From contig NZ_JAASRM010000001.1 of the NCBI RefSeq assembly GCF_011761565.1, positions 2,976,139 to 3,040,138 of the forward strand: a DNA stretch of 64,000 nucleotides. Reading direction: 5' to 3'. Each line of letters begins with the position of its first letter. Positions within the stretch are counted from its first letter, which is position 1. The notes under the pieces were generated by a model. It had not been told where the DNA came from and ran no database searches. It worked only from the letters and a program-made list of their open reading frames with translations. Shown here piece by piece: positions 1 to 64,000 of this stretch. The translations under genes and the position numbers were made by a program. This DNA is from Rhizomicrobium palustre (GTDB lineage Bacteria; Pseudomonadota; Alphaproteobacteria; Micropepsales; Micropepsaceae).

Positions 1-44
1 TTGGTTTCCACGGCAAAGGCTTGAGGTTTCTGGTACTTTTTCAT
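1..44 (-). CDS. Partial CDS, N-terminus of an unidentified protein
   Basis: A minus-strand reading frame opens with ATG at 44 and runs off the left edge; about 14 codons are visible, starting MKKYQKPQAF. A purine-rich ACGGAG stretch lies just upstream at a suitable distance, which supports a true start. It would be co-directional with, and downstream of, the pseudouridine synthase gene. Too little is visible to assign a family. It does not look like the N-terminus of RsmD, which often follows rluB in this class. The 108 bases between the two genes hold nothing else that I recognise. Confidence 0.45.
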   Translation of the reverse strand, partial: MKKYQKPQAFAVET

Positions 45-152
45 CGCACGCTCCGTGGGTTGGCTCAAAATCGCTGATTGCCGCCGTGCATAGCACCTGC
101 GCGGCGGGCTGTAAGCATGAAGCTTTGGTCATCGCCGGGGGCGAGGCGAAAT

Positions 153-1067
153 TCACTCCTGGGCGCGCTTTTTCCGCCCAATGCTGAGCTGTTCGCGCCA
201 GAGCTTGGCAGGAATTTCTTCCGCTGCACCTTCGGGGAGTTGGCCGAGATGGAAGGGGCCATATTGCACCCGGATGAGGCGGGCGACCTTCAGGCCAAGA
301 TGCTCCATCACCCGCTTTACCTCGCGGTTCTTGCCCTCTTTCAAGGTGACGCTGGCCCAGGAATAGACCCCGCGCGAGCGCTCGATGTCGGCGATGATGG
401 GGCCGTATTTCACCCCGTCGATGGTGACGCCCTGGGCGAGCTTGTCGAGATCGGCCTGGGTCACGGTGCCGAAGAGGCGGGCGCGGTATTTGCGCGTCCA
501 GCCGGAAGCGGGCAGCTCCAGGCGGCGGGCAATTTCGCCATCATTGGTGAGGAGCAGCAGGCCTTCGGAGTTCACGTCCAGACGACCGACCGAGACCACG
601 CGCGGCAGGCTCTTGGGCAGGTGATCGAACACCGTCGGGCGGCCTTCCGGGTCACGATGGGTGGTCACATGGCCAGCAGGCTTGTGATAGCGCCACAACC
701 GCGTCGGTTCGGGCGGGGAGAGCGGCTTGCCGTTTACGGCCACGACCTGCTCATCGGTAACCTTGGTCGCGGGCGTGGTGACGGGCTGGCCGTCCAGGGT
801 GACCTTGCCTTCGGCGATCAGCTTTTCGGCGTCGCGGCGCGAACAGATGCCGGCGCGGGCGATCACCTTGGCAATGCGGTCGCCGCCGCTGTCGTCGCCA
901 TCCTCGCTGGTGGCGGCTTTGCGCTTGGGGCGGATGAATTCCTCTTCAAAGGCGCCTTCCGCCTCACGGTCGGCCTTCAACGGGTCCCAGCCGGAGGCCT
1001 TTCCGCGCTTGGATTTGGGCGTGCTAGATTTGGGCGTGCGAGTCTGGGCCACGAAGAGAATCTGCAT
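153..1067 (-). CDS. rluB: 23S rRNA pseudouridine synthase, RluB/RsuA family
   Basis: Predicted to isomerise a uridine in rRNA to pseudouridine. After a charged, Lys/Pro-rich N-terminal tail of about 60 residues comes an S4 RNA-binding domain (RIAKVIARAGICSRRDAEKL) and then the RsuA/RluB/RluE catalytic domain. The hallmark motif VGRLDVNSEGLLLLTNDG carries the catalytic aspartate (about residue 164), and EGKNREVKRV near the C-terminus is also typical. The start is uncertain: ATG at 1067 overlaps the divergent tadA start, and GTG at 1052 would avoid that. Rlu subtype cannot be fixed by eye; the long basic N-terminus is usual for alphaproteobacterial RluB-type proteins. Confidence 0.9.
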   Translation of the reverse strand: MQILFVAQTRTPKSSTPKSKRGKASGWDPLKADREAEGAFEEEFIRPKRKAATSEDGDDSGGDRIAKVIARAGICSRRDAEKLIAEGKVTLDGQPVTTPATKVTDEQVVAVNGKPLSPPEPTRLWRYHKPAGHVTTHRDPEGRPTVFDHLPKSLPRVVSVGRLDVNSEGLLLLTNDGEIARRLELPASGWTRKYRARLFGTVTQADLDKLAQGVTIDGVKYGPIIADIERSRGVYSWASVTLKEGKNREVKRVMEHLGLKVARLIRVQYGPFHLGQLPEGAAEEIPAKLWREQLSIGRKKRAQE

Positions 1068-1518
1068 GAATGACCAGGAAGCCATAGCACTCGCCCTTCA
1101 AGAAGCCCAGGCGGCTGCGGCGCGAGGGGAAGTTCCTGTCGGCGCGGTGCTTTTGTCGGGAGAGGGCGAGCTTCTCGCGCGGAGCGGGAACAGAATCCTC
1201 GAAAAGCACGATCCCACCGCCCATGCCGAGATCGAGGTCATCCGCGCCGCCGCCGCCGCGCTGGGCAATGAGCGGCTGATGGGGACCCAGCTTTTTGTCT
1301 CGCTGGAGCCTTGTGCGATGTGCGCAGGCGCGATTGCCATGGCGCGGGTGGCGCGCGTGGTCTTCGCCGCCGAGGACCCTAAGGGCGGAGCGATTTTGCA
1401 TGGGCCGCGCTTCTTCGAGCAGCCCACCTGCCATCACCACCCCGAAATCGCCCGCGCCGGAGATCCGGTGGCGGCGGGGATGATCTTGAAAGAGTTCTTT
1501 AGGGCGAGACGGGGGTAG
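1066..1518 (+). CDS. tadA: tRNA(adenine34) deaminase TadA
   Basis: Deaminates the wobble adenosine of tRNA-Arg to inosine. The 150-residue protein has the complete zinc deaminase site: HAE at residues 53-55 (H53 zinc ligand, E55 proton shuttle) and PCAMC at 82-86 (C83 and C86 zinc ligands). Length matches the family. The start ATG at 1066 is in register with the usual N-terminus and lies back-to-back with the pseudouridine synthase start, the two ATGs sharing a CATG. A repeat unit follows the stop codon. Confidence 0.95.
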   Translation: MNDQEAIALALQEAQAAAARGEVPVGAVLLSGEGELLARSGNRILEKHDPTAHAEIEVIRAAAAALGNERLMGTQLFVSLEPCAMCAGAIAMARVARVVFAAEDPKGGAILHGPRFFEQPTCHHHPEIARAGDPVAAGMILKEFFRARRG

Positions 1519-1536
1519 TGCGTGCCACACCCTTCC

Positions 1537-1633
1537 GTCATGGCCGGGCTCCGACCCGGCCATCCAGGCGGTGAATATACCTGCACAATCCTGCGGCGGT
1601 GAGATGGATGGCCGGTTCAAGCCCGGCCATGAC
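1537..1633. repeat. Paired-arm palindromic repeat, family A copy 1
   Basis: Left arm at 1537-1566 begins GTCATGGCCGGG and ends CCCGGCCATCCA. Right arm at 1605-1633 is its near reverse complement with one base missing. Each arm folds on itself (ATGGCCGGG pairs with CCCGGCCAT), and the two arms can also pair over a spacer of about 38 bases. The copy lies between the convergent tadA and PAP2 genes, so it could act as a bidirectional terminator. Four more copies occur in the window. Confidence 0.9.
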
Positions 1634-1656
1634 GAAGTAGGATTGGAAGGGGAAGC

Positions 1657-2280
1657 CTAAAACCAGCTCAGCGCCAGATTGGGAAAGCCGTAGATCAGCA
1701 CGGTGCGGGCGCAGAGAAGGCCGATCCCGGCGCCGACGAACACATCGCTGAGGAAATGCGCCGTCAAAAGCGCACGCGTGATGGCGAGCCAGAAAGCCAG
1801 CGCGAACCAAACCACTGCGCCTTGCGGAAAAAGCGCGGTCGCCACCACGGCGACGCAGAAAATCGTCAAGGCATGGCCGGAGGGAAATGAGTTGTGCTTC
1901 AGCTTGAAGCCAAAGGGGATGAAGCCATAAAGCCCCATCTCCAGCTCATCGCGTGGACGCCTGCGGCCCAGAAAGAACTTGCAGGTATGGATGATGATGG
2001 TGCCGAGCCCAAGCGCCAGGATGAATGCCACCGAGGCTTCAAAAGCCGTATGGATGAGGGGGCTGGTATTACCGCCGTGCAGCATCACGCCCGTCACCGC
2101 CGCGACCACCACCGATAAAGCCAGCCAATGAGCGGCCTTGGCCAGATGCGTGGTCTTGTTGAGGAAGGTGTGAAAGCTGAGGCTCACATGATCATAGAAA
2201 ACGTGCACCGCCCGCCGGTCGATGGCGATCGCAGCAAGTCCGATCAGAATGAAGAAAAGTCCGGCCCAGAATAAAAGCAT
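1657..2280 (-). CDS. PAP2-family membrane phosphatase
   Basis: A 207-residue protein with about five to six hydrophobic segments and all three PAP2 signatures in order: KFFLGRRRP (motif 1), SFPSGHA (motif 2) and TRALLTAHFLSDV (motif 3, catalytic His and partner Asp). The family dephosphorylates lipid phosphates such as undecaprenyl diphosphate, phosphatidic acid or lipid A at the membrane. The substrate cannot be read from sequence. It lies 42 bases downstream of the histidine kinase on the same strand, so the two may be co-transcribed. Confidence 0.85.
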   Translation of the reverse strand: MLLFWAGLFFILIGLAAIAIDRRAVHVFYDHVSLSFHTFLNKTTHLAKAAHWLALSVVVAAVTGVMLHGGNTSPLIHTAFEASVAFILALGLGTIIIHTCKFFLGRRRPRDELEMGLYGFIPFGFKLKHNSFPSGHALTIFCVAVVATALFPQGAVVWFALAFWLAITRALLTAHFLSDVFVGAGIGLLCARTVLIYGFPNLALSWF

Positions 2281-2322
2281 GGCGCCTGATTGCCGCGCGC
2301 GGAGGCTCCTGTCAAATCAGTC

Positions 2323-3483
2323 TTACGCCGCTACGCGGGTTTGGCCGGTGGCGGGGCCTTCAAGGGGAAAGGAGACATGCACGGCGGTGCCGACGCCTTC
2401 CTCGCTCTCAATGCGCAAGCTGCCGCCATGCTTTTCGGTGAGGGCGCGCACCAAGGCAAGACCGAGGCCCGAGCCAGGCTTGGCGATCATGGGGTCGCCA
2501 TTGCCCTGTTCGAAGGGATGGCCGAGGCGATTGATCTCGTCAGCGGCGATGCCGATGCCGGTATCGGCGACCGTGAGCACGGCATAGCCGTTTTGCGCGG
2601 TGACGCTGACCCCGACGCTGCCGCCCGCAGGCGTGAACTTCAGCGCGTTAGAGAGCAGGTTCAACATGATCTGCTTCACGGCGCGCTTATCGGCGTTGAC
2701 GAACAAAGGATCGGCGGGCAGGCCCACGCTGAGCTCCAGCCCGTTTTCCTCGGCCCGGTCGCGCAGCATGCGCACACTGTCTTCGACAGTGCCCTTGAAA
2801 TCGACGGTCTCGATATTGAGTTCGAGCTTGCCCGCTTCGATCTTGGCCATGTCCAGCATGTCCGAAATGAGATCGAGCAGAAGCTGGCCGGAATCATAGA
2901 TGAGGGTGGCGTATTCCTCGTATTTATCGTTGCCGAGCGGGCCAAAGGTGCGCTGGCGCATCATATCGGTGAAGCCGATCACCGCGTTGAGCGGCGTGCG
3001 CAGCTCATGGCTCATATTGGCGAGAAAGCGGGATTTCGCCTTGCTAGCGCTTTCTGCGCGTTCCCGCGCCGCCTTGATTTCCATCTCGTGCTGCACGCGT
3101 TCGGTGACATCGCGCGAGACGCTCAAGGTATTGCGCAGACGCCCGGTGGCATGATCGTAAATGCCGCGCACGGTGTTCTCGAGCCAGAGATAATGCCCAT
3201 CGGCGTGGCGCGCCCTGAGGGTGACGGTGACCGATTGCCCGGGCAGGGGCACTTGGATGAGCTCGGAGGATTTCTCGATATCGTCGGGATGGATGAAATC
3301 CGAGTAGCGGACGTTCAGAACATCTTCGACGCGGTACCCGAGTAGCTTTTGCAGCGCAGGCGAGACGAATGTGATGGTCCCCTCCGGATCGCGCACGATC
3401 AAGATGTCGTACGACTCCTCGGCAAGGAGTCGATATGCGTACAACGCATTTTCGCGCAACTCGGTCTCATTGGCCGTTGTCAT
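2323..3483 (-). CDS. Soluble PAS-domain sensor histidine kinase
   Basis: A 386-residue kinase without membrane segments. An N-terminal PAS domain (about residues 18-130, ending in the usual RDVTERV) is followed by a coiled linker, a HisKA domain with the phospho-acceptor H159 in ANMSHELRTPLNAVIGF, and a HATPase_c domain. The N box (NLLSNALKFTP), G1 (DTGIGI) and G2 (GSGLGLAL) are all intact, so it should be active. There is no receiver domain and no response regulator next to it, so it is an orphan kinase with a cytosolic signal. The start ATG at 3483 follows a GGGGATGAG stretch. Confidence 0.92.
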   Translation of the reverse strand: MTTANETELRENALYAYRLLAEESYDILIVRDPEGTITFVSPALQKLLGYRVEDVLNVRYSDFIHPDDIEKSSELIQVPLPGQSVTVTLRARHADGHYLWLENTVRGIYDHATGRLRNTLSVSRDVTERVQHEMEIKAARERAESASKAKSRFLANMSHELRTPLNAVIGFTDMMRQRTFGPLGNDKYEEYATLIYDSGQLLLDLISDMLDMAKIEAGKLELNIETVDFKGTVEDSVRMLRDRAEENGLELSVGLPADPLFVNADKRAVKQIMLNLLSNALKFTPAGGSVGVSVTAQNGYAVLTVADTGIGIAADEINRLGHPFEQGNGDPMIAKPGSGLGLALVRALTEKHGGSLRIESEEGVGTAVHVSFPLEGPATGQTRVAA

Positions 3484-3658
3484 CGGCTCATCCCCTGGGA
3501 GTCAGGTGTACTGCCCGTTCACAACTTTAGACGCATCATATTAATCAAGGATTTCCGTACACCCGTCTGGGATGCTTAATATGGGCTTAACCGGCTTGAT
3601 AACGCTGTGGTTTTGCCCCCATCACTGTGTATAAATCAGGCAACTTTACCGAAAAGGG

Positions 3659-4159
3659 ATGATGACAATGCGGATTTGGGCTCCGGCTTTTCTGTCGTTG
3701 GGCTTGTTGGTGGTGAGCGCGTGTGACGGAAAAACCGCACCCGCACCGGCGCCTCTCAGCCCCGAAGCCAATGCGGCCTTTCTCGCCAACAACGCCAAGA
3801 AGAAGGGCGTGGTGAGCGTGCCCGGCATCCAATATGAGGTGCTGAAGAAGGGCTCGGGGGCGCAGCCGGAACGGTCTGATTGTGTTTCCGTTTACTATAA
3901 AGGCACTCTGATCGACGGGAAGGTCTTCGATGAGACCAAGCCGGGCGAACCGGCGACGTTCCCCGCGGGCCGTCTGATCCCGGGTTGGACCTGGGCCTTG
4001 CAGATGATGCATGAGGGCGACAAGTGGCGCCTGACCGTGCCCTCGATCCTCGCTTATGGCCGCAAGGGCGCTGGCGATGGCGTGATCCCGCCGGACCAGA
4101 CGCTGGTGTTCGAGATCGAACTCTTAAAGGTCATCCGTCAGGGCCAAGAAGGCTGCTGA
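3659..4159 (+). CDS. Lipoprotein FKBP-type peptidyl-prolyl isomerase
   Basis: A 166-residue protein with a lipoprotein signal: a hydrophobic stretch ending VVSAC, with C22 the likely lipidated residue, followed by Asp. The C-terminal FKBP domain (about residues 75-160) shows VSVYYKGTLIDGKVFDET, a central GWTWALQMMHEGDKW and the closing PPDQTLVFEIELLKV, as in FkpA/SlyD-like isomerases. It would assist folding in the periplasm while membrane-anchored. AAAAGGG lies directly before the tandem ATGs at 3659 and 3662, so either may be used. It is divergent from the kinase gene; the 175-base gap has a TATAAA at about 3630 but no clear -35. Confidence 0.9.
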   Translation: MMTMRIWAPAFLSLGLLVVSACDGKTAPAPAPLSPEANAAFLANNAKKKGVVSVPGIQYEVLKKGSGAQPERSDCVSVYYKGTLIDGKVFDETKPGEPATFPAGRLIPGWTWALQMMHEGDKWRLTVPSILAYGRKGAGDGVIPPDQTLVFEIELLKVIRQGQEGC

Positions 4160-4166
4160 TATTCGG

Positions 4167-4311
4167 TGTCATCCCGGGCGATTATCCTGAGCATCGCGAA
4201 GGATGAGAGACCCGGGACCCACTTTTGTGGATTTTCAGGTGACTGGGTGGATCCCGGATCGCGCCCCAAGGTGCAGATGTAACGATCTGCGCGGGCGCGT
4301 CCGGGATGACA
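4167..4311. repeat. Terminal-inverted-repeat element, family B copy 1
   Basis: An intergenic unit of 145 bases bounded by perfect 11-base inverted ends, TGTCATCCCGG and CCGGGATGACA. Inside it are CCCGGGACCCAC and GGATCCCGGATCGCGCC, shared with the copy at 48513-48662. It fills most of the gap between the convergent FKBP and purD genes. Confidence 0.8.
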
Positions 4312-4333
4312 GGTTTTTGGGAAATGACAGAAC

Positions 4334-5605
4334 TTACTGTCTCCCAATCGCCCGCCAGCCGATGTCGCGGCGGCAGAAGCCTTCCGGCCAATTGATCTTG
4401 TCGAGCGCTGCATAAGCGCGGGCTTGGGCTTCAGCAACGGTCTTGCCGGTGGCGGTGATGTTGAGCACCCGGCCACCGCTGGCGACGATCTTGCCGTCTT
4501 TCGCTGCCGTTCCGGCGTGGAAAACTTGCACGCCTTCAACGGCGCCAGCTTCCTCCAAACCTTCGATCACAGAGCCTTTGGCGTAATCGCCGGGATAGCC
4601 TTTGGTCGCCATCACCACCGTCAGCGCAGCTTCGTCGGACCAGCGTAAGTCGATCTGATCCAGCACCTTGTCATGGGCGGCGATGAGAGCGGTGAGAAGG
4701 TCGGATTTCAGCCGCAGCATCAGAACCTGGGTTTCGGGATCGCCGAAGCGGCAGTTAAATTCGATCAGCTTGGGCTCGCCATCCTTGATCATCAGTCCGG
4801 CGAAGAGCACGCCGACATAGGGCCGCCCGCGTTTCACCATCGCTTTCACGGTGGGCTTCAGGATGCGTTCGATGACTTTCTCGACCACGGTGTCGGTCAG
4901 GACCGGGGCAGGGCTATAGGCGCCCATGCCGCCCGTATTGGGGCCCTTGTCGCCATCGAACACGCGCTTGTGATCCTGCGCGCCCGCCAGCGGCAAGACA
5001 TGCTCGCTATCGGTGAGGGCAAAGAAGCTCGCTTCCTCGCCTTCGAGGAATTCTTCCACCACGATTTCCTGGCCAGCCTCGCCAAAGGCGCCGTCGAACA
5101 TCTCATCGATGGCTGCGTCTGAGGCTTGCTTATCCTCGGCGATGATCACGCCTTTGCCCGCCGCGAGCCCATCGGCCTTGATCACCACCGGAAAGCCGAG
5201 CGTCGCGGCATAATCCTTGGCGGCGGCGGGATCGGTGAAGCGGCGATAACGGGCGGTCGGGATGTCGAATTCTTCGCAGAGATCCTTCACGAAGCCCTTG
5301 GAGCCTTCCAGCACCGCGGCGGCCCCGCTGGGTCCTAAGCATTTGATCCCGGCTTCGGCGAAACGGTCGGCGATGCCTTCCACCAGCGGCACTTCCGGGC
5401 CGACGATCACAAATTCGATGTTCTTCTCCTTGGCGAAGGCGATCAGCGCGTCGGCCTTATTGGCGGCAATCGGCACGCATTCGGCCAGGGCCGCGATCCC
5501 TGGATTTCCGGGCGCGCAATAAAGCTTCGTCAGGAGCGGGCTCGCCGACAGCGACCAGGCCAGGGCGTGCTCGCGGCCGCCGGAACCGAGGAGAAGGACG
5601 TTCAT
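4334..5605 (-). CDS. purD: Phosphoribosylamine-glycine ligase
   Basis: GAR synthetase, the second step of de novo purine synthesis: joins glycine to 5-phosphoribosylamine with ATP. The 423-residue length is normal. It opens with [19 protein letters not shown], has [15 protein letters not shown] in the N domain, the ATP-grasp region including GLAAGKGV and [10 protein letters not shown], and the signature [11 protein letters not shown] near residue 290. It is monocistronic here and divergent from xseA across 99 bases that contain no obvious PurR-like site. Confidence 0.97.
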
Positions 5606-5704
5606 GGCCGGGTTCGCTCAAGATTCGGGGTTTCGTTAAGTTTTGGGGACCGTCCACCAGGATGTGGTCCAATTCAAGCGGGACCCTTATATGATCTGTG
5701 AATC

Positions 5705-7126
5705 ATGTCCCAGTCCAAATCGCCAACGGCGAACCTGCCGGAATTCAGCGTTACCGAGATTTCCTCCGCCCTGAAGCGGACGGTGGAAGACGCCTTCCCC
5801 TATGTGCGGGTGAGGGGTGAGGTTTCCGGCCTGAAAGCCCATTCCTCGGGCCATGTCTATTTCGACCTGAAAGACGAGAAATCCGTCATTAACGCCGTGA
5901 TCTGGAAGGGTTCCGTCCGCCAGCTCAAGGTAAAGCCGCAATCCGGGCTGGAAGTGGTCTGCACCGGCAAGATTTCGACCTATGGCGGCTCCTCGCGCTA
6001 CCAGCTGATCGTCGAGCAGGTGGAGCTGGCCGGGCTCGGCGCCCTGATGGCCATGCTGGAGGAGCGCAAGAAGATGCTCGCCGCCGAGGGGCTTTTCGCG
6101 GCCGAGCGCAAGAAGCGGCTGCCGTATCTGCCGGAGGTTGTGGGCGTCATCACTTCGCCGACGGGTGCGGTGATCCGGGACATCATGCACCGGCTGCAGG
6201 ATCGATTTCCGCGGCGGGTGCTGCTCTGGCCGGTGGCGGTGCAGGGCGAAAAGGCGGCTGCCGAGGTGGCCGCCGCGGTGCGCGGCTTCAACGTTTTCCC
6301 GCGCGACGGGCTGCCCCGGCCGGATGTGCTGATCGTGGCGCGCGGTGGCGGCTCCATCGAAGATCTAATGGCCTTCAATGAAGAGGCCGTGGTGCGCGCG
6401 GTGGCCGAGAGCGGCATCCCGGTGATCTCCGCCGTGGGGCATGAGACCGACACTACCCTGATCGATTTTGCCTCCGATGTGCGCGCCCCGACGCCTACCG
6501 CCGCCGCCGAAATGGCCGTGCCGGTGCGGGCTGAGCTTTTGGCGCAGAACATCGATTTCGAGCGGCGGCTGTTGCGCTGTTTCTCGGTCGGCATGGAGCG
6601 GCGGAAAGATACGCTGCGCCATCTCTCGCGCGCCTTGCCGCGCGCCGACCAGCTTTTCGCCCAGCCGCGCCAGCGTTTCGATGTCGCCGCCGAGCGGCTT
6701 TCCAATGCCTTGCGCCGCAATCTTGAAGCCCATCGCCGCCATTTCATTCAGGCCGCCACGCTCTTACGCCCGCAAGGGCTGACCAACCGGCTGGCGCAAG
6801 GAAACGAACGGCTGGTGGTGCTCTCCCAACGCATGGGGCGGGCGCATAAGAACCGGCTGGGGGAGGCTGCGCGCAAGCTTGAAAGCCTGACCCGCATTCT
6901 CGATAGCGTCTCCTATCGCGCGGTCTTGGCGCGTGGCTTTGCGCTTGTCCGGGGCGAGGATGGCAGCCTGAAACGTCAATCGGCGCAGATTGCCAGCGGG
7001 GAGGCGTTAAGCCTGACCTTTAGCGATGGCAGCGTTTCGGTCGTGGCGGGCGAGGGTGGTAAACCTCCCGCAAAACCGCGTGTGTCGGCGAAAAAATCGC
7101 CCGGCAAACAAGGTGATTTGTTTTGA
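5705..7126 (+). CDS. xseA: Exodeoxyribonuclease VII large subunit
   Basis: Large subunit of the nuclease that degrades single-stranded DNA to oligonucleotides together with XseB. The 473-residue protein has the N-terminal OB-fold (PEFSVTEISSALKRTVEDAF, YVRVRGEVSG), then the catalytic domain with VGVITSPTGAVIRDI, ARGGGSIEDLMAFNEE and AVGHETDTTLIDFASD, a long coiled-coil region and a C-terminal segment with RGFALVR. xseB is not in the window. A 7-bp inverted repeat at 7135-7164 follows the stop but lacks a U tract. Confidence 0.96.
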   Translation: MSQSKSPTANLPEFSVTEISSALKRTVEDAFPYVRVRGEVSGLKAHSSGHVYFDLKDEKSVINAVIWKGSVRQLKVKPQSGLEVVCTGKISTYGGSSRYQLIVEQVELAGLGALMAMLEERKKMLAAEGLFAAERKKRLPYLPEVVGVITSPTGAVIRDIMHRLQDRFPRRVLLWPVAVQGEKAAAEVAAAVRGFNVFPRDGLPRPDVLIVARGGGSIEDLMAFNEEAVVRAVAESGIPVISAVGHETDTTLIDFASDVRAPTPTAAAEMAVPVRAELLAQNIDFERRLLRCFSVGMERRKDTLRHLSRALPRADQLFAQPRQRFDVAAERLSNALRRNLEAHRRHFIQAATLLRPQGLTNRLAQGNERLVVLSQRMGRAHKNRLGEAARKLESLTRILDSVSYRAVLARGFALVRGEDGSLKRQSAQIASGEALSLTFSDGSVSVVAGEGGKPPAKPRVSAKKSPGKQGDLF

Positions 7127-7174
7127 AACCTCTTCTCGCTTAAAACCAAGACGCAATAAGCGAGCCATCGATAG

Positions 7175-7399
7175 ATGAACAAAATGGAACGCGATTTTCG
7201 GCCCGAGGGCGAGGCCCAACTCGAATACCAAGACGGCGAATACCGGGTGATCAAGGCCGGGACCTTCGTCACCTGTGCCGTGTCGGGCATGCGCATCCCG
7301 ATTGAATCCTTGCGCTATTGGAGCGCCGAGTTGCAGGAGGCCTATGCCACCGCCGATCTCGCGCTGAAGCGCTTTCAGGAAACCGGAAAGACGCCATGA
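7175..7399 (+). CDS. DUF2093 domain protein
   Basis: A 74-residue protein matching DUF2093, a small family found in alphaproteobacteria: an aromatic, acidic N-terminus, then EYRVIKAGTFVTCAVSG, IPIESLRYWSAELQEAYA. Its function is unknown. The single Cys and the KAGTFVTCAVSG/IPIESLRYW layout are family-wide. It follows xseA by 48 bases, and its stop codon overlaps the start of the M23 peptidase (ATGA), so the two are translationally coupled. Confidence 0.85.
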   Translation: MNKMERDFRPEGEAQLEYQDGEYRVIKAGTFVTCAVSGMRIPIESLRYWSAELQEAYATADLALKRFQETGKTP

Positions 7400-8232
7400 T
7401 CGCGCGCCGCGCCGTTTTGGCTGGGATGGCGGCGTCGGCCACCATGGTTTCGGTCAAGGCGGCAGCAGCGGGGCGGCTTTCCATCAGCGGCTCCACCGAG
7501 CAAGGCGGGCTGATGGTCGGCAAGGCCGCGCCCGGTGCTGTGGTCGATCTTGATGGTGTGGCGCTGACGGTTTCGCCGTCGGGGATTTTCTGCTTCGGCA
7601 TCCCCTATGACGCGGCCAAGCCCTTACGGGTGACGGCGCGTTTCGCCGATGGCTTTGAAGAGCTGCGCGAGATCACACCCATTGTGCGCCAATACGATAT
7701 TCAAGCCATCAATGGCCTCGACGAGAAATACGTCGCCCCGCCGCAAGAGATTTTAGACCGTATCGCGCGCGAACATGCGCTTATCACCGAGGCGCGCAAG
7801 CGCGTTACTGAGGGTTTGGAGTTTGCCCTGCCGATCGAATGGCCCTGTGCCGGGCGCCTTTCAGGCATCTATGGCAGTCAGCGCATTCTGAATGGCAAGC
7901 CGATGGCGCCGCATTTAGGTGTCGATGTCGCCGCCCCCGAAGGCACGCCCATTCACGCTGCCGCCGATGCGATTGTTGCCATCACCGACGAATTTCATCT
8001 CGAAGGCGGTTTCACGCTTTTGGATCACGGCCTGGGCGTGAACACCTGCTATCTGCACCAGAGCAAGCGCCTGGTGACGGCAGGCCAGCGCGTCAAGCGC
8101 GGTGAGGTGATCGGCCTCATCGGCCATACCGGCCGCGCCACCGGTCCGCATACCCATTGGGGGCTTAATTGGTTCGAGGTAAAACTCGATCCCTCGCGGG
8201 CCACCGCCACGCCGACGCCACCACAAGGATAA
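7396..8232 (+). CDS. Secreted M23-family (LytM) peptidase
   Basis: A 278-residue exported protein. The N-terminus MIARRAVLAGMAASATM has an RR motif followed by a hydrophobic run and looks like a Tat signal. The C-terminal LytM/M23 domain (about residues 155-260) contains HLGVDVAAPEGTPI (first zinc His and Asp) and GPHTHWGLNW (HxH), plus GHTGRATG, so it should be an active zinc endopeptidase of peptidoglycan cross-bridges. The start at 7396 overlaps the DUF2093 stop. Confidence 0.88.
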   Translation: MIARRAVLAGMAASATMVSVKAAAAGRLSISGSTEQGGLMVGKAAPGAVVDLDGVALTVSPSGIFCFGIPYDAAKPLRVTARFADGFEELREITPIVRQYDIQAINGLDEKYVAPPQEILDRIAREHALITEARKRVTEGLEFALPIEWPCAGRLSGIYGSQRILNGKPMAPHLGVDVAAPEGTPIHAAADAIVAITDEFHLEGGFTLLDHGLGVNTCYLHQSKRLVTAGQRVKRGEVIGLIGHTGRATGPHTHWGLNWFEVKLDPSRATATPTPPQG

Positions 8233-8240
8233 GTGCGCTC

Positions 8241-8385
8241 TTTCACCTCCCCCTTGCGGGGAGGTCGAAATGCGAGAGCGCAGCGAAGCATTTCGGGTGG
8301 GGGGAAGCGGAGAAGGTAAGCCCCAACCGCTTCCCCCCACCCGGATCGCTTCGCTCTCCGACCTCCCCGCAAGGGGGAGGTGAAA
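8241..8385. repeat. Nested inverted repeat, family C
   Basis: Two perfect 27-base arms occupy 8241-8267 and 8359-8385; each is itself a hairpin (ACCTCCCC, then a short loop, then GGGGAGGT). Between them are further complementary stretches (AAGCATTTCGGGTGGGGGGAAG facing CTTCCCCCCACCCGGATCGCTT). The unit fills the gap between the convergent M23 and acyltransferase genes. No second copy was found in this window. Confidence 0.85.
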
Positions 8386-8392
8386 TGGATTC

Positions 8393-9340
8393 TTACCCCG
8401 CCCGTTTCGCGGCCATTTTTTGCATCTTTTCGATGTCGCGGGCGTTGGTCCAGCGGCGGTGAATCCATAGCCATTGCGAAGGCCGGGTGCGGATGATGCG
8501 CTCTATCTCCGCATTAATGGTTTTGGTGATGGAGAGAATATCGGCCTCTTCATCACCGCTGGAGGGGGCGGCAATGGCGGGATGAATTGTGATTGCGAAA
8601 TGGGCGCCGTCTTTCCGCTCGCAGGAGACCGGCACCAGGGCTGATCCCAGCTTCAAGGCGAGGGCGGCAGGCGCGGGCGTGGTCATGGCATCGCGCCCGA
8701 AGAAGGGCGCAGGCACGCCTTCATAGGTTTTCTGATCCACCAGCAGGAACGCCGATTTGCCCTTGCGCAGCAGGGTGAAGATGCGCCGTGTTCCGGCCGC
8801 GCCTTTGGCGATCTGCTCGGAAGGGCCAAGCAGGCCGCGCTGGCGCGCGATATAAGCGGCGACATAGGGATTATTGGGTGGGCGGTTCACCAGCGCGCCA
8901 TCATATTTCAGATACATCGCGGCGGCGGGCATCACTTCCCAATTGGCAAAGTGGCCGGAGATGAACATCACGCCTTTGCCTGCGGCGATGGCCGCCTCGG
9001 CATGTTCGGTGCCTTCGATGGTGATGCGCCCGCCAGGGCCGAAGGTCATTTCGCCGAGATGGGCATATTCGGCGACCAAGCGGCCAAGGTTATCGCAATG
9101 CTCGCGCACAATGGCGTCGATCTCGGAGGGCTTTTTCTCAGGATAGGCTGCGGCGAGATTTTGATAAGCTATTTTCGCGGCGGGCAGGCGGGTGAAGATA
9201 TGCCGCCCGATGAAGCCGCCCAGCGCCGAAGCCCGGTCGACCCCCAAAATCTTGAACAGCCCCATAAACAGGAAAAACGGCACCGCTTCGGCGCGGTAGC
9301 GCAGCATCTTGGCAAAGGGAAGGGGCGCGTGGGTGCTCAT
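8393..9340 (-). CDS. Lipid A late acyltransferase (LpxL/HtrB family)
   Basis: Transfers a secondary acyl chain onto Kdo-lipid A at the inner membrane. The 315-residue protein has an N-terminal hydrophobic segment (about residues 18-45), the catalytic H-x4-E motif in SGHFANWEV, and the family C-terminus PSQWLWIHRRW. It is the last gene of the lipid A operon, 11 bases after lpxK, which supports the role. Whether it is LpxL- or LpxM-like, and which acyl chain it uses, cannot be seen. Confidence 0.88.
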   Translation of the reverse strand: MSTHAPLPFAKMLRYRAEAVPFFLFMGLFKILGVDRASALGGFIGRHIFTRLPAAKIAYQNLAAAYPEKKPSEIDAIVREHCDNLGRLVAEYAHLGEMTFGPGGRITIEGTEHAEAAIAAGKGVMFISGHFANWEVMPAAAMYLKYDGALVNRPPNNPYVAAYIARQRGLLGPSEQIAKGAAGTRRIFTLLRKGKSAFLLVDQKTYEGVPAPFFGRDAMTTPAPAALALKLGSALVPVSCERKDGAHFAITIHPAIAAPSSGDEEADILSITKTINAEIERIIRTRPSQWLWIHRRWTNARDIEKMQKMAAKRAG

Positions 9341-9351
9341 CCCCTCCGCCG

Positions 9352-10323
9352 CTAAACGGGGATGACCGCCCTGTCAAGCAGCCGGTCGAGTTCAGGTAGA
9401 GGCTCGATGGTGGCTGAGACCGGTAAAGCCTCGATATCCACCCGATCCTGCTCGGAAAGGCGGACGAAATCTTTTTCGGTGGTGAAAAGGGTGGCGCCCG
9501 CGGCACGGGCCTTAGCTTTGAGCCTTTCCAAATCCTGGGTCGTGTAGGCGTAATGATCGGCGAAGTCTTCGCGCCCCACCAGCTCGGCACCGAGATTTGT
9601 CAGCGTTGTGTAGAATTTCTCCGGCCGCCCAATCCCGGCAAAGGCGAAAACGCGCTGGCCCACCAGCGATTGGCCCCGCAACGGGGCGATGGTGGCGCGC
9701 AAGACCGGGCCGGAAAAGCCAGGCAGGTCGGGAGAGCCTTCGCCCGCAATGACGACGGCATCGGCGCGGGCTAGACCTGTTAGGGCAGGCTCGCGCAAAG
9801 GCCCCGCGGGCAATACCTCGCGATTGCCAAAACCCTTGGCGCCATCGACGACTACGATCGACAGATCCTTGGCGAGGGCGAAATTCTGATGCCCGTCATC
9901 CATGATGACGACATCGGCGCCACGCGAGACGGCAAGCTCAGCTCCGGCGGCGCGATTGCGCGAGACCACCGTGGCGGCCTTGCGCGAGAGCAGAAGCGGT
10001 TCGTCGCCCACCTCATGGGCCTTATGGCTTTTGGAGACGACGAGGGGGCCTTTCAAGTTGCCGCCATAGCCGCGGCTGAGGAAGAAGGGATTGAGCCCGC
10101 GCGCGATCACAGCGTCCGCCACCGCGATGGCGATGGGCGTTTTGCCTGTGCCGCCCACGCTGATATTGCCGACGCAGATTACTGGCACGCGCAGCTTATG
10201 CGGCTTGGCGCGCTTGGCCTTGATGACACCTGCGAGCGCGTAGAACATGCCAAGCGGGCGCAGCGCGTCCACCGCGATTTGCGCGAAAATATCGTTCCGC
10301 TCCCAGAAATCAGGCGCGCGCAT
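9352..10323 (-). CDS. lpxK: Tetraacyldisaccharide 4'-kinase
   Basis: Phosphorylates the 4' position of the lipid A disaccharide precursor, giving lipid IVA. The 323-residue protein has an N-terminal membrane-associated helix (LRPLGMFYALAGVI), a P-loop (GNISVGGTGKTPIAIAV), a DDGHQNFAL motif (the DDGxQ signature), and the KARAAGATLFTTEKDFVRL region. Its start overlaps the end of waaA by 14 bases, so translation is probably coupled. Confidence 0.95.
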   Translation of the reverse strand: MRAPDFWERNDIFAQIAVDALRPLGMFYALAGVIKAKRAKPHKLRVPVICVGNISVGGTGKTPIAIAVADAVIARGLNPFFLSRGYGGNLKGPLVVSKSHKAHEVGDEPLLLSRKAATVVSRNRAAGAELAVSRGADVVIMDDGHQNFALAKDLSIVVVDGAKGFGNREVLPAGPLREPALTGLARADAVVIAGEGSPDLPGFSGPVLRATIAPLRGQSLVGQRVFAFAGIGRPEKFYTTLTNLGAELVGREDFADHYAYTTQDLERLKAKARAAGATLFTTEKDFVRLSEQDRVDIEALPVSATIEPLPELDRLLDRAVIPV

Positions 10324-11578
10324 CGAGCATCTTCTTCACAGCAGCAATGGTTTTGGCGACAGCACCGCCCAAGGTCTCAGCGCCCGCAAGGGCCTTCTGG
10401 CCGAGGATTTCAGCGGCTTTGGGGTCTTCAAATAGCGGGCGCGCCGCCGCGATGATTTCCGGCGCGCTATGGACAAGGCCAACGCCTTGCGCCGCGAAAA
10501 TCGCTTCATAGGCGGTGGTGAAGTTGAAGGTGTGCGGGCCCGCCAGCACGGCGCAGCCGAGTTTCGCCGGTTCAAGCGGATTTTGTCCGCCATGGCGGAT
10601 CAGGCTGCCGCCGACAAAGGCAAATCGGGCGAGGCGATAGTAAAGCCCCATCTCGCCGATCGTGTCGCCGATATAGATCGCGGTGGAAGTATCGGGCAGT
10701 TCGCCTTGGCCCCGGCGCTTGGTGGCACGTGTGCCGCAGAGGCTGGCGATATCGCCGCCGCGTTCGGGATGGCGCGGCACGATGACGGTGAGAAGGTCGG
10801 GAAAGAGCCGCTTCAGCGCATCATGCGCGGGCAGGAGCGTGACCTCTTCGCCTTGATGGGTTTGCGCGGCGAGGAAGACCGGGCGGCTGCCAATGGCGTT
10901 TTGCAGATGCGCGAGCTTGTTGGGATCGACCGGCAGCATCGGGGAATCTGCTTTCAAGCTGCCTGCGACCTGCACATCCGGCGCACCCAATTTCTGGAAG
11001 CGGGCGGCGATGTCTTCATCTTGCGCGAGGCAGACATCAAAGGCAGAGAGCAAAGCGGCGGCGCTGGTGGGCACGCGTTTCCAGCTTTGGTACGAGCGCT
11101 CGGAAATGCGCGCATTGACCTGGGCGAGGCGCACACCGCGCGCGCGGGCATTCAGGATCAGATTGGGCCAGATATCGGAATCGACAAACAGGCCGGCATC
11201 CGGTTTCCAGTAGTCGAGAAACTTTGCGGTGGCGGCGGGGGTATCGACTGGCACAAATTGATGAATGGCTTTTTCCGGCAAGCGCTGCTGCATCACGGTA
11301 GCCGAGGTGACCGTGCCGCTGGTGAGCAGGACATGGCAATCGAATGCCGCAAGCAGTGCGTCGATCAAGGGCAGGGCAGCAACGCATTCGCCGACGCTGG
11401 CGCCATGCACCCAAATGATCTGCCCTTCAGGACGCGGCAGGGAGGCACAGCCCAAGCGTTCATTGCCACGGCTTAAGTGTTCCTTGCCGCGGGTCTGGCG
11501 GCGGCGCAGCAAGAGCGGCACGGCAGGCGAGAGCATGCGGGTGACAAAGCGGTACGCGGAAAGTCCAAGCGAGGCCAT
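10310..11578 (-). CDS. waaA: 3-deoxy-D-manno-octulosonic acid transferase
   Basis: Adds Kdo to lipid IVA from CMP-Kdo. The 422-residue protein starts with a membrane anchor segment, then the N-terminal GT30 domain (IWVHGASVGECVAALPLI, LLTSGTVTSATVMQQRL) and a C-terminal GT-B domain with VIVPRHPERGGDI and HGGQNPLEPAKLGCAVLAGP. All are hallmarks of KdtA/WaaA. It overlaps the ABC exporter stop by one base upstream and lpxK by 14 bases downstream. Confidence 0.96.
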   Translation of the reverse strand: MASLGLSAYRFVTRMLSPAVPLLLRRRQTRGKEHLSRGNERLGCASLPRPEGQIIWVHGASVGECVAALPLIDALLAAFDCHVLLTSGTVTSATVMQQRLPEKAIHQFVPVDTPAATAKFLDYWKPDAGLFVDSDIWPNLILNARARGVRLAQVNARISERSYQSWKRVPTSAAALLSAFDVCLAQDEDIAARFQKLGAPDVQVAGSLKADSPMLPVDPNKLAHLQNAIGSRPVFLAAQTHQGEEVTLLPAHDALKRLFPDLLTVIVPRHPERGGDIASLCGTRATKRRGQGELPDTSTAIYIGDTIGEMGLYYRLARFAFVGGSLIRHGGQNPLEPAKLGCAVLAGPHTFNFTTAYEAIFAAQGVGLVHSAPEIIAAARPLFEDPKAAEILGQKALAGAETLGGAVAKTIAAVKKMLDARA

Positions 11579-13401
11579 TACGCACCCTCCGCCGGAAGCG
11601 GTTCGTCATGCTGATAGAGCCGCGCATAAAGCCCGTTCAGCGCCAGAAGCTCGGCGTGATTGCCCGCTTCGGCAACGCGGCCTTGGTCCAGCACATAAAG
11701 CTTATCGGCATCGGCGACGGTGGAAAGGCGATGGGCAATCACGATGGTGGTACGGTTCTTCATCAAACGGGTGAGCGCTTCCTGCACCTGACGTTCGCTC
11801 TCGGTGTCGAGGGCGGAGGTCGCCTCGTCGAGCAGCAGGATGGGGGCGTTGCGCAACATGGCGCGGGCGATGGCGATGCGCTGGCGCTGTCCGCCGGAAA
11901 GCTTCAGGCCGCCTTCGCCCGCCTTGGTGTCATAGCCTTGCGGCAGGGCGGTGATGAACTCATGCGCGGCAGCATCTTTGGCGGCTTGTTCGATCTCGGC
12001 CCGCGTCGCGCCGGGGCGGCCCATGGCGATATTGGTGGCGATGCTTTCGTCGAACAGGATCGGCTCTTGCGTCACGAGCGCGATGGCGCCGCGCAGGCTT
12101 TGCAGCGTCACGCCGCGAATATCCTGCCCATCGATGGTGATGCGTCCCGCTTGGGCTTCGTAGAAGCGCAGGAGCAGATTGAAGAGTGTGGTTTTGCCGG
12201 AGCCGGATGGTCCCACCAGCGCCACTTTGCTGCCGGGCGCGATTTCGAGATCGATGCCACGCACGGCGGGCGTTTCGGCATAAGCGAATGAGACATTCTC
12301 GAAGCGCACCGCGCCGCCTTGTGTCACGGCGAGGTCTTTGGCGCCTTGTGCATCGACGATTTCGGGCTTGGCATCGATGACGGCAAACACGCGGTTGGCG
12401 GCGGTGAGGCCGCTCGAAGCAATGGTGAAGACCTGGCTCAAATTGCGGATCGGCTGCAGCGCCAGAAGCATCGCGCCCATGAAGGTGATGAACTGATCGG
12501 CGCTGACCTCGCCATGCGCGGTCTGATAGAGCGCGTAATAGATCACGCCCGCGCTGACGAGACCGGAAAAGATATCTGTCACCGGCACGGCAGAGGCTCT
12601 GCGGCGCGCGAGTTTGACGAGATGCTTTAAGCGTTCGGAAAGACGCGCATCGGCCGCCTTGGAGACATGGGCTTCAAGCCCATAGGCCTTGATCACGCGG
12701 CGGCCATCCAGCGCCTCGGCGATGGCGGTGGAAAGCGAGCCGGTCTGTTCCATATTGCGCTGGGTGGTGCGTTTGATGGAGCCACCAATCTTGCCCATGG
12801 CCCAGGCGACGCCCGGCACTGCCAGAATGCCGATCACCATCAACTGCCAATCGGCATAGATCATCACCGCGATGAGCGCGATGAGCTGCACGAGTTCCAG
12901 GGCCACCGCCGCCACGCCGCGCGAAATCGCATCGCGCATCAAGGTGGCGTCGTAGAGAAAATTGGAGACGAAGGTGCCCGAATGCACCGCGTTCAACGCG
13001 GCAAGATCGCGCCGCACCAGGGCGTGGAACATATCGCGTTGGCAGAATGTCACCACCCGCTCGCCGATACTGTCGAGGCGCGATTGCTGCACATAATAGG
13101 CGACAGCGCGGATCCACAAAATCGCCACCACGGACAAAGGCAGGCTCCAGATGGCGCGGCCTTCGCCGAACAGCATCTTGGCGGTGCCAGTTTGGGTGGC
13201 CGCGCTCTGATGGCCGAACAACACACCGGTCGCCGGGCCCAAAAGCCAAGCTAGCGCGGCGGTGCAGATGGCATAAAGCGCCATGAAGGCGATGGCGAGG
13301 ATCAGCGTGCCACGCTGGTCGCGCAAATAATCCCGCGCAATCCGGCGCAGGATTTGGGACGTAGGGGCTGAAGGCTCGCTCATGGCGGCGGGGTGTAGCA
13401 T
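11578..13401 (-). CDS. msbA: MsbA-like lipid A exporter ABC transporter
   Basis: A 607-residue half-transporter with an N-terminal six-helix exporter domain (about residues 20-340) fused to an ATPase domain. The ATPase has Walker A (GPSGSGKTTLF), Q loop (LVTQEPILFDESI), signature (LSGGQRQRIAIARAM), Walker B (PILLLDEATSALD) and H loop (IAHRLSTV). It sits directly before waaA and lpxK, so flipping lipid A-core across the inner membrane is the likely role. ATG at 13401 follows AGGGCGG; the in-frame ATG at 13383 is an alternative start without an evident Shine-Dalgarno. Confidence 0.9.
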   Translation of the reverse strand: MLHPAAMSEPSAPTSQILRRIARDYLRDQRGTLILAIAFMALYAICTAALAWLLGPATGVLFGHQSAATQTGTAKMLFGEGRAIWSLPLSVVAILWIRAVAYYVQQSRLDSIGERVVTFCQRDMFHALVRRDLAALNAVHSGTFVSNFLYDATLMRDAISRGVAAVALELVQLIALIAVMIYADWQLMVIGILAVPGVAWAMGKIGGSIKRTTQRNMEQTGSLSTAIAEALDGRRVIKAYGLEAHVSKAADARLSERLKHLVKLARRRASAVPVTDIFSGLVSAGVIYYALYQTAHGEVSADQFITFMGAMLLALQPIRNLSQVFTIASSGLTAANRVFAVIDAKPEIVDAQGAKDLAVTQGGAVRFENVSFAYAETPAVRGIDLEIAPGSKVALVGPSGSGKTTLFNLLLRFYEAQAGRITIDGQDIRGVTLQSLRGAIALVTQEPILFDESIATNIAMGRPGATRAEIEQAAKDAAAHEFITALPQGYDTKAGEGGLKLSGGQRQRIAIARAMLRNAPILLLDEATSALDTESERQVQEALTRLMKNRTTIVIAHRLSTVADADKLYVLDQGRVAEAGNHAELLALNGLYARLYQHDEPLPAEGA

Positions 13402-13444
13402 GGCGCCGCCCTAGGGGGTAGGGCCCAAGGCAAATGGCTTGGGA

Positions 13445-13672
13445 TCACTCAGGCTGCATAAGGCGGTGAATATGCACGACAAAATAGCGCATGGCAGCGT
13501 TATCAACGGTCGCCTGGGCTTTGGCTTTCCAGGCTGCATGGGCGGCCTGATAGTTGGGGAAAATCCCCACCACGTCGAGCTTTTCCAGATCCTTGAAGGT
13601 GATGTTATCGGGCGAGGTCAGCTCGCCGCCAAAGACCAGATGCAGGAGTTGGGTGGGTTCGACGTCGCTCAT
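13445..13672 (-). CDS. DUF4170 domain protein
   Basis: A 75-residue protein matching DUF4170, a small alphaproteobacterial family that commonly sits in this lipid A gene order. Visible features are HLVFGGEL near the start, an IFPNYQAAHAAWKAKAQATVD block and a C-terminal YFVVHIHRLM. No signal or membrane segment. Function unknown; its fixed position between the CysQ-like phosphatase and the ABC exporter suggests a link to envelope assembly. Confidence 0.85.
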   Translation of the reverse strand: MSDVEPTQLLHLVFGGELTSPDNITFKDLEKLDVVGIFPNYQAAHAAWKAKAQATVDNAAMRYFVVHIHRLMQPE

Positions 13673-13689
13673 GGCTTGTCCTTATAGGC

Positions 13690-14481
13690 CTATTGGTTCT
13701 GATCAATCCGGTTTCGCAATATAGCGTGCAGATGAGGACCCGCGGCCAGAACATTGGGCTGGATCACGGCGGGCGCATTATAGACCGGGGATGCGCCTTC
13801 CAGGCTGGTCATGATCCCGCCCGCCTCGCGCAAAATGATGTCGGCCGCGGCCACGTCCCAATCATGCAGCGCCTGCATGGTGAGGGCGGCATCGAACTTT
13901 CCCGCCGCCACAAGCGCGATGCGATAGGCGATGGAATTCGGATTCTCGACATGCATCTCAGGCCAGGGCTGTTGCCAGCGCGGGTTGTTGAGCGTGGTTT
14001 TGCTCGCAAGCAGCCGGATGCCGTCCAAGCCTTCGCAAGGGCGCACCGAAATGCGTTCCCCGTTCAAAAAGGCGCCTTCGCCCTTGGCGGCGGAGAAGCA
14101 TTCCTCGGTCATCGGGTTATAGACGACGCCGGTCACCGGCTGGCCGTCTTCCACAATGCCGACACAGACGGTGAAATGCGGACGGCGCTTGACGAAGGCG
14201 AGTGTGCCGTCGATGGGATCGACCACGAAAATGCGCTTTGCAGAAAACCGCGAATTGTCGTCCTCGTTTTCTTCCGACAGCCAAGCGTAATCTGGCCGCG
14301 CCTTGCGCAAATGCTCGGTCAGATAGGCGTTGACGGCAAGATCGGCCTCGGTGACCGGGCTGCCATCGGATTTGTGTTTGGTGTTGAAATCGCGCGCGGC
14401 AATCTCGCGGGCAATCGCACCCGCTTCCAAAACCACGCGCGTCACCAGCGCGACGTCACTCTCTGACTTAAGCTCCGGCAA
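13690..14481 (-). CDS. Inositol monophosphatase family (CysQ-like) phosphatase
   Basis: A 263-residue Mg-dependent phosphatase. The metal-binding signatures are intact: WLSEENEDD (the E of motif 1), DPIDGTLAFVKRRPHFTV (DxxDGT motif) and WDVAAADIILREAGG (WD motif). The sequence is closest in layout to 3'(2'),5'-bisphosphate nucleotidase (CysQ), but inositol-1-phosphate or histidinol-phosphate cannot be excluded from motifs alone. Its start overlaps the pmbA stop by 14 bases, putting it in the lipid A operon. Confidence 0.85.
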   Translation of the reverse strand: MPELKSESDVALVTRVVLEAGAIAREIAARDFNTKHKSDGSPVTEADLAVNAYLTEHLRKARPDYAWLSEENEDDNSRFSAKRIFVVDPIDGTLAFVKRRPHFTVCVGIVEDGQPVTGVVYNPMTEECFSAAKGEGAFLNGERISVRPCEGLDGIRLLASKTTLNNPRWQQPWPEMHVENPNSIAYRIALVAAGKFDAALTMQALHDWDVAAADIILREAGGIMTSLEGASPVYNAPAVIQPNVLAAGPHLHAILRNRIDQNQ

Positions 14482-15805
14482 CGGTCATACCCTCGATACG
14501 GCAGGTGGGTGCATTCGTGCCATAACGGAACACGAGGTCATCGGCGGGGGTGAGGCGCTTATACATGTCGCGCAAATTGCCCGCGATGGTCACTTCCGAG
14601 ACCGGATAGGCGATCTTGCCTTTCTCGATCCAGAAGCCAGCCGCGCCACGGCTATAATCACCGGTGACCGAATTGACGCCCATCCCCATCAGCTCGGTGA
14701 CATAGAAGCCTTCTTCAATGTCGCTGATCAGCTCTTCCACCGACACGGTGCCCGGCAGCATGTAGAAGTTCGTCGCCGAAGGATGCGGCGGGCCGCCGGT
14801 GCCGCGCGCGGCATGGCCGGTGGTGGCAAGGCCCAACTGGCGGGCGCTGGCGCAATCGAGCAGCCAAGTCTTCAAGACGCCGTCCTCAATCACCGCCATC
14901 TTGCGGTTGGCGACGCCTTCGCCGTCGAACGGTTTGGAGCGCAGGCCACGCACGCGATGGGGATCATCCACGATGGTGATATTGGGCGAGAAGATTTCCT
15001 GGCCCATGCTCTCTTTCAAAAAGCTCACGCCGCGCGCAATAGCATTGCCCGAAATGGCGCCTGCGAGATGGCCGATAAGCCCCGCCGATTCGCGCGGATC
15101 GAACACCACCGGCACGGCCTGGCTTTTGGCTTTGCGGGGATTGAGGCGGGCGAGGGTACGCTCGGCGGCGCGCTTGCCGATAAGCTCAGGGCTATCCAGA
15201 TCGGCTGAGCGGCGGGCGCTCGAATACTCGTAATCGCGCTCCATCTCGGTGCCGTCACCGGCCAGAACCGCAACCCCGATGGAATGGCTGGTGCCGGCAT
15301 AGTGCCCGAAAAAGCCCTCAGAGGTGGCGAGCGCAATAGAGGTGCGCCCGAAGCTGGCGCCGCCGCCTTCCGAATTGGTGATCCCAGTAACCGCCATGGC
15401 GGCGCCTTCCACGACCCGGGCCCGCTCCACCAGAAGATCGGCGGAGGGTTCTTCGCTGTCTTCCAGATCCAAGGGCGGGAAATCGCGGGCCAACAACTCG
15501 CGCGGCGCGAGCATGGCGAATTTATCTTCTGGCGCGAGCTTTGCCATGCTGACGGCGCGACCGGGCAGGGTGTCCAGCGACTCCTTGGAGAAATCGGTGG
15601 AGGAGACAAAGGCCACTTTCTGGCCGACGAAGACGCGAAGCCCGACATCGCTGGATTCGGACCGTTCCACGTCCTCCAGATTGCCCAAGCGATAGGAAAC
15701 GCTGCTCGAAACATTCTCGACAAACAGCGCGTCTGCGGCGTCGGCCCCGGCTTTTTTGGCGGCGGCGATCAGGCCCTGAATCAGGCCTTCAGCATCGATT
15801 TTCAT
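14468..15805 (-). CDS. pmbA: TldE/PmbA-type metallopeptidase subunit
   Basis: A 445-residue TldD/TldE-family protein lacking the HExxxH site, as expected for the TldE (PmbA) half of the heterodimeric protease that processes modified peptides and helps degrade CcdA antitoxin in E. coli. Typical regions include VSYRLGNLEDVERSES near the N-terminus, PVVFDPRESAGLIGHLAGAI, and the C-terminal GVNSVTGDYSRGAAGFWIE. The catalytic partner tldD is in the same window at 41990-43408, next to a ccdAB-like pair. Here pmbA leads the lipid A operon. Confidence 0.92.
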   Translation of the reverse strand: MKIDAEGLIQGLIAAAKKAGADAADALFVENVSSSVSYRLGNLEDVERSESSDVGLRVFVGQKVAFVSSTDFSKESLDTLPGRAVSMAKLAPEDKFAMLAPRELLARDFPPLDLEDSEEPSADLLVERARVVEGAAMAVTGITNSEGGGASFGRTSIALATSEGFFGHYAGTSHSIGVAVLAGDGTEMERDYEYSSARRSADLDSPELIGKRAAERTLARLNPRKAKSQAVPVVFDPRESAGLIGHLAGAISGNAIARGVSFLKESMGQEIFSPNITIVDDPHRVRGLRSKPFDGEGVANRKMAVIEDGVLKTWLLDCASARQLGLATTGHAARGTGGPPHPSATNFYMLPGTVSVEELISDIEEGFYVTELMGMGVNSVTGDYSRGAAGFWIEKGKIAYPVSEVTIAGNLRDMYKRLTPADDLVFRYGTNAPTCRIEGMTVAGA

Positions 15806-15849
15806 AGGCCCGTTTTCGCCCGCCCGGGCCGGGAAGGCAAGCGGAACCG

Positions 15850-16803
15850 CTAATGAGCGTCGGCAGCGGTCAGGGCGAGTTTTTTGTTGGGGAAATCGAA
15901 ATAGAGGTGGAGCTGGCTGAGGGCCTTGAGACCAAGTCTCACGTCCCCGAAGGAATAGCAGGTGATGAGCACCGTTCCGCCCCCCTGATGGCCGAAATGC
16001 TCATGGCCGTCGCAGCGGGCATCGTCCGGCTCCCCCTTCAGGCGCATCAGCGGGTTGTTGACCTTCACGCCGCCCTCCGCCGCAAGTTCCTTGAACCGGT
16101 AAAGATAGATCGGCTTTTCGCTGGCGGGGACGGTTTTGACACCGGGGGAGTCTTTGGACAGGCCAAATTTGTCATGCGCCACCCGGAAAGATATCTCCGA
16201 GCCCTGATCCACGGTGGAGAAGGTGACATTCACTGGCTGGCCGTCCAGGGTGAAGCTCGCCATCGGCTTTTTCAGCGTCTTGGTCTCGAAGGGGACTTCG
16301 GCATATTGCTTCGCCCAATAGCCGCCGATATCGGTGCAACCGCCTAAAAGATTGATCTTGGCCGCGGCGAAATCAAACTCGATGCCGAAATTGCCAAGGA
16401 TATCCATACCGAGAGAGCCAACCAGTTCGGGATCGCGGAAATTGCCGGGCAGGACGATCATTTCCATCCGCCCGCCCTCGGCGTGGCCGAGCTTCAGGCT
16501 GCGCACAAAGGCATAGTCCTTCGCCATGCCGAACTCGGTCGTGATCGTCACCTGCCGATTGATGATGCGCTTGGTCAGCTTTTCGCTGTCGGCGAAACCC
16601 TGGGTGATGAAAGAGTTCATCGAGGAAACATCGATGAGCATGTTATGGGGCGCGCCGTCGATTTCCACCGTTGCGGCAACCGCGCCGCTTGGCTCATGCA
16701 CCATGGGGAAAGAGGCTGTGAGGGTGGGCTTGCAGTCGCTTGCCGCGGAGGCGGTGCCAGTTGCCGCTGCCAGAGCCAAAACGGCCATCACGATCTTACG
16801 CAT
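15850..16803 (-). CDS. Exported two-lobed retropepsin-like protein
   Basis: A 317-residue protein with a Sec signal peptide (cleaved after about ATGTASA). The mature part looks like two aspartic-protease-like lobes. Lobe 1 has MLIDVSSMNSFI where retropepsins have the D-T/S-G triad, followed by the usual LGMDILGNFGIEFDF hairpin. Lobe 2 has TVDQGSEISF in the equivalent place. Both aspartates are kept but the following residues deviate (DVS, DQG), so catalysis is doubtful. Function unknown. It lies 44 bases downstream of the pmbA start side, in a separate unit. Confidence 0.6.
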   Translation of the reverse strand: MRKIVMAVLALAAATGTASAASDCKPTLTASFPMVHEPSGAVAATVEIDGAPHNMLIDVSSMNSFITQGFADSEKLTKRIINRQVTITTEFGMAKDYAFVRSLKLGHAEGGRMEMIVLPGNFRDPELVGSLGMDILGNFGIEFDFAAAKINLLGGCTDIGGYWAKQYAEVPFETKTLKKPMASFTLDGQPVNVTFSTVDQGSEISFRVAHDKFGLSKDSPGVKTVPASEKPIYLYRFKELAAEGGVKVNNPLMRLKGEPDDARCDGHEHFGHQGGGTVLITCYSFGDVRLGLKALSQLHLYFDFPNKKLALTAADAH

Positions 16804-16892
16804 ATAGTCCCCCGCTCATGCGAAATGCTTTGCACAAGCGCGGTGTTTTGCAAGTGAATGTTGCCCAACTCACCTGCGGCCAAATCGAAAAA

Positions 16893-16929
16893 CGGGAAAA
16901 ACAACAGGGGCGGGTGCGGCCCCTGTTGT
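16893..16929 (-). terminator. Rho-independent terminator of the CE1 esterase gene
   Basis: A perfect 10-bp stem, ACAACAGGGG at 16901-16910 pairing with CCCCTGTTGT at 16920-16929, with a 9-base loop. On the minus strand it is followed by TTTTTCCCGTTTTTC, a U-rich run. It starts 14 bases after the esterase stop codon at 16944. This is the clearest intrinsic terminator in the window. Confidence 0.8.
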
Positions 16930-16943
16930 CCTAAGTCGCAGCG

Positions 16944-18293
<1,350 letters not shown>

Positions 18294-18294
18294 T

Positions 18295-18310
18295 TATAAT
18301 TGTCCGACAA
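18295..18310 (+). promoter_or_regulatory. -10 box overlapping an operator-like palindrome
   Basis: TATAAT at 18295-18300 lies 26 bases before the GH43 start and runs directly into TTGTCCGACAA at 18300-18310, a perfect inverted repeat with a one-base centre. Its TnGTnnnACnA pattern resembles sites bound by FadR-subfamily GntR regulators. The location at the expected transcription start would suit repression. No convincing -35 is visible. No regulator gene is adjacent. Confidence 0.4.
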
Positions 18311-18326
18311 ATATAAAGTGCGGGGA

Positions 18327-19715
18327 ATGATGCGTACACACGGGTTTGCTTGTCTTGTTGCCTTTTCGCTTGCGGTTGACGCGCAGGCGGAGAACCCAAT
18401 CATTCAGACGCGCTTCACCGCCGACCCCGCGCCGCTGGTGCATGACGGCACGGTCTATCTCTACACCAGCCACGACGAGGATGACGCGCGCGGCTTCGTG
18501 ATGCGCGATTGGCGGCTTTATACGTCGAAGGACATGGTGAACTGGACCGATCACGGCGCGGTCGCCTCGCTCGCCACTTTTCCCTGGGCGCGTCAGGACA
18601 ATGATGCCTGGGCGCCGCAAGTCGTGGAGCGGGGCAAGAAATTCTATCTCTATGTGCCGATCAGCGTAGAGGGCTGGCCGAAGAATGTGATTGCGGTAGC
18701 CGTCGCCGATAAGCCCGAAGGCCCGTTCAAGGATGCGCTTGGCCATCCTTTGATTGCCAAAGCCAGCTACAATATCGACCCGACGGTTTTCGTGGATGAT
18801 GACGGGCAGGCCTATCTTTATTGGGGCAACCCCGAACCTTATTACGTCAAACTCAATAAGGACATGATCTCCTATTCGGGAGAGGTCACCAAAGCCGGGC
18901 CGAAGCTGACCAATTATCAGGAAGGGCCGTGGTTCTATAAACGCAAAGGCAAATACTATCTCGCCTATGCCTCCACTTGCTGTTCGGAAGGCATCGGCTA
19001 TGCCATGAGCGATAGCCCAACCGGACCGTGGAAGCAGATGAATCCGCTGATGGAGCCGAACAAGGCCTCTTCCGGCAATCATCCCGGCATCATCGATTTC
19101 AAAGGCAATTCCTATGTCTTCGGCTTTAATTACCAGCTGAATTTTGCCGAGACGCCGATCCATCGCGAGCGCCGTTCGGTGACGGTGGCAAAGTTCGACT
19201 ACAACGCCGATGGCTCCATCCCGACACAGCCTTGGTGGAACCGCGAAGGCGTGAAGCAGCTCGGCACGCTCGACCCGTTCAAGCGGGTGGAAGCTGAAAC
19301 CATCGCCTGGACCACAGCGATCCAAGGCGGCTGGGATCACACCATCGATTGGGCGCCTTGTCTTAAGACGGAGAAGGACGAGAAGGTCGGGGTCTACGTC
19401 ACCGATGTTCGCGGCACCTGCAGCATCAAAGTGGCAGGTGTCGATTTTGCCAAGGGTGCTTCAAGCTTCACGGCGAGCGTCGCCAGTGGCTCGCAAGGCG
19501 GAACGCTGGAGCTGCATCTGGACCGCGCCGATGGCCCGCTGATCGGCTCGATGAAGATCGCCAATACCGGCGGCTGGCAGGCTTGGCGCGAAGAAACCAT
19601 GCAAGTCACCGGCGCTTCGGGCGTGCATGATCTTTTCCTGATCTTCAAAGGCGGCCGCGACGAGCCGCTGTTCAACGTCGATTATTGGCGCTTTGCGAAG
19701 GCGGAGAAGAAATAG
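18327..19715 (+). CDS. Exported GH43 glycosidase with C-terminal CBM6
   Basis: A 462-residue protein: short signal peptide, a five-bladed beta-propeller GH43 domain (about residues 22-320) and a CBM6 carbohydrate-binding module (about 325-460, ending FNVDYWRFAK). The three catalytic carboxylates are visible: D33 in ADPAP (base), D151 in YNIDPTVF (pKa modulator) and E199 in YQEGPWF (acid). Related enzymes remove arabinose from arabinoxylan or cleave xylose links; specificity cannot be read. Start is ATG 18327 or 18330. With the divergent CE1 esterase it forms a small xylan-side-chain locus; no transporter is adjacent. Confidence 0.88.
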   Translation: MMRTHGFACLVAFSLAVDAQAENPIIQTRFTADPAPLVHDGTVYLYTSHDEDDARGFVMRDWRLYTSKDMVNWTDHGAVASLATFPWARQDNDAWAPQVVERGKKFYLYVPISVEGWPKNVIAVAVADKPEGPFKDALGHPLIAKASYNIDPTVFVDDDGQAYLYWGNPEPYYVKLNKDMISYSGEVTKAGPKLTNYQEGPWFYKRKGKYYLAYASTCCSEGIGYAMSDSPTGPWKQMNPLMEPNKASSGNHPGIIDFKGNSYVFGFNYQLNFAETPIHRERRSVTVAKFDYNADGSIPTQPWWNREGVKQLGTLDPFKRVEAETIAWTTAIQGGWDHTIDWAPCLKTEKDEKVGVYVTDVRGTCSIKVAGVDFAKGASSFTASVASGSQGGTLELHLDRADGPLIGSMKIANTGGWQAWREETMQVTGASGVHDLFLIFKGGRDEPLFNVDYWRFAKAEKK

Positions 19716-19730
19716 GCCGTATCGACCGGT

Positions 19731-21218
19731 TCAGTTTTTCGGGCACATGGCCTGGTGGGGCTGGCGCCAGTCTTGTTCGAGCAGCGCGGCGGCGACCTGC
19801 CAGGCGTGATCGCGCTGTTCCCCGAAATGCAGAACCTCAGGCGGGACCGGACAATCCGGCATCACGCCATGGCCGCGCCACGGGCTGGTCCAGGCCATGC
19901 GGAATTGCAGCAGCGGTATGGTGAGTTTCATCTTGCTGTTGGGAAGCTCGATGCTCCAGCGATAGCCGCTGGTGTTGCCTTCATCCGTGCCGCCGACTTC
20001 CTCGCCGACGAAGACGCCACGCCTGCTGTGATAGAGCAAGGACGACAACTCGGCTCCGCCCGAGAAGGTGTTGCCGCCCGCCAGCACAACAAGGCGGCCA
20101 TGGAAAATCGGCGAGAATGTTTTCCAGCGGGACATCAGCCCATAGGGCGGGGTGTTGCGGCGTGTGATCCGGCCGCCTTGGATCGCTCGCTCCTGGCTTT
20201 CATCGTCCTCGAAGACGTCCGTCTCGAAGTGCTTGCCGCTTAAACTCGTCACCGCGATGTGACGGCCGCGCGCTTCCACCGCGGCGTATTTGTGCACCCG
20301 TTTTTCGACGAGATACGAGAACAGGATGCTCTCGTTGGGCTCCGACCCGCCTTCGTTTTCGCGCAGATCGAGGATCAGGTCGGTAACCCCGCGTTGCTCG
20401 AGCTGCACGAAGACGGCGTGGATCGCGTCAGGAAAATTCGCGCCTGCGGCCGGTAGCCGGGAATTGCTGAAGGTCGGGACATTGAGATAAGCGGTGTGAT
20501 CGCCCAGCCATTCGAGCGTGGGCAGCGGCGCGGGATCGTCCCCTTCGGCGGGCCGCGCGCTGCGCGGGACCGCGGCGAGATCGCGGTCTATCCGCCCCTG
20601 CGGGCCATCGAGCACAACATGAAAATGTGATTGCGCCCCGCGCAAACGATACAGGGTCGAGGCAAAGCCTCGGCCGGATATGGTGCGCATTACGCCGGTT
20701 TGGATCACGCCGTCATGCGGCGTCACGGTCACCATATCGCGCAGCAAGTCGGCCGCGCTCTCGCCATCAACCGAGATCAGCCGCGCGCCCTTAGGAATGT
20801 CCGCCGCTTCGCCATAGCTCGCGAGCACGAAGGCGCCCGCATCGGTCCATAAGAGATCGAGCGGAAAGCGCGGCGCATCACGATAATGCTGCTGCATGGC
20901 GTCGCTGAGCTGCATGCTCAGATGGCCTTCGCCGATCTGGCCGACGAGGGGGCGCACGACCCGCCATAGCGATTCACTGTCGGTGACGCCGGAAATTTTG
21001 TTGCGGGCCGCTGCCTTCGCTGCTGCCCATTGCTGCCGCGTTTGGTGCCAGTAGATGTTCGGTATAGCCGCTTCGACCGCCGAAATCGCCAGTTCCAGAT
21101 CTTCGAGCGCTGCTGTGGTGGTGATTTCCGTGCTGGCCGGAGGCGGTGCATCCGCGCGGGCGGGAAAGCAGGTCAGGACACATGCTGCGAGAAACCCACG
21201 CCACCCGTGATTGGTCAT
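19731..21218 (-). CDS. Exported S41-like (tail-specific) peptidase
   Basis: A 495-residue protein with a signal peptide ending about CFPARADA. The C-terminal half matches the peptidase S41 fold: YLNVPTFSNS, LILDLRENEGGSE, and the nucleophile region VVLAGGNTFSGGAELSSLL (Ser after TF), then FVGEEVGGTDEG. There is no clear PDZ domain, only a segment with IPKGARLISVDGESA that may be a reduced one. It is convergent with GH43 across 15 bases and lies between the intact CBM6 end and a decayed copy of the same sequence. The substrate is unknown. Confidence 0.78.
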   Translation of the reverse strand: MTNHGWRGFLAACVLTCFPARADAPPPASTEITTTAALEDLELAISAVEAAIPNIYWHQTRQQWAAAKAAARNKISGVTDSESLWRVVRPLVGQIGEGHLSMQLSDAMQQHYRDAPRFPLDLLWTDAGAFVLASYGEAADIPKGARLISVDGESAADLLRDMVTVTPHDGVIQTGVMRTISGRGFASTLYRLRGAQSHFHVVLDGPQGRIDRDLAAVPRSARPAEGDDPAPLPTLEWLGDHTAYLNVPTFSNSRLPAAGANFPDAIHAVFVQLEQRGVTDLILDLRENEGGSEPNESILFSYLVEKRVHKYAAVEARGRHIAVTSLSGKHFETDVFEDDESQERAIQGGRITRRNTPPYGLMSRWKTFSPIFHGRLVVLAGGNTFSGGAELSSLLYHSRRGVFVGEEVGGTDEGNTSGYRWSIELPNSKMKLTIPLLQFRMAWTSPWRGHGVMPDCPVPPEVLHFGEQRDHAWQVAAALLEQDWRQPHQAMCPKN

Positions 21219-21300
21219 CGCGATCCGATGCAAAAAATGTTGCGAGCTAGAGGGTGGCAATTGTCTCCCGCAGTCAAGTCGCGCTGTGATTTCTACCCCT

Positions 21301-21394
21301 GTTAGCGCCGCGCACGGTCGTTTCCTCGTAGTGGGCGGATGCGCCGCTCTTCGATGTCGATTATTGGCGCTTTGCGAAAGTGGGAGGAATGTAA
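21301..21394 (+). pseudogene. Remnant of a second CBM6-containing gene (3' end only)
   Basis: This intergenic stretch encodes APLFDVDYWRFAKVGGM and a stop (TAA at 21392-21394), nearly the same as the last residues of the GH43-CBM6 protein (EPLFNVDYWRFAK). The DNA matches too: CGATTATTGGCGCTTTGCGAA is shared. Just upstream, in another frame, AAHGRFLVVGG resembles GVHDLFLIFKGG of the intact CBM6, so a small deletion has broken the frame. It is the surviving tail of a paralogue whose body is gone. The rest of 21219-21451 holds nothing recognisable. Confidence 0.72.
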
Positions 21395-21451
21395 GAGCAG
21401 GCCGTCATCCAGCGTGTCCGCCACGGTGCGCAACGCCTGCTTCCGTAGGCC

Positions 21452-22978
21452 TCACTTCCAGATCGGTTTCCCGCTGCCCGGCAAGCCCAGCTTGCCCCAA
21501 ATCTCGTCCACGCGTTTCACCACATCATCCGTCATGGAGAGTTTCTCGCCCCATTCGCGTTTGGTTTCAGGCGGCCATTTGTTGGTGGCGTCGAGCGCGA
21601 TCTTGGAGCCGAGGCCGCTTTCGGGGGAGGCGAAGTCGAGATAATCGATCGGCGTGTTCTCGATCACGGTGATGTCGCGCGCCGGGTCCATGCGGGTAGA
21701 GATCGCCCACATCACGTCTTTCCAATCCCGCGCATTGATGTCGTCGTCCACGATGATCACCCATTTGGTGTACATGAACTGGCGAAGGTATGACCACACG
21801 CCCATCATCACGCGCTTGGCATGGCCGGGATAGGCCTTCTTCATGCTGACCACGGCGATGCGATAAGAGCAGCCCTCGGGCGGCAGCCAGAAATCGACGA
21901 TCTCGGGAAACTGCTGCTGGATAAGCGGAATGAAAACTTCGTTCAGCGCTTCGCCGAGCACGGAAGGCTCATCGGGCGGGCGGCCGGTGAAGGTGGAAAG
22001 ATAAATCGGCTGGCGGCGCATGGTGATCGCCGTAACCGTGAAGACAGGGAACTGCTCCACCGCATTGTAATAGCCGGTGTGGTCGCCATAAGGGCCTTCG
22101 TCGCGATAATCCGACAGTGAGACTTCGCCTTCGAGCACGATCTCGGCTTCGGCGGGCACTTTTAAGGGCTGGCTCACGCAATCGACCAGTTCCACCCGGT
22201 CGCCGCGCAACAGCCCAGCAAATTGATATTCGGAGAGGGTATCGGGCACCGGCGTGACGGCGGCGAGGATGGTGCCGGGATCGGCGCCCAGCACCACAGC
22301 GGCGGGAAGCGGCGCGGTCTTTTCCTTGGCCCAGCGGGCGTGATGCTGTGCACCGCCACGATGGCGCAGCCAGCGCATGATGGTCTGGTTCTTGGAGAGA
22401 ACCTGCATGCGATAGATGCCGAGGTTGAAACTGTCTTCGCGCGAGTCCGACGGGCCTTTGGTGACGACCAGCGGCCAGGTGATCAGCGGGGCAGGCTCGC
22501 CCGGCCAGCAGGACTGAATGGGAAGCTTTGAAAGATCGATTTCATCGCCCGTCAGCACCACTTCCTGGCAAGGGGCGCGCGACACCGTTTTGGGGCGCAT
22601 CGCCATCGCCGCCTTGGCGAGCGGCAGCATTTCCATGGCATCGCGGAAACTCTTGGGTGGTTCGGGCTGGCGCAAAGATGCGAGCAGTTCGCCCACTTCG
22701 CGCATCTCCGTGGCGGTGGTGCGCGGGTGCCCGCCAATGGTGACGGCCTGGGCGACGCGCTTCACCGTGCCGAACAAGTTCACCAGCACCGGAATAGGGC
22801 TGATGGAGCCGTCGGGCTTGACCGGCTTTTCGAACAGCACCGCCGGGCCTTTCTCAGCCAGAATACGGGTCTGGATTTCGGTCATCTCCAACACGGTGGA
22901 GACGGGTTCGGAAACGCGGACAAGATCGCCATCCTTTTCCAGTTTGGCGATGAAATCCCGCAGCGATTTATAGGACAC
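21452..22978 (-). CDS. UbiD-family decarboxylase
   Basis: A 508-residue prenylated-FMN-dependent decarboxylase. Reading from GTG at 22978 (GGGGAA upstream) gives [21 protein letters not shown], the standard UbiD N-terminus. [19 protein letters not shown], the [19 protein letters not shown] region and [15 protein letters not shown] are typical. E. coli UbiD (about 497 aa) decarboxylates 4-hydroxy-3-polyprenylbenzoate in ubiquinone synthesis, and ubiA lies about 10 kb away; a role in other aromatic acids is equally possible. The start is 6 bases after the permease stop, so it is co-transcribed with that gene. No ubiX is in the window. Confidence 0.9.
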
Positions 22979-22983
22979 CGGAG

Positions 22984-24435
22984 CTATTCCCCGTTGGAGA
23001 CTTTCCACTTCCACGGCGCGGCATGGCGCACGCCATAGACGAAATATAAGACAACCCCGAGCGCGGTCCAAATCCCCAGCCGCACCCAGGTGCCGTCTGC
23101 CAGGGAATACATCATGATCCCGCAGACCACGATGCCCGCCGGGGCGGTGAACCACACCAGCGGCGTCTTGAATTTGCGCTCGGCCTTAGGGGTGGTGACG
23201 CGCAGGATCATGATTCCGATGCACACCGCTACAAAGGCAAGCAGGGTGCCGATGGAGACAAGGTCGGCCAGCACGTCGAAGGGGAAGAGGGCGGCCAGAA
23301 GCGCGGCGGCGATGCCGATGATGATGGTGCCGCGATGGGGCGTCTGGAAACGGCCATGCACCGCCGAGAAGGCGGGCGGCAGAAAGCCGTCGCGCGCCAT
23401 GCAGAAGAAGATGCGGGTCTGGGCATAAAGCGAGACAAAGACCACCGTGCCAAGGCCTGCCAGCGCGCCGATATTGACCCATTGCACCAGCCAGGCGAGC
23501 TGCGGAATTTGCGCGATGGCATAGGACATCGGATCGGGCACATCGAGCTTGCGCCAATCGGCGACGCCGATCAGCACGATGGCGATCAAGACATAGAGCA
23601 CGGAACAGACGGCGAGCGAGCCCAAAATGCCGATGGGCACGTCGCGCTTGGGGTTCTTGGCCTCTTGCGCGGCGACCGAAACGGCCTCGAAACCGATGAA
23701 AGCGAAGAAGGAGATGGAGGCGCCTTGCAGAATGCCGGTCCAGCCGAAATGGCCGTAAACGTCATCGATCTTGGGCGGAATGAAGGGGGTGAAATGCTCC
23801 GGCACCACATAGGGCAGGCCGAAGAGAATGATGGCGCAGACAATGGCGACCTTCACCGCCACCATGATGTTGTTGAAGCGCGCGGATTCCTTCACGCCGA
23901 CGACCAAGAGCACTGTCATGGCGAGGATCAGCACCACCGCGGGCAAGTTGATGATCGCGCCCGTCAGATGCAGGTCATGCACGCCATGGCCTTCAATCGG
24001 GGCGCTCGCCAATGCGGCGGGAAAGTGGATGCCGAGATGTTCGAGGAAGGAGAGGAAATAGCCCGACCAGCCCGCCGCCACGCCCGAAGCCGAGACGCCA
24101 TATTCGAGCACCATGTTCCAGCCGATGAACCAGGCCATGAAGCGGCCCATGGTGGCATAGGCATAGGTGTAAGAGCTGCCGGATTCCGGAATCATCGAAG
24201 CGAATTCGGCGTAGCAAAGCCCTGCGAAAAGGCAGCCCACCGCCGCGATGACGAAGGAGAGCATGACGGCCGGGCCCGCATGCTGAGCGGCCGCCGTGCC
24301 AGCGTACACGAAGATGCCCGCGCCGATGATCGAGCCGACGCCGATGGAAATCAGGTTGAAGGGACCGAGCGCCCGCTTCAGACGCAAATCATCAGTTGCG
24401 GGCTCGACCGGCGCCGCCTCTTCATTCTGGGCCAT
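22984..24435 (-). CDS. APC-family amino acid permease
   Basis: A 483-residue membrane protein with about 12-14 transmembrane segments, of the cationic amino acid transporter branch of the APC superfamily. It has the TM1 signature [35 protein letters not shown] in TM3 and [20 protein letters not shown] in the TM6-7 region. It resembles the next gene upstream along its length, so the two are tandem paralogues. Substrate is not determinable. It is directly upstream of the ubiD-like gene. Confidence 0.88.
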
Positions 24436-24503
24436 CGTGATACTCGTTAATCAGCCAATGCGCGGATGATACCGGCGGCGGGGCGGACCCTAACCGAGCC
24501 CCC

Positions 24504-26093
24504 TCACATTTTCACGCCATAAATCGGCGGATCGTCCTCGCCATCGCTGCCCGCGATGCCGCGCCCCACATGGCTGCGGCTGCGGCTGTAGCTGAAATAG
24601 ACCACAAGGCCGATGGCGCCCCAGATCGGCAGAACCAGGATCGCCGTCAACGGCAGCGAGAGGTAGAGCACGACGCAGCCAATGATAGCGAGCGGGGCGA
24701 CCACCCAGAGCAGCGGGGTCTTGAAGGGGCGCTTACGTTCGGGATTCTTGAGGCGCAGCACCATTACGGCAATCGCCACCATGAAGAAGGCGAAGAGCGT
24801 GCCGGAATTGGAATAATCGGCAAGGCGTCCCACCGGCAGGATCGCGGCGGCAATGGCGGCGGCACAACCCGTCATGATGGTGACGATGTGCGGGGTCTTG
24901 AAGCGCGGATGCACGGTGGAGAGCTTCTCCGGCAGAAGGCCGTCACGCGCCATGGTGAAGAAGATGCGGGTCTGGCCATACATCATCATCAAGACGACAG
25001 AGGGCAGGGCCAAGACGGCGGCGAGGCCGACCAGGCGCCCAATCGCGGGCCAGCCGATGCTCGCAAGCACATGCACCAAAGCTTCCTTGGAGCAGACCAG
25101 AGGTTCCTGCAGGCCTTGCTGAACGACCGCCACGCAGCGGCCGGCCATTTCCGCCGAACCGGGGGCCAGCACCGCACCCGCGGCGCTCGTCAAAGGTTGT
25201 GCACCGATGGCACCGATCGCGCCGCTCGCCACCAGCACATAGAAGATGGTGCAGATCACCAGGCTGCCGATTAGGCCGATGGGGATGTTGCGCTGAGGAT
25301 TGCGGGTTTCTTCTGCCGCGGTCGAAACCGCGTCGAAGCCGACATAGGCAAAGAAAATCGAGGCAGCAGCACCGAACACGCCGACCGTGCCAGTGGGCGC
25401 GAAGGGCACGAAGTTCTCCGCATGCAGCACCGGCAAGGTCAGCGCGATGAAGGCGGTAAGGGCGGCGATCTTGATCACCACCAGAATGGCGTTGAAACGG
25501 GCGCTCTCGGTGGTGCCGATGACCAGCAGCATGGTGACAAACCCGGCCACCACAACGGCGGGAAGATTGATCCAGCCGCCGACTTGCAGCGCGGTCATAA
25601 GATCGGGCGTCGGAGCCGCGCCGAACATCAACTGCACCTTGGCCATCAAGGCGTCGGCATTGCTGATCTCTGCTGGGAAGTTCACCCCCAGCCCGTGTAG
25701 GAGCCCTACCGCATGGTTCGACCAGCCGACGGCGACGGCGCTGGCGCCCACCGCATATTCGAGGATCAGCGCCCAGCCGACCATCCAGGCCATGACTTCA
25801 CCGACCACTGCGTAGGTATAGGTGTAGGCCGAGCCCGCCACCGGGACCATGGAAGCGAGTTCGGCGTAACAGAGTGCCGCCACACCGCAGACAAAACCTG
25901 CCACCAGGAAGGAGGCGAGCATGCCGGGGCCCGCTTTCTGGGCCGCTTCGGCGGTGAGAACGAAGATACCTGTGCCGATAACCGCGCCAATGCCGAGGAG
26001 AGTAAGTTGGAAGGCCCCCAAGGAGCGTTGCAATGACTTCTTCTCCGCCGTCGCCATAATGGCGTCCAGCGACTTAACGCGGTTGAAAAGCAT
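24504..26093 (-). CDS. APC-family amino acid permease (paralogue)
   Basis: A 529-residue permease with the same architecture as its neighbour: GIGAVIGTGIFVLTA in TM1, CYAELASMVPVAGSAYTYTY, and FFAYVGFDAVSTAAEETRNP. It carries a roughly 45-residue insertion between TM7 and TM8 containing three cysteines (CVAVVQQGLQEPLVCSKE region), absent from the other copy. The N-terminus MLFNRVKSLDAIMA is the usual one for bacterial CAT-type permeases. It lies 68 bases upstream of the second permease, same strand. Confidence 0.88.
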   Translation of the reverse strand: MLFNRVKSLDAIMATAEKKSLQRSLGAFQLTLLGIGAVIGTGIFVLTAEAAQKAGPGMLASFLVAGFVCGVAALCYAELASMVPVAGSAYTYTYAVVGEVMAWMVGWALILEYAVGASAVAVGWSNHAVGLLHGLGVNFPAEISNADALMAKVQLMFGAAPTPDLMTALQVGGWINLPAVVVAGFVTMLLVIGTTESARFNAILVVIKIAALTAFIALTLPVLHAENFVPFAPTGTVGVFGAAASIFFAYVGFDAVSTAAEETRNPQRNIPIGLIGSLVICTIFYVLVASGAIGAIGAQPLTSAAGAVLAPGSAEMAGRCVAVVQQGLQEPLVCSKEALVHVLASIGWPAIGRLVGLAAVLALPSVVLMMMYGQTRIFFTMARDGLLPEKLSTVHPRFKTPHIVTIMTGCAAAIAAAILPVGRLADYSNSGTLFAFFMVAIAVMVLRLKNPERKRPFKTPLLWVVAPLAIIGCVVLYLSLPLTAILVLPIWGAIGLVVYFSYSRSRSHVGRGIAGSDGEDDPPIYGVKM

Positions 26094-26260
26094 GATGTTA
26101 CCCCGACTTGACCCTAGCAGTTTGGCATAGGGCAGGGCGATCGCCTAGTCCATCATCACGCCTAGTTTCTCGGCATTCGCTCCTTTTGCACGCGCAGAAT
26201 GCCGCGATCACGCATCCTTGTTGCGCGGGGGACCGTCCTTTGGCCTTTTGGACTTAACTC

Positions 26261-26369
26261 GTCATGGCCGGGCTCCGACCCGGCCATCCAGGCGGCGGAC
26301 AAATCTGGCACCTAATCCATGTGTTGTGCGGCGGTGGTATGGATGGCCGGGTCGGAGCCCGGCCATGAC
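26261..26369. repeat. Paired-arm palindromic repeat, family A copy 2
   Basis: Arms at 26261-26290 and 26340-26369 are perfect 30-base reverse complements. The 49-base spacer shares GGCGG and TGCGGCGGTG with the spacer of copy 1, so spacers are related as well as arms. The element lies in the 312-base gap between a permease start and the VOC gene end; the rest of that gap (26094-26260) shows no gene or clear promoter. Confidence 0.92.
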
Positions 26370-26405
26370 GATGAGAACGAAGTGTCTCGTTTACCCGTCA
26401 ACTTC

Positions 26406-26750
26406 TCACTTTTTGCTCCAGACCCCGATCTCGTTGCCATTGGGGTCTCGGAAGGTGAAGCGGCGCCCGCCGGGGAATTTCTCGTGGCCGGTGATCTCGC
26501 CGCCTGCGGCTTTCACCTTCTCTTCCATCTCGTCGAGCTTGTTGGCGTAGATCACCAGGAGTGGGCCTTCGGACTTCACAACCTTGCGCTCAGCGTTAAA
26601 GCCGCCCCGGCGCCCCAGCGCGTCGAATTCGGTGTAATCCGGCCCGTAATCGGTGAAGCGCCAATCAAACAGGTCGCGATAGAAGACCTTGGTGGCCGGG
26701 ATGTCGGCGGCGGGCAATTCGATATAGTCCAGGGTTCCGTCGAGGGGCAT
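26406..26750 (-). CDS. VOC (glyoxalase/bleomycin-resistance fold) protein
   Basis: A 114-residue single-unit vicinal oxygen chelate protein. It has the first beta-alpha-beta module (DYIELPAADIPATKVFYRDLF), the DWRFTDYGPDYTEF strand and the C-terminal FRDPNGNEIGVWS. The start ATG at 26750 is preceded by AGGAGAACAATT, clearly better than the upstream frame. Proteins of this type may be isomerases, dioxygenases or binding proteins, so no reaction is assigned. It is the last gene of a minus-strand run with the methyltransferase and uppS. Confidence 0.85.
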   Translation of the reverse strand: MPLDGTLDYIELPAADIPATKVFYRDLFDWRFTDYGPDYTEFDALGRRGGFNAERKVVKSEGPLLVIYANKLDEMEEKVKAAGGEITGHEKFPGGRRFTFRDPNGNEIGVWSKK

Positions 26751-26817
26751 AATTGTTCTCCTTTTGTTCAAATAGAGACTCCGCTCTGCACCAGAGTCAA
26801 GGAGATGATTCGGGCCC

Positions 26818-27468
26818 TCAGGGCGTCAGGCGGTAAACGCTGGTGACCCGCATATCGCGGTCTTCCAGGTCGCGGCTGGTCGGCACCTCATAGGTGGCGA
26901 GCTTGGTGATGCCGGATTTGGGGAAATAGTTGCGGCCGGGGTCGCCGATCAGCACCGTCGCGCCAGCTTTGGTTTCCGCGGTCAGCCAGGCGAGCAGCCT
27001 TTCGGCCAGCGGACGCTCGTAGCACATGTCGCCGACCAGGATGAGCGTCCAGCTTCCCGCATGTCCGATCACGTCCTCGCAGGTGGTGCCGAGGACAACG
27101 CCATTATCTTTCGCGTTCACAACCATCGCGGCGGCGGCAAATGGATCGATATCGGCGGCCAGCACCTTTGCGGCGCCCGCTTTGGCGGCGGCAATCGCGA
27201 CCAGCCCCGAGCCCGCGCCGAAATCAAGTACCGATGCGCCCTTCACGCCGATCTCGTCCGCGTGATCGAGGACATAGCGCGCCAAGGCTTGTCCGCCCGC
27301 CCAAGCGAAAGCCCAATAGGGCGGGGCAACGCCTTCCTGCGCCAACTCCTCTTCGGTCTTGCGCCACAAGGGCAAAACCTCATTGGCCAGGTGCAGCCGG
27401 ATCTCCGGCACCAAAGGCGGCGTCTCAAGCTCGGTGGTCGCGCGCACAAAGGCGAGGGGATCGGTCAT
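26818..27468 (-). CDS. Class I SAM methyltransferase (ETFB lysine methyltransferase-like)
   Basis: A 216-residue protein with SAM motif I in VLDFGAGSGLVAIAAAKAGA, the acidic end of motif II in VLAADIDPFAAAAM and a post-motif LILVGDMCYERPLAERLL. The DMCYE stretch and the N-terminal PPYWAFAWAGGQALARYVL are typical of the METTL20/EtfB lysine methyltransferase group. The substrate is inferred from family resemblance only. Start ATG 27468. Confidence 0.82.
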   Translation of the reverse strand: MTDPLAFVRATTELETPPLVPEIRLHLANEVLPLWRKTEEELAQEGVAPPYWAFAWAGGQALARYVLDHADEIGVKGASVLDFGAGSGLVAIAAAKAGAAKVLAADIDPFAAAAMVVNAKDNGVVLGTTCEDVIGHAGSWTLILVGDMCYERPLAERLLAWLTAETKAGATVLIGDPGRNYFPKSGITKLATYEVPTSRDLEDRDMRVTSVYRLTP

Positions 27469-27509
27469 GCATCTTTGTAGGAGTGTTGGACCGTCCCCGC
27501 AATGAGAGC

Positions 27510-28211
27510 CTATTCGGCGGCGGTGGCAAGCGCGCCGAAGCGGCGTTCGCGCTGATGGAAGGCAGCCACCGCGTTTTTCAGCTCCGCCTCGCCGAAATCG
27601 GGCCAGTGCATGGAGGTGAAGTAGAGTTCGGCATAGGCGCATTCCCAGAGCAGGAAATCGGAGAGCCGCTGCTCGCCGCTGGTGCGGATGAGAAGATCGA
27701 CATCCGGCGCGCCCAGCGCTGCCGACACAGCTTCGCGCGTCAGCCCGTCGCCTTCCACCGCGCGTTTAGCGGCCTCCAGGATCATGTCGCGGGCGGAGTA
27801 ATCCACCGCGACGCGCAAGTGTAAAAGATCGCCCCATTCCGTGGCGGCTTCGGCGCGCTCGATTTCCTGAATGAGGTCGGCGGGCAAACGATCGCGGCGG
27901 CCAATCACCGAAAGCTTGACGCCATCGCGCACCAGATCCTCGGTCTCCGCATCAAGGTAATGGCGGAAGAGGTCCATCAGCTCGCCCACTTCCTCCTCAG
28001 GGCGTTTCCAATTGTCGCTCGAAAACGCATAGACCGTCAGCGTGCTGATATTGGCGTCCGGGGCGGCGCGGACTACGCGGCGCAGGGCATCGATGCCCGC
28101 AACATGTCCCTTTTTGCGCGGCAGGCCGCGTTCACCGGCCCAGCGGCCATTGCCATCCATGATGACCGCGACATGAAGCTTTCCGTCTTGGGAATGTAGA
28201 GAGCTTGGCAT
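27510..28211 (-). CDS. uppS: Polyprenyl (undecaprenyl) diphosphate synthase, UppS family
   Basis: A 233-residue cis-prenyltransferase that would condense isopentenyl diphosphate onto farnesyl diphosphate. It has [12 protein letters not shown] (catalytic Asp, residue 19), [27 protein letters not shown] and the C-terminal [23 protein letters not shown] region (given here in parts: RTSGEQR and [13 protein letters not shown]). It is outside the frr-cdsA-dxr cluster that normally carries uppS in this class, so it may be a second copy. ATG 28211 is preferred over an upstream extension. Confidence 0.9.
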
Positions 28212-28286
28212 TGCAAAGTTCCTTCCGTCAAGAAAACTTGGCCGCAGAGAAAGTCTGGCCATGAAGAAAGAGGGTGGGGTAGTTCC

Positions 28287-28655
28287 TTAGCTGGGCAAAA
28301 CGCGCAGGCGCGCATTGCCAAAATCATCGCCCGCCGTTTCGGCGGCATCGCGTACAACCTGTTCCAAGACCGCGAGATATTCGAGAAACCTTTTGCGGCC
28401 AGAACGCGTGAGACGGCAAGTGGTTTGCGGGCGATTGTTCTCAAACGATTTGGTGATCTCCACCAAACCGGCCTCCTGCAGCACCTGCAGATGACGCGAA
28501 AGATTCCCATCCGTCAGCCCGCAGAGCTGTTTCAGATCGGCGAAGGCAAGACCCTTGGGGTGGGCGATCAGCGAAGAAAGCACGCCAAGCCGCGCCTTTT
28601 CATGCATCACGCGATCAAGCCCATCGAAGGCAAATGGCGCTTCAGTCTTCACCAT
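28287..28655 (-). CDS. Winged-helix transcriptional regulator
   Basis: A 122-residue ArsR/MarR-like regulator of the small winged-helix type. The helix-turn-helix is in LAFADLKQLCGLTDGNLSRHLQVLQEAGLV (quoted in part: LCGLTDGNLSRHLQVL), followed by a wing with RPQTTCRLTRSGRKRF. There is no sensor domain. Its start overlaps the end of the membrane protein gene by 14 bases, a common pairing in which the regulator and a membrane protein of unknown function are co-transcribed. Confidence 0.85.
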   Translation of the reverse strand: MVKTEAPFAFDGLDRVMHEKARLGVLSSLIAHPKGLAFADLKQLCGLTDGNLSRHLQVLQEAGLVEITKSFENNRPQTTCRLTRSGRKRFLEYLAVLEQVVRDAAETAGDDFGNARLRVLPS

Positions 28656-29253
28656 CGCTGCCTCCTGTCGTTAGATAAAGAATGGCGCCCATCAAGAGCT
28701 GGCCGAAGAAAAAGGGCAGGCCCATCATCATCGGCGAGAGCGCGTGGCTTTGGCTGGAAAAAAGCAGCGTCGCAAAGCCGGTGACGAAATAAAATCCGCC
28801 CACCCACATCATGCTGCGCGGCCAGTTATGCAGCGAGGCGAAGATGCCTAAGCTTACAAAAATCTGCCAAAGGCCAGGCACCATCCAGACATTCTCGCGC
28901 GAGAACTCCAAGAGCAGCACGGGCAAGAAAAAGCTTGCCGCGGCGGCGGGCAAAAACTGCTCCACCGCTTGATGAATCATCGCATCGGCAAGGCCTGAAT
29001 GCAGGCGGCGTGAGCGGCCGGTCATCTCGATGCCGATCAGCACGGCGCAAAACGCAGCCGTGGCGAGCCATTCGGTGATGAAGAGGGAAGGCGTTCCCGC
29101 AATGGGAAAAAGCGTTTGCAGGCTAGCGGTGACAAGGCCGATCACGCCTGTCAGCGTGATGGTGAAGGGGCCATAACCGCGAAAGGCGGTATGCGAGGCG
29201 ATGCGGTTGCGGATTTCGAGAATATCCGCCAAGGCCTTATCGACATCGCGCAT
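28642..29253 (-). CDS. Conserved multi-pass membrane protein, unknown function
   Basis: A 203-residue protein: a cytosolic N-terminus MRDVDKALADILEIRNRIA, then about six hydrophobic segments (around residues 30-52, 60-75, 98-113, 125-142, 147-163 and 175-195). No catalytic motif was recognised. It is translationally coupled to the downstream winged-helix regulator, which may control it or be controlled by it. Confidence 0.75.
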   Translation of the reverse strand: MRDVDKALADILEIRNRIASHTAFRGYGPFTITLTGVIGLVTASLQTLFPIAGTPSLFITEWLATAAFCAVLIGIEMTGRSRRLHSGLADAMIHQAVEQFLPAAAASFFLPVLLLEFSRENVWMVPGLWQIFVSLGIFASLHNWPRSMMWVGGFYFVTGFATLLFSSQSHALSPMMMGLPFFFGQLLMGAILYLTTGGSDGED

Positions 29254-29330
29254 GCGCTTCCCCAGAGGCTTACGTCACTTTGTATTGCAAAGTATACGGC
29301 AGCGTGGGGAAAGCGCAAGGGGGAGTTTGG

Positions 29331-29569
29331 CCCTCTCCCCAACGTGGGAGAGGACGCAAAATCTTGCGTTTAGCGGCGATCAAAATTTGAGGTGTCTGCG
29401 CATTTCGCCGCTAAGCGCTAGATTTTGCTGGTGAGGGGGAACCTGCCTCTGATCCCCTCACCTGAAAAATCATCGGAGTTAGCGACGCGCCACCGGCGTT
29501 CGTTCCGGCATTTCCTTGGCGCGACGCTAACCCCGTGATTTTTCTTCCTCTCCCGCAAAGGGGAGAGGG
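29331..29569. repeat. Nested inverted repeat, family D
   Basis: Outer hairpins at 29331-29353 (CCCTCTCCCC...GGGAGAGG) and 29547-29569 (CCTCTCCC...GGGGAGAGGG) face each other. An inner pair, TGAAAAATCA at 29463-29472 and TGATTTTTC at 29536-29544, is extended by AGTTAGCG and CGCTAAC. The unit fills most of the 321-base gap before hydG's end; the right-hand hairpin begins 5 bases after the hydG stop and could terminate its transcript. No gene was seen in the gap. Confidence 0.7.
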
Positions 29570-29574
29570 CACTC

Positions 29575-30993
29575 TCAATAATACAAATCCCGCTTGCCCT
29601 GTTCGATCTCAACCAGCCGCGCTTCGGTGACCTTGCGCAGCTTTTCGTTGGGGATTTCTTTCAGGTGTTCGGCGATGACCTTCTCGCCGATTTCCTTGGT
29701 CGCAGGCGAAGCAAAATCGGTCAGATATTCCTTCAGCGTCAGGATCGCATTGGGCTGGCAGAGGTTCTGGATTTCGCCCGATTTCGCCACCGCCATGAAG
29801 CGGTCTCCGGTGCGGCCATTGCGATAACACGCGGTGCAGAAGCTCGGCAGATGTCCGGCTTCGGATATATCGTGGATCACGCTGTCGAGCGGGCGTTCGT
29901 CGTTGACCTGGAACTGCACCGGCTGTTTCACGCCCTTCTCGTTTTCTTCGCAATAGCCGCCGACGCCGGTGCAGGAACCGCCGGACAGCTGCGAGATGCC
30001 AAGCTCCAAGCATTCATTGCGCAGATCGGCATCTTCGCGGGTGGAGATGATCATGCCGGTATAAGGCACGGCGAGGCGGATGATGGCGATCAGCTTCTTG
30101 AACTCGTCATCCGAAACGATATGCGGGAAGCTTTCGAGATTGATGCCTCCGGCGGGGCGGATGCGCGGCACGGAAATCGTATGCGGGCCGCAATTGAATT
30201 CGGCTTCCAGATGTTCGGCATGCTGCATCAGTGCCAGCATTTCGAATTTGTGGTCATAGAGGCCGAAGAGCACGCCCGCGCCATTATCATCGATGCCCGC
30301 CTGATTGGAGCGGTCAAAGGCGGTGGTGTGCCAATCGTAATCCTTCTTGGGGCCGCGCGGGTGCATCTTGGCATAGGTGCCGCGATGATAGGTTTCCTGG
30401 AAGAGGATATAGGTGCCGATCTCGGCATCTTTCAGCTTCTTATAATCCTCGACCGTGGTGGCAGCGATGTTGATATTGATGCGCCGGATATTCGCGTTTT
30501 TCGTTTCCACCGAATAGACCGCATCGATGGCATCCAGCACATAATCGATGGGGCAGTTTTCCGGGTCTTCGCCTGCTTCCATGGCAAGGCGCTTATGGCC
30601 CATATTAAGCAGCACCAAGGTTTCTTTTTTGATCTCGTCCATGGTGAGGCGGCGGCGGGAGAATTTATGCCCCGCGCCATAACCGCAATAAACGCAGCTA
30701 TTGACGCAGTAATCGCTGACATAAAGCGGCGCGAAGAGCACCAGGCGGCGGCCATAGATTTTCTGTTTGATATGCCGCGCGGTCTTATAGATTTCCTCGA
30801 CCAGCTCAGGGTCGTGCGTATTCAGCAGCACCGCCACTTCGGGCAGCGTCAAGCCGTGCGCGTCGGCGGCCTTCTTGATGATGGCTTCGACCATATCGCG
30901 CGAGGCGGCCCGCTTGCCTTCTTCCAAGGCAGCGTAAATGGCGGATTCGTTGATGAAACTGGCAACCTGCGACACGATACTCTCCCAAACCAT
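29575..30993 (-). CDS. hydG: [FeFe]-hydrogenase H-cluster radical SAM maturase HydG
   Basis: A 472-residue radical SAM tyrosine lyase. HydG cleaves tyrosine to p-cresol plus CO and cyanide, used to build the diiron subcluster of [FeFe]-hydrogenase. The radical SAM cluster motif CVNSCVYC (C96, C100, C103; CX3CX2C) is present. The C-terminus carries the auxiliary-cluster motif CX2CX22C (C386, C389, C412, in SFCTACYRNGRTGDRF through NLCQPN), which separates HydG from ThiH. A start at ATG 30993 gives the family's usual length; an upstream TTG at 31068 would add 25 atypical residues. No hydA, hydE or hydF occurs in the window. Confidence 0.9.
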   Translation of the reverse strand: MVWESIVSQVASFINESAIYAALEEGKRAASRDMVEAIIKKAADAHGLTLPEVAVLLNTHDPELVEEIYKTARHIKQKIYGRRLVLFAPLYVSDYCVNSCVYCGYGAGHKFSRRRLTMDEIKKETLVLLNMGHKRLAMEAGEDPENCPIDYVLDAIDAVYSVETKNANIRRININIAATTVEDYKKLKDAEIGTYILFQETYHRGTYAKMHPRGPKKDYDWHTTAFDRSNQAGIDDNGAGVLFGLYDHKFEMLALMQHAEHLEAEFNCGPHTISVPRIRPAGGINLESFPHIVSDDEFKKLIAIIRLAVPYTGMIISTREDADLRNECLELGISQLSGGSCTGVGGYCEENEKGVKQPVQFQVNDERPLDSVIHDISEAGHLPSFCTACYRNGRTGDRFMAVAKSGEIQNLCQPNAILTLKEYLTDFASPATKEIGEKVIAEHLKEIPNEKLRKVTEARLVEIEQGKRDLYY

Positions 30994-31128
30994 GGGCCTC
31001 TTGGTGAGGCGCTCTATGCTTGATGAGAAGTTAGGCCGGGCGCGCGCCGAAGTAATGCGCTTAATCAATAAGGCAGGGGCAAAATGGTCGCATGCGTAGG
31101 AGTGCGTATACTAGTATGTGCCACGCAT

Positions 31129-31887
31129 CTATTCGGCGTAGATCATTTTGACGCTCATGCCGCCATCAATGGTAATATTCTGACCGGTCATGAAACCTGC
31201 CTTTTCCGCGAGAAACTGGCAGGCTTCCGCAATGTCCTGCGGTGTCCCGACGCGCCCTACGGGGTGCTGCGCGCGGTCGGCGCGCGAATGTTTCGGCTTC
31301 ACGGCTTGTGACGATTTCTTCCAATCGCTCACTTCGATCCAGCCGGGGCTGATCGCGTTCACCCGGATGCGATAGGGCGCCAGGCTGATCGCGAGCCCAT
31401 GCGTCAGCGCGACAATCCCGCCCTTGGAGGCGGTGTAGCCTTCGGTGTCTGGCTCCGACATGAAAGCGCGGGTAGAGGCGATGTTGATGATCGCCCCGCC
31501 TTCACCGCGCTTGGCCATCACGCGGGCGGCGGCTTGGCTGGCAAAAAAGGCACCGCCGAGATTGGTATTGATCACTTTTTGAAATTCGGCGGGCGTCAGC
31601 TTCAGTACGTCCTTGCGGATCACGATGCCCGCATTGTTGATCAGCACATCCGGCACGCCGAGTTCTTTCACCGTGCGCGCCATCCAGCCTGAAATGTCTT
31701 TCGGCTTTGCGACATCGCCGCGCTGAAAAAGACCCTGCGCTTTACGCGCGCCGATCCCGGCCAGCACCTCACGTCCGGCTTCATTGTCCGGGTCGATGAA
31801 AGAAACCCCGTAGCCAGCTTCGGCGAAGTGCCAAGCCAGCGCCCGGCCAATGCCTTGCCCCGCACCGGTGATGGCAACGATTTTCAT
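31129..31887 (-). CDS. SDR-family oxidoreductase
   Basis: A 252-residue short-chain dehydrogenase/reductase. It has the cofactor motif TGAGQGIG, the acidic SFIDPDNEAG after strand 2 (suggesting NAD rather than NADP), NNAGIV, the catalytic Ser in IASTRAF and the YTASK tyrosine-lysine pair. The C-terminus GQNITIDGGMSVKMIYAE is typical of classical SDRs. Substrate unknown. It is 31 bases downstream of the sedolisin gene and 135 bases upstream of hydG, all on one strand. Confidence 0.88.
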   Translation of the reverse strand: MKIVAITGAGQGIGRALAWHFAEAGYGVSFIDPDNEAGREVLAGIGARKAQGLFQRGDVAKPKDISGWMARTVKELGVPDVLINNAGIVIRKDVLKLTPAEFQKVINTNLGGAFFASQAAARVMAKRGEGGAIINIASTRAFMSEPDTEGYTASKGGIVALTHGLAISLAPYRIRVNAISPGWIEVSDWKKSSQAVKPKHSRADRAQHPVGRVGTPQDIAEACQFLAEKAGFMTGQNITIDGGMSVKMIYAE

Positions 31888-31918
31888 GGTGTCCTCGAAT
31901 CGTAAGCTTCGAGGTTAG

Positions 31919-33406
31919 CTAGGATGCCGGTTTTACGCCAAACACCTCCACGAGCGCTTCGCCGTTAGGCGAGCCAAGCCCGGTCACCGCATCCCAGCCG
32001 GGGCGCGCGTCAAACCCAACCTTGCCCTCTTTATTGTCGCCTACGGTGATGTCTCGAAACGCCGATGGGTTTTGATAGAGGAGGGTATGGGGCTGACCAA
32101 TAGGTGTGCCACGCCCGGCGTTCAGCAACGCAAACAGCCCCGCCCAGAGCGGCGCGGCAGCGCTGGTCCCGCCAATGGTCATCACTTGACCCTCCACCAA
32201 AATGCGATAGCCGGAACGCGGGTCGGCATTGGCGGCGACATCGGGTACGCCGCGCGCTGTTCCGCCAAGGCTTTGGTATTCGGGCTGGGAGAAAATCCTG
32301 CTGAAGCCGCCGCCCGTGCCGCTGCCATCGCTGTTCCAGGCGATCTCTGTCGCGATCCTGCCGACGGGGGCGCTGATGGTGGTGCCGCCACACGCCAGCA
32401 CCAAGGGGCTGGAGGCCGGGAAGTCCACATGCGCAGCGCCATCGCTTTCCCCATCACTGGCGAGGCTGTCGCCGGAAGCTACGCAAACCGTCACGCCCAG
32501 GGCCGCCGCATCGGCGAAAGCGCTGTTCATCGCGGCGATGGCTTGCACCGTCCAGGTGTTTTCCGGCGCGCCCCAAGAAATGGAGAGTACCGAAGGCTTG
32601 TTCTCAGCATCATGCACCGCCGCCGTGATGGCATCGACGAAACCTTGATCGGTATTGGGGGCGAAATAAACCGCGAGGCGCGCGCCGGGCGCAGCGGCAC
32701 CAGCCACCTGGATATCGAGCGCAACCTCGCCATCAGCACCGCGATCTCCCTCTGGTTTGCTGCTGGCACCCGAAATGCTGATCTGGACCACCTCGGGCGG
32801 GGGGATATCCATGCTCTTGAACGCGGTCGCCGTGTCGCCCTCGCGATAGCCGCCGCCAAGCTCGATCAGGCCGATGCATTGGCCTTTGGCGAAGCCCTCC
32901 GGCTTGGGAAAGCCGTAGAGATCGACGATCTCGTTGGGAAAGAAGCTCACTACTGCGACGTTTTTCGGAAACACGATTTTTGCGGTCGCGGCAGGGCGGT
33001 TATCAAGCCCCAGCACCGCCTCAATATGTGGCGCAAGTTCCTCGGGTACCGAGAGCACTCCCTCGCGGCCACGGAAGGTGCAATCTTGATGCTCGAAATG
33101 GCTGAGCGTGGTGCCGAAGGCGGACTCGAAAGCCGAGACTGGCCCTTTCAATTGCACCAAACGCCGCGCCAAATCCGCATTGCTGATGGAAAGGCCGCTG
33201 GCTTTGGCAAAGCGTGTCACGCTTTCCAGCACCGGCTGAAGCCGCTCGGTTCGCCCTTTGGCGACATCTTCGCGCGAGCCGCCGCCCTTTGGTGCCTCGT
33301 CTTTCAGATAGAGGCTGACCTCGATCTCCACATTGGGGTCGGCAGGGCCGGACCTGAGGCCTGGCGGGGTGGTACGCTCGCTTCCGCGAAGAATGGAACT
33401 CGGCAT
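31919..33406 (-). CDS. S53-family peptidase (sedolisin/kumamolisin-like)
   Basis: A 495-residue serine-carboxyl peptidase with an N-terminal pro-domain (about residues 25-140) and a subtilisin-fold catalytic domain. The Glu-Asp-Ser triad is visible as E227 and D231 (DGEVALDIQ) and S415 (GGTSAAAPLWAG), with the oxyanion D313 (VASGDS). The C-terminal calcium site is suggested by RDITVGDN and GWDAVTGLGSPNG. No signal peptide or membrane segment is visible, as in kumamolisin. Such enzymes work at acid pH. Confidence 0.9.
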   Translation of the reverse strand: MPSSILRGSERTTPPGLRSGPADPNVEIEVSLYLKDEAPKGGGSREDVAKGRTERLQPVLESVTRFAKASGLSISNADLARRLVQLKGPVSAFESAFGTTLSHFEHQDCTFRGREGVLSVPEELAPHIEAVLGLDNRPAATAKIVFPKNVAVVSFFPNEIVDLYGFPKPEGFAKGQCIGLIELGGGYREGDTATAFKSMDIPPPEVVQISISGASSKPEGDRGADGEVALDIQVAGAAAPGARLAVYFAPNTDQGFVDAITAAVHDAENKPSVLSISWGAPENTWTVQAIAAMNSAFADAAALGVTVCVASGDSLASDGESDGAAHVDFPASSPLVLACGGTTISAPVGRIATEIAWNSDGSGTGGGFSRIFSQPEYQSLGGTARGVPDVAANADPRSGYRILVEGQVMTIGGTSAAAPLWAGLFALLNAGRGTPIGQPHTLLYQNPSAFRDITVGDNKEGKVGFDARPGWDAVTGLGSPNGEALVEVFGVKPAS

Positions 33407-33484
33407 GAAGGGCTCCTTGAAATACAGCCCTTCGGAAATACTAAGCAGCGCCTACAAGTTCCCGCCTAAATGAAGTGTTCGCCG

Positions 33485-34426
33485 TCAGCCGATCCAAGTG
33501 GAGAGAATCAGCGCGGCGGCAATCAGTGCGCCGGTATCGCGATTGGCGCGGAACAATTTCAGACATTTCGCGCTGTCATCGATATCGAGCTGGCGCACCT
33601 GCCACATCAGATGCCCGCCCGCGATCAGCATCAGGATCACATAGATCGAGCCGATATGTTCGGTGAAGCCCGCGGCGAGGACCAGGGTGAAGGCGGCGAT
33701 GTAGAAGCCGAAAATCCAATCCTTGGAGCGTTCGGCAAAAAGCCGCGCAGTGGATTTGACGCCGATCAGCGCATCGTCATCCTTATCCTGATGGGCATAG
33801 ATGGTGTCATAGCCCAGCGTCCAGCAGATCAGGCCTGCGTAAAGCATCAGCGCGGCGCTATCGATGGTGCCCGTCTCAGCAGCAAAGCCGACAATGGCGC
33901 CCCAATTGAAAGTGAGGCCCAGCCAGGCCTGCGGCCACCAGGTGATGCGCTTCATGAAAGGATAGGCGGCCACCAGCAACAAAGAGGAGGCACCCAGAAT
34001 GATCGCGGTCCAATTGCGCAAGAGCAAAAGGATCACCAGTCCAATCAGGCAGAGGGCGATGGTGAAGACGATAGCCTGTTTCACGCTGACCGCGCCTGAA
34101 GGAATGGGCCGCCCGCGCGTCCTCGCCACGCTGGCATCGAAATCGCGGTCGACAATATCGTTGAAGGCGCAGCCCGCGCCGCGCATCACCACCGAGCCGA
34201 TCCCCATCAGAGCAACAAGGGCGATGTCTTTCAGCGTGCCAAAGGGGCGGCTTTCGGCGGCGGCGCCCAAGGCAAGCCCGAATACGCAAGGCCAATAGAG
34301 CAGCCATGTACCAATCGGCCGGTCCAGCCGCATCAGCCGGAGGTAAGGCTGCCATTTGGGCGGGGCGCGATCCACCAGCCGTGCGGCAACGGCATCTGCT
34401 GGAATGGCGGCGGTATTTTCTGTCAT
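33485..34426 (-). CDS. ubiA: 4-hydroxybenzoate polyprenyltransferase
   Basis: Attaches the polyprenyl tail to 4-hydroxybenzoate in ubiquinone synthesis. The 313-residue protein has about eight to nine membrane segments and both aspartate-rich motifs: NDIVDRDFDASVARTRGRP (first) and AHQDKDDDALIGVKSTAR (second). It also has the family's RLDRPIGTWLLYWPCVFGL near residue 35. It is divergent from a lipoprotein gene across 41 bases. Confidence 0.94.
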   Translation of the reverse strand: MTENTAAIPADAVAARLVDRAPPKWQPYLRLMRLDRPIGTWLLYWPCVFGLALGAAAESRPFGTLKDIALVALMGIGSVVMRGAGCAFNDIVDRDFDASVARTRGRPIPSGAVSVKQAIVFTIALCLIGLVILLLLRNWTAIILGASSLLLVAAYPFMKRITWWPQAWLGLTFNWGAIVGFAAETGTIDSAALMLYAGLICWTLGYDTIYAHQDKDDDALIGVKSTARLFAERSKDWIFGFYIAAFTLVLAAGFTEHIGSIYVILMLIAGGHLMWQVRQLDIDDSAKCLKLFRANRDTGALIAAALILSTWIG

Positions 34427-34467
34427 ATTGGCACTTCGCCTGATGTTGGGGGCGCAGGAGAGTCGTT

Positions 34468-34965
34468 ATGCCACAAATCCGTTTCGGGGGTAGCTGTCTC
34501 GTGCTGGCAGTGCTTCTGCTCGCCGGGTGCGGTCCCGCCGCCGATCCTGAGGCCGAAACCGCCGCCGCCCCGGTGCGCGAAGCCGTGGCCAAGCTCGCCA
34601 AGAGCCCCAAATGGGCGGCCAATCGCTGCCTCTGCGCTGGGTTATTCCGCGGCGAGGAGGTGGAGGATTTTCCGAAAGGGATGCTGAAAGCCGAATTCGC
34701 CGCCCATAGCTTCCTGCGCAACTGGACCGAATGCGCCGCCAATTATCACAAGAAGCAGGGGCTGGCCCAATGCAAGGGCGGCATGACCGATTACGTCTGC
34801 TCCACCATGCCCCGCAGCGATCTTCCCCAAGGCACGACGCGGGTCCTCTGCCATGTCAACGGCAAGAACGAACTCTTGTTTGACGAATACGATGTGACAC
34901 GGCAGGAAGACGGCTATTCCGTCAAACCCCTCAGCGTGAAGGCGCTTTACAAAACCTATGAGTGA
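34468..34965 (+). CDS. Cysteine-rich lipoprotein, unknown function
   Basis: A 165-residue protein with a lipoprotein signal (LLLAGC, lipidated Cys about residue 21). The mature part has six further cysteines, in RCLCAGLF, TECAANY, QCKGG, YVCSTM and VLCHVNG, suggesting three disulfides in the periplasm. No family was recognised. Its stop overlaps the rsmE start by 8 bases, so it is translationally coupled to that gene. Confidence 0.72.
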   Translation: MPQIRFGGSCLVLAVLLLAGCGPAADPEAETAAAPVREAVAKLAKSPKWAANRCLCAGLFRGEEVEDFPKGMLKAEFAAHSFLRNWTECAANYHKKQGLAQCKGGMTDYVCSTMPRSDLPQGTTRVLCHVNGKNELLFDEYDVTRQEDGYSVKPLSVKALYKTYE

Positions 34966-35707
34966 GGATCTCTCCTATCCCGGCGGGAAGCTGCGCCTTT
35001 TTGTGGAAGCCCCTCTTGGCGAGGGCGCGCGCGTGGTGCTGGAGGAGGGGCAGGCGCATTACCTTCTGCATGTCATGCGCGCCAAAGTCGGCGACCGGCT
35101 GAATTTCTTCAATGGGCAAGACGGCGAATGGGTGGCCGAAATCACCGAGACCGCCAAGCGAACCTGCACGGCTGTTTGCGCCCGCCAGCTTGAGCCCCAG
35201 ACCGAGGTGCCGGACCTCTGGCTCTGTTTCGCACCGGTGAAAAAGACCCCCGCCGATTATCTGACCCAAAAGGCGACCGAACTCGGCGTGCGGGTGCTGC
35301 AACCCATTTTCACCCGCCGCACCATTGTCTCCCGGGTCAACACCGAACGCATGCTGGCCAATGCCGTGGAAGCGGCGGAGCAATCGGGGAGGGTCTCGGT
35401 ACCCGAAATCCGCGAAGCGATCGCCCTGGACAAGCTTTTGGCATCCTGGCCCGCGGAGCGGCGTATACTTTTCTGTGACGAGGCTGGAGACGCGCCCTCC
35501 ATCGCAGATGCGTTAATGACCGAGAGGGGCGGGTCCTGGGCGGTATTTACAGGCCCGGAAGGGGGATTTGACCCCGCGGAACGGGCGCTTTTGCGAGCGC
35601 AAGCAAATGTTATGGCGGTGTCGCTGGGCGGGCGCATCTTACGCGCGGATACGGCGGCTTTGTCTGCGCTTTCGGTATGGCAGGCCCTCACGGGGGATTG
35701 GCGCTGA
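34958..35707 (+). CDS. rsmE: 16S rRNA (uracil-1498-N3)-methyltransferase
   Basis: Methylates U1498 of 16S rRNA. The 249-residue SPOUT-class protein has the N-terminal PUA-like part (HYLLHVMRAKVGDRLNFFNG), then QKATELGVRVLQPIFTRRT, and the knotted SAM-binding C-terminus with FTGPEGGFDPAERALL and LGGRILRADTAALSAL. These are diagnostic for RsmE. It follows the lipoprotein gene with an overlap. Confidence 0.95.
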   Translation: MSEDLSYPGGKLRLFVEAPLGEGARVVLEEGQAHYLLHVMRAKVGDRLNFFNGQDGEWVAEITETAKRTCTAVCARQLEPQTEVPDLWLCFAPVKKTPADYLTQKATELGVRVLQPIFTRRTIVSRVNTERMLANAVEAAEQSGRVSVPEIREAIALDKLLASWPAERRILFCDEAGDAPSIADALMTERGGSWAVFTGPEGGFDPAERALLRAQANVMAVSLGGRILRADTAALSALSVWQALTGDWR

Positions 35708-35812
35708 GCCTTGCCGTAAGGCCGCCCGGTGCCTACATAGGCCGTGACGTTCCTGAAATGAAATTCATCCGGGCCGGCCTGTCCGATCTTTGGCCCGTAG
35801 CGAGGGTTTACC

Positions 35813-37177
35813 ATGTCCATTCCGCAGTCTGCCGGTGGTCCGATTGAATCGCGTGACGATCTGGTGCGCTACCTGGAGTCGGGCAACAAACCCAAAGAAG
35901 ATTGGCGCATCGGCACCGAGCACGAGAAGTTCGTCTACTGCATCAAGACCTATAACCCGCTTGGCTATGAAGGCGCGCATGGCATCAAGGCGCTGCTGGA
36001 AGGCATGCAGCGTTTTGGCTGGCAGCCTGTGATGGAAGGCGAGCACATTATCGGCCTCACCCAGAACGGCGCCTCTATCAGCCTGGAGCCGGGCGGCCAG
36101 TTCGAGCTTTCCGGTGCGCCCTTGAAGACGGTGCATGAGACCTGTGCCGAGGTGGCCCAGCATCAACAGCAGGTGCGCCAAGTGGCGGCGGAGATCGGCG
36201 CGGGCGCGCTTGGTCTTGGCTATGCACCGACTTGGCCGATGCGCGAAGTCACCGCCATGCCCAAGGGCCGCTATGAGATCATGAAGCGCTATATGCCCAA
36301 GGTCGGCGGTTATGGCGAAGAGATGATGTTCCGCACTTGTACGGTGCAGGTAAACCTCGACTTCTCCTCCGAAGCGGACATGGTGAAAAAGCTGCGTGTC
36401 GGCCTCGCGCTGCAGCCGGTCGCCACCGCCTTGTTCGCCAATTCGCCGTTCCGCGAAGGCAAATTCAACGGCTTCCTCTCCTATCGCGCCCATGTCTGGA
36501 GCGATGTCGATAACGACCGCGCCGGTATGCTGCCTTTCGCCTTTGAAGACGGCATGGGGTTTGAGCGCTATGTCGATTACGCGCTCGATGTGCCGATGTA
36601 CTTCCTTTATCGCGATGGCAAATACATCGACATGGCAGGCAAGAGCTTCCGCGATTTCCTGGATCGCAAAATTCCGGAAGTGAAGCATATCGAGCCGCAG
36701 ATGTCGGATTGGGCCGATCATCTCACGACGATCTTCCCCGAAGTGCGGCTCAAGAAGTTCCTCGAAATGCGCGGCGCCGATGGCGGCACCTGGCGGCGTA
36801 TCTGCGGGCTTCCCGCGCTATGGGTCGGCATCATGTATGACGATGTCGCCCTCGATGCGGCTTGGGACATGGTCAAAGATTGGACGGCGGAAGAACGCCA
36901 GGCGATGCGCGACACCGTTCCGCGGCTGGCCTTCAAGACCCCGTTCCGCAATACGCGGGTGTGGGAGCTGGCCTATCGCATGCTGGAAATCTCGGCCGCT
37001 GGTTTGAAGCGCCGCGCCGCGGAAGATGCTGTCGGCATGACGGAAGAGGGCTTCCTGGTGCCGCTTCGCGAGCTCGTCAGCCGCGGCTATACCCGCGCGG
37101 AAGAGCTCTTGCAGCTCTACCGCACCGATTGGGGCAAGGACCTGAACAAGATTTTCACGGAATATAATTTCCTCTGA
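35813..37177 (+). CDS. gshA: Glutamate-cysteine ligase, plant/alphaproteobacterial type
   Basis: Forms gamma-glutamylcysteine, the first step of glutathione synthesis. The 454-residue length and the motifs match the GCS2 family as found in plants and alphaproteobacteria: WRIGTEHEKFVY near residue 40, IGLTQNGASISLEPGGQFELSG (quoted in part: ISLEPGGQFELSG), MPKVGGYGEEMMFRTCTVQ and CTVQVNLDFSSE. It is 105 bases downstream of rsmE; a short GCCTT/AAGGC hairpin in between is too weak to call a terminator. Confidence 0.94.
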   Translation: MSIPQSAGGPIESRDDLVRYLESGNKPKEDWRIGTEHEKFVYCIKTYNPLGYEGAHGIKALLEGMQRFGWQPVMEGEHIIGLTQNGASISLEPGGQFELSGAPLKTVHETCAEVAQHQQQVRQVAAEIGAGALGLGYAPTWPMREVTAMPKGRYEIMKRYMPKVGGYGEEMMFRTCTVQVNLDFSSEADMVKKLRVGLALQPVATALFANSPFREGKFNGFLSYRAHVWSDVDNDRAGMLPFAFEDGMGFERYVDYALDVPMYFLYRDGKYIDMAGKSFRDFLDRKIPEVKHIEPQMSDWADHLTTIFPEVRLKKFLEMRGADGGTWRRICGLPALWVGIMYDDVALDAAWDMVKDWTAEERQAMRDTVPRLAFKTPFRNTRVWELAYRMLEISAAGLKRRAAEDAVGMTEEGFLVPLRELVSRGYTRAEELLQLYRTDWGKDLNKIFTEYNFL

Positions 37178-37186
37178 CTTCTCTCC

Positions 37187-37296
37187 GTCATGGCCGGGCC
37201 CGACCCGGCCATCCAGCGGTGCGGTCTCGCTAAACCGAGATGTCAGAAGTGTTGGGGTGCTGAAAAATGGATGGCCGGGTCAAGCCCGGCCATGAC
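37187..37296. repeat. Paired-arm palindromic repeat, family A copy 3
   Basis: Arms of 29 bases at 37187-37215 and 37268-37296 (GTCATGGCCGGGCCCGACC... and its near complement ending GCCCGGCCATGAC). They lie 9 bases after the gshA stop, between gshA and the convergent four-cysteine gene. The spacer of about 52 bases is not obviously like those of copies 1 and 2. Confidence 0.9.
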
Positions 37297-37328
37297 GTTT
37301 AAAAAGCCTCGAAGCACGCACTGCGCTG

Positions 37329-37745
37329 TTACTGATCCAGCAGGTCGATGCGCGCGGTGCAGATCGGAGAAGCGTTTTTCGGCGTCACCGGCTTGTTATC
37401 GCTGCGATAGAGCACCGAGATGGTCTTGGTCTCCAGCGTGGCGCAGACTTCCACAATGTCATTGCTGGAGACCGGCGCCTTGGGATCGGCCGCGCCGCAG
37501 ATGGTCTTGCCGTCGTTGAAATTCTGCACCAGCTTCTGGGTCTGATAGGTGCGGTCGCCATTGCCGATGTGGATGAAGCCTGCGCCGCCCAAGGTCTGGG
37601 TGTACTGCGCGTCCTGGCCGAAGCAGATGCCGATCAATGTTTTCGCCTTGGACATATCCACCGCCGCGGGCTTGGCAGGCTTGGCCGCCAGTGCGGGCAT
37701 GGCGCAGGCGAAGAGGGCAGCAGCAATCATCACGGAACGCATCAA
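37329..37745 (-). CDS. Exported four-cysteine protein, paralogue 1
   Basis: A 138-residue protein with a Sec signal peptide (MMRSVMIAAALFACAMPALA). The mature part has four cysteines (IGICFGQ, KTICGAAD, VEVCATL, SPICTAR) and a central GFIHIGNGDRTYQTQKLVQ. It is clearly related to the next gene upstream: both have QT(L/I)G..GF(I/L)H(I/F)GNG, DGK.(I/V)CG, (V/I)C and a final C. No known family was recognised. Location is probably periplasmic, with two disulfides. Confidence 0.72.
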   Translation of the reverse strand: MMRSVMIAAALFACAMPALAAKPAKPAAVDMSKAKTLIGICFGQDAQYTQTLGGAGFIHIGNGDRTYQTQKLVQNFNDGKTICGAADPKAPVSSNDIVEVCATLETKTISVLYRSDNKPVTPKNASPICTARIDLLDQ

Positions 37746-37795
37746 GAAACCTCCAACAGAACCAATATCATCGCATTAGGGACATTTGCCCACAA

Positions 37796-37989
37796 TGTCA
37801 TCCCCGGCCGAGCGGATCGCGCAGTTGCGCGAGCAGCGAGGGGAAGGGGACCCAGGTGGTGAAACCATCCTGACCAAGTAAGATAAGCTAGAATTACGCC
37901 CATCTCCGAAATTGACTTGCCGAAGCGACCTGGGTCCCCTTCCCCTCGCACACCTTCGCGCTGCTCGGTGTACTCGGCCGGGGATGACA
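37796..37989. repeat. Long nested inverted repeat with family-B-like ends
   Basis: Ends are perfect 17-base inverted repeats (TGTCATCCCCGGCCGAG at 37796 and its complement at 37973-37989). Inside, a second perfect 21-base pair (AGGGGAAGGGGACCCAGG and its complement) surrounds a unique centre of about 66 bases at 37863-37927. The end sequence matches family B (TGTCATCCC). It sits between the two four-cysteine paralogues and may have arrived after their duplication. Confidence 0.88.
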
Positions 37990-38019
37990 GATTGTGCTAC
38001 GGCCTCACCATTCTAAGCC

Positions 38020-38397
38020 CTATTGGGCCGTTTCTGTGACCTGCGCATCGCAATAGGTGGCGACCCGTTCCGGCTTGATGCCCGCGGCGATCTGCACCCC
38101 GTAGATGATGCGGATTTTCTGCCCCTCCTTATCGGCGCAAATGCCGCCGATCTCCTTCGGGCCGGGCTTGGTGGTGGTGCCGCCGCAAACGATTTTGCCG
38201 TCGTAATAGACCTGCTTCAGCTTGTAAGAGGTGAAGGTCCCGTTGCCATTGCCGAAATGCAGAAACCCGTCCGCGCCGATGGTCTGGATGTACTGCACGC
38301 TCATCTGCCCGGTGCAGGAGGATATCCAGACCGGCGCGGCGGCGCTGGCGGGGGCCGCGGCAAGGAGGAGGGCGCTGATCAATACGCGCATGAGCAA
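38020..38397 (-). CDS. Exported four-cysteine protein, paralogue 2
   Basis: A 125-residue protein with a signal peptide (ending about PASAAA). Four cysteines (ISSCTGQ, KIVCGGT, GGICADK, ATYCDAQ) align with those of the neighbour at 37329-37745, as do IQTIGADGFLHFGNGNGTF and YYDGK. The pair is a tandem duplication of an unrecognised family. Function unknown; small, disulfide-bonded and exported. Confidence 0.72.
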   Translation of the reverse strand: MLMRVLISALLLAAAPASAAAPVWISSCTGQMSVQYIQTIGADGFLHFGNGNGTFTSYKLKQVYYDGKIVCGGTTTKPGPKEIGGICADKEGQKIRIIYGVQIAAGIKPERVATYCDAQVTETAQ

Positions 38398-38421
38398 CTC
38401 CCTTGAAAGGTCGGCTGCAGT

Positions 38422-39465
38422 CTAAGCCTTCTTTGTGTTCGGATTGCGCCGGGGATCGTTCTGCCGTTCCACCATCCAGCCGGGATATTCCGAGGGCAGC
38501 GCCGACAATTCCTCCAGGCGTTTCAAGTCTTCCGGGGCCAGTTCCAGCTCGGTGGCGGCGAGGTTGTCGTCGAGCTGTTCCAAGGTCTTCACGCCGGTAA
38601 TGACCGTGGTGACAAAGGGGCGCGAGAGGACAAAGGCGAGTGCCACGCGGGCCGGGCTGGCGCCGTATTTCGCACCGATCTCGCGCATGGCATCGACCAG
38701 GGCAAAGGCACGCTCCTTGTTCACCGGCGGGAAATCGAAGGTGCTCCGCCGCGCGCCTTCCGGCCCAGCGCCATCGCGCGAGAACTTGCCCGAGAGAATG
38801 CCACCGGCGAGCGGGCTCCACACCATCAGACCCATTTTCTGGTCGTTCAGCATGGGGGCGATATCGCGTTCCAGGTCGCGCCCCGCGATGGAGTAATAGG
38901 CTTGCAAGCTTTCGAACCGCGCCCAGCCATGCTTATCGGCGAGGCCTTGGGCTTTCATGATCCGCCAGGCCTGCCAGTTGGAGACGCCGGCATAGCGCAC
39001 CAGCCCGCGGCGGACGAGATCGTTGAGTGTCGCCATCACCTCTTCGACCGGGGTGAGTAAATCCTGCGCATGGACCTGATAAAGATCGATGTGATCGGTT
39101 TGCAGCCGCTCCAGACTTTCCTGAACCGCATCCATGATGTGGCCGCGGCTGAGACCGGCAGCATTCGGTGAGGCGCTCATACGGCCATAGCATTTGGTGG
39201 CGATGACGACATCGGAACGCTTCACGCCCAAATCCTTCAGCGCCTGACCAAGCAGTTGTTCGGACATGCCTTCGGAATAGACATCGGCGGTGTCGAGGAA
39301 ATTCACGCCAGCAGAAAGTGCGCGTTCCACCAGAGAGGTGGCGGTTTTCTGATCCACCTTGCCGACGGCCTCGAAGAAACCCTTGCCGCCGAAGGTCATG
39401 GTGCCAAGGCAGATTTCCGAAACAAAGAAGCCGGTATTGCCGAGCATGCGATAGCGCATCATCAA
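38422..39465 (-). CDS. Aldo/keto reductase
   Basis: A 347-residue NADPH-dependent oxidoreductase of the AKR superfamily. The catalytic tetrad is visible: Asp in FLDTADVYSEG, Tyr in the same stretch, Lys in VVIATKCYG and His in DLYQVHAQD. The C-terminal SPARVALAFVLSRPFVTTVI and GVKTLEQLDDNLAATEL are standard. It resembles the YajO/Tas-like group. Substrate unknown. Confidence 0.9.
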   Translation of the reverse strand: MMMRYRMLGNTGFFVSEICLGTMTFGGKGFFEAVGKVDQKTATSLVERALSAGVNFLDTADVYSEGMSEQLLGQALKDLGVKRSDVVIATKCYGRMSASPNAAGLSRGHIMDAVQESLERLQTDHIDLYQVHAQDLLTPVEEVMATLNDLVRRGLVRYAGVSNWQAWRIMKAQGLADKHGWARFESLQAYYSIAGRDLERDIAPMLNDQKMGLMVWSPLAGGILSGKFSRDGAGPEGARRSTFDFPPVNKERAFALVDAMREIGAKYGASPARVALAFVLSRPFVTTVITGVKTLEQLDDNLAATELELAPEDLKRLEELSALPSEYPGWMVERQNDPRRNPNTKKA

Positions 39466-39713
39466 ACTCCGTCTCTGGTCAGCTTTCGAAGGTGTGGCAA
39501 TTTCGCTTGGCTACCGCCGCTGAGGCAACGCCACCATATCGTTGCAGCGGATACTGCGCAAATCGTTGAATCCGTGGTTCTTTCTCGCAACTTTTGTCAG
39601 CCGCTGTGCGTTGTGTTGTGTGACTGCCATCACTGCGTAGGCGCTAATGCTAACTATCGCGATAACAGGTGTGAGCGGAAAATTTATGCGTGTTCCCGTG
39701 TAAGGAGGGAGCC

Positions 39714-39923
39714 ATGTTACTCCGTGCGTTCTTTGCTCTCGGGCTGGCGTTGATGCTCTTACCCCATGAGCCCAATCTCGGTTTGCACCCCGCCGCCTAT
39801 AGCAATATCAGCCCAATCTTTGCGCGAGCTCAGACAGAACTCAAAATCCGTTTGGCCGCGGTGGCATCAGACATGCGAAACGGCATCAACGCCCCCAAAA
39901 ACCTGAGCGCTGCTGACAATTAA
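39714..39923 (+). CDS. Small exported or membrane-anchored protein
   Basis: A 69-residue protein with a very strong ribosome site (TAAGGAGGGAGCC directly before ATG 39714). The first 17 residues (MLLRAFFALGLALMLLP) form one hydrophobic segment, followed by a polar tail with a possible amphipathic helix. No family was firmly recognised; the layout resembles small DUF5330-like proteins. Its stop overlaps the convergent DUF952 stop by 4 bases. The 248-base upstream gap (39466-39713) shows no other gene. Confidence 0.65.
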   Translation: MLLRAFFALGLALMLLPHEPNLGLHPAAYSNISPIFARAQTELKIRLAAVASDMRNGINAPKNLSAADN

Positions 39924-40261
39924 ATCGCTTCGGGCGGCAGCACGAAAACGCCATCCGCGCCTTTAGTGATGGTTTTCGTCCACGCTACCGCTGAGCGCGG
40001 CATGGGGGCGTAAAGATGGGGGAAAAGCGCACCGCCGGTGGAAGGCTCAAAGCGCAAAGCCTCGCCCAGCACGTCCGCGTTTACGGCAATCAGCTCAAGC
40101 CTCTCAGCCCCGGCATAATAGCGGGCGAGGGTGCCGGGAAGCTGCTCGGCGGTGGAGAAATGAATGAAGCCGTCTTCGCGGTCCTTGGCGGAGCCTTCGA
40201 AACTCTCGCCTGCTGCAGCCCAATCTTCCAGATGACAGATTTTATAGATCAATCCGGCCAT
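39920..40261 (-). CDS. DUF952 domain protein
   Basis: A 113-residue protein matching DUF952: LIYKICHLEDWAAA, the central DREDGFIHFSTAEQLPGTLARYY (quoted in part: DGFIHFSTAEQLPGTL) and a C-terminal FPHLYAPM. The FIHFS and HLY motifs are family hallmarks. Role unknown. ATG 40261 is the conserved start; an upstream in-frame ATG would add 11 residues. Confidence 0.88.
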   Translation of the reverse strand: MAGLIYKICHLEDWAAAGESFEGSAKDREDGFIHFSTAEQLPGTLARYYAGAERLELIAVNADVLGEALRFEPSTGGALFPHLYAPMPRSAVAWTKTITKGADGVFVLPPEAI

Positions 40262-40317
40262 TTCCGCCTCCGCTCTTTCGCCGATGGGAAGCATGCGGGG
40301 CAGGGATTTGGCAATGT

Positions 40318-40512
40318 TTACTTCAGCTCTTTTTTCAATTCTTCGCGTGTCTCGCCGTAGCTTTCGGGGTGATCATAGGACTGACGAACGGCTTCGTTGG
40401 TCACTTTGCGGTTTTTGCCGCCTTTGGTGCTGACCCGGAACAGGACAAAGGCCAAAACCAGCCCGACGGCGATGGCGATCACAGCAAAGATCAATTCCGG
40501 CGAGAGTGGCAT
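40318..40512 (-). CDS. Small single-pass membrane protein
   Basis: A 64-residue protein with one transmembrane helix (about residues 6-26, LIFAVIAIAVGLVLAFVLF) and a charged cytosolic tail ending EELKKELK. AGGAGG is well placed before ATG 40512. It is 56 bases upstream of the DUF952 gene on the same strand. Function unknown. Confidence 0.72.
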   Translation of the reverse strand: MPLSPELIFAVIAIAVGLVLAFVLFRVSTKGGKNRKVTNEAVRQSYDHPESYGETREELKKELK

Positions 40513-40661
40513 AGGGCCTCCTGTCCCCCAGAATCCTTAAACCGAAACGGGCGATCCGCCGCCGCTGTTCCAGGCGCCGTTCTGTGTATAGTGCGCCGCC
40601 CGGAGGCGTTGATCCGGGATGTCGGCCAAGGTGGCCGGATTGGTTTGTTCGGATAACAGGC

Positions 40662-41336
40662 ATGGGTTCCTTCCTGCGTAAGCTGCCTTTTCCCGTAGAG
40701 TTCGCCATCGTGCTCGGCGGCGCCTTTGGGTATGCGCTGGTGTCGAGCGTTCTGGCGGTGGTGCATCCGCCCTCTGGCCCGATGCATACGGAACTTGGCA
40801 TGTGGCGGACCATCGGGGTGGAGGCGCTGCAGTTTTTGGTGATCGGCGGTTTCTTGCGCTATCGCGGCTGGCGCGGCGCCAAATTCGGGCTCGATTCGCA
40901 TTGGAGCGATGGCGCCTGGGGGCTTGGCCTCGCGCTCGTCTCCTATTGCGTGTTCTATTACACCTTCCGCTTTGTCGCGCTGATCGCGCCGGGGCTGGCG
41001 GCCTCCGCCGCGCAGATGGGGCATATGCCCGGCCATCTCGCACCAGCCTTGGTCGCGGCGATGGTGCTCTTCAGCTCCTTCTTCGAGGAGTTCTTCATCA
41101 CCGGTTATGTGGTGTCGGCCTTGAAGGAAAAGGCAGGGCTGAATGTGGCGATCAATGTCAGCGTGGCGGTGCGCCTTGCCTATCACCTTTATCAAGGCGT
41201 CTTGGGCGTAGTGCTGATCATCCCCGTGGGGCTGATGTTTGCCTATTGGTACGGCAAGACCGGCAAGCTCTGGCCCGTCATCGTCGCCCACGCGCTCCTG
41301 AACCTCGCCGCGTTCCTGCCTTACATCAAGTTTTGA
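40662..41336 (+). CDS. CPBP-family intramembrane protease-like protein
   Basis: A 224-residue protein with about seven hydrophobic segments. It has the CPBP/Abi motif order: EEFFITGYV (glutamate pair), a first His in VRLAYHLYQGVLG and a second in VIVAHALLN. The usual motif is EExxxR; here Thr replaces the Arg. The glutamates and both histidines are kept, so activity remains possible. Start ATG 40662; a longer frame upstream lacks family character. Confidence 0.78.
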   Translation: MGSFLRKLPFPVEFAIVLGGAFGYALVSSVLAVVHPPSGPMHTELGMWRTIGVEALQFLVIGGFLRYRGWRGAKFGLDSHWSDGAWGLGLALVSYCVFYYTFRFVALIAPGLAASAAQMGHMPGHLAPALVAAMVLFSSFFEEFFITGYVVSALKEKAGLNVAINVSVAVRLAYHLYQGVLGVVLIIPVGLMFAYWYGKTGKLWPVIVAHALLNLAAFLPYIKF

Positions 41337-41340
41337 GGGG

Positions 41341-41658
41341 CTAAATCCCGACGATCACGAGATCGATGGCAGCCAAAATGCGCTCGCGATAACCGCTGAG
41401 GCTGGCAACCGGGTTCTTCAGCATACGCACATGCACGGCACCCATATTGGTGGGGTCGATGACATAACTAGCGCCTTCGACAGAAACGACAGGCATCAGG
41501 CGTTCGAAGAACGGCAGGGACGTCGGAGGGATCAAGGGGGCCACGATCCGTGTATTCAGACGATCGAGTACGTCGGATTGCAGCACGACCAGATAGGGAT
41601 GCGATTTGGCCGATGCCGGATCGGGATTGGTGAAAACATCAAATTGTTTCACGCCCAT
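41341..41658 (-). CDS. CcdB-like toxin
   Basis: A 105-residue protein of the CcdB/MazF-like fold. It opens MGVKQFDVFTNPD, has YLVVLQSDVLDRLNTRIVAPL in the first half (quoted in part: VVLQSDVLDRLNTRIV) and ends IDLVIVGI. CcdB of plasmid F ends in WGI and uses that Trp to poison gyrase; here Val stands in its place. GTG at 41667, overlapping the ccdA stop, is an alternative start. It is convergent with the CPBP gene across 4 bases. Confidence 0.8.
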   Translation of the reverse strand: MGVKQFDVFTNPDPASAKSHPYLVVLQSDVLDRLNTRIVAPLIPPTSLPFFERLMPVVSVEGASYVIDPTNMGAVHVRMLKNPVASLSGYRERILAAIDLVIVGI

Positions 41659-41663
41659 ATCCG

Positions 41664-41939
41664 TCACCAATTGCGAAATTTCTCGCTCCAGATGCCATTC
41701 TGGTCGATGAAATCGTTATGTGCTTCCAATGCTGCGCGGTGTTCATCCTGAAATTTTCGGATGTTTTCCTCGCGCAGCTTGCGCCGCAGCTCTTCCTCTA
41801 GCGTCAGCGACAGATTGATATCCATCGCCTTCGCCGCAGCTAAAACTTCGGCGTCTATGGAAAGGTTTACCGCCTTCTTCGCGGCCACCTTTCCATCTTG
41901 CCGCCATGGGCGGGGTTCATCGGAAAAGCCTGAGCTCAT
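41664..41939 (-). CDS. CcdA-like antitoxin
   Basis: A 91-residue protein with a ribbon-helix-helix N-terminal domain (KKAVNLSIDAEVLAAAKAM) and an acidic, disordered C-terminal part with the CcdA-type ending IDQNGIWSEKFRNW. It would neutralise the CcdB-like protein and autoregulate the pair. Order (antitoxin first) and tight spacing are typical. It lies 50 bases downstream of tldD. Confidence 0.82.
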   Translation of the reverse strand: MSSGFSDEPRPWRQDGKVAAKKAVNLSIDAEVLAAAKAMDINLSLTLEEELRRKLREENIRKFQDEHRAALEAHNDFIDQNGIWSEKFRNW

Positions 41940-41989
41940 GCGCGGAGTTTATGCGCATTTGCGATGCGCATCAACCCGTTCCGACTTTC

Positions 41990-43408
41990 TTACGCAGCCG
42001 TGCCGCCCACCGTCAGGCCGTCGAGGCGCAGGGTGGGCTGGCCGACGCCGACCGGAACGCTCTGGCCGCCTTTGCCGCAGGTCCCGACACCTGCATCGAG
42101 CTTCAGATCGTTGCCGATCATCGACACGCGCGTGAGACAGTCCGGCCCGTTGCCGATCAGGGTGGCGCCTTTGATCGGCGCACCCAGTTTGCCGTCTTCG
42201 ATGAGATAGGCCTCGGTGCAGGAGAAGACGAATTTGCCGTTGGTGATGTCCACCTGGCCGCCGCCGAAATTGGTGGCGTAGATGCCTTTCTTGACGCTCG
42301 CCAGGATTTCCTCCGGCGCCTTGTCACCCGCCAGCATGTAGGTGTTGGTCATGCGCGGCTGTATGGGGGCGGCGAAGCTTTCGCGGCGGCCATTGCCGGT
42401 CGGCTTCATGCCCATCAGGCGGGCATTCATGCGGTCCTGCATATAGCCTTTCAGAATGCCGTCCTCGATCAGCACGGTGGAGGAAGAGGGCGTGCCTTCA
42501 TCATCGATGGTGAGCGAACCGCGGCGTCCGCCAATGGTGCCGTCATCGACCACCGTCACGCCGGGAGCCGCCACGCGTTCGCCCAGAAGCCCGGCAAAGG
42601 CGCTGGTCTTCTTGCGATTGAAATCGCCTTCCAGGCCATGGCCGATGGCTTCATGGAGCAGAATGCCCGGCCAGCCGGGGCCGAGCACCACGGCCATCTC
42701 GCCCGCAGGCGCCGGAATGGCGGAGAGATTCACCAGCGCTTGGCGCAGCGCTTCATCGATCGCCGCCTGCCAGTATTCGGGTTTGAGATAGGTGTCATAG
42801 CCCGCGCGGCCGCCGCCGCCATAGCTGCCGGATTCCTGGCGGCCATTTTCTTCGACCACAACGGAAACAGAGATGCGGACGAGGGGGCGCACATCCGAAT
42901 AGCTCTCGCCGCCCGCGCGGATGATTTCGATATTCTGCCATTCGGCGGCCAGCGAGCAGGAAACCTGACGCACGCGTCCATCTTTGCCGCGCGCATAGGC
43001 GTCCATTTCGCCGAGGAGCTTCACCTTGGCTTCGAATTCAGCTGTCTGCAGCGGGTCGAGATCGGGATAGAGCTTCACATTGGTGCGCGCAGGGGAGGCG
43101 GCCATCACGCCCGAATGGCCCTTGGAAACCGCCTTCACCGTAGAGGCAGCCCGCGCAATGGCTTCTTCGGACATTTCATTGGCATGGGCATAGCCGGTGG
43201 CTTCGCCTGCGACCGAACGCAGGCCAAAACCCTGGGTGGTGTCGAAATTGGCGGCCTTCAGGCGGCCATCATCGAAGGAAAAAGACTCGCTCTGGCAGAA
43301 TTCAAGGAACAATTCCCCATCGTCAGCGCCTTTCAGAGCATCATCGACCGTTGCCTGCACCTTTTTGCGGTCCATGCCGGTACGGCTGAAAAAGAGGTCG
43401 TTGCCCAT
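41990..43408 (-). CDS. tldD: Metalloprotease TldD
   Basis: Catalytic half of the TldD/TldE zinc protease. The 472-residue protein has the HExxxH site in ILLHEAIGHGLEGD, and typical GFGLRSVAGEATGYAHAN (N-terminal) and TNTYMLAGDKAPEEIL (C-terminal) regions. It cleaves unfolded or modified peptides through the partner's tunnel; the partner pmbA is at 14468-15805. In E. coli TldD/E also affects CcdA stability, so its position upstream of ccdAB is notable. A 235-base gap to coxB holds no gene. Confidence 0.94.
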   Translation of the reverse strand: MGNDLFFSRTGMDRKKVQATVDDALKGADDGELFLEFCQSESFSFDDGRLKAANFDTTQGFGLRSVAGEATGYAHANEMSEEAIARAASTVKAVSKGHSGVMAASPARTNVKLYPDLDPLQTAEFEAKVKLLGEMDAYARGKDGRVRQVSCSLAAEWQNIEIIRAGGESYSDVRPLVRISVSVVVEENGRQESGSYGGGGRAGYDTYLKPEYWQAAIDEALRQALVNLSAIPAPAGEMAVVLGPGWPGILLHEAIGHGLEGDFNRKKTSAFAGLLGERVAAPGVTVVDDGTIGGRRGSLTIDDEGTPSSSTVLIEDGILKGYMQDRMNARLMGMKPTGNGRRESFAAPIQPRMTNTYMLAGDKAPEEILASVKKGIYATNFGGGQVDITNGKFVFSCTEAYLIEDGKLGAPIKGATLIGNGPDCLTRVSMIGNDLKLDAGVGTCGKGGQSVPVGVGQPTLRLDGLTVGGTAA

Positions 43409-43643
43409 AATTCCTCAGACTTTCTTTGGGGTTGGTTCCGTAGCGAGGTGGTGTCAACTTAGGCTGCCCATGGCTATGATGCACCACGCTGGCGGCGTCC
43501 GGTCGCAGCAAAGGGGCTGACGACCGCGGTACAGCCTAGAATCTAGAATTGGAATTATTAAAGTAAAGTCCCCGCTGGCTCGGACTGCGTCCATATCTAT
43601 AAGACGGTCTGGCTACAAGGACAGGGGAAATGAGGCGAGAGGC

Positions 43644-46099
<2,456 letters not shown>

Positions 46100-46139
46100 G
46101 TATGATTTGCTTCGTTAACATGCACTCAGGGTGATCACA

Positions 46140-46541
46140 GTGAGCACACACAAGACCCGCATCGTTCAAGGCCGTGGCAAGGCTGGTACCCGCTCAGGCA
46201 TTTCAGCCACAAAGACGCGCACCAAAAGAGCGCTTCGCCATTCTTCGCGCGTCGCCCTCGACGGGCTGACGACGGAGGCTGATGACCGCGCCGAAGCTAA
46301 GCTTGCGGATTCTACCTATATCGGGCTGCACCCCGCCAAGCTGGCCGAGACCCGCGTGCTGACGAAAAAGAAAAAGACGGTCAAGAAAAAGAAAAAGGCC
46401 ACCCCCGCCGCTGTCGCCGCCAAGAAAAAGGCGGCCGAGGCCTTGCAAAAGGAACTCGACAAAGCCGCGCGCGCCAAGGCACAACGCCGCGCCAAACGCC
46501 GGGCCGCCGCCCGTGCGCTGAAGGAGGCACGGAAAGATTGA
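46140..46541 (+). CDS. Lysine/alanine-rich basic protein, unknown function
   Basis: A 133-residue very basic protein. The first 60 residues are rich in T, R and S; the rest is low complexity with runs of Lys ([19 protein letters not shown]) and a helical KAL/RAK/RRA tail, similar in composition to histone H1-like proteins. GTG 46140 with AGGG 8 bases upstream is the likely start. Its stop overlaps the ctaB TTG start (TTGA), so it is coupled to the oxidase assembly genes. Not known from the standard cluster. Confidence 0.7.
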
Positions 46542-47455
46542 CAGCCGCTGATATCACCCGCCCGGTTGCTCGGGTCGAAGATTTCTTCGCGCTTTTGAAG
46601 CCGCGGGTGATGTCGCTTGTCATCTTCACCGGGCTTGCGGGGCTGATCGTTGCCCCCGGCCCGGTGCATCCCATGACGGCCTTTTGCGCCATCCTCTGCA
46701 TCGCTATCGGGGCAGGGGCCTCCGGCGCGCTCAATATGGCCTATGACCAGGACATCGACCGGCTGATGACGCGGACGCGCAATCGTCCCATCCCGCGCGG
46801 GGTGATCAGCCGGGGTGATGCTTTGGGATTCGGCTGGAGCCTCTCGGTCGGCTCAGTGGCGCTGATGCTGCTCTTCGTGAATGCGCTGGCCGCCGCGCTG
46901 CTCGCCTTCACGATCTTCTTTTATGTCATCGTCTATACACTCGGCCTCAAGCGCCGCACGCCGCAGAATATCGTCATCGGCGGATTGTCGGGGGCGATGC
47001 CGCCCGCGATCGGCTGGGCCGCGGTGACGGGCTCGCTGTCGCTCGAACCGCTGCTGCTCGTCGCCATCATCTTCATGTGGACCCCGCCGCATTTCTGGGC
47101 GCTGGCGCTCTTCCGCAGCGAGGATTATGTCCGCGCCCATATCCCGATGCTGCCGGTGGTGCAGGGCAAGCGCTCCACGCGCTGGCATATCCTCATTTAC
47201 GCGGCTCTGCTGGTGCCGCTGGGCCTTGCCCCTGTCGCACTCGGCATGACGAGCTTTATCTATCTCGCCTGTGCCTCTGTGCTGGGTGCGCTCTTGCTGG
47301 TGCGGACGGTTGCGGTCTTCCGCGAGCGTAACGAAAAGGAGGAGCCCGCGGCCAAGAAGCTCTTCGCCGTGACAATCTTCTATCTCTTTTCGCTTTTCGC
47401 CAGTTTGATCGCGGAACATTTCATCGGTTTGGCGCCGCTCCATGCCTGGATCTAA
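46538..47455 (+). CDS. ctaB: Protoheme IX farnesyltransferase
   Basis: Converts heme B to heme O for the aa3 oxidase. The 305-residue UbiA-superfamily protein has about nine helices and the first motif [19 protein letters not shown], followed by [13 protein letters not shown] and [17 protein letters not shown] start (46538) with GGAGG about 10 bases upstream overlaps the previous gene. It overlaps coxF by 14 bases. Confidence 0.95.
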
Positions 47456-47582
47456 AAAAGTTACGCCGGAGCAAGCTTCCGCCGAGCGCGAAAAGAAGCG
47501 CCGCAATCTAGCCATAGCGGTTGCGCTGGGGGCCCTGGTGCTGCTCTTCTATGTCATGACCATGATCCGCATTCACCCCTAA
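47442..47582 (+). CDS. CoxF-like small membrane protein
   Basis: A 46-residue protein: a basic N-terminus (REKKRRN), one transmembrane segment ([17 protein letters not shown]) and the C-terminal MIRIHP. Short proteins with a FYV.TMIRI-type ending and this layout sit after ctaB in alphaproteobacterial oxidase clusters (CoxF). It overlaps ctaB by 14 bases and ends 11 bases before coxC. It would act in oxidase assembly, but the exact role is unknown. Confidence 0.75.
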
Positions 47583-47593
47583 AGGGACCTGCG

Positions 47594-48502
47594 ATGGCGC
47601 AAGGCCACGTCAAGCACGATTACCATCTGGTCGAACCGAGCCCCTGGCCGCTAGTGGGCTCGCTGGGCGCTTTTGTCATGCTCTTGGGCGCCGTGTTCTG
47701 GATGAACAAAGCCTATCAGGGCTTCGGCGTTCTGGCGGGCATTCCCTGGATCTTCGCCATCGGTGTGGCGATGGTGCTTTATACGATGGCAGGCTGGTGG
47801 CGCGATGTCGTCATCGAAAGCGTGGTGCGGCGCGAGCATACGCCCGTGGTCAAGCTCGGCATGCGCTATGGCATGGTGCTCTTCATCGCCTCCGAGGTGA
47901 TGTTCTTCGTCGCCTGGTTCTGGGCCTATTTCAATTTCAGCCTGTTTCCCCATGATGCGGCGCTGAATGCCTGGCCGCCGCAAGGCATCGTCACGCTCGA
48001 TCCCTGGCATTTTCCGCTGATCAACACGGTGATCCTGCTCACCAGCGGTACCACGGTGACTTGGGCGCATCACGCGATCCAGAATGGCGACCGCTCCGGT
48101 GCGATCCAAGGCTTGGTGCTGACGGTTCTCCTCGGCCTCAGCTTCACCGGCATTCAGGCCTATGAATATGCCCATGCGCCGTTCACTTTCGGCTTCAACG
48201 GCGCGGCCCTGCAGCCCTTCACCGATCCCGCCCATGCCAATCTTGCGGCGGGGCAGGGCAATCTTTCAGCAATTTATGGCTCGACCTTTTTCATGGCGAC
48301 CGGCTTTCACGGCGCGCATGTGATCATCGGCACGATCTTCCTCGCCGTCTGCCTCTGGCGTGCGATCCTCGGCCATTTCACACCGACCCGTCACTTCGGT
48401 TTCGAGGCTGCCGCGTGGTATTGGCATTTCGTCGATGTGGTGTGGCTGTTCCTTTTCACCAGCATCTACGTCTTCGGCCAAGGCCTGACGACGGCGGGGT
48501 AA
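47594..48502 (+). CDS. coxC: Cytochrome c oxidase subunit III
   Basis: A 302-residue seven-helix subunit. Typical regions: [20 protein letters not shown] at the N-terminus (quoted in part: [13 protein letters not shown]), [14 protein letters not shown], and [20 protein letters not shown] with a C-terminal [16 protein letters not shown]. It supports proton uptake and stability of the aa3 oxidase. AAGGGACCTGCG precedes ATG 47594. Confidence 0.96.
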
Positions 48503-48512
48503 CAAACAAACC

Positions 48513-48662
48513 TGTCATCCCCGCCAAGCGCTCCGAAGCACAAGGTGCGGAGGCGCGCGCAGAGCCGGGACCCACTCCAACGCCAACACAGATTTCAAAG
48601 TGGGTCCCGGATCGCGCCTGAATACCAAACGGAAAAATCGTCGAGGCGCGTCCGGGATGACA
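48513..48662. repeat. Terminal-inverted-repeat element, family B copy 2
   Basis: A 150-base unit with near-perfect ends (TGTCATCCCCG and CCGGGATGACA). An internal pair, CCGGGACCCACT and AGTGGGTCCCGG, and GGATCGCGCC are shared with copy 1 at 4167-4311. It lies between coxC and the convergent membrane protein gene. Confidence 0.8.
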
Positions 48663-48677
48663 AGCGTGGTGGCGGTT

Positions 48678-49133
48678 CTACCCTCTCTTCCAGAACCAGG
48701 TTCGCGTATCGGGCAGGAAGGGGAGAATGATCACCACCAGCCAGATCGCGAGCCAGAGGAAATCGGCTGGGTTCGACCAATAGCCGTTGACATAGCGGGC
48801 CCAATTCCCGGTGAAGCGGTCATAGGAATTATGCAGCGTGACCACTGCGGGCCAGACATAGCGGGTGATCACCAAAGCCGCCAAAATGAAGCGGAGCCAG
48901 CCTTGTTTGGCGAAAACGATCAGCGTGGCGAGGTTGAACAGCACCAGCGCGATGATGATCCCGATCAAGGCGCTGGTGATCTCACCCTCGCGCAACAGAT
49001 CGTCGACCCCGGCATTTTGCGGCGTAATCGGCGGGTGCGGCACCGGAAAATAGATGGTCTGCGCGGCGGTAAACATCAGCCAGGCGGCGATGGCGGCGCA
49101 GACGAGAAGAAAGGTTTTAAGGCTATTCGGCAT
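48678..49133 (-). CDS. Multi-pass membrane protein, unknown function
   Basis: A 151-residue protein with about four hydrophobic segments (around residues 7-27, 55-74, 80-98 and 122-142) and a TIYFPVPHPPITPQNAG loop. No family was recognised. It is antisense to the oxidase cluster and separates coxC from surf1, where many alphaproteobacteria have a DUF983 gene. A link to oxidase assembly is not shown. Confidence 0.65.
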   Translation of the reverse strand: MPNSLKTFLLVCAAIAAWLMFTAAQTIYFPVPHPPITPQNAGVDDLLREGEITSALIGIIIALVLFNLATLIVFAKQGWLRFILAALVITRYVWPAVVTLHNSYDRFTGNWARYVNGYWSNPADFLWLAIWLVVIILPFLPDTRTWFWKRG

Positions 49134-49207
49134 GGCTGTCCCCTCTGGAGCAAGATTGCCGTGACCTCTATTCTCGCGCCAATTGCGACGGTCGCAAAGG
49201 TCTAGCC

Positions 49208-49906
49208 ATGCAATTTCGTCCGCTGCCGCTTTTCAGCCTCGCCAGCCTTGTGATGCTCGCCGCATTGGTTGGGCTCGGTCATTGGCAAATGCAGCGGCTG
49301 GCCTGGAAGGAAGCTCTCATTGCGCAGGTGAACCGCAATCTCACCGCGCCACCCTTAACTTTGGCTGAGGCGCTGCGGCTGGGCAAAGCCGCCGAATACC
49401 GCCGTGTGACCGTCTCCGGCAGCTTCGATCACGGTAAAGAGGCGTATGTCTATGGCACGGCCGACGGCGCTCCGGTGCTGCATGTCATCACGCCGCTTCG
49501 CACCAAAACGGGCACGCTTCTGGTGGATCGCGGAATTGTGACCCTTCAGATGCGCGATCCGGCGCGCCGCCAAGCGGGGCAGGTGACGGGCGAGGTTCAC
49601 GCGACAGGCCTTTGGCGTTATCCCGATCCGCCCGGGCTCTTCACGCCCAAGCCCGATCTTGCCAAGCGCCTGTGGTTCTCGCGCGATGTCACAGCCATGG
49701 CTGCAGGTACGAAACTGGTCGCGCCCGTGCTGGTAGAGGCCGACGCGTCTCCCAATCCCGGTGGCTGGCCTAAGGGCGGCCATAGCGTGGTGAATTTCCC
49801 CAACCGCCATCTGGAATATGCGCTCACTTGGTACGGGCTCGCGCTCGCGCTGGTTGGTGTTTACATCGCCCTGCATATTTCCAAGGGGCGTCTGCGCTTT
49901 CGCTAG
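49208..49906 (+). CDS. SURF1-family oxidase assembly protein
   Basis: A 232-residue assembly factor for heme a insertion into subunit I. It has the two-helix hairpin layout: an N-terminal helix (about residues 8-25) with GLGHWQMQRLAWKEALI, a periplasmic domain with LVDRGIVTL and WRYPDPPGLFTPKPD, and a C-terminal helix (LALALVGVYIALHI) preceded by NRHLEYALTWYG. The match is strong despite the modest length. Confidence 0.92.
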   Translation: MQFRPLPLFSLASLVMLAALVGLGHWQMQRLAWKEALIAQVNRNLTAPPLTLAEALRLGKAAEYRRVTVSGSFDHGKEAYVYGTADGAPVLHVITPLRTKTGTLLVDRGIVTLQMRDPARRQAGQVTGEVHATGLWRYPDPPGLFTPKPDLAKRLWFSRDVTAMAAGTKLVAPVLVEADASPNPGGWPKGGHSVVNFPNRHLEYALTWYGLALALVGVYIALHISKGRLRFR

Positions 49907-49956
49907 TTGACCCCTACCGTCCTGGCCTCTACCTCTCTGGCCCAAGAAGAGGGGAT

Positions 49957-50568
49957 ATGACCTTGCGTATCTGCATCTATGCCGGTTCCAGTGTTGGCGC
50001 GCGCGCCGAATATCGTGATGCCGCTCATGCTTTGGGAGAAGCCTTGGCCGAAGCGGGCATCGGGCTTGTTTATGGCGGTGGCAATATCGGCCTGATGGGT
50101 GTCGCCGCGGATGCTGCCTTGGCAAAAGGTGGCGAGGCGATTGGTGTCATCACCGAACAGCTTGATGGCCATGGCCTCTCGCACACCGGCCTTTCGGCGC
50201 TGCACATCGTGCCGGACATGCATGCGCGCAAAGCCAAGATGGCTGAGCTGTCGGATGCCTTCATCGCGCTGCCGGGCGGTATCGGCACACTGGAAGAATT
50301 GTTCGAGGCCTGGACCTGGGCGCAGCTTGGCATTCATCCCAAGCCGGTGGGGCTGCTCAATGCGGCGGGCTTCTATGACCAGCTTGCCTCTTTCATGGAT
50401 CATGTCGTCGCCGAGCGTTTCTTGAAAGCCACCCATCGCGATACGCTGGTGGTGGAAAAGGATGCCGTCACGCTGATCGAGCGCTTGCGCAACACCCCGG
50501 TCGCTTATGTCCCCAAATGGCTGGACAAGGTGGCGGTGGAAGCGGCGGTGGACGTTCCGAAGAAATAA
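49957..50568 (+). CDS. LOG family protein (TIGR00730-type)
   Basis: A 203-residue Rossmann-fold protein with GLVYGGGNIGLMG near residue 35 and the signature LPGGIGTLEELFE near residue 105. Family members are cytokinin riboside 5'-monophosphate phosphoribohydrolases or AMP nucleosidases. ATG 49957 is preceded by GAGGGG. It follows surf1 by 50 bases on the same strand. Confidence 0.93.
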   Translation: MTLRICIYAGSSVGARAEYRDAAHALGEALAEAGIGLVYGGGNIGLMGVAADAALAKGGEAIGVITEQLDGHGLSHTGLSALHIVPDMHARKAKMAELSDAFIALPGGIGTLEELFEAWTWAQLGIHPKPVGLLNAAGFYDQLASFMDHVVAERFLKATHRDTLVVEKDAVTLIERLRNTPVAYVPKWLDKVAVEAAVDVPKK

Positions 50569-50589
50569 CCGGCCAAGCAGGGCGGGCGC

Positions 50590-50844
50590 ATGGCGGCTTT
50601 TGTCGGGTATGTCTATGTGCTGGGCAGCGAGCATCGCGGCCTTCGCCGCACCTATGTCGGCTGGACCACCGATCTGGAACAGCGCCTTGCCCGGCACAAC
50701 GCCGGCACCGGCGCCAAATCCACCCGCGGCCGCGTCTGGTTCCTGCTCTATGCCGAACGCTTCACCAGCCGCCACGACGCCATGAGCCGCGAATGGCGCC
50801 TGAAACGCGACAAGGCTTTCCGGAAGGCGTTGGTGGGCGGATGA
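50590..50844 (+). CDS. GIY-YIG nuclease family protein (UPF0213-like)
   Basis: An 84-residue single-domain protein: GYVYVLGSE and TYVGWTTDLEQRLARHN stand for the GIY-YIG motif, followed by the characteristic GTGAKSTRG and a basic helix (SREWRLKRDKAFRKAL) with the conserved Glu. Activity in this subfamily is not well established. It is 21 bases after the LOG gene. Confidence 0.86.
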   Translation: MAAFVGYVYVLGSEHRGLRRTYVGWTTDLEQRLARHNAGTGAKSTRGRVWFLLYAERFTSRHDAMSREWRLKRDKAFRKALVGG

Positions 50845-50856
50845 GGCCGCCGCGCC

Positions 50857-52155
50857 TCAGCCCTTCTTCGCTTTGGGCAGGCGGGCGCGGCTGAGGCTGA
50901 GCGAGATACCTGCGTTGCGTCCGGCCAGTGTCGCCACATGATATTCCGCCGCCACTCCCAACACGAGCGAGGCTTCTGAAACGCTGAGGCCGTAATCCTG
51001 TCCCAGCCATTGCACCATGGCGGCTGTGGCCGCGCGGGCCGCATCGTCCAGTGATGGTGCTTGGCCGAGCACGCTCAGCTGATCCGCCGTTTCAATGCGC
51101 GGGCTCGCGAGGGGGCGGGCAGGCAAAATCTCGACGCTGAACTCCACATCCAGCGAAGTCTCCAAGGCCCATTGCGTGGTTTCACCATCGCCTTGCAAGG
51201 CGTGCCCATCGCCGAGAAACAGCATGGCGCCGGGCTGAAAGACGGGGAAGTACACCGTGGCGCCTTCCCCGATGGCGTTGAAATCCATATTGCCGCCCCA
51301 TCTTCCGCTGTCGCCTGCCGATTGCGGCGGGAAGCCGAAATCGGGGGCCACACCGATGCCGCCCAGCATGGGGCGGACCGGCACCGCATAGTCCTTAAGC
51401 GCAGCGGGCGGATCTTCCAGACGTGCCAAGCCAGCCTTGCGATCAAGCTGCCAGCGCACGCGTTTGCCAAGCTCTTTTGCTTGGGAGGCGAGGCTCACCG
51501 GCATGGCCCGTCCGCTAAAACCATCCAGGCTGTCGGCATAATCGCGGTTCAGCGTCAGGCGACGGATATGCACCGCCAAGACGTCGCCTGCCTTCGCGCC
51601 CGCCACATAAAAGTGTCCGGTTTGCGGATTGCCATAAAGCGCGGCGACATGGCCTTGGGCGTCGATGCCGCCGGAATCGATGGTGTGCGTCGAAACGATA
51701 TCGCCCGGCCGTATGACGAGGGCAGGCGGCAGATCCGCGGTAAAACTGTTCGAAAAGCTCTGCGGTGCATAGCTGAGGCGGCGCGGCGGGCCTTCGGGAA
51801 TGCTGAGGCGCAGGGCGCTGAAGCTATGGCGAACGCGCGCGACATTGCTGGTGTCGGGATAATCAGCCGTGCCGGTCAGGCTGTCGCCTTTCACCACCCC
51901 GTCGAAGGTATGGGGAACTTTGTGGCTGTCGGTGGCGGTGAAGCGGAGGTGATCGCCCGCAATGCTGCCGCTCACCGGCCAGGTGTCGAGTGTGCCGGAA
52001 ACGGTATTTCCGGCGATGTCCAGCGTCAGGGCGCTATGCTCACTATTGCCCCAGCGATCGACCGAGAGGAGCCAGGTCTGTGGCGCGGCCGAGGCCTGCG
52101 CGGCCAAAGTGATAAGGGCGACAACCATCAGCCGAATGCGCAAAAAGACCTCCAC
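50857..52155 (-). CDS. Exported acetamidase/formamidase-family protein
   Basis: A 432-residue protein with a signal peptide (cleaved about ASA-APQ), an N-terminal beta-rich domain of about 100 residues (LLSVDRWGNSEHSALTLD... repeated G-x-L/T-x-G turns) and a C-terminal FmdA/AmdA domain (about 130-420). Hallmarks are PGDIVSTHTIDSGG, GNPQTGHFYVAGAKAGDVL (in parts), GGNMDFNAIGEGATVYFPVF (20 residues) and GDGHALQGDGE. It would hydrolyse a short amide. Export and the N-terminal domain are unusual for the family. Confidence 0.83.
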   Translation of the reverse strand: MEVFLRIRLMVVALITLAAQASAAPQTWLLSVDRWGNSEHSALTLDIAGNTVSGTLDTWPVSGSIAGDHLRFTATDSHKVPHTFDGVVKGDSLTGTADYPDTSNVARVRHSFSALRLSIPEGPPRRLSYAPQSFSNSFTADLPPALVIRPGDIVSTHTIDSGGIDAQGHVAALYGNPQTGHFYVAGAKAGDVLAVHIRRLTLNRDYADSLDGFSGRAMPVSLASQAKELGKRVRWQLDRKAGLARLEDPPAALKDYAVPVRPMLGGIGVAPDFGFPPQSAGDSGRWGGNMDFNAIGEGATVYFPVFQPGAMLFLGDGHALQGDGETTQWALETSLDVEFSVEILPARPLASPRIETADQLSVLGQAPSLDDAARAATAAMVQWLGQDYGLSVSEASLVLGVAAEYHVATLAGRNAGISLSLSRARLPKAKKG

Positions 52156-52245
52156 TCATCCGTTCGATCCTCGAAAACGATAGCGAAGAGGTCTCTGCCT
52201 TCAAAAGCACATTTGCGTTGGGGGAGCGGCTTAGGCGTGTGAAGT

Positions 52246-53445
52246 CTAGTTTCCCGCTGCGATGTGTTCGCCCAGGATGCGCTTAAAGCTTTCCACCGGG
52301 CAGCTTCTGTCGGGGCCGGTGGCGCATCCTGGCATCAGCAATCGCGTGTGGGTGTCGTGACGGCTGAGATCGCGCAATTGCTGCGGGGTCTGGGTGCGAT
52401 TGAAGAAGCGCAGGAAATGCTGGCCCTTCTTATTGGCGATCATCTCGATCCAGAGCGCACCGCCGGGCGCGACATCGCCGGTGGCGTATCCAGGCGAGGC
52501 GAGTTTCAGCCCCAGCAAGCCTGCCAGCGCGGTGACATTGGTGTCGTGGCCGACCAGCAAATTGAAAACAGGCGCGTCGTTGCTGGTGATGAAGCTCTCC
52601 AGCGCTTGCGAAACAGGGCCCGCCTGATGCGCCGCCATATAGGGCGGTCGCGAAAAGATATCGAACAGCGCCGCATGCAGTGCGCCCACCGATTTCAGCG
52701 CAGCTGGTGTGATCGCGGGCCACTCGGTGCCTTTACCCGCCAGCCCTTCGGCATAGAGCAGCACCAGCACCTGCGCGGTGCCGGAGGTGGTGCGGATCGC
52801 GCCATTCACGTCGAGGCCTTTGCCATCGGAAGAGGGCCGCAACACGGAAGGCGGCTGCGGCGAGCAGCCTTCTGCGCGGCCACAGCCTAAGAGCTTGTCG
52901 AGTTCGCGGATTTGCGCGGTATGGCGCTTCGCCAGCGCATCCAGCCCGCCGGTGTAGGCATTGATGGAGGCAACCGCCTTCACAGGATCGAACGTGGAGT
53001 CCGGTGCCCGCATCGGCTCGAACAGAGGATCGGCGGCGCCCAATTCTTTATGCCCAACGCTTAGCCCACATCCCGGCGCGAAAGCGGCGGCATAGGCCTC
53101 GCCGGTGGCAATGGTGCGCGAAACGCTGTTGGTCCAGACGCGCACCGCGCCTGGGGCCGGGCAAGCACCACTGAGCAGCCCTTCGCCTTTCAACCAGGCG
53201 CGGTCGAGTTCGGCCTCAACCGCCACCGCCTTGGCGCCATGCGGGGTAAGTTCTTCGGCGGCGACCGGCCATTGCGGCAGAGGCCGCGCGGTGAGGGTTC
53301 CCGCTGGGGCCTCGCCATCGATAGGCGCGCGCACGCCATGGCGCATCAGCACGAAAACCCGTTCCACCTTTAACGCGCTGGCCGCTTCGGCCTGGACACC
53401 AAATGCGACCAGAAGGCTGAGGGCGAGGGCTTTGCGCATAAACAC
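52246..53445 (-). CDS. Exported histidine-type acid phosphatase
   Basis: A 399-residue histidine acid phosphatase of the AppA/Agp group. A signal peptide (MFMRKALALSLLVAFGVQAEA) precedes the catalytic LMRHGVRAPID (RHGxRxP) and the proton-donor GHDTNVTALAG (HD) toward the C-terminus. Substrates in the family are phytate or glucose-1-phosphate. Start may be 53445 or 53439. Its 5' end faces thrC across 175 bases with no distinct promoter seen. Confidence 0.88.
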   Translation of the reverse strand: MFMRKALALSLLVAFGVQAEAASALKVERVFVLMRHGVRAPIDGEAPAGTLTARPLPQWPVAAEELTPHGAKAVAVEAELDRAWLKGEGLLSGACPAPGAVRVWTNSVSRTIATGEAYAAAFAPGCGLSVGHKELGAADPLFEPMRAPDSTFDPVKAVASINAYTGGLDALAKRHTAQIRELDKLLGCGRAEGCSPQPPSVLRPSSDGKGLDVNGAIRTTSGTAQVLVLLYAEGLAGKGTEWPAITPAALKSVGALHAALFDIFSRPPYMAAHQAGPVSQALESFITSNDAPVFNLLVGHDTNVTALAGLLGLKLASPGYATGDVAPGGALWIEMIANKKGQHFLRFFNRTQTPQQLRDLSRHDTHTRLLMPGCATGPDRSCPVESFKRILGEHIAAGN

Positions 53446-53620
53446 ATTCCACTTTTAGGGGGCCCAAGAGCAGGGCAAGCCGGGTGTCCTACCTGCGATC
53501 TGTGTCAGTTCGGCCAAGCTCCCCTGGGGTTCTGCAATGGGGTTTTGTAGTGCCGCGCAAAACATGCTCTTAGTCCTTCGCGGAATGTCGCCGCTTTGAA
53601 ATTATCTTGCTGAGCTAGCC

Positions 53621-55009
53621 ATGCGTTACATCTCCACCCGTGGACAATCGCCTGCCATCTCCTTCGCCGACATGCTGCTCGCGGGGCTGGCGCCGGATGG
53701 CGGTCTCTATCTGCCGGAGACCTGGCCGAGCTTCACGCCTGCCGAAATCGCCGCCTTCAAGGGTAAGCCCTACACGGATGTAGCCGAGGCGGTGCTGGGT
53801 AAGCTGATCGGTGACAGCTTCACGCCCGAAGAGCTGCGCGCCGATATCGCGGCGGCTTATGCGAGCTTCGATTTCCCCGCCATCGCGCCTTTAAGCGAGA
53901 TCGGTCGCGGCCGTTATCTGATGGAACTCTATCACGGCCCGACGCTCGCCTTTAAGGACGTGGCGTTGCAGATCCTGGGCCGCCTTTTTGCGCGTGCGTT
54001 GAAGGCCCGCGGGGGCAGGGCGACGGTGCTGGCTGCCACCTCTGGCGATACCGGGTCTGCGGCGATTGCCGCGCTGGGCGGGCTCGAGAATATCGAGGTC
54101 ATCGTGCTGCACCCCAAAGGCCGGGTCAGTGAGGTGCAGCGCCGCCAGATGACGACCGCGCCTTTCGCCAATGTGCATAACATCGCCATCGAAGGTACTT
54201 TCGATGACGGCCAGGCCATCGTGAAGGCGCTCTTCGCCGAAACCGATTTCGCAGAGGCGGTGAATCTCACCGCGGTGAACTCGATCAACTTCGCCCGCAT
54301 CGCGGCGCAGGCGGTCTATTACTTTACCGCTGCCGCGGAGTTGGGCGTGGCGCCGGTTTTCGTCGTGCCCACTGGCAATTTCGGCGATGTCTTCGCGGGC
54401 GAAGCGGCGATGCGCATGGGGCTGGCGGTCGAAAAGCTCGTGGTCGCCACCAATTCCAACGACATCATGGCGCGTGCGCTGAACGAAGGCGTCTATGCCT
54501 CGGGCAAGGCCTCGCCCACGCTCAGCCCTTCGATGGATATTCAGGTCGCCTCCAATTTCGAGCGCGCACTGTTCGAAGCCTCGGGCCGCGATAGCGCTTT
54601 TGTGCGGGATGCCATGGCGCGCTTTGTCAAAGACAGCCGTTTGGAGTTGCCGCCTGCCGTGCTCGCCGATCTGCGCACGCGCTACGAGGCCAAGCGCACC
54701 GACGATGCCGCGACGCTTGCCACCATCGCCCGTTTCGAGCGCGAAACCGGCCGCCTGATTGACCCCCATACCGCAGTCGCGCTGGCTGCTGCTTACGATG
54801 CCAACTTCGGCGAGAAAGTACCGGTTGTTGTCCTATCTACGGCCCATCCGGCCAAGTTCCCGGATGCCGTTAACCATGCCACGAACCGGATTCCAGAACT
54901 TCCCCCGAGGCTTACCGCGGCCCTTCAGGGTGAAGAGAAATGTCATGTCATGAGGGCCGAAAAAGCCTTGGTGAGGGGGTTCATCGAGGCTATTCTCCGG
55001 CCATCATGA
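53621..55009 (+). CDS. thrC: Threonine synthase
   Basis: Converts O-phosphohomoserine to threonine with PLP. The 462-residue protein has MRYISTRGQSPAISFADML, a PLP-lysine in HGPTLAFKDVALQ, ATSGDTGSAAIAAL (phosphate loop) and PTGNFGDVFAGEAA. It is of the longer proteobacterial/yeast type. Its stop overlaps the M16 start (ATGA). The partner homoserine kinase thrB is at 61568-62527. Confidence 0.96.
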   Translation: MRYISTRGQSPAISFADMLLAGLAPDGGLYLPETWPSFTPAEIAAFKGKPYTDVAEAVLGKLIGDSFTPEELRADIAAAYASFDFPAIAPLSEIGRGRYLMELYHGPTLAFKDVALQILGRLFARALKARGGRATVLAATSGDTGSAAIAALGGLENIEVIVLHPKGRVSEVQRRQMTTAPFANVHNIAIEGTFDDGQAIVKALFAETDFAEAVNLTAVNSINFARIAAQAVYYFTAAAELGVAPVFVVPTGNFGDVFAGEAAMRMGLAVEKLVVATNSNDIMARALNEGVYASGKASPTLSPSMDIQVASNFERALFEASGRDSAFVRDAMARFVKDSRLELPPAVLADLRTRYEAKRTDDAATLATIARFERETGRLIDPHTAVALAAAYDANFGEKVPVVVLSTAHPAKFPDAVNHATNRIPELPPRLTAALQGEEKCHVMRAEKALVRGFIEAILRPS

Positions 55010-56292
55010 ATGTCAAAATCTCTCGACTTTCCAACGGGTTGATCGTAGCGACCGATCCTATGAGCCAGCTCGAATCCGCCGCTGTCGGCGTGTGGGTGAG
55101 CGCAGGCGCACGACATGAAACGAAGCCCATCATGGGCGTCTCGCACATGCTCGAGCATATGGCTTTCAAAGGCACGCGACGTCGAACGGCACGCAGCATC
55201 GCAGAAGAGATCGAAGCGGTCGGCGGCTTTCTCAATGCCTATACCAGCAGAGAGCAAACTGCGTTTCATGCGCGCGTACTGCGCTCTGATGTGCCGCTGG
55301 CTGTGGATATCTTGGCCGACATCCTCACCGAGCCGGGCTTCGCGAAGGAAGAACTCGAGCGCGAGCGTCAGGTGGTGCTGCAGGAAATCGGACAGGCCAA
55401 GGATACGCCCGACGACATCATCTTCGATTACCTGCAAGCCGTGGCCTATCCCGACCAGCCGATGGGCTGGCCGATTCTGGGCACTGAAGAGACAGTCTCC
55501 GGCTTCGCACAGCAGCATTTAAGGGCCTATATGGCTGCAAATTATCGCTCCGGCAGCATGGTCTTGATCGGCTCGGGGGCGGTGGACCACGATATGCTGG
55601 TGAGGCTCGCCGAAGAAAAGTTTGCGGCCCTTCCCAATGGCACAGCCACTCCGCCAGAGCCCTCGCACTATATGGGTGGAGAGCTGCATGAGGGCGGTGA
55701 CCTTGAGCAGTGCCATATCGCTTACGCTTTTCCGGGCGTCTCGACCGTGCATCCCGATTATCTCTTGAGCCAGGTCTATGCGACCGCGCTGGGCGGGGGC
55801 ATGTCCTCGCGCCTCTTCCAAGAGGTGCGGGAGAAGCGGGGGCTTTGCTATTCGATCTATGCCTTTGCCCAAGCCGCCAAAGATGATGGCATTCTCGGCG
55901 TCTATACTGGTACCGGTGAGAACGAGGCCGCCGAGATCGGCGCTATCGTGGCCGGCGAGATGGCAAGCCTTGCCGAAACCGCCAGCGATGCCGAGGTCGC
56001 CCGCGCCAAGGCCCAGCTCAAATCGAGCCTTCTGATGGGGCTGGAGCGGCCCGCCACCCGCTCCGAACTCATCGCCGGGCACATCTTCAACTATGACCGG
56101 GTCCTGACGGTTGAGGAAATGACCGAGAATTTGGAAGCGATCGATACCGCTCAGGTGCGCCGTTTCGCACAAAATGTGATGGAAACGGCGAATCCTGCCG
56201 TCGCGACGGTCGGTCCCGCTGGCAAGCTGGAGCGCTATGGAATATTTGCTGGAAGGTTCGGAGGCAAACCAGCGGTACGCGCAGCGGAATGA
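55006..56292 (+). CDS. M16-family zinc peptidase (processing-peptidase-like)
   Basis: A 428-residue protein related to mitochondrial processing peptidase beta. It has the inverted zinc motif HMLEH (H47, E50, H51), the distal glutamate region RERQVVLQEIGQAKD and the glycine-rich TALGGGMSSRLFQEVREKRG (20 residues). Its ATG overlaps the thrC stop and its own stop overlaps the GNAT start, both as ATGA. This thrC-M16 pairing is common in alphaproteobacteria. Cytosolic; substrate unknown. Confidence 0.93.
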   Translation: MNVKISRLSNGLIVATDPMSQLESAAVGVWVSAGARHETKPIMGVSHMLEHMAFKGTRRRTARSIAEEIEAVGGFLNAYTSREQTAFHARVLRSDVPLAVDILADILTEPGFAKEELERERQVVLQEIGQAKDTPDDIIFDYLQAVAYPDQPMGWPILGTEETVSGFAQQHLRAYMAANYRSGSMVLIGSGAVDHDMLVRLAEEKFAALPNGTATPPEPSHYMGGELHEGGDLEQCHIAYAFPGVSTVHPDYLLSQVYATALGGGMSSRLFQEVREKRGLCYSIYAFAQAAKDDGILGVYTGTGENEAAEIGAIVAGEMASLAETASDAEVARAKAQLKSSLLMGLERPATRSELIAGHIFNYDRVLTVEEMTENLEAIDTAQVRRFAQNVMETANPAVATVGPAGKLERYGIFAGRFGGKPAVRAAE

Positions 56293-56897
56293 AACAAGGG
56301 CCAATGGCGTTTATGCGCGGGCTGACGTTTCCCGGCGGTCAGCAGCCGGTGATACGTGGGTCTGAAGTATATTTACGCTATCCACGCATTGCTGATTACA
56401 AGGCATGGGCGCAGCTTCGCGGCGAAAGCCGGGAGTTTCTGACGCCCTGGGAGCCCTCATGGGCGCGCGATGAGCTGACCAAAGGCGCTTTTCGCCGCCG
56501 CATCCGCCGGTATCAAAAAGAGAACCGCCTCGACACCGCCTATGCCTTCTTTGTCTTCCGAGCAGAGGATGGCCAGCTTTTGGGCGGCTGTACGCTCTCC
56601 AATGTGCGCCGCGGGGTGACCCAATCCTGCGCCATGGGCTATTGGATCGGCGAGCGCTTTGCGCGTCATGGTTACATGTACGACGCGGTTCGCGCGCTGA
56701 TCCCGTTCGTCTTCACGACCCTTGGCCTGCACCGTATCGAGGCGGCCTGCCTGCCGATCAACGAAGCCTCTCAGAATCTCCTAACTAAGGCGGGTTTCCT
56801 GCGCGAAGGGCTCGCCCGCAAGTATCTGCAAATTAACGGCGAATGGCGCGATCATGTGCTATTCGCTTTGCTCGAGGACGAGGCGCCGCTAGGGTAG
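56289..56897 (+). CDS. GNAT-family N-acetyltransferase (RimJ/RimL-like)
   Basis: A 202-residue acetyltransferase with the RimJ-like layout: YLRYPRIADYKAWAQLRGES (20 residues), a WEPSWARDELT stretch, SCAMGYWIGERFARHGYM (acetyl-CoA site, ERFARHGYM) and the C-terminal INEASQNLLTKAGFLREGLA. It would acetylate the N-terminus of a protein, such as a ribosomal protein. It is coupled to the M16 gene by an ATGA overlap. Confidence 0.88.
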   Translation: MKQGPMAFMRGLTFPGGQQPVIRGSEVYLRYPRIADYKAWAQLRGESREFLTPWEPSWARDELTKGAFRRRIRRYQKENRLDTAYAFFVFRAEDGQLLGGCTLSNVRRGVTQSCAMGYWIGERFARHGYMYDAVRALIPFVFTTLGLHRIEAACLPINEASQNLLTKAGFLREGLARKYLQINGEWRDHVLFALLEDEAPLG

Positions 56898-56905
56898 CGC
56901 CGCCC

Positions 56906-59854
56906 ATGGGCTCCGCCCCCACAAGAACGAGAACAAGGAATAGCTTTTCCGTGAATATCCGGCTTGCTCTTGCCATCGCTGCTGCGGTGCTCGTCGCGTT
57001 ACTGACTGAAGTTGGCCTGACCGGGGCTGGCATCGCTGCGCCTCAACCGGCCAATGCTCAGCCGGCCAATCCCAATCCGATTAATTTGGGCGCCGAAACG
57101 ACCGATGCGCGGGTGATTGAGCTCAAACCTTATCTGAAACCGTTTTCGCCCAATGGGGCGAGTGCCAAGAAAGAGCCCAGCAACTGGTATGTGTTCGATG
57201 CGGTAAATCTTTCCAGCCGCACGGTGAAGCGCGTGCTTCTGGCTGGCGAGCCTCCGTCGTCGAGCCTCACTATTCTGCCGCGCGCTGTGCGCCCGCAAAT
57301 CCTGCAAGTGGCGTCCACAAGTCCGGGGGTGCTGGTGGACCCCACCAACGCCTATGGCCGCAAAGGCTATGTCCTGACGCTGCCCGCCTCGGCCAAGGCC
57401 GAAGTCGCGGTGCGCCTCGCCGGAGTCGCCGAACAGCCCTCGCTCCTGGCCTGGACTGATCAAGCCGCATCCTCGCATAAGACCAATACCGCGATCTTCA
57501 TCGCGGCTGTGGCGGGGCTGATTGGGGCGGCGGCGGTGTTCTGTTTCGGCCTCGCGGTGATGACCCATCATTGGGCACCGCGCTGGGCCGCTGCCTCGCT
57601 GACGGCGCTGCTGCTGGCGCGCTTCTCCTCCATCGGCCTGTTCGACGGCTCGATCGTGACCACCATCGGCGGACCTTATGGCCTTACGGCCCTGTTCAGC
57701 GCGCTGGCGCTAGCGGCGGGCTTGCGCTTCATCGATCTCACTGTGCCGGTGCGCGAAGTCTGGCCCCAATATGCCAAATATCTGGCTCATGCGATTTACG
57801 TGGTGATGGGGCTGGGCGCGCTTGCCTATGTCGGCATTCCTGGCGCCACTCTTCTTACCGATGTCGCGCTGCTTCTCATCCCCCCTGCGATCTTCGCCTA
57901 CATGATTTTCCGTGAGAAGCGCGGCTCCAAGCCCGCCCGCATTGTGCAGCCCGCGGCCGGACTTTTCGCCATGGTCTCGATCACCAACGCCTTTTTGGCG
58001 CTGGGCGCGTTTGGCTCGACGGCCATCGTGCCTGATCTGGCGGGCGGCTTCGCGGCGGCAGGTGCCATTCTTCTCGCGCTGGCCGTCACGGCGGGCGAGG
58101 GCATCTCGGTCATTCCATGGCACCATTCATCGGCCCCGCGTCCTGCGCCGCAGCCTGCCAAAGCCGCGCCGGTGCAGAGCGCCGCGACGCGTGCCGCTTT
58201 GGAAGCGATCGGTGCTTCGCGCCAGGGCGTTTTCGAGATCGATATCCTTGCCAAGGAAACGGTGCTGTCGCCCGAAGCTGCCAGCCTCTTTGGCATGAAG
58301 CCGGGGCGCGTGCCGCACGCCACCTGGGCGGACCGCATTCATGAGGATGACCGTCCGGTCTATGAGCAGGCGATCACGGAGTTCTGCCGCCAATCGGGTC
58401 TGGCTTTCCGTATCGAATTCCGCGTCCTCTCCGAAGAGGGGCGTTATTATTGGTGCGAGCTGCGCGCCACCATGAAGGGGCCGGAAGGCGCCGCCGCGGA
58501 GCGCTGCCTTGGTCTCATCGCCGATGTCACCACCCGCAAAGAAGCCGAGGTCGAGATGATCGACCGTTCGGTGCGCGATCCCTTGACCGGGCTCGGCAAC
58601 CGCGTCGCGCTGATGGAAGAGCTCGACGGTCTCGGCGCCATGCTGCGCAATGCGGTCTTCGCGGTGCTTGATATCGACCGCTTCAAATCCATTCATGCGA
58701 GCCTTGGCGATGAGGGCGGCGATGCCGTGCTGTTGCAGGTCGCCGAACGCCTGACCGCGCATTTCCATGGCTTTGCCGATATTTTCCGCGTCGGCGGGGA
58801 TTCCTTCGCGGTGCTGTTCCCCCAGACTCCGGAAAAGCCCGAACAGATCGGCTCCGCGCTGGTGCAGCTCTGCGAAGGCGCGCTGCATATTGATGGCCGC
58901 AATGTTTTCGCCCCAGCCAGCATCGGTGTCGCCCTTGGCAAACAGGCGCGCGATTCCATCGATCTCATCAAGAACGCAGAACTTGCGCTGCTCGAAGCCA
59001 AGCGGGCAGGCGGTGGCAGCTCGCGTGTTTATGTGCCGGAAATGGAAGCCGTCGCCCCGAAGGATACGGTGGCGCTGGATTCCGAATTGCGCAATGCGCT
59101 TGATCGCGGCGAGATCGAAGTCTTCTATCAGCCCATCGTGCGGCTGACGGATCGCAGCGTTGCCGGGTTCGAGGCGCTTCTGCGCTGGCGCCATCCCGCC
59201 AAGGGGCTGGTCGCGCCTGCCGATTTCATCGCCCATAGCGAGGAGACCGGCACTATCGTGGCGCTTGGGCAATTGGCGCTCGAACGCGCGGCGGCCGATC
59301 TTTCCGGTTGGCAGCGCTATTTCCCTTTGCCTGAGCCGTTATTCGTCAGCGTCAATCTCTCGCGCCGTCAGTTACGCGAAGCGGGTCTCATTAACCGCTT
59401 GTCGGAGCTGCTTTCGAGCGCCAGCGTGGCACCGGGCTCCTTGCGGCTCGAGATCACCGAATCCTCTATCGCCAGCGATGAGGATGTGAAGCGCCTTGCG
59501 CTCAGCATCAAGGAATTGGGTGCGGGCCTCGCCATCGATGATTTCGGCACCGGCCAATCGAGCCTGTCGCAGCTTGCCGATCTGCCCTTTGACACCGTGA
59601 AGATCGACAAGAGCTTCCTGTCTGCGGGTGCCAACACGGATGGCGATGTCGTCCTCACCTCGATGGTGCAAATGGTGCACGAGCTGAAGCGCGGCGTGAT
59701 TGTGGAAGGGGTGGAGACCGAGGCCGATGCCGCGCGTCTCGCCGAATTGGGCTGCGAATACGCGCAAGGCTTCCTCTTCTCGGAAGCCGTCACTGCCCAG
59801 GATGCGATGACCTATATCGCCCGCACCTTCCGGTCGCCGAGCACGGTGGGGTAG
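56906..59854 (+). CDS. Membrane PAS-GGDEF-EAL protein, likely c-di-GMP phosphodiesterase
   Basis: A 982-residue protein: N-terminal signal-anchor, a periplasmic region of about 150 residues, a multi-helix membrane block (about residues 200-410), PAS (about 430-550), GGDEF (about 560-710) and EAL (about 720-975). The GGDEF motif is VGGDSF, so cyclase activity is unlikely. The EAL domain keeps FEALLRW, NLSRRQL, EITESSI, DDFGTG, KIDKSF and VEGVETE, so it should hydrolyse c-di-GMP. GTG 56951 with AAGGA upstream is an alternative start. Confidence 0.9.
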   Translation: MGSAPTRTRTRNSFSVNIRLALAIAAAVLVALLTEVGLTGAGIAAPQPANAQPANPNPINLGAETTDARVIELKPYLKPFSPNGASAKKEPSNWYVFDAVNLSSRTVKRVLLAGEPPSSSLTILPRAVRPQILQVASTSPGVLVDPTNAYGRKGYVLTLPASAKAEVAVRLAGVAEQPSLLAWTDQAASSHKTNTAIFIAAVAGLIGAAAVFCFGLAVMTHHWAPRWAAASLTALLLARFSSIGLFDGSIVTTIGGPYGLTALFSALALAAGLRFIDLTVPVREVWPQYAKYLAHAIYVVMGLGALAYVGIPGATLLTDVALLLIPPAIFAYMIFREKRGSKPARIVQPAAGLFAMVSITNAFLALGAFGSTAIVPDLAGGFAAAGAILLALAVTAGEGISVIPWHHSSAPRPAPQPAKAAPVQSAATRAALEAIGASRQGVFEIDILAKETVLSPEAASLFGMKPGRVPHATWADRIHEDDRPVYEQAITEFCRQSGLAFRIEFRVLSEEGRYYWCELRATMKGPEGAAAERCLGLIADVTTRKEAEVEMIDRSVRDPLTGLGNRVALMEELDGLGAMLRNAVFAVLDIDRFKSIHASLGDEGGDAVLLQVAERLTAHFHGFADIFRVGGDSFAVLFPQTPEKPEQIGSALVQLCEGALHIDGRNVFAPASIGVALGKQARDSIDLIKNAELALLEAKRAGGGSSRVYVPEMEAVAPKDTVALDSELRNALDRGEIEVFYQPIVRLTDRSVAGFEALLRWRHPAKGLVAPADFIAHSEETGTIVALGQLALERAAADLSGWQRYFPLPEPLFVSVNLSRRQLREAGLINRLSELLSSASVAPGSLRLEITESSIASDEDVKRLALSIKELGAGLAIDDFGTGQSSLSQLADLPFDTVKIDKSFLSAGANTDGDVVLTSMVQMVHELKRGVIVEGVETEADAARLAELGCEYAQGFLFSEAVTAQDAMTYIARTFRSPSTVG

Positions 59855-59857
59855 GGC

Positions 59858-60445
59858 TTAAGCCCGCCCCGCCTCGCCCGAAAACCCGGAAATATCGGCG
59901 CCGAGTTTGGCGATGGCGGTTTCCCAAATCGCCTCATGGCCGGTTTCGAACACCAGCTTGGGATCAGCGTCGCAATGAATCCAGCCATTGGCGAGGATTT
60001 CGTTTTCGATCTGGCCGGGGCTCCAGCCTGCATAGCCAAGCGCGAGCAGGGATTTTGACGGGCCGGAGCCGTCTGCAATCGCCTGTAAGATATCTGTGGT
60101 GGCGGTCAGGGCGATATCGGAGGTGATGGTGAGCGTGTCCTCCTCGGTGCCGTAATCGGCGCTGTGCAGGACAAAGCCGCGCCCCATATTCACCGGCCCG
60201 CCAAACAGGATCGGCATGGCGGCGAGACCGGGCGAAACCGGGATTTCGAACTTCTCCATCAACTCGCCAAAGGCCAGCCCCTCGATCGGTTTATTGACGA
60301 TCAGCCCCATCGCGCCCTTAGCGGAATGGGCGCAAATGAAAATCACGCTTTTCTCGAATCGGGGATCAGGCATGCCCGGCATCGCGATAAGGAGCTTGCC
60401 TTCCAGGAAATTCTCGGCCGGTTCAGGAGAAATCGCACGCGTCAT
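59858..60445 (-). CDS. YqgE/AlgH family protein
   Basis: A 195-residue UPF0301 (AlgH/YqgE) protein: GKLLIAMPGMPDPRFEKSVI at the start (20 residues), GAMGLIVNKP, ILFGGPVNMGRGFVLHS and LGYAGWSPGQIENEI are all conserved. The family is linked to transcriptional control of alginate in Pseudomonas, but its biochemical role is unknown. It is convergent with the EAL gene across 3 bases. Confidence 0.93.
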   Translation of the reverse strand: MTRAISPEPAENFLEGKLLIAMPGMPDPRFEKSVIFICAHSAKGAMGLIVNKPIEGLAFGELMEKFEIPVSPGLAAMPILFGGPVNMGRGFVLHSADYGTEEDTLTITSDIALTATTDILQAIADGSGPSKSLLALGYAGWSPGQIENEILANGWIHCDADPKLVFETGHEAIWETAIAKLGADISGFSGEAGRA

Positions 60446-60490
60446 GCCTTTCAGGATAGCACAGCGGCTTCACCCGTGCACGGCGTTAGG

Positions 60491-60520
60491 TTACAACTCT
60501 TCTAAACAGACGCGTAATAT
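60491..60520 (+). promoter_or_regulatory. Candidate promoter of the peroxiredoxin gene
   Basis: TTACAA at 60491-60496 and TAATAT at 60515-60520 are separated by 18 bases, near the sigma-70-type consensus. TTAGGAGTGACT, a good ribosome site, follows before ATG 60540. The two-box spacing is acceptable, but one or both boxes could be chance. Confidence 0.4.
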
Positions 60521-60539
60521 CATCAGATTAGGAGTGACT

Positions 60540-61022
60540 ATGACCATCGCAACCGGTGACAAGATTCCGTCGGCAACACTGATGGAGATGCGCGATGGGG
60601 CGCCGCGCGCGGTCAAAACCGAAGAGCTTTTCGGGGGCAAGAAAGTGGTGCTGTTCGGCCTGCCGGGCGCCTTCACCCCGACCTGCTCAGCCAAGCATCT
60701 GCCGGGCTTCATTCAATACGCCGAGGCCTTCCGCGAAAAGGGCGTCGACACCATCGCCTGCCTCTCGGTGAATGACGCTTTTGTGATGGGCGCTTGGGGC
60801 AACTCGGTGGGGGCGGGCGACAAGGTGCTGATGCTCGCCGATGGTAACGGCGATTTCACCAAGGAACTCGGCCTGGAGATGGACGCCACCAAATACGGCA
60901 TGGGTTCGCGCTGCCAGCGTTTTGCCATGGTGGTGGAAGACGGCGTGGTAAAGAAACTGAACGTCGAAGAACCCGGCGCCTTCCAGGTCTCTGCCGCGGA
61001 ATATGTGCTGAAGCAGGTGTGA
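60540..61022 (+). CDS. Peroxiredoxin (Prx5/glutaredoxin-dependent type)
   Basis: A 160-residue thiol peroxidase with the peroxidatic C49 in LPGAFTPTCSAKHLPGF, the standard Prx5 motif. Two further cysteines (TIACLSVN and SRCQRF) could serve as resolving residues or none. KYGMGSRCQRFAMVVEDG is typical of the group. It reduces peroxides using glutathione/glutaredoxin; gshA in this window makes the needed glutathione precursor. The gene has its own promoter and precedes a repeat. Confidence 0.92.
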   Translation: MTIATGDKIPSATLMEMRDGAPRAVKTEELFGGKKVVLFGLPGAFTPTCSAKHLPGFIQYAEAFREKGVDTIACLSVNDAFVMGAWGNSVGAGDKVLMLADGNGDFTKELGLEMDATKYGMGSRCQRFAMVVEDGVVKKLNVEEPGAFQVSAAEYVLKQV

Positions 61023-61048
61023 GGCTAGCGCCGCACGCTCCCTAAAAC

Positions 61049-61128
61049 GTCATGGCCGGGCTCGACCCGGCCATCCATTTTTGGCGATGTCCGTTTTCTG
61101 GATGGCCGGCTCGGTGGCCGGCCATGAC
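61049..61128. repeat. Paired-arm palindromic repeat, family A copy 4
   Basis: Arms at 61049-61077 and 61099-61128 with a short spacer of about 21 bases. The left arm is intact; the right arm has diverged (GGCTCGGTGGCCGG in the centre). It lies between the convergent peroxiredoxin and rnhA genes. Confidence 0.88.
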
Positions 61129-61139
61129 GGATGAAGTGT

Positions 61140-61562
61140 TTACGGCACCGCGCCACGGGCGAGGGCATCGACGCGTTCGTTCTCGGGGTGGCCGGCATGG
61201 CCTTTCACCCAGCGCCAGGTGATCTTGTGGGGGAAGGTGGCGGCATCGAGCGCGCGCCATAAATCTTCGTTCTTCACCGGCTTCTTATCGGCGGTTTTCC
61301 AGCCGTTTTTCTTCCAGTTGATGATCCACTTGGTGACCCCGTCCATGACATAGCGGGAGTCCGTATAAAGCGTGATTTCTGAGGGCTTTTTCACCGCCTC
61401 CAGCGCCTTGATCGCCGCCATCAACTCCATGCGGTTGTTGGTAGTGGCCTTCTCGCCGCCGAAGAGTTCCTTTTCATGTTCGCCCGCGCGCAGGATTGCC
61501 GCCCAGCCGCCGGGGCCTGGATTGCCCGTACAGGCACCGTCCGTGAAGATTTCGATTTGCAT
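61140..61562 (-). CDS. rnhA: Ribonuclease HI
   Basis: Degrades the RNA strand of RNA-DNA hybrids. The 140-residue protein has all acidic residues: Asp in [18 protein letters not shown], Glu in [10 protein letters not shown], Asp in [11 protein letters not shown], and the later Asp/His region [15 protein letters not shown]. It starts 5 bases after thrB ends, in the same operon. Confidence 0.96.
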
Positions 61563-61567
61563 GGCGC

Positions 61568-62527
61568 CTACAAACCATATTCGCTGCTGCTGCGCACCTT
61601 CTTATGAAAGCGCAAGCGGCGGGAATATTCGCGCGGGTCTTTGGGCCGAACGAGGGCGTTGGGATCGTGGTTCAGCCAATCGTAAAGCCGGGTCAGGAGG
61701 AAGCGCAGTGCCGCGCCGCGCGCCAGGATGGGCAGGGCTTCGCGTTCTTCCTTGGTGAGTTCGCGCCCTTTGCAATAGGCCGCGATCAGGCTCTTGGATT
61801 TGGTGACGTTGAAGGCGACATCTGGCTCGAAACACCAGGCGTTCAGCATCACCGCAAGGTCATAGGCATACGCATCGTTGCAGGCGAAATAGAAATCGAT
61901 CAGCCCCGAGACCTGGCCATTCATGAAAAGCACGTTGTCGGGGAAGAGGTCAGCATGGATCACACCTTGCGGCAGACCCACCGGCCAGTTCGCGGTGATT
62001 TCGTCATGCGCGGTGCGGATCAACTCGCCGAGCCCTTGCTCGACTTCATCGGCCCGGGGAAGGCAGGCCTCCACCAGTTCCCGCCAGCCATCATAGCTGA
62101 GGGCGTTCTTGCGCTTTAACGCGAAGCCTTTTCCGGCCTCGTGCAGCTTCGCGAGCGCCGCACCCGCCGCCGCGCAATGGGCGCCGTCCGGCTTTCGAAG
62201 CGAGAGCCCGTTCAAGAAGGTAAAGAGCGCCGCCGTCCGCCCCGAAAGGCGCGAGGATTGCGCCCCTTCGAGACTTCGAACAGGCAGAGGACAGGCGATG
62301 CCATTGGCCGAAAGATGCTCCAACAGCCCCAGGAAAAAGGGCAGGTCTTCCACCTTCACCCGCTTCTCGTAGAGCGTGAGAATGAAGCCGCCTTTGGTGG
62401 TCTGGAGGAAATAGTTCGAGTTCTCCACGCCCTCGGCGATCCCCTTAAAGGTCAGGGGCGCGCCGATGTCGTATCCGGCGAGAAAACTCTCGAGTTCTTC
62501 AAAAGAGACATCAGTGTAAACAGCCAT
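61568..62527 (-). CDS. thrB: Homoserine kinase, APH-fold type
   Basis: Phosphorylates homoserine for threonine synthesis. The 319-residue protein is of the type II ThrB (aminoglycoside phosphotransferase-like) found in alphaproteobacteria: [29 protein letters not shown] (nucleotide site), [13 protein letters not shown] (catalytic HxDxxxxN) and [18 protein letters not shown]. Start ATG 62527. It works with thrC, which is elsewhere in the window. Confidence 0.94.
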
Positions 62528-62603
62528 CCCCAATACCTTGCCAGGGAGTTCGGCGAGTTGAAAGTGTTTCCGTGTTGGAGGGCTGGTTACCTATTCCACC
62601 TCC

Positions 62604-62710
62604 GTCATGGCCGGGCTCCGACCCGGCCATCCAGATGAAGGTGAAACCTGCCAATCCTTGGTAGGTTGTGCGCGTCGGCATGGATGGCCGGGTCGGAGCC
62701 CGGCCATGAC
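62604..62710. repeat. Paired-arm palindromic repeat, family A copy 5
   Basis: Perfect 30-base reverse-complement arms at 62604-62633 and 62681-62710, identical to those of copy 2, with a 47-base spacer. Unlike most copies it lies in a divergent gap, upstream of thrB. Confidence 0.92.
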
Positions 62711-63035
62711 GGTTTAGGGTGGTGATGGATTCACCATCTCTCAGCTAATGAAATGCCGCCGGTTACAGATATTTCAGGCTGGCCCCAAAACGGCGGTTTT
62801 TGCGACGCGATTGGCAAAACCTAAGGCCGATGCGGCTTTAGCGCGGGCCGCAGCGCTTGGCTTGCCGGGCGGCGTTGGGTAGAGTTCCGCCCTTCCTGCG
62901 GCCAATCAACCGCAAGTCGCGTGGGGCTGCTGAAAGGCGCGCCGCCGGCAAACATGGGTCGCGCGGGAGGGAATCTCACTGTATACACGCCCGCGGCATC
63001 ACCTTTTTCGAGCCCCAACCCTTTTCGAGCAAACG
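62711..63035. other. Gap with no supported gene
   Basis: This 325-base stretch lies between the family A repeat and the lipoprotein start. A 44-codon frame at 62748-62882 has no ribosome site and no recognisable features. No tRNA, terminator or clear promoter was seen; the lipoprotein promoter should be in here. Confidence 0.5.
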
Positions 63036-63605
63036 ATGAAAAGCACGAAGCTTGTTCGCCTCTTTACCGTTTCGGCCCTTGCTGTGGTCACGCTCTCGGG
63101 CTGTGAGACTTGGCAGAAGGCGGTCAATTACGTGCGCGCGGACAACCAGAATGTCTGCCCCGACGCCCAGATCCTGGCGAACACCTCGGTGATCCCGGTC
63201 TATGACCCGGCCAAGGGGGCTGACCCCTCCAATATCGTCTACACGATGCAGATGACCGGGATTAAGACGCGCTGCGATTATTCCAAGCGGGACAACACCA
63301 CCGACGTCAATCTGCGCATCGCCTATAAGGCGACCCGGGCGCCGGGTGGCGAGGCAGCGCATTTCAAGGCGCCGTACTACGTGGCGGTGACGACGGACGG
63401 CAATATCGTCGACAAGCAGGTTCACTGGCTGGAATTCGATTTCCCGCAGAGTGCCGCTGTCGTCACGGGCGAAGAATATATGGACAGCGTGGTGATCAAG
63501 GTCGCCCCGCAAAAACGCTCCTTTGAATATCACGTGCTGACGGGCTTTCAGCTCACCCAAGCCCAAATCGAATACAACAAAAAGATGGGACAATATCTGC
63601 CATGA
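63036..63605 (+). CDS. Lipoprotein, unknown function
   Basis: A 189-residue protein with a lipoprotein signal (VVTLSGC, lipidated Cys about residue 23). The mature part has two further cysteines (NVCPDAQ and TRCDYSK) and a beta-rich sequence with YTMQMTGI, VNLRIAYKATRAPGG, PYYVAVTTDGNIVDKQV. No family was recognised. Its stop overlaps argS (ATGA), so the two are translationally coupled. Confidence 0.7.
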   Translation: MKSTKLVRLFTVSALAVVTLSGCETWQKAVNYVRADNQNVCPDAQILANTSVIPVYDPAKGADPSNIVYTMQMTGIKTRCDYSKRDNTTDVNLRIAYKATRAPGGEAAHFKAPYYVAVTTDGNIVDKQVHWLEFDFPQSAAVVTGEEYMDSVVIKVAPQKRSFEYHVLTGFQLTQAQIEYNKKMGQYLP

Positions 63606-64000
63606 CTTCGCTTTCCCGGGAGCTTTCGGCAATCGCGGGCCGCGCGTTTGCTGATGAGGGTCTTTCCGCGGAATTCGGCCTGGTCAAACCTTCCGACCGT
63701 CCCGATCTTTCCCAGTTTCAATGCAATGGTGCGCTGGCTGCTGCCAAGAAGGGCGGCGGAAATCCGCGCATGCTGGCGCAGAAGGTGGTTGATAAGCTGA
63801 AGGCGACCTCGATCTTCGCCAAGCTCGAGATTGCAGGCCCCGGCTTCATCAATATCGATCTCACCGACACCGCGCTCGATGCGCGCGCCGCCGCTATGTC
63901 GAAGGATGCCCGTCTGGGTGCGCCGGAGACCGGCATCGGCAAGACGATGGTGATCGATTACGGCGGCCCGAATGTCGCCAAGCCCATGCATGTCGGTCAT
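63602..64000 (+). CDS. argS: Arginyl-tRNA synthetase, N-terminal part
   Basis: The first 133 residues of ArgRS; the gene runs off the right edge. The N-terminal additional domain (FQCNGALAAAKKGGGNPRML, EIAGPGFINIDLTD) is followed by the class I HIGH-type motif GGPNVAKPMHVGH at the very end of the window. Start ATG 63602 overlaps the lipoprotein stop. Confidence 0.92.
   Translation, partial: MTSLSRELSAIAGRAFADEGLSAEFGLVKPSDRPDLSQFQCNGALAAAKKGGGNPRMLAQKVVDKLKATSIFAKLEIAGPGFINIDLTDTALDARAAAMSKDARLGAPETGIGKTMVIDYGGPNVAKPMHVGH

Follow-up and report, generated by a model that had tools for sequence, protein, structure and literature searches.

A hydG gene in Rhizomicrobium palustre with its [FeFe]-hydrogenase partners at a second chromosomal place

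HydG, which acts together with HydE and HydF, produces CO and cyanide from tyrosine. In the window analysed here (the whole 64,000-nucleotide, or 64-kb, stretch from R. palustre), a hydG gene stands between a dehydrogenase gene and a repeat. The preliminary description of this DNA called a lone hydG unexpected and offered two explanations, namely that the [FeFe]-hydrogenase genes lie elsewhere, as would fit a facultative fermenter, or that this HydG serves another purpose. We asked whether the gene encodes HydG, whether its partners are present in the genome, and whether its separate position is shared by relatives. The features of the locus are as follows.

27510..28262, minus strand: uppS-type isoprenyl transferase, shared-locus marker on one side (profile and locus comparison)
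28287..29253, minus strand: 203-aa protein with no Pfam or NCBIfam match and winged-helix regulator, shared-locus markers (profile and locus comparison)
29330..29570, no strand: imperfect inverted repeat directly downstream of hydG (repeat search)
29575..30993, minus strand: hydG, radical SAM maturase of the [FeFe]-hydrogenase H-cluster, 472 aa from ATG (TIGR03955, motifs, PDB 4wcx, tree)
31079..31094, minus strand: CATGCGACYATTTTG block lying between hydG and the stop codon of the SDR gene (conserved in 6 of 6 aligned upstream regions)
31129..31887, minus strand: SDR-family dehydrogenase upstream of hydG (profile match, locus comparison)
33485..34426, minus strand: UbiA prenyltransferase, shared-locus marker on the other side (locus comparison)

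Identity of hydG and the whereabouts of its partners

The hydG open reading frame lies on the minus strand with its stop end at 29575. Read from the ATG at 30993 it contains 472 codons, and the mechanically called frame, which is open up to a TTG start at 31068, contains 497; the ATG is a candidate start only. Numbered from the ATG, the product carries CX3CX2C at C96/C100/C103 (pattern start at residue 121 of the 497-residue frame) and CX2CX22C at C386/C389/C412 (pattern start at residue 411 of the same frame). It scores 656.7 bits against the NCBIfam HydG model TIGR03955, for which the cut-off is 312.15, and aligns from position 6 to position 468 of the 470-position profile, retaining every ligand. 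Its best solved relative is PDB 4wcx (634.3 bits over residues 30-497), deposited under the name 'Biotin and thiamin synthesis associated'. PDB 4rtb, deposited as 'HydG protein', reaches 362.2 bits and the solved ThiH 7pd1 reaches 192.8 bits; both cysteine motifs are preserved in the alignments to 4wcx and 4rtb. Identity to the HydG of four further members of the genus is 86-90%. Judged from its sequence, the gene is real and its product is HydG, and the identity, the length of 472 residues, and the motif cysteines given in the preliminary description are all borne out.

The R. palustre genome is a single contig of 4,264,312 bases (99.66% complete). A whole-genome profile search found two HydA (296.7 and 282 bits; cut-off 22.1), HydE (343.7 bits; cut-off 254.6), and HydF (497.7 bits; cut-off 325.55), and no second HydG over its cut-off was found in the genome. 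Two hydA, hydE, aspA, and hydF form one cluster at genome positions 1,930,034-1,938,843, approximately 1.07 Mb from the hydG match at 3,005,722-3,007,110. The gene order within the cluster is a GltD-like gene with a NuoF-type iron-sulphur domain, HydA1, NuoE-type, NuoF-type, HydA2, HydE, AspA-type, and HydF. Both HydA exceed the TIGR02512 cut-off of 405.95 (498.4 and 482.8 bits) and fall under the cut-off of 765 of the NADH-dependent group A6 model, one just (762.1) and the other clearly (714.4). The L1, L2, and L3 motifs are found in both HydA, CX3CX2C in HydE, and a P-loop with a C-terminal CXH..CXXC in HydF. The genome also encodes pyruvate:ferredoxin oxidoreductase (PFOR; 1693.5 bits, cut-off 911.35).

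Within the 64-kb window, the claim that no hydrogenase, HydE, or HydF lies near hydG holds: there was no match to HydA, none to HydF among the 10 matches listed, and the HydE model matched only HydG itself, under the cut-off. The further claim, that such a lone hydG is unexpected, fails. The preliminary description had itself named hydA, hydE, and hydF elsewhere in the genome as the finding that would make the gene ordinary; since the whole-genome search found all three, hydG is ordinary, and it looks alone because of its place, far from the partner cluster. The first of the two explanations offered matches the genome (two hydA, hydE, hydF, and PFOR), and the second is without support.

HydA2 of the hyd cluster (L016:10909-13041, where L016 denotes the 20 kb hyd-cluster stretch of the R. 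palustre genome) reads TSCSPGW where HydA1 reads TSCCPAW, with Ser in place of the usual Cys, a position that serves in proton relay. TSCSPGW occurs in 17 of 19 scanned loci, L016 included, all chosen for hydrogenase matches; L134 and L135, which are centred on HydA1-type matches, do not contain it. TSCSPGW is a trait of this HydA type and not damage.

Among 60 genus genomes taken from a larger group, HydA and HydG exceed their cut-offs in the same ten. The ten carriers are R. palustre (G000), G007, G010, G019, G026, G033, G063, G067, G073, and G082; in the 50 genus genomes without HydA, the HydG model gave no match at E 0.001. In a wider draw of 61 genomes, R. palustre included, HydG exceeds its cut-off in seven and HydF in eight. 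In the eighth HydF genome, G038, HydG is split between two contigs; each piece scores under the cut-off, and one is a neighbour of HydE and HydF. Since the genomes in both sets are related, neither set of counts represents independent events. A second, partial HydG match (119.5 bits) lies at a contig end in G067 (contig 84, bases 3-401), a genome that also has a full clustered copy.

Alternative readings of the gene

The ThiH model TIGR02351 does match the hydG product, at 283.9 bits, but this score lies under the ThiH cut-off of 380, whereas that for HydG lies far above its own. A maximum-likelihood tree of 57 rows places 32 HydG-like rows, R. palustre HydG included, opposite 25 others across one branch with support of 100/100, recovered in 100% of 200 bootstrap trees, with a warning in the output of long branches on both sides of this split. 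Five sequences that are fragments or have broken frames (L040, L067, L070, L095, and L097) were left out of the tree and L023 was kept. On the ThiH side, all four scanned rows of the 25 exceed the ThiH cut-off. The model scores and the C-terminal cysteines give the same division: 32 of the 34 HydG-side rows that were extracted carry CX2CX22C, the exceptions being L040, which is cut off, and L068, whereas none of 27 ThiH-side rows does, two of these being partial. The placement among ThiH that the preliminary description had considered able to overturn its call was not found, and the tree and model scores together refute a ThiH identity; that the gene is a misnamed ThiH has a negligible probability. 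The exception L068 is a HydG-like protein of Pontiella sulfatireligans (L068:6001-7434; 430.6 bits, over the HydG cut-off) that lacks the CX2CX22C spacing and sits on a long branch in the tree, with no HydE, HydF, or HydA seen in its flanks; it may be a HydG put to a different use, or its frame may be damaged.

Could a genuine HydG serve some purpose other than hydrogenase maturation, or in addition to it, such as the release of free CO or cyanide, or the provision, instead of ThiH, of the dehydroglycine needed for thiamine? In favour of such a role, the HydG model also detects ThiH elsewhere, yet its only matches in R. palustre are HydG and HydE, and no separate ThiH was seen. ThiO is also under its cut-off (best 118.7 versus 250.8 bits); the best ThiO-like oxidase, at 747 kb (G000:C1:746796-747998), may do the job of ThiO despite its score. 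Against such a role, HydG keeps the second-cluster cysteines that no ThiH-side row has in this pattern, and the HydG model finds nothing at E 0.001 in any of the 50 HydA-free genus genomes, a distribution unlike that expected for a thiamine gene. We consider a further or different purpose very improbable, and we reject an orphan HydG with a new role, because the genome contains two hydA, hydE, and hydF, and because, of the 60 genus genomes, the ten with HydG are also the ten with HydA. That hydG is an inactive or degenerating remnant of a hyd operon might be suggested by its position apart from the operon and beside a repeat, but its frame is open over nearly the whole profile with all ligands kept, it remains closely similar to the HydG of other genus members, and it is the sole HydG over the cut-off in a genome in which HydA, HydE, and HydF exceed theirs. 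Decay can be discounted almost entirely. By far the best explanation, and one that we hold with near certainty, is that this is an ordinary hydG with its partners elsewhere on the chromosome, its product predicted to build the H-cluster of the two [FeFe]-hydrogenases with the distant HydE and HydF.

Position across relatives and upstream sequence

We found that hydG lies apart from hydA in eight of the ten genus carriers, approximately 1.07 Mb away in R. palustre and on another contig in the rest; these assemblies are drafts, in which a separate contig is no proof of distance. The hydG and hydA matches of the remaining two carriers, G067 and G073, are approximately 2.5 kb apart on one contig. 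No other hyd genes were seen in the hydG flanks read of the split carriers, and seven of these eight share the R. palustre hydG neighbours as far as their contigs allow. In G000, G007, G010, G033, and G063, a single contig holds UbiA on one side of hydG and the 203-aa protein, regulator, and uppS on the other. The two sides of the locus lie on two contigs in G026, and G019 shows SDR and hydG only, on a 3.3 kb contig. The eighth split carrier, G082, has hydG beside feoB, and its hydG positions agree with those of locus L062; this locus, from a related genome, has hydG followed by feoB (L062:5977-9746), a ferrous iron transporter gene and a sensible neighbour for an iron-demanding maturase.

SDR is kept in four of the five single-contig loci and is cut down to a remnant of 20 codons in G007. 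Because hydG is nevertheless intact in G007, SDR is probably a mere neighbour, and a functional link between SDR and hydG is not supported. The repeat that the preliminary description placed beside hydG exists: its arms, at 29330-29378 and 29522-29570 (49 nt each), are 78% complementary and enclose smaller inverted repeats. The surroundings of UbiA were compared in five genomes that have no hydG there (G021, G027, G067, G073, and G082), and none of them shows a clean empty site; no other locus marker lies near UbiA within the roughly 9-12 kb beyond it in G021, G067, and G082, or before the contigs of G027 and G073 end within approximately 1 kb. G081 lacks a HydG match but has the 203-aa gene, regulator, and uppS; these lie on a 4 kb contig whose end falls short of the hydG site.

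HydE, HydF, or HydA is found in the flank of 24 of 32 HydG loci (L038-L069), a biased sample fetched by patterns from R. palustre HydG, without the fragment L070. The eight loci lacking a flank partner, an upper figure given that this lineage's proteins served as queries (E 1e-15) and some flanks are short, are L038-L040, L061, and L062 of this alphaproteobacterial group together with L064, L066, and L068. For flank comparisons, only the best-scoring of overlapping matches was used. A cursory search of the literature, covering hydrogenase and fermentation in Rhizomicrobium as well as dispersed hyd genes, found nothing on a split hydG position. The separate place of hydG, kept across several species, is mildly unusual, as is its combination with a conserved upstream block and with an FNR-like box that is conserved at the hyd cluster but not at hydG.

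The CATGCGACYATTTTG block and a TTACTTC downstream of it are both kept in all six aligned hydG upstream regions, and the block is a possible promoter or operator of hydG that may serve as a regulator site. Its 16-base pattern does not recur in the 64-kb window, L016, or L017 when up to two mismatches are allowed; at three, the window yields two further matches and L016 yields one, and the 12-base core has two other matches with one mismatch in the window. No block common to the hydG promoter and the hydA cluster was found with up to two mismatches, and the three-mismatch matches in hydA stretches (the one in L016 and two in the G010 stretch) are chance-like.

For FNR-like boxes we used the pattern TTGAN6TCAA with up to one mismatch. 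None was found in approximately 400 bases upstream of hydG in six genomes, or in approximately 500-700 bases upstream of the GltD-like gene in four. A TTGATCTTT-type box with one mismatch precedes the NuoE-type gene in five of six hyd-cluster regions (R. palustre, G007, G033, G010, and G019), and the sixth, in G026, is cut off by the contig end before the site. The conserved box before this gene is TTGATCTTTNRCAA, one mismatch from the pattern; in R. palustre the box before this NuoE-to-HydF part of the cluster is TTGATCTTTCGCAA, at L016:9261-9274, with counterparts in four other genus members. At one mismatch, with both strands counted, the 64-kb window and the 20 kb of L016 have 24 such boxes each, and therefore only the conserved place speaks for the box, which is putative and a lead rather than a result. 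With two mismatches, a site appears upstream of hydG in four of six genomes (R. palustre, G007, G033, and G063), which is too weak to use.

A speculative and rather unlikely scenario is that, in an ancestor of this lineage, hydG moved out of the hyd cluster and was retained at a housekeeping locus with its own promoter, so that production of CO and cyanide is regulated separately from the hydrogenases. An FNR-type oxygen sensor would then control the hyd cluster, and some other factor, one that reads CATGCGACYATTTTG, would control hydG.

H-cluster assembly and comparison with known systems

From established knowledge of the family, HydG would cleave tyrosine with SAM using its CX3CX2C cluster, and CO and cyanide on iron would be handed over through the C-terminal CX2CX22C cluster. 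HydG, HydE, and HydF would then build the H-cluster of both HydA, the distant hyd cluster being the probable client of HydG. The NuoE/NuoF-type neighbours suggest that both hydrogenases probably exchange electrons with NAD(P)H in anaerobic fermentation; the host presumably ferments to H2. Rhizomicrobium includes a facultatively anaerobic fermenter.

R. palustre has a complete [FeFe]-hydrogenase gene set, split between two chromosomal places, and nothing observed departs from the known mechanism of HydG. A maturase gene alone in 64 kb need not be an orphan, its partners lying on the same chromosome. An alphaproteobacterial lineage with a complete set and a separate hydG in several species offers a test case for maturation regulated apart from the hydrogenases.

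Compared with the alphaproteobacterial maturases described in PMC4967309, R. palustre has the same three maturases together with HydA and NuoEF-type genes; that study covers Rhodospirillales and Pleomorphomonas, and a word search of its main text gave no Rhizomicrobium. An association of aspA with hyd operons has been reported and tied to the nitrogen of the bridging ligand, as a proposed supply (PMC11736057). As in the aspA-bearing operons described there, an AspA-type gene lies between hydE and hydF in R. palustre, whereas hydG lies outside the cluster. Compared with the HydG family itself (TIGR03955; 4wcx and 4rtb), the R. palustre protein has the same full length and both cluster motifs, with hydA, hydE, and hydF in the same genome, and the sole difference is the position of its gene outside the hyd cluster.
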